Positions 1-10,999 of a stretch of 10,999 bases of DNA are shown in pieces. The notes beneath the pieces are model-generated. The model did not search any database and had not been told where the DNA came from. It saw nothing but the letters and a program-made list of their open reading frames with translations. This stretch comes from Alphaproteobacteria bacterium (lineage in GTDB: Bacteria; Pseudomonadota; Alphaproteobacteria; Micavibrionales; Micavibrionaceae): assembly GCA_023140905.1 (NCBI GenBank), contig JAGLKS010000197.1, positions 1 through 10,999 of the forward strand, written 5' to 3'. The position numbers and the translations under genes were made by a program. The first letter of the stretch is position 1, and each line of letters begins with the position of its first letter.

Positions 1-1494
1 AGAACGCATTTGTACAGGATCATCTTGTTTTTCTTGTGCAACATGTGCACCTCGGAAATTAGAAATATGTGCACCTATGCCTGTTTCTGGGATTTCAATA
101 TCCGGCTCCATTGGTTTAGGCGGGATAAACGCATCACCAATCATTGAACCACGCAAAGCAAGCTCACCTTCTTTATCAGAAGAATCTGTAAATTCACTTT
201 GTTCAAACATATCCATAGATGTAAGACCACTAACCGGTTTCTCAGCACGATCAACTAAAGACTGTGTTGTTGGTTGTAACCCTTTCGAAATAGGCGTTGG
301 TGCGGTTAAACCTCTTATCATTTCACGCCCTGTAAGAGCCGCCATCGGCTTTTTTGCCGCAGGAGGGGTAGGTATAACCTTATCTGTTGGTTGAGCAAAC
401 TGTGTCGTAGAAGGCGTGTTGTTAGGAACAGAACGCTCTACACTACTACTAATAGAAGTATCTGCTGGTTTAACTGAGCCAAAAGTTTGTCCCGTCTTTC
501 CACCGAAAACAGAACCTTTTGCTTCTTTTTCAATTCCTGTTGCAACAATAGACACACGCATTGCACCATCCATCGAGTCATCAAAAGTTGCCCCAAATAT
601 GATATTAGCACTTGGATCAACTTCATCACGAATACGGTTACAAGCTTCATCTGCTTCGAACAATGTCATATCATAGCCGCCTGTAACATTGATAATAACG
701 CCATTAGCACCTTTCATAGACACATCATCAAGAAGCGGGTTATTAATCGCAGATTCAGCGGCTTCTACAGCGCGTTTATCTCCGGTTGCTTCCCCTGTCC
801 CCATCATGGCTTTGCCCATTTGCATCATAGCTGTTTTGATATCAGCAAAATCAAGATTCACAAGGCCGGGACGAACCATTAAATCTGTCACTCCACGCAC
901 ACCTGATTGCAACACACCATCAGCCATTTTAAAAGCCTCGGCAAATGTTGTTTTCTCATTTGCAATACGGAACAAATTCTGGTTAGGAATTACGATGAGC
1001 GTATCAACATATTGCTGCATCTCTTTAATTCCATCCTCAGCCTGCTCCATACGGTGCACACCTTCAAAATGGAATGGCTTAGTTACAACGCCAACAGTCA
1101 AGATACCTTGTTGACGGCATGCTTTAGCAATAACCGGTGCAGCACCTGTTCCTGTGCCACCGCCCATACCAGCCGTAACAAAAGCCATATTCGCACCATC
1201 AAGATAACGCAATAACTCTTCCAGACTTTCTTCAGCCGCAGCTTGCCCTATTTCCGGTTTTGAACCGGCGCCAAGACCTCCTGTTACACCGGCACCAAGC
1301 TGAACTTTATCGTCAGCTAGTGAATTAGCTAATGCCTGCGCATCTGTATTGCACACAAGAAACTCACACCCGTCAAGATTGGATGAAATCATATTATTAA
1401 CAGCATTGCCGCCGGCTCCGCCGACACCAATAACCGCAATCTTAGGAGACAGCTGTTGGATTTCTGCTGTAGACTGCATTTTTACATTTATCAT
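1..1494 (-). CDS. ftsZ: Cell division protein FtsZ (3' end outside window)
   Basis: Tubulin-like GTPase that polymerises into the cytoplasmic Z-ring and recruits the divisome. The frame is open for 498 codons from the ATG at 1494 to the window edge. Visible motifs: N-terminal nucleotide-binding segment [17 protein letters not shown] near residues 19-35; GTP signature [10 protein letters not shown] at 109-118; T7 synergy loop N213-x-D215-x-x-D218, which completes the GTPase site of the next subunit. After about residue 320 comes a long Pro/Ser/Thr-rich linker. The conserved C-terminal peptide that binds FtsA must lie beyond position 1. A length above 498 aa suits alphaproteobacteria, whose linkers are longer than in E. 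coli. The start is supported by AGGGG (1510-1506) about 11 nt upstream. A second ATG, five codons in (1479), is less likely. The gene is separated from ftsA by about 1 kb and so probably has its own promoter. Confidence 0.97.
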
Positions 1495-1817
1495 AGTTAG
1501 AAGAACCCCTGAGGAAATTGGATGTTCAATAGGTAGGACGCTGGAAAATATAACTACAACCGCCAACGCATTAGAATTGTAATATAAATATATATGTTGT
1601 GAAAAGGGTTAAACATAAAGCTATCCACCTATTTCCCCATATCTTTCCACAAAACAGACGCTTTGCCTTTCAATTACTTTTTCAAGCACAACACCTAACC
1701 CTCACATCTGATTCATTTTTTTGCCAATGCGCAATTACACACACTCTGTGCATTCATAGCACAGCAAAATAATGTGGATAGTTTTGGAAAGACCACTTAA
1801 CAGAACAAAGACAGTGA
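1495..1817 (-). promoter_or_regulatory. Non-coding leader / probable promoter region of ftsZ
   Basis: No convincing gene is seen here. It is AT-rich, notably at 1580-1600. A weak -35-like TTCACA lies on the minus strand at 1603-1598, but no -10 box at good spacing could be settled on. It holds the ftsZ ribosome binding site (AGGGG, 1510-1506), three DnaA-box-like nonamers (1621-1629, 1643-1651, 1773-1781) and a 6-bp hairpin CTGTGC/GCACAG (1746-1764). Because ftsA lies about 1 kb upstream, this stretch is the likeliest place for an ftsZ-specific promoter. Short open frames occur on both strands but are no longer than expected by chance. Confidence 0.4.
1773..1781 (-). promoter_or_regulatory. 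DnaA-box-like site upstream of ftsZ
   Basis: The minus strand reads CTATCCACA, 8 of 9 bases matching the DnaA box TTATCCACA. Two weaker matches (7 of 9) lie closer to ftsZ: CTATCCACC at 1621-1629 and CTTTCCACA at 1643-1651, both on the plus strand. In Caulobacter DnaA is known to activate ftsZ, which makes the position plausible. The individual matches are imperfect and binding is unproven. Confidence 0.25.
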
Positions 1818-1973
1818 CTCTATCTTACTGGATCAGATTGTTATGCATGCGTCAAAACATACGATGCTATTGATCTAGGCATCTCGTATGCAAACCTTTT
1901 TCGAATTACATATGGAACAAACTACAAGAATGATTTTCACAAAATTTTAGTTAATAATGGAGCTGTAAAATAA
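1818..1973 (+). pseudogene. Gene remnant without start codon, unknown family
   Basis: From CTC at 1818 (just after a TGA at 1815-1817) to TAA at 1971-1973 there are 51 open codons. The composition looks protein-like: TGSDCYACVKTYDAIDLGIS, then YANLFRITYGTNYKNDF, then HKILVNNGAVK. There is no ATG, GTG or TTG start in this frame. The same frame upstream reads FWKDHLTEQRQ before the TGA, and a TAG lies before that. I read it as the 3' remnant of a decayed gene. I do not recognise the family. It is followed 5 bp later, on the same strand, by another broken reading frame, so the two may once have been neighbouring genes. An imperfect inverted repeat (1858-1867 with 1879-1890) lies inside it. In such AT-rich DNA a 51-codon open frame can also arise by chance. 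Confidence 0.33.
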
Positions 1974-1978
1974 TAAAA

Positions 1979-2231
1979 ATGTTTGACTTTTTAAGAAAAA
2001 AGATACCATAATAAGGTCTTCACTGGAGTTAATAGAAAAATCCGACACTGAAGGAACTAGGGAAAGAACTTATGCACAAACAGCCATACTCAAAAGTGGG
2101 AAAACGATAAAAACTGAATTCGTTGTTGAACTTGATTCTCTTGGCGAAAAAAAACTGATAATAATGAAGAACCTGATAGTAATATTGATGAAAAAGAATA
2201 TACGGGTCCAATCCCAGAGTGCAATGGATAA
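1979..2231 (+). pseudogene. Small gene interrupted by two single-base gaps in A-runs, unknown function
   Basis: Translation from ATG 1979 gives MFDFLRKK and then stops at TAA. If the A6 run around 1996-2001 had one more A, the frame would continue DTIIRSSLELIEKSDTEG, ERTYAQTAILKSGKTIKTEF and VVELDSLGEK. It would then reach an A8 run at 2137-2144. One more A there gives an acidic tail, TDNNEEPDSNIDEKEYTGPI, ending at TAA 2229-2231. Read this way it is a protein of about 85 aa. Without the changes, the middle frame runs on from 1987 to TAA 2233-2235 with a less natural ending. A GGAG lies 16 nt before the ATG, which is further than usual. Both gaps are single missing A's in homopolymers. That fits pseudogene decay, sequencing error, or slippage on the A8 tract. 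I do not recognise the protein. Confidence 0.42.
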
Positions 2232-2243
2232 GTAATTCTAAGA

Positions 2244-2465
2244 CTATTCCGGCTCTCTAGAACTGGAATTGTCCCCGCTTCTTTCACGACCAAAATCGCG
2301 CCGTTTTACTGGCTTACTCATGATTTCATTATGACGGTCAATAAAGGCTTGATACTCTTTCCCGCGATTAGCTTTTTGTTCCATAACGCGCTCATGTAAC
2401 AATGATAAATATTCTTTTTTACTCTCTACGCAGGAGGGTTGCAGAGAGTCTTTATCGAGTGTCCG
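2244..2465 (-). pseudogene. Short coding-like remnant downstream of ftsA, unknown function
   Basis: On the minus strand a frame is open from just after a TAA (2468-2466) to TAG at 2246-2244. It reads, in part, ESKKEYLSLLHERVMEQKAN, then RGKEYQAFIDRHNEIMSKPV, then KRRDFGRERSGDNSSSREPE. The charged, helical, Lys/Glu-rich composition looks like real protein. The only in-frame ATG is internal (2384), giving a 46-aa peptide with a weak GAG six nt upstream. CTG 2444 is another possible start. I take it as the 3' end of a gene that lost its 5' part, or as a small unrecognised protein. It ends 12 bp from the convergent plus-strand remnant. A 7-bp inverted repeat (2421-2427 with 2443-2449) lies within it. 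Confidence 0.38.
2421..2449. repeat. Inverted repeat ACTCTCT / AGAGAGT downstream of ftsA
   Basis: ACTCTCT at 2421-2427 and AGAGAGT at 2443-2449 form a perfect 7-bp stem with a 15-nt loop, about 60 bp after the ftsA stop. In the direction of ftsA transcription the stem is followed by a run of A, not T, so it is not a normal intrinsic terminator. It could be an mRNA-stabilising hairpin or the scar of an insertion. Confidence 0.3.
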
Positions 2466-2507
2466 TTACGATAACTGTAAGAAGAATAACCGGCAAAGAC
2501 GAATATT

Positions 2508-3785
2508 TCACCAGTTTTCTCTGATCCAGAGCTTAACGCGCTCAAATACTGATTCAGGGCGGACTTGCGCCACAATTTCAGCAGGCATTTCAGCAACATG
2601 CTCCGCCGCATAAGCCAACAATCCGGCGACAGTTGCAAATTCCGGCCCACTTACAGCGTCAGGCAATCCGGTTAAGCGAATAGGTTTACCTATACGAATT
2701 TGCTTATCCAGCACATGACCGGCTAAATCACGAATCCCAAGTGTTTGACTAGCCCCCCCTGTTAAAACAACTCTGCGACTGATAATGCGCTCTAAACCAC
2801 TATCGCAAAGCTTGGCACGTACATGCTCGAAAATTTCCTCAAGGCGCGGCTGTATGATACCGACAAGATAAGAACGGGGCACATAATTGGGTTTGCCATG
2901 TTCGCGGTCTTCACCAAGACGCGGAACCTCGATCATTTCACCTTCATCACTCTGAGATGCAACCGCGCATCCATAATGAACTTTCAAGCGCTCCGCATTC
3001 TCTTTTGATGTTGTAAGGCCTCGCGCAATATCATTTGTAACATGCTGCCCTCCCATAGGCACCGCATCACAATAGATCATGTACCCACTATGAAAGACTG
3101 CAAAAGACGTTACACCAGCACCAATATCAACAACTGTACACCCTAGTTCAATCTCATCATCCACTAACGAAGAAAGGCCTGCCGCATAAGAACTGGCACA
3201 AAGAGCGGATATATCCAGATGGCTACGTTCTACACAAGCAGCCATATTGCGCAAAGCTGCCCCGTCACCGGAAACCAGATTTACATCAACTTTAAGCTCT
3301 TCAGCATACATGCCACGCGGATCACGAATACCGTTTTGCCCATCCACACGGAAGAAAGTAGGAATAGTATGAATAAGTTCCAGACTCTCATTAGCTTCTT
3401 TTTCCTGAGCTTTAGCTAAAGCCCTGCGTACATCATTACCTGTGATATCATGGCCGCCGATATTAACATCTACGCTATGGCCAAATGAACGAACATGTAT
3501 ACCTGAAACGCTAAGAACAATTTCCCGAAGCGGATAACCGCGCATAACTTCCGCAGCCATATTTTCTGCAGCATGAACTGCCTGCCGTATAACATTCTCA
3601 GCTAAATCAAGATCAGTTATAACGCCGTTCTTTATCCCTTGAGATGCTTTTTGCCCAACACCGATAATTTCGAATGTCCCGTTATCATCAGCAATACGGC
3701 CAATAAAACAGGATGTTTTACTACTGCCCATATCTAATGCAGCAAATAAAGAGCCTTTGGGTCTTATTGTCTTTTCAGTGTTCAT
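2508..3785 (-). CDS. ftsA: Cell division protein FtsA
   Basis: Actin-like ATPase that tethers FtsZ filaments to the inner membrane and passes signals to the later divisome. At 425 aa it has the usual family length. Visible actin-fold motifs: phosphate-1 loop ALDMGSSKTSCFIG at 16-29, phosphate-2 loop VVDIGAGVTSFAVF at 218-231, and adenosine motif LTGGASQTLGI at 341-351. The inserted 1C subdomain, typical of FtsA, falls between about 85 and 165. The last residues, FERVKLWIRENW (414-425), form the amphipathic helix expected to bind the membrane. I chose ATG 3785. The open frame extends to a TTG at 3896, but that adds 37 Cys-rich residues with no family resemblance. The SD at 3785 is weak (GCGGA, about 11 nt upstream). 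The gap from ftsQ is 130 bp, and ftsZ does not follow directly as it usually does. Confidence 0.95.
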   Translation of the reverse strand: MNTEKTIRPKGSLFAALDMGSSKTSCFIGRIADDNGTFEIIGVGQKASQGIKNGVITDLDLAENVIRQAVHAAENMAAEVMRGYPLREIVLSVSGIHVRSFGHSVDVNIGGHDITGNDVRRALAKAQEKEANESLELIHTIPTFFRVDGQNGIRDPRGMYAEELKVDVNLVSGDGAALRNMAACVERSHLDISALCASSYAAGLSSLVDDEIELGCTVVDIGAGVTSFAVFHSGYMIYCDAVPMGGQHVTNDIARGLTTSKENAERLKVHYGCAVASQSDEGEMIEVPRLGEDREHGKPNYVPRSYLVGIIQPRLEEIFEHVRAKLCDSGLERIISRRVVLTGGASQTLGIRDLAGHVLDKQIRIGKPIRLTGLPDAVSGPEFATVAGLLAYAAEHVAEMPAEIVAQVRPESVFERVKLWIRENW

Positions 3786-3915
3786 TTTTGTCGTTTTATC
3801 CGCACTCTTTTGTATGCACTCTTCATTATTTTTATTACCATTTACACAGTTTACACAACAGCTTATTGCGCTGCACAGAACAAGGCATGTGGACAATTAC
3901 AAAGATAGTAAGGCT
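3786..3915 (-). promoter_or_regulatory. ftsQ-ftsA intergenic leader with direct repeat
   Basis: A 130-bp gap separates the ftsQ stop from the chosen ftsA ATG. On the plus strand it carries a tandem direct repeat, TTTACACAG followed by TTTACACAA (3841-3858). It also contains a DnaA-box-like TTGTCCACA on the minus strand (3896-3888, 8 of 9 matches). The AT-rich stretch nearer to ftsA could hold a -10 element, but no confident promoter was found. The alternative is that this DNA is coding and ftsA starts at the TTG at 3896. Confidence 0.3.
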
Positions 3916-4845
3916 TCACCTTATTCCTGCCTTGTAATCCTGAACACGTCCCAAGCTTGTACGCACGATTAATCGATCTTTATACCGTGCATCAATTTCA
4001 ACTATCGTATTATTGTCTAGAATTTGATTTTGCGCATGACGATTCATTATATGTACCAGCGCACGTTCTGCATTGTGTTCCGGCAATTTTACACGCAAAT
4101 CACCGGATAAAATTAAATTCCAGCGCCGTCCATCCACAAAAACAGCATGATCTATTTGCTTTTTAAGGTCCGGCTGTGCAACCAACATGGAAAGCAAAGC
4201 TTTTGTGTTTCCCGGCGCTTTTACACCTTGAACCATCATAAGTGTCTTAAAATTCTCAACACCGCTTTGTGTAATGACAATGCCTTGATCGTCTATCAAA
4301 GATAGAACATCATCATTGAGCCATAATGCTGTAGGGTGACGTTCTTCCAACATAATATAAATCGTATCTGGCAGCCGTCGTTGAATATGAACAGATTTAA
4401 CCCAGCCTATACGCTCTATTTGTCTTTTTGCTTCACTGGGTACAAATGTGAATATAGGATCTCCTTTACGCACATTGATAATAGCAAGCAATGCGTCAGA
4501 ATCTGTATAACGCCGACCTTCAACCAATATATTACGTACAGTAAATCCATAATCAGCAGAAAGAGAAATTGCCTGTTGCCGAAGCCAGAGAGATGTTCTG
4601 GCCGGACCATCACTCAGAATGTACCAACCAACTCCCCACAAAAACAGTAAAAATATTAGAATAATGACTGATATTTTTTTAAACGTTGCTAGAAAAGCTT
4701 CTGACTTATTCGCATTTTTGCGCTTTTGTGTCATGGTGGATTTACGCGCGCCTTTAGGTTTGTCCGGTTTTTTCTTCACAGCCTTACTTTTTAGCCCATC
4801 ACCTTTAGAACGCATGGTTTTTGTATTTTTACGCTTTACCGCCAT
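3916..4845 (-). CDS. ftsQ: Cell division protein FtsQ
   Basis: Single-pass (bitopic) inner-membrane divisome protein that links early division proteins to the septal synthases through the FtsQ-FtsL-FtsB complex. The 309 residues read in order as follows. A strongly basic cytoplasmic tail covers about 1-57 and is unusually rich in Lys/Arg. One membrane helix spans about 58-76 (ISVIILIFLLFLWGVGWYI). A periplasmic POTRA domain follows from about 101 to 170 (FTVRNILVEGRRYTDSDALL opening, closing near LPDTIYIMLEERHPTALW). A C-terminal beta domain runs to the end. The order basic tail, helix, POTRA, beta domain is diagnostic. The start ATG 4845 has a strong SD (AGGGGGA, about 11 nt upstream) lying in the 25-bp gap after ddl, so the two genes are probably co-transcribed. 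Confidence 0.95.
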   Translation of the reverse strand: MAVKRKNTKTMRSKGDGLKSKAVKKKPDKPKGARKSTMTQKRKNANKSEAFLATFKKISVIILIFLLFLWGVGWYILSDGPARTSLWLRQQAISLSADYGFTVRNILVEGRRYTDSDALLAIINVRKGDPIFTFVPSEAKRQIERIGWVKSVHIQRRLPDTIYIMLEERHPTALWLNDDVLSLIDDQGIVITQSGVENFKTLMMVQGVKAPGNTKALLSMLVAQPDLKKQIDHAVFVDGRRWNLILSGDLRVKLPEHNAERALVHIMNRHAQNQILDNNTIVEIDARYKDRLIVRTSLGRVQDYKAGIR

Positions 4846-4870
4846 AACTTATAGCTTCCCCCTATTTTTC

Positions 4871-6115
4871 TCAGGGACGTCTGAGTAATCGTGCCTCTTG
4901 TGGCACGGGATCATAAGGAAGCGTATGTCTGGCATTCTCGCTTATGGCTTCTTCAATCAACATTGTTAAAAGGTCCGTGAAAAGCACAGGATTATCTTTA
5001 GCCGCCTCCCATAAGAAAAAGCCAAAAGACCCCGGACATGGGTTAACTTCATTCATCCAGATTTCACCGGTCTTGGAATTACCAATAAAATCAATACGCG
5101 GAATACCTGTTCCATCGAGTACATCAAATAAATGCGTAGACCAACTGCGAATATCACGTTCCATCTCTTCTGGAATATCTGGATTAATATCACGGGTCAG
5201 AGATAACATTCCTTCGCTTGGGATTGGAGAATTTTTAACACCACCGGATTTAATGCCGCCTTCTCCGTCATTGCTTGGCACATATTTTTGTTTAAAATCT
5301 AAAAGTTCGGTTGTTGTTTTCGGGCGTTCAATAGCTGATATCTTAATTTCTCCATTAATACGGCCAACAGCCACATTATATTCCACCAGATTCTCAACAA
5401 AAGGCTCTGCGATTGCGGAATCATCATATTCAAAAATAGCAGGAAGGCAGGCTTTCACTTCTTCTATGCTATTTACTTTGGCCACCCCTATAGAGCTTCC
5501 TAAATGCACAGGCTTTAATATGCATGGAAAGCCCAGCGGTTTAAATAATTCTTCCAGAGATTTCTCATCAACCAGATAGCTTCCGTCATCAGGACGGCGA
5601 ACAACAGTATATGGAAGAACCGGAATATCTAGTGAATGAAGCACAAATTTTGTTGTAACTTTATCCATCAAAATAGCTGAAGCCTTGGTCCGCATACCGG
5701 TATAAGGTACATTGGCAAGCTCAAACAAACCCTGAATATTCCCATCTTCACCATAAAGCCCATGAAATATGAGCATAGCAATGTCAAATTCTATTGGTTT
5801 AACTGCGCCAAACAACCCTTTCTTTTTAGGCAAAAGTTTACCGCCTCGATCTGCCTTTATATCCAAAGTCACCTCGGTAACGTTTTCCATCCCCTGTGCA
5901 TCTAAAAGAAAATTATCCCGCTCACGTAAGATATCCCCTGTATACCACGCGCCATCTGGAGCAATGTAAACAGGAATGATATCGAATTTAGAAGTGTCAA
6001 AAGCCTGAAGCACCTGAAGCGCAGATATTATACTTATATCATGTTCAGGGGAACGCCCTCCGTAAAATACAGCCACAGTCTTTTTTACGGTTTTATTGTT
6101 TTTGGTTTGAGCCAT
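4871..6115 (-). CDS. ddl: D-alanine--D-alanine ligase-type ATP-grasp enzyme, divergent
   Basis: Joins two D-amino acids (classically D-Ala + D-Ala) with ATP in the cytoplasm, giving the dipeptide that MurF adds to the peptidoglycan stem. Family motifs are clear: GGRSPEHDIS at 19-28, HGLYGEDGNIQG at 118-129, YTG at 138-140, KPVHLGSSIGV at 201-211, RIDF at 340-343 and metal-binding NEVN at 355-358. Oddities: 414 aa is well above the 300-370 aa usual for Ddl. There is a Gly-rich insertion near 282-296. The loop after NEVN reads PCPGSFGFFLWE instead of the usual PGxTxxS type that holds the second substrate. This suggests a different Ddl lineage or an altered second substrate. The start ATG 6115 has SD AGGTGA nine nt upstream. 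It lies in the normal ddl position before ftsQ, but murB is missing upstream and a divergent gene pair is present instead. Confidence 0.9.
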   Translation of the reverse strand: MAQTKNNKTVKKTVAVFYGGRSPEHDISIISALQVLQAFDTSKFDIIPVYIAPDGAWYTGDILRERDNFLLDAQGMENVTEVTLDIKADRGGKLLPKKKGLFGAVKPIEFDIAMLIFHGLYGEDGNIQGLFELANVPYTGMRTKASAILMDKVTTKFVLHSLDIPVLPYTVVRRPDDGSYLVDEKSLEELFKPLGFPCILKPVHLGSSIGVAKVNSIEEVKACLPAIFEYDDSAIAEPFVENLVEYNVAVGRINGEIKISAIERPKTTTELLDFKQKYVPSNDGEGGIKSGGVKNSPIPSEGMLSLTRDINPDIPEEMERDIRSWSTHLFDVLDGTGIPRIDFIGNSKTGEIWMNEVNPCPGSFGFFLWEAAKDNPVLFTDLLTMLIEEAISENARHTLPYDPVPQEARLLRRP

Positions 6116-6246
6116 GGATCAATCACCTATAGATTTAATGGTTAATGGGATAGCTTAATTATTAATAGCCAAATCCAGAACTAAATAGTGTGACAGTATT
6201 TAATCACGAAACAGCCTCTTATGAAAGGGAAGAAGGGTCAATAAAA
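6116..6246. promoter_or_regulatory. Divergent promoter region between ddl and the hydrolase gene
   Basis: This AT-rich spacer must drive ddl-ftsQ leftward and the hydrolase/Mur-ligase pair rightward. It contains four TTAA half-sites (6135, 6142, 6155, 6162), arranged as two TTAA-N3-TTAA pairs. The ddl SD (AGGTGA) is at its left edge, and an AGAAGGG SD (6232-6238) serves the GTG at 6247. No clear -35/-10 pair could be assigned on either strand. A sequence similar to TAGTGTGACAGT (6186-6197) recurs before the Mur ligase gene. Confidence 0.4.
6138..6145 (-). promoter_or_regulatory. Candidate CtrA half-site TTAACCAT
   Basis: The minus strand reads TTAACCAT, identical to the 8-mer half-site reported for the alphaproteobacterial cell-cycle regulator CtrA. 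It lies 22 bp upstream of the ddl start codon, in the divergent promoter region. No full TTAA-N7-TTAA site is present, and an 8-mer in AT-rich DNA can occur by chance. Confidence 0.25.
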
Positions 6247-7023
6247 GTGCAAAATTTTAATTCTCATAATACCCGGTTTGCTTATAGTTGTATTGGGAAA
6301 GAAGATGATCCTGCTCTCCCTGTTGTTATATGGGCGCATGGCTGGGGACATTCGCATAAAAGTTTTAAACATTATCTAGCCGCTTTGGAACAACAAGCCC
6401 GTCATATTGCCCTTGATTTCCCCGGTTTTGGAGAATCACCGGAACCACCAGAACACTGGGGTACAATAGAATATGCCGATGCCATAGCATCATGGATAAA
6501 AGACAATAACATGCCTCCTGTCCTTTGGATCGGTCATTCTTTTGGCTGCCGCGTAGGAACCCAACTAGCTGCGCACCACCCCGAATGTGTTCGTGAAATG
6601 ATTTATATTGCAGGAGCCGGACTAAAGCGCCCGCGACCTTTCTATAAACGCCTTTATCTTTTCATACGTATTCGCCTGTTTAAAGCATTGCGACACTATG
6701 TGCCTGAAAGTTCTCTCAAGAAAAAATTGGTGGCTATCTTTGGAAGCTCTGATTACAACCAAACATCAGGTATTATGCGTAAAATCCTTGTCCGGATTGT
6801 TAATGAAGATCTTGTTGAAGAAGCTAAGAAAATATCCTGCCCTGTTACTCTCATTTACGGAACAGAAGATACAGAAACACCGCCTTCTATTGGCAAAAAA
6901 TATGCACAGCTTATTAAAAATTCGCAATTACATTTACTTGAAGGACAGGACCATATTTCAGTTCTGCAAAATGGACGCCATCGCATTATAAAAATCATTA
7001 GTGATACTATAAATGATCTTTAG
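6247..7023 (+). CDS. Alpha/beta hydrolase, partner of the MurF-like ligase
   Basis: Serine hydrolase of the alpha/beta fold with an unknown substrate. Numbered from GTG 6247 (258 aa): oxyanion segment HGWG at 31-34, DFPGFGES at 76-83, nucleophile elbow GHSFG with Ser98, acid Asp208 in YGTEDTETPP, and His236 in GQDHIS. The triad is intact and a helical lid lies between about 126 and 180. No signal peptide is seen, so it is probably cytoplasmic. Start choice: GTG 6247 has AGAAGGG nine nt upstream. The frame also allows GTG 6190 (277 aa), which has no SD. The MurF-like gene follows after 77 bp on the same strand, so they are probably co-transcribed. Lipase, esterase, amidase or thioesterase activity cannot be told apart from sequence. 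The context points to a cell wall or lipid-linked precursor, which is inference. Confidence 0.85.
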   Translation: MQNFNSHNTRFAYSCIGKEDDPALPVVIWAHGWGHSHKSFKHYLAALEQQARHIALDFPGFGESPEPPEHWGTIEYADAIASWIKDNNMPPVLWIGHSFGCRVGTQLAAHHPECVREMIYIAGAGLKRPRPFYKRLYLFIRIRLFKALRHYVPESSLKKKLVAIFGSSDYNQTSGIMRKILVRIVNEDLVEEAKKISCPVTLIYGTEDTETPPSIGKKYAQLIKNSQLHLLEGQDHISVLQNGRHRIIKIISDTINDL

Positions 7024-7034
7024 TTTTTCACTGC

Positions 7035-7061
7035 CACTCTGGAAAAATCAGGAAAAGAGTG
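7035..7061. repeat. Small inverted repeat CACTCT / AGAGTG between hydrolase and Mur ligase genes
   Basis: CACTCT (7035-7040) and AGAGTG (7056-7061) give a perfect 6-bp stem with a 15-nt loop in the 77-bp intergenic gap. No T-run follows, so it is not an intrinsic terminator, and read-through into the ligase gene remains likely. It may be chance. Confidence 0.2.
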
Positions 7062-7100
7062 TAGTATGACAGTTTCATTTATGAAAGAACCCTTTAAATT

Positions 7101-8744
7101 ATGAGCGCTGAAATTGCTATAGGATTTTTTACCCTGATTGCTTTTCTGGCTTTTGCCGGACGGCGTTTGATGCGCTACTTGCATAATCTGCAACAAGAAG
7201 ATTACGATAATGGTCGGCTTTTAGGCTGGATATTTCGCTATAAAGTTCTTGATAAACGCATCAGCTTTATTCTTTTTCTTTTGGTTCTGGGTGCTTATTT
7301 CAAAGACTTGCCTGTAGTCAGTGTGCATATCGGTTTATTCCTGATTTTTGTAATTGCTTTTTATACCGAGGCAGACCCTCGTAAAGCTGCAAAGAAAGCT
7401 TTCGTCCTGACCGCACGAGCAAAGCGAATTCTTGTTGTTTCCCTTCTTTATACAACGCTTATAGTCCTTGCAGGGTTTTATCTGGCACAGCCTGCATTCT
7501 GGATTATCCATGTGCAACTTCTACCATTTATCCTGATGCTGGGGAATTTAACGCTTGAACCATATGAAAGGCTTGTCCAGCGTAAATTCTATGATGATGC
7601 CCGCGCAAAATTAACGGAACTCAATCCTACAATTATTGCTATTACAGGATCATATGGCAAAACTTCTGTTAAGCACATATTGGGGCATATTTTAAAGAAC
7701 AGTGCCCCCACTCTGATCACACCAGGCAGTGTCAATACTTTGATGGGCATTACACGCATTATCCGCGAACAGCTAGGAGCCAATCACCGTTACTTTATTG
7801 TTGAGATGGGCGCATACGGCCCCGGTTCTATTGAATCTCTGTGCAAACTCACACCTCCCGATTACGGGATTATCAGCTCTATCGGCCACGCACATTATGA
7901 GCGTTTCAAGACGCTTGATACTGTGGTGCGTGCAAAATATGAACTTGCCAAAGCTGTACTAGAAAATAATGGAACGATGATCGTTCATGAAAAAACCTTG
8001 AAATTTAAATATTCACAAAGCATACGGCATCAGAATATGGACAGCTTTATTGCTTGTGGTGAACCTTTACAGGCCAAATCTCCGCAAAGTGCTCAAGAAT
8101 ATAGTTATCTTACACCTGATGACCTGAATATTTTATCCATTGAGCAAACACCTAAGGGTTTGTGCATACACTTTGAATGGAAGGATGAGAAATACACACT
8201 ACGTGCTCCGTTATATGGAATTCATCATGGCCACAATATCGCCCTGGCTTTTGCCTGCGCAATGACATTAGGGATAGATGCAAAAGATATCAAAATGGCA
8301 CTGGCTTCCACACCACAGATTACGCATCGACTTGAAGTGAAACAACAAATCGATGGCTCTATTATCATTGATGATGCCTTTAATTCCAATCCTCCGGGTT
8401 TCAGAAGCGCTATGCATGTCTTACGGGTACTGGCTGATGACAGAGCTGGCCGCGCTATTTTAGTTACACCCGGAATTGTTGAGTTGGGAAACAAGCATAA
8501 TGAAGTTCACCGTACATTAGGTGTATTAGCTGCCGAAGTTTGTGACATTGTCATGGTCGTTTCACCATCACGCATTCCAACCTTCATTGAAGGATTCAAA
8601 AGCGTGGATAACAGCAAAACTCTACAACAATTTGAAACCTTCTCTGCAGCAGAAAAATGGCTCATTAAAAACAAACGTGCTAACGATGTTATTCTACTGG
8701 AAAATGATTTACCTGATCTATATGAACGTATTTTGAAGATATAG
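7101..8744 (+). CDS. Membrane-anchored MurF-like Mur ligase
   Basis: ATP-dependent Mur-ligase-family enzyme, 547 aa. The first ~150 residues are membrane-rich, with hydrophobic segments at about 4-19, 54-68, 72-88, 109-128 and 132-149. They stand where MurF has its UDP-sugar-binding domain. The central domain has P-loop ITGSYGKTS at 181-189, EMGAYGPGSI at 235-244 (MurF: MGANHPGEI), IGHAHYERF at 261-269, and RAKYELAKA with Lys279, a likely carbamylated lysine. HNIALA (378-383), HRLE (409-412) and IIIDDAFNSNPPGF (421-434) match MurF, as does ELG (461-463) of the C-terminal domain. The ligase core therefore appears complete. It may attach an amino acid or dipeptide to a lipid-linked precursor at the inner membrane; the substrate is unknown. 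ATG 7101 has only a weak SD. It is probably not the housekeeping MurF, which normally lies near murE/mraY. The stop is 15 bp from the convergent murC stop. Confidence 0.85.
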   Translation: MSAEIAIGFFTLIAFLAFAGRRLMRYLHNLQQEDYDNGRLLGWIFRYKVLDKRISFILFLLVLGAYFKDLPVVSVHIGLFLIFVIAFYTEADPRKAAKKAFVLTARAKRILVVSLLYTTLIVLAGFYLAQPAFWIIHVQLLPFILMLGNLTLEPYERLVQRKFYDDARAKLTELNPTIIAITGSYGKTSVKHILGHILKNSAPTLITPGSVNTLMGITRIIREQLGANHRYFIVEMGAYGPGSIESLCKLTPPDYGIISSIGHAHYERFKTLDTVVRAKYELAKAVLENNGTMIVHEKTLKFKYSQSIRHQNMDSFIACGEPLQAKSPQSAQEYSYLTPDDLNILSIEQTPKGLCIHFEWKDEKYTLRAPLYGIHHGHNIALAFACAMTLGIDAKDIKMALASTPQITHRLEVKQQIDGSIIIDDAFNSNPPGFRSAMHVLRVLADDRAGRAILVTPGIVELGNKHNEVHRTLGVLAAEVCDIVMVVSPSRIPTFIEGFKSVDNSKTLQQFETFSAAEKWLIKNKRANDVILLENDLPDLYERILKI

Positions 8745-8759
8745 TATAGTAGTTTCACT

Positions 8760-10220
8760 TTAAGCCGCAACTTCCTTAGATTTAATGCGCTCAATTTCCA
8801 ACTCTTCAGGCAGAGCATAAGCCCAATGTGTAGAGTCGCCAGCCCCCATGATAATAACAAAGTCCCCTGATTCAGCTGTTTCTGAAATCATCCGGGCTAA
8901 ATCATCTTTATCCGGCAAAACACATACAGAGGGATGACCATATTTTCTTAAGCCTTCAACAAGGTATTCCTTATTGATACCCTCAATTGGTTCTTCGCTA
9001 GCTTCGTAAACATCAGCAACAATCACATGATCTGCATCGCTAAAGCAGCCACAAAATTGTTCATATAAACTTTTCAGACGTGTATAACGGTGAGGCTGCA
9101 TCACAGCAATCACATGCCCTCCGGTCTGTTCTACAGCATGACGGGCCGTTTTTAAGACAACACCGATTTCTACCGGATGGTGTGCATAATCATCAATAAT
9201 CGTAATACCATCAATCTCTCCGGTGTTGGTAAAACGACGCTTCACACCGCCGAAATTGTTCAGTGCTTGCTTCATAACATCAAACTTTATTCCCATTTCA
9301 TTAGCAACACCCAGCGCAGCCAGTGAATTTTGAACATTATGAATACCGAGCATAGAAAGATGTATATCTTTAATCATAATATCCTGACCATCTTTATTGA
9401 GCCAACCAGCAAAAAACGCATCAAAAGTGTTTCCAGTCTTATCAAAGCGAACATTTTCTGCCCGAATATCAGCCTTTGGATTAAACCCGTAAGTAATGAT
9501 TTTTCGATCCTTGACTTGCAACACAAGTTTTTGTACTTCCGGATGATCGATACAAAGAAGTCCATAACCATAAAATGGAAGCCCCAGAATAAATTGGCGA
9601 TAGGCTTTTTGCACTTCCTCAAAAGATCCGTAATGATCCATATGCTCTGGATCAATGTTAGTCACCACACCTACTGTTGCAGGCAAAGCTGTGAAGCTGC
9701 CATCACTTTCATCAGCTTCGACAACCATCCATTGTGATTGACCTAAACGCATATTTGTGCCGTAAGCATTGACAATCCCGCCATTAACCACAGTTGGATC
9801 AAGCCCGGCATGGTCCAGCATTTGTCCAACCATCGACGTTGTTGTAGTTTTTCCATGTGTACCGGTCACAGCAACAGAAGTTTTCAAGCGCATAAGCTCA
9901 GCCAGCATTTCTGCACGGCGGGCAACTGGAACTTTAGCAACACGCGCCGCTATTAATTCGGGGTTATCATCAGATATAGCTGAAGACACAACAACAGCAG
10001 CCGACAGAATTTCATCTTCATTCTTGAGGTTGCTTGCATCATGACCAATATAAACGCGAACACCTAATTCTCTGAGTCGTTTAACATTACCGTTTTCCGC
10101 AACATCCGAGCCTTGCACATCATATCCCAAAGAAACAAGCAGCATAGCAATACCACTCATGCCAATGCCGCCAATTCCAATAAAATGTAAAGTTCCAATT
10201 TCTGGAGACATCATGCGCAT
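8760..10220 (-). CDS. murC: UDP-N-acetylmuramate--L-alanine ligase MurC
   Basis: Adds L-alanine to UDP-MurNAc with ATP, the first step of stem peptide assembly in the cytoplasm. The 486 residues carry all three Mur domains. Numbered from ATG 10220: N-terminal Rossmann motif FIGIGGIGMSG near 13-23, ATP-binding VTGTHGKTTTTSM near 118-130, EADESD near 168-173, the histidine-rich segment NIDPEHMDHYG near 188-198, HNVQNSLAA near 294-302, and DDYAHHPVEI near 343-352. The length is normal for MurC and no key residue is missing. Start choice: ATG 10220 has AGGA nine nt upstream, right after the murG stop. The open frame extends three codons to a TTG (10229), which is less likely. Two further ATGs lie 2 and 3 codons in. 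The 15-bp gap to murG suggests co-transcription and perhaps coupled translation. The usual next gene, murB, is absent. Confidence 0.97.
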   Translation of the reverse strand: MRMMSPEIGTLHFIGIGGIGMSGIAMLLVSLGYDVQGSDVAENGNVKRLRELGVRVYIGHDASNLKNEDEILSAAVVVSSAISDDNPELIAARVAKVPVARRAEMLAELMRLKTSVAVTGTHGKTTTTSMVGQMLDHAGLDPTVVNGGIVNAYGTNMRLGQSQWMVVEADESDGSFTALPATVGVVTNIDPEHMDHYGSFEEVQKAYRQFILGLPFYGYGLLCIDHPEVQKLVLQVKDRKIITYGFNPKADIRAENVRFDKTGNTFDAFFAGWLNKDGQDIMIKDIHLSMLGIHNVQNSLAALGVANEMGIKFDVMKQALNNFGGVKRRFTNTGEIDGITIIDDYAHHPVEIGVVLKTARHAVEQTGGHVIAVMQPHRYTRLKSLYEQFCGCFSDADHVIVADVYEASEEPIEGINKEYLVEGLRKYGHPSVCVLPDKDDLARMISETAESGDFVIIMGAGDSTHWAYALPEELEIERIKSKEVAA

Positions 10221-10235
10221 AATATTCAATCCTGT

Positions 10236-10999
10236 TTATTTATTGTTTATTATTTTTAAACTTAGCTTTGCCAAGCACTCTGCTGCATCAGCTCGGCCAC
10301 ACTCTTTAGCACGCATTGCCGCGTTACGCAAGATTTGCGGATTGTCTAGGAATTCTATCATATTTCCTTTCACAGCTTCGAGTGTAAAATTTTTCTCTTC
10401 TATTAGCCATGCCCCACCTTTATCAACTACACTCATAGCATTACGTTTTTGTTGCTGATCTTTGTGGTGAGGGTATGGAACATAAATCGCAGGACATCCA
10501 GCAATACTCATTTCAGCAACAGTGCTAGCCCCTGATCGTCCAATAAATAAATGCGCCCAGGATAGTTTCTCGTCCACATCATCAAAAAATGGAGCCAGTG
10601 TAATATGTTCTGATGCTATGCCGCTTTTTTCGTAGAAGTTTATAGCTTCTTTCAAATCAGCTTCGCGGCATTGTTGAACAATACGTAATTGTTTCTTTTG
10701 TTCATGGCTCAAAAGGCTTAACGCTTCAGGAATAACGTGACTGAATACTGTAGCACCAAGGGACCCTCCCATTACAAATATATGCAACGGTGTTTCTTTT
10801 TCTAAAGCTGGATAAGAAGCCTCTTTAAGCGCGACAATTTCCGGACGCACCAGATTACCTATCACAGATGCTTTGCTGGTGACGCGTGCACTAAAATTCA
10901 TTCCTTCAGGCAAAGGAAAAGATAACGCTATAAATTTAGCTTTAAAAGCCAGAAAGACATTTGCCTTGCCCATAATGGCGTTTTGTTCATGTAATCCAG
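10236..10999 (-). CDS. murG: Lipid II synthase MurG (5' end outside window)
   Basis: Peripheral membrane glycosyltransferase that adds GlcNAc from UDP-GlcNAc to lipid I, giving lipid II on the inner face of the membrane. About 253 codons are present, and the reading frame stays open to the window's right edge. The edge sequence reads GLHEQNAIMGKAN, the conserved HEQN segment of the N-terminal domain. An apparent ATG at 10973 inside this motif is therefore not the start. Further motifs: the second glycine loop VMGGSLGA, the nucleotide-sugar site IGRSGASTVAEMSIAGCPAI, and PYPHHKDQQQKRNA. The C-terminal domain is complete, with stop TAA at 10238-10236. About 100 N-terminal residues should lie outside the window. 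The murC SD sits directly after the stop. Confidence 0.97.
   Translation of the reverse strand, partial: GLHEQNAIMGKANVFLAFKAKFIALSFPLPEGMNFSARVTSKASVIGNLVRPEIVALKEASYPALEKETPLHIFVMGGSLGATVFSHVIPEALSLLSHEQKKQLRIVQQCREADLKEAINFYEKSGIASEHITLAPFFDDVDEKLSWAHLFIGRSGASTVAEMSIAGCPAIYVPYPHHKDQQQKRNAMSVVDKGGAWLIEEKNFTLEAVKGNMIEFLDNPQILRNAAMRAKECGRADAAECLAKLSLKIINNK

Follow-up and report, generated by a model that had tools for sequence, protein, structure and literature searches.

A predicted membrane-bound MurF encoded with its own Ddl and an alpha/beta hydrolase in Micavibrio-like Alphaproteobacteria

The peptidoglycan gene cluster of a Micavibrio-like alphaproteobacterium contains three neighbouring genes, which encode a D-Ala-D-Ala ligase (Ddl), an alpha/beta hydrolase and a Mur ligase bearing a putative membrane domain. 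We consider it highly probable that this three-gene module replaces canonical ddl and murF in the lineage, and that murB was lost separately. MurF is an essential enzyme and antibiotic target, known as a soluble, three-domain protein that binds a UDP precursor. The membrane form described here is a variant of this known enzyme, and appears to be undescribed in the open-licence literature searched.

The window analysed is the entire 10,999-bp contig C109 of a metagenome-assembled genome (MAG; G000) of 1.75 Mb in 381 contigs, 74.75% complete and 3.76% contaminated. A sequence-only reading of this DNA had placed a hydrolase and a membrane Mur ligase on the plus strand between murC and ddl, with all flanking genes on the minus strand in their usual order, and both the open reading frames (ORFs) and the family matches confirm this arrangement (Table 1). 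Its gene edges were also correct, with 15 bp between the ligase and murC, and either 74 bp (to GTG 6190) or 131 bp (to GTG 6247) between ddl and the hydrolase. It had further found the window to be without murB, in agreement with tblastn searches using two MurB proteins (best E 0.18). No RNA families or tandem repeats were found in the window. Among named genomes, the closest holders of the ligase (best 80 of at least 566 loci) are MAGs labelled Alphaproteobacteria or Micavibrio sp.

Table 1. Features of the 10,999-bp window, in order of position.
Feature	Position	Strand	Basis
ftsZ	cut by contig end	minus	ORF list
ftsA	2508-3896	minus	ORF list
ftsQ	3916-4845	minus	ORF list
ddl, long form, third module gene	4871-6115	minus	Dala_Dala_lig domains
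Ddl extra stretch after omega-loop Lys-Tyr, within residues 279-308	5192-5281	minus	alignment
alpha/beta hydrolase ORF	6190-7023	plus	Abhydrolase_1
membrane MurF-type Mur ligase (predicted)	7101-8744	plus	Mur_ligase_M and Mur_ligase_C; TIGR01143; model
putative membrane domain, residues 1-176	7101-7628	plus	hydropathy scan, model helices, conservation
P-loop TGSYGKTS, residues 182-189	7644-7667	plus	conserved in module ligases
convergent junction, 15 bp, murB site in relatives	8745-8759		gap between ligase and murC
murC, flank of murB site	8760-10229	minus	TIGR01082, 521 bits
murG	cut (partial)	minus	ORF list

Domains and conserved residues of the module proteins

The ligase carries Mur_ligase_M (PF08245, E 5.4e-28) and Mur_ligase_C (PF02875, E 2.6e-8) domains and has no match to the N-terminal Mur domain (PF01225), which is present in the MurC of the same window. 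Against the MurF profile TIGR01143 it scores 203.9 bits over positions 65-403 of 418, below the cut-off of 288.6 bits, as do the ligases of all 21 ligase-bearing genomes of the order. MurF is its best NCBIfam family, and the protein is a far better match to MurF (E 4e-60) than to MurT (E 7.5e-5); furthermore, family scans named none of the seven scanned window proteins as the GatD partner. The AlphaFold model (pLDDT 92.7) has a MurF-like core fold, with MurF proteins as the best solved-structure matches. Canonical MurF (TIGR01143; 4qf5, 3zl8, 1gg4) shares the middle and C-terminal domains, the P-loop and other residues with the module ligase, and two canonical MurFs of the order keep most P-loop positions. 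The module ligase differs from canonical MurF in its multi-helix N-terminus, and is 22% identical to the two MurFs of the order.

In the model, helices span residues 2-32, 37-46, 52-67, 72-89, 105-128, 133-139 and 141-174 ahead of the core. A crude hydropathy scan, which does not settle the number of membrane passes, gave five peaks in the window protein and, across 69 aligned rows (68 of the 80 named loci, themselves the best 80 of at least 566, plus the window), five peaks in nine rows, four in 30, three in 24 and two in six. In the same rows, Q31, Q32, Y35, K98, T104 and R106 never vary, and R22, R39, D51, K99, R109 and E156 are almost invariant; the conserved polar residues of this region would seem to exceed the needs of a mere anchor. 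Both alignment and model suggest that the ligase consists of the middle and C-terminal domains of MurF, with a membrane domain replacing the N-terminal Mur domain, and that it is probably held in the membrane.

The hydrolase matches Abhydrolase_1 (E 2e-22). Its ORF opens at GTG 6190, most homologues begin aligning at GTG 6247, and the latter is the likelier predicted start, giving a gene at 6247-7023. Ser117, Asp227 and His255 (numbered from 6190) form a triad that is invariant in 45 aligned rows, an alignment made without L072 and L091 (stop codons), L096 (doubtful end) and some other loci. The nearest solved folds to the model (pLDDT 93.0) are lipases and esterases, and by its residues the protein is a predicted serine esterase.

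The module Ddl contains both Ddl domains (Dala_Dala_lig N and C; PF01820 and PF07478) and scores 233.4 bits against TIGR01205, below the cut-off of 245.65. It has the ATP-grasp fold and the omega-loop Lys-Tyr in common with canonical Ddl (TIGR01205), the Lys-Tyr pair (present in 13/13 aligned module Ddls) being the one that goes with D-Ala-D-Ala synthesis. In contrast to the canonical enzyme, it is ~410 amino acids long, with 12-28 more residues after Lys-Tyr than the four short Ddls aligned and a changed end of the site. The distance from Tyr to the next aligned Pro is 22-37 residues in the 13 module Ddls and 9-10 in four short Ddls. Pattern searches in the 67 loci with a nearby ddl (among the best 80 of at least 566) detected the long omega-loop stretch in 51 and the C-terminal motif N-P-x-P-G-S-x-x-(F/Y)-x-L-W, or one close to it, in 60, counts that vary with the pattern chosen. 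On these alignments the module Ddl is classed as a distinct form.

Distribution of the module and of canonical murF

Among 38 genomes of the order, 21 encode the ligase and 15 a canonical murF over the cut-off, and none encodes both. In G010 all that was found is a 21-residue piece of the ligase at the edge of a contig, and G030 has neither gene. As the two never co-occur, the membrane ligase is very likely the MurF of this lineage, a predicted activity for which it is the sole candidate at the D-Ala-D-Ala-adding step in the 21 ligase-bearing genomes, 13 of which are 99-100% complete. A further 18 holders were hand-picked from the named loci with kinship among them not considered; 15 lack canonical murF and three have both. 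All 18 have a single Ddl match (E≤1e-20), located ~5 kb or less from the ligase in 17. Judged by gene content, 21/38 genomes of the order and 15/18 holders elsewhere appear to rely on a membrane MurF. In the class to which the window belongs, 352 of 387 genomes (minimum completeness 90, G000 listed) have canonical murF over the cut-off, 25 have a weaker murF match only and 10 have no match at E≤1e-45.

The gene neighbourhood was compared in named genomes, using the best 80 of at least 566 loci that passed a scan of contigs. These 80 repeat the genomes of several relatives from the order, and the two sets are not independent because some genomes are in both. In 77/80 of these best loci the gene immediately upstream of the ligase is the hydrolase. 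A ddl gene is found no more than 6 kb from the ligase in 67/80, of which 44 have it divergent, 20 have it upstream in the same direction and three have it downstream; 13 have no ddl in view, nine of these with a short left flank. Holders among the matches listed include Azospirillum halopraeferens, Marivibrio, Blastochloris, Desulfovibrio, Kordiimonas, Rhodothalassium, Coxiellaceae and Omnitrophota records. Free-living holders that lack canonical murF are exemplified by Azospirillum halopraeferens DSM 3675 and Blastochloris sulfoviridis. In Labrys sp. the hydrolase-ligase pair is present and ddl lies at another place. In two genomes of the order (G025 and G029) the three genes stand together with no dcw gene detected adjacent in the fetched stretch, and the dcw cluster of G025 runs murB-ftsQ without ddl. 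Relatives without the module have a short canonical ddl between murB and ftsQ, where the module otherwise stands.

The pair and the adjacent ddl form one module, present in genomes well beyond this order. The earlier idea of an inserted two-gene unit is upheld as to a conserved, inserted unit and has to be revised as to its size, which is three genes with ddl included. A search of plasmids (E≤1e-20) returned 11 records, all partial matches that extend over no more than 63% of the query, between residues 167 and 523, with no membrane form seen among them.

The murB site and the whereabouts of MurB

The absence of murB was initially read as the pair occupying the murB slot and replacing that gene. 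We compared the murC-ddl interval in the 19 genomes, G000 among them, whose examined cluster contains both murC and the ligase. In 16 of them (G001-G007, G009, G012, G015-G018, G021, G022 and G031) an intact murB lies between murC and the ligase, so the pair and murB routinely stand side by side and the replacement reading fails. The order in these genomes is murC, murB, inverted ligase, hydrolase, then ddl where the contig extends that far (the contig of G018 starts within the hydrolase). In G003, 2.7 kb separates the ligase from the hydrolase.

The exceptions are G000, G008 and G011. The murC-ligase space holds a TetR-family gene in G011 (TetR_N, E 4.6e-17) and a 163-residue ORF with no Pfam match in G008; no murB remnant was found in either gap, tblastn matches being at chance level. 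In the murC tree G000 and G011 are sisters (support 100/99). Only 10 of the 28 inner branches of this tree are well supported, and it was built without G008, G010, G029, G030, G033 and G034, and without G012, whose short locus yielded no match to murC under the limit applied. Judged from the ligase, which is 83% identical over residues 75-547, G008 is close to G000. A 12-base match between the G000 junction and the same place in G008 was set aside as proof because its E-value of 0.93 is at chance level. In the named genomes, 28 of the best 80 of at least 566 loci have a dcw context, and 26 of these include murB. The two without it are L071 and L089, the latter with a serine recombinase gene (Resolvase, E 2.2e-12) downstream of the ligase.

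The loss of murB is an event separate from the module, and in the genomes examined by us it is confined to G000, G008 and G011. As the pair stands beside murB in most of these loci, the loss appears to have come later and locally, at a convergent junction where other insertions are also accepted. By comparison, the lack of murB in the window is ordinary, a local loss.

A MurB was found in 34/38 genomes of the order and none was found in G000, G008, G029 and G030. G011, which is the nearest better-assembled relative, has a MurB at C21:96197-97222 that shares no more than 27-30% identity with the MurB proteins of the rest of the genus. It is a true member of the family, scoring 166.7 bits with TIGR00179 (cut-off 144.5). 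Among the matches listed, proteins with 55-79% identity to this MurB occur in other metagenomic sequences, a few of which are named Alphaproteobacteria, in a search that scored only candidates sharing most words. The proposal that MurB is encoded elsewhere is confirmed for G011 only, with its divergent enzyme. In G000, where murB is missing from the murC-ddl site, the assembled 74.75% yielded no MurB_C or FAD_binding_4 match and no MurB of the G011 type. In G008 (~75% complete) neither an ordinary nor a G011-type MurB was found.

Two candidates were rejected. A search of G000 for another FAD_binding_4 protein that might act as a substitute reductase gave no match. The antiporter-side place that matches the G011 MurB locus holds other sequence in both G000 (antiporter on C144, with 1.2 kb upstream available) and G008 (antiporter on C293), and the ORF beside the G000 antiporter has no Pfam match. 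MurB is probably supplied from another locus in G000, G008 and G011. A quarter of G000 and of G008 is missing, and the simplest reading is that their murB was relocated or replaced and would lie in the unassembled part.

Alternative readings and the peptidoglycan pathway

A two-gene unit that displaced murB, possibly with a role in bypassing MurB, would account for a window in which the pair abuts murC, and for the lack of any MurB domain or G011-type protein in assembled G000. We regard it as very improbable, as the pair and murB occur together in 16/19 genomes, murB is present in 26/28 dcw loci (from the best 80 of at least 566, genomes partly repeated), neither protein of the pair matched a flavoprotein family and G011 has its divergent MurB at another locus. 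A collapsed or chimeric junction has equally little probability in our estimation. The fragmented MAG and its 3.76% contamination would allow for such an error, but murC and the ligase are both complete to their stops, and the near relatives G011 and G008 lack murB at the same site in separate assemblies. The protein cluster of the ligase includes a second contig (two in all, the longest of 24,753 bp, among the matches listed in a search that scored only candidates sharing most words).

Somewhat less improbable, though we still doubt it strongly, is that the ligase is a MurT-like side enzyme which modifies lipid II or another polymer, with a canonical murF left unassembled or highly diverged. 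Canonical murF would then have to be hidden in 21/21 ligase-bearing genomes of the order, including the 13 that are 99-100% complete, and in 15/18 further holders. MurF is also both the best family and the best structural match of the ligase, and most of the best 80 of at least 566 loci have a D-Ala-D-Ala ligase gene as a neighbour.

Our preferred explanation, replacement of canonical ddl and murF by the module, builds on the observed gene content, gene order, domains, mutual exclusion with murF and murB comparison. Ddl, by its family membership, would make the dipeptide. The ligase, held in the membrane by its multi-helix domain, would join this dipeptide to a MurNAc-tripeptide near MraY, using ATP, and the hydrolase may clear or edit a by-product of the ligase step, which is a guess. 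In a separate event, G000, G008 and G011 lost the murB that stood between murC and the module, and their MurB probably comes from another locus. The enzyme activities, membrane position, hydrolase role and present whereabouts of MurB are the predicted parts of this scheme.

The more conservative substrate for the ligase is UDP-MurNAc-tripeptide. The N-terminal Mur domain binds the UDP part, and MurT acts on lipid II. The absence of that domain and the likeness to MurT speak for a lipid-linked substrate, i.e. an undecaprenyl-linked tripeptide to which D-Ala-D-Ala would be added after MraY, a possibility we hold only tentatively and consider rather unlikely.

No description of a membrane MurF or of the three-gene module was found in the titles and abstract openings of the open-licence literature searched. 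The closest known arrangement is in Campylobacter jejuni, in which Ddl (Cj0798c) is described as 'just upstream' of the alpha/beta-hydrolase-fold protein Cj0796c, beside MurF (Cj0795c), so that the same three functions are neighbours as in the module (PMC5530802). The locus number Cj0797c falls between Ddl and the hydrolase. In the sections of that account consulted, MurF is treated as ordinary, with UDP-MurNAc-tripeptide as substrate, and there is no mention of a module, of a membrane domain or of canonical MurF being replaced (PMC5530802). Preliminary deletion experiments on Cj0796c were unsuccessful, and its authors propose that the protein may be essential, with a part in peptidoglycan biosynthesis; its extra expression left most transformants unchanged, with filaments in ~1 in 10 (PMC5530802). 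Both cj0795c and cj0798c are in the gene list of a C. jejuni essential-gene paper, and cj0796c is not in the part of that list examined (PMC3229698). The MurF of Helicobacter pylori is described as essential and as interacting with Csd5, a shape protein (PMC9507126), and murF is listed at 1485 bp (PMC6501431); the available portions of these accounts do not describe its domains (PMC9507126, PMC6501431).

The module suggests a candidate pathway step for hydrolases of this kind, for example the C. jejuni protein reported to resist deletion in preliminary attempts (PMC5530802). A membrane MurF that travels with its own Ddl and hydrolase raises the question of whether D-Ala-D-Ala is added before or after lipid loading. 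If the lipid-linked reading were true, peptidoglycan synthesis would run through its last cytoplasmic steps in reversed order, and the loss of the Mur domain, the conserved basic and polar residues of the membrane domain, the altered Ddl and the hydrolase would all belong to that change.

The window's ftsA-ftsZ spacer and Ddl-like frames in relatives

The locus comparison showed an ftsA-ftsZ spacer of ~0.94 kb in the window versus ~0.29 kb in the sister genome G011. An ORF scan of positions 1567-2507 detected, besides ftsA, no overlapping ORF longer than 77 aa, and searches of the whole window, spacer included, returned neither an Rfam match nor a tandem repeat. Two relatives without the module of Ddl, hydrolase and membrane MurF-like ligase, G023 and G013, each carry a double Ddl-like open frame, the two frames being 633 and 804 aa long.

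Features in the window and in related genomes
Feature	Location	Genome	Description
ftsA/ftsZ-ORF spacer	1567-2507	window	~0.94 kb
Two adjacent Ddl-like stretches	L062 (G023:C51:3633-5477)	G023, relative without module	single open frame
Two adjacent Ddl-like stretches	G013:C9:2716-4515	G013, relative without module	single open frame
Divergent MurB neighbourhood	L045:4522-11205 (G011:C21)	G011	luxI-like, luxR-like, lon, antiporter genes
Serine recombinase gene	L089:11817-13310	Micavibrio sp. UBA6929	downstream of ligase

murB and ligase surroundings in other genomes

The antiporter gene adjoins the divergent MurB of G011, a place where the source genome G000 and its near relative G008 have different sequence; the luxI-like, luxR-like and lon genes also lie close by. 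In G007, murC-murB occurs twice, each copy on its own contig (loci L041 and L042), one of which is just 3.7 kb, and the two copies perhaps reflect a strain mixture in the MAG. Locus L089, which holds the recombinase, yielded no murC, murG or murB.

MurF across the class

Four genomes in the class-wide search (G112, G212, G357 and G417) gave no MurF match at E<=1e-45. All belong to one genus (g84), with genomes of 0.9 Mb that are 99-100% complete, and these bacteria are perhaps wall-less or strongly reduced.
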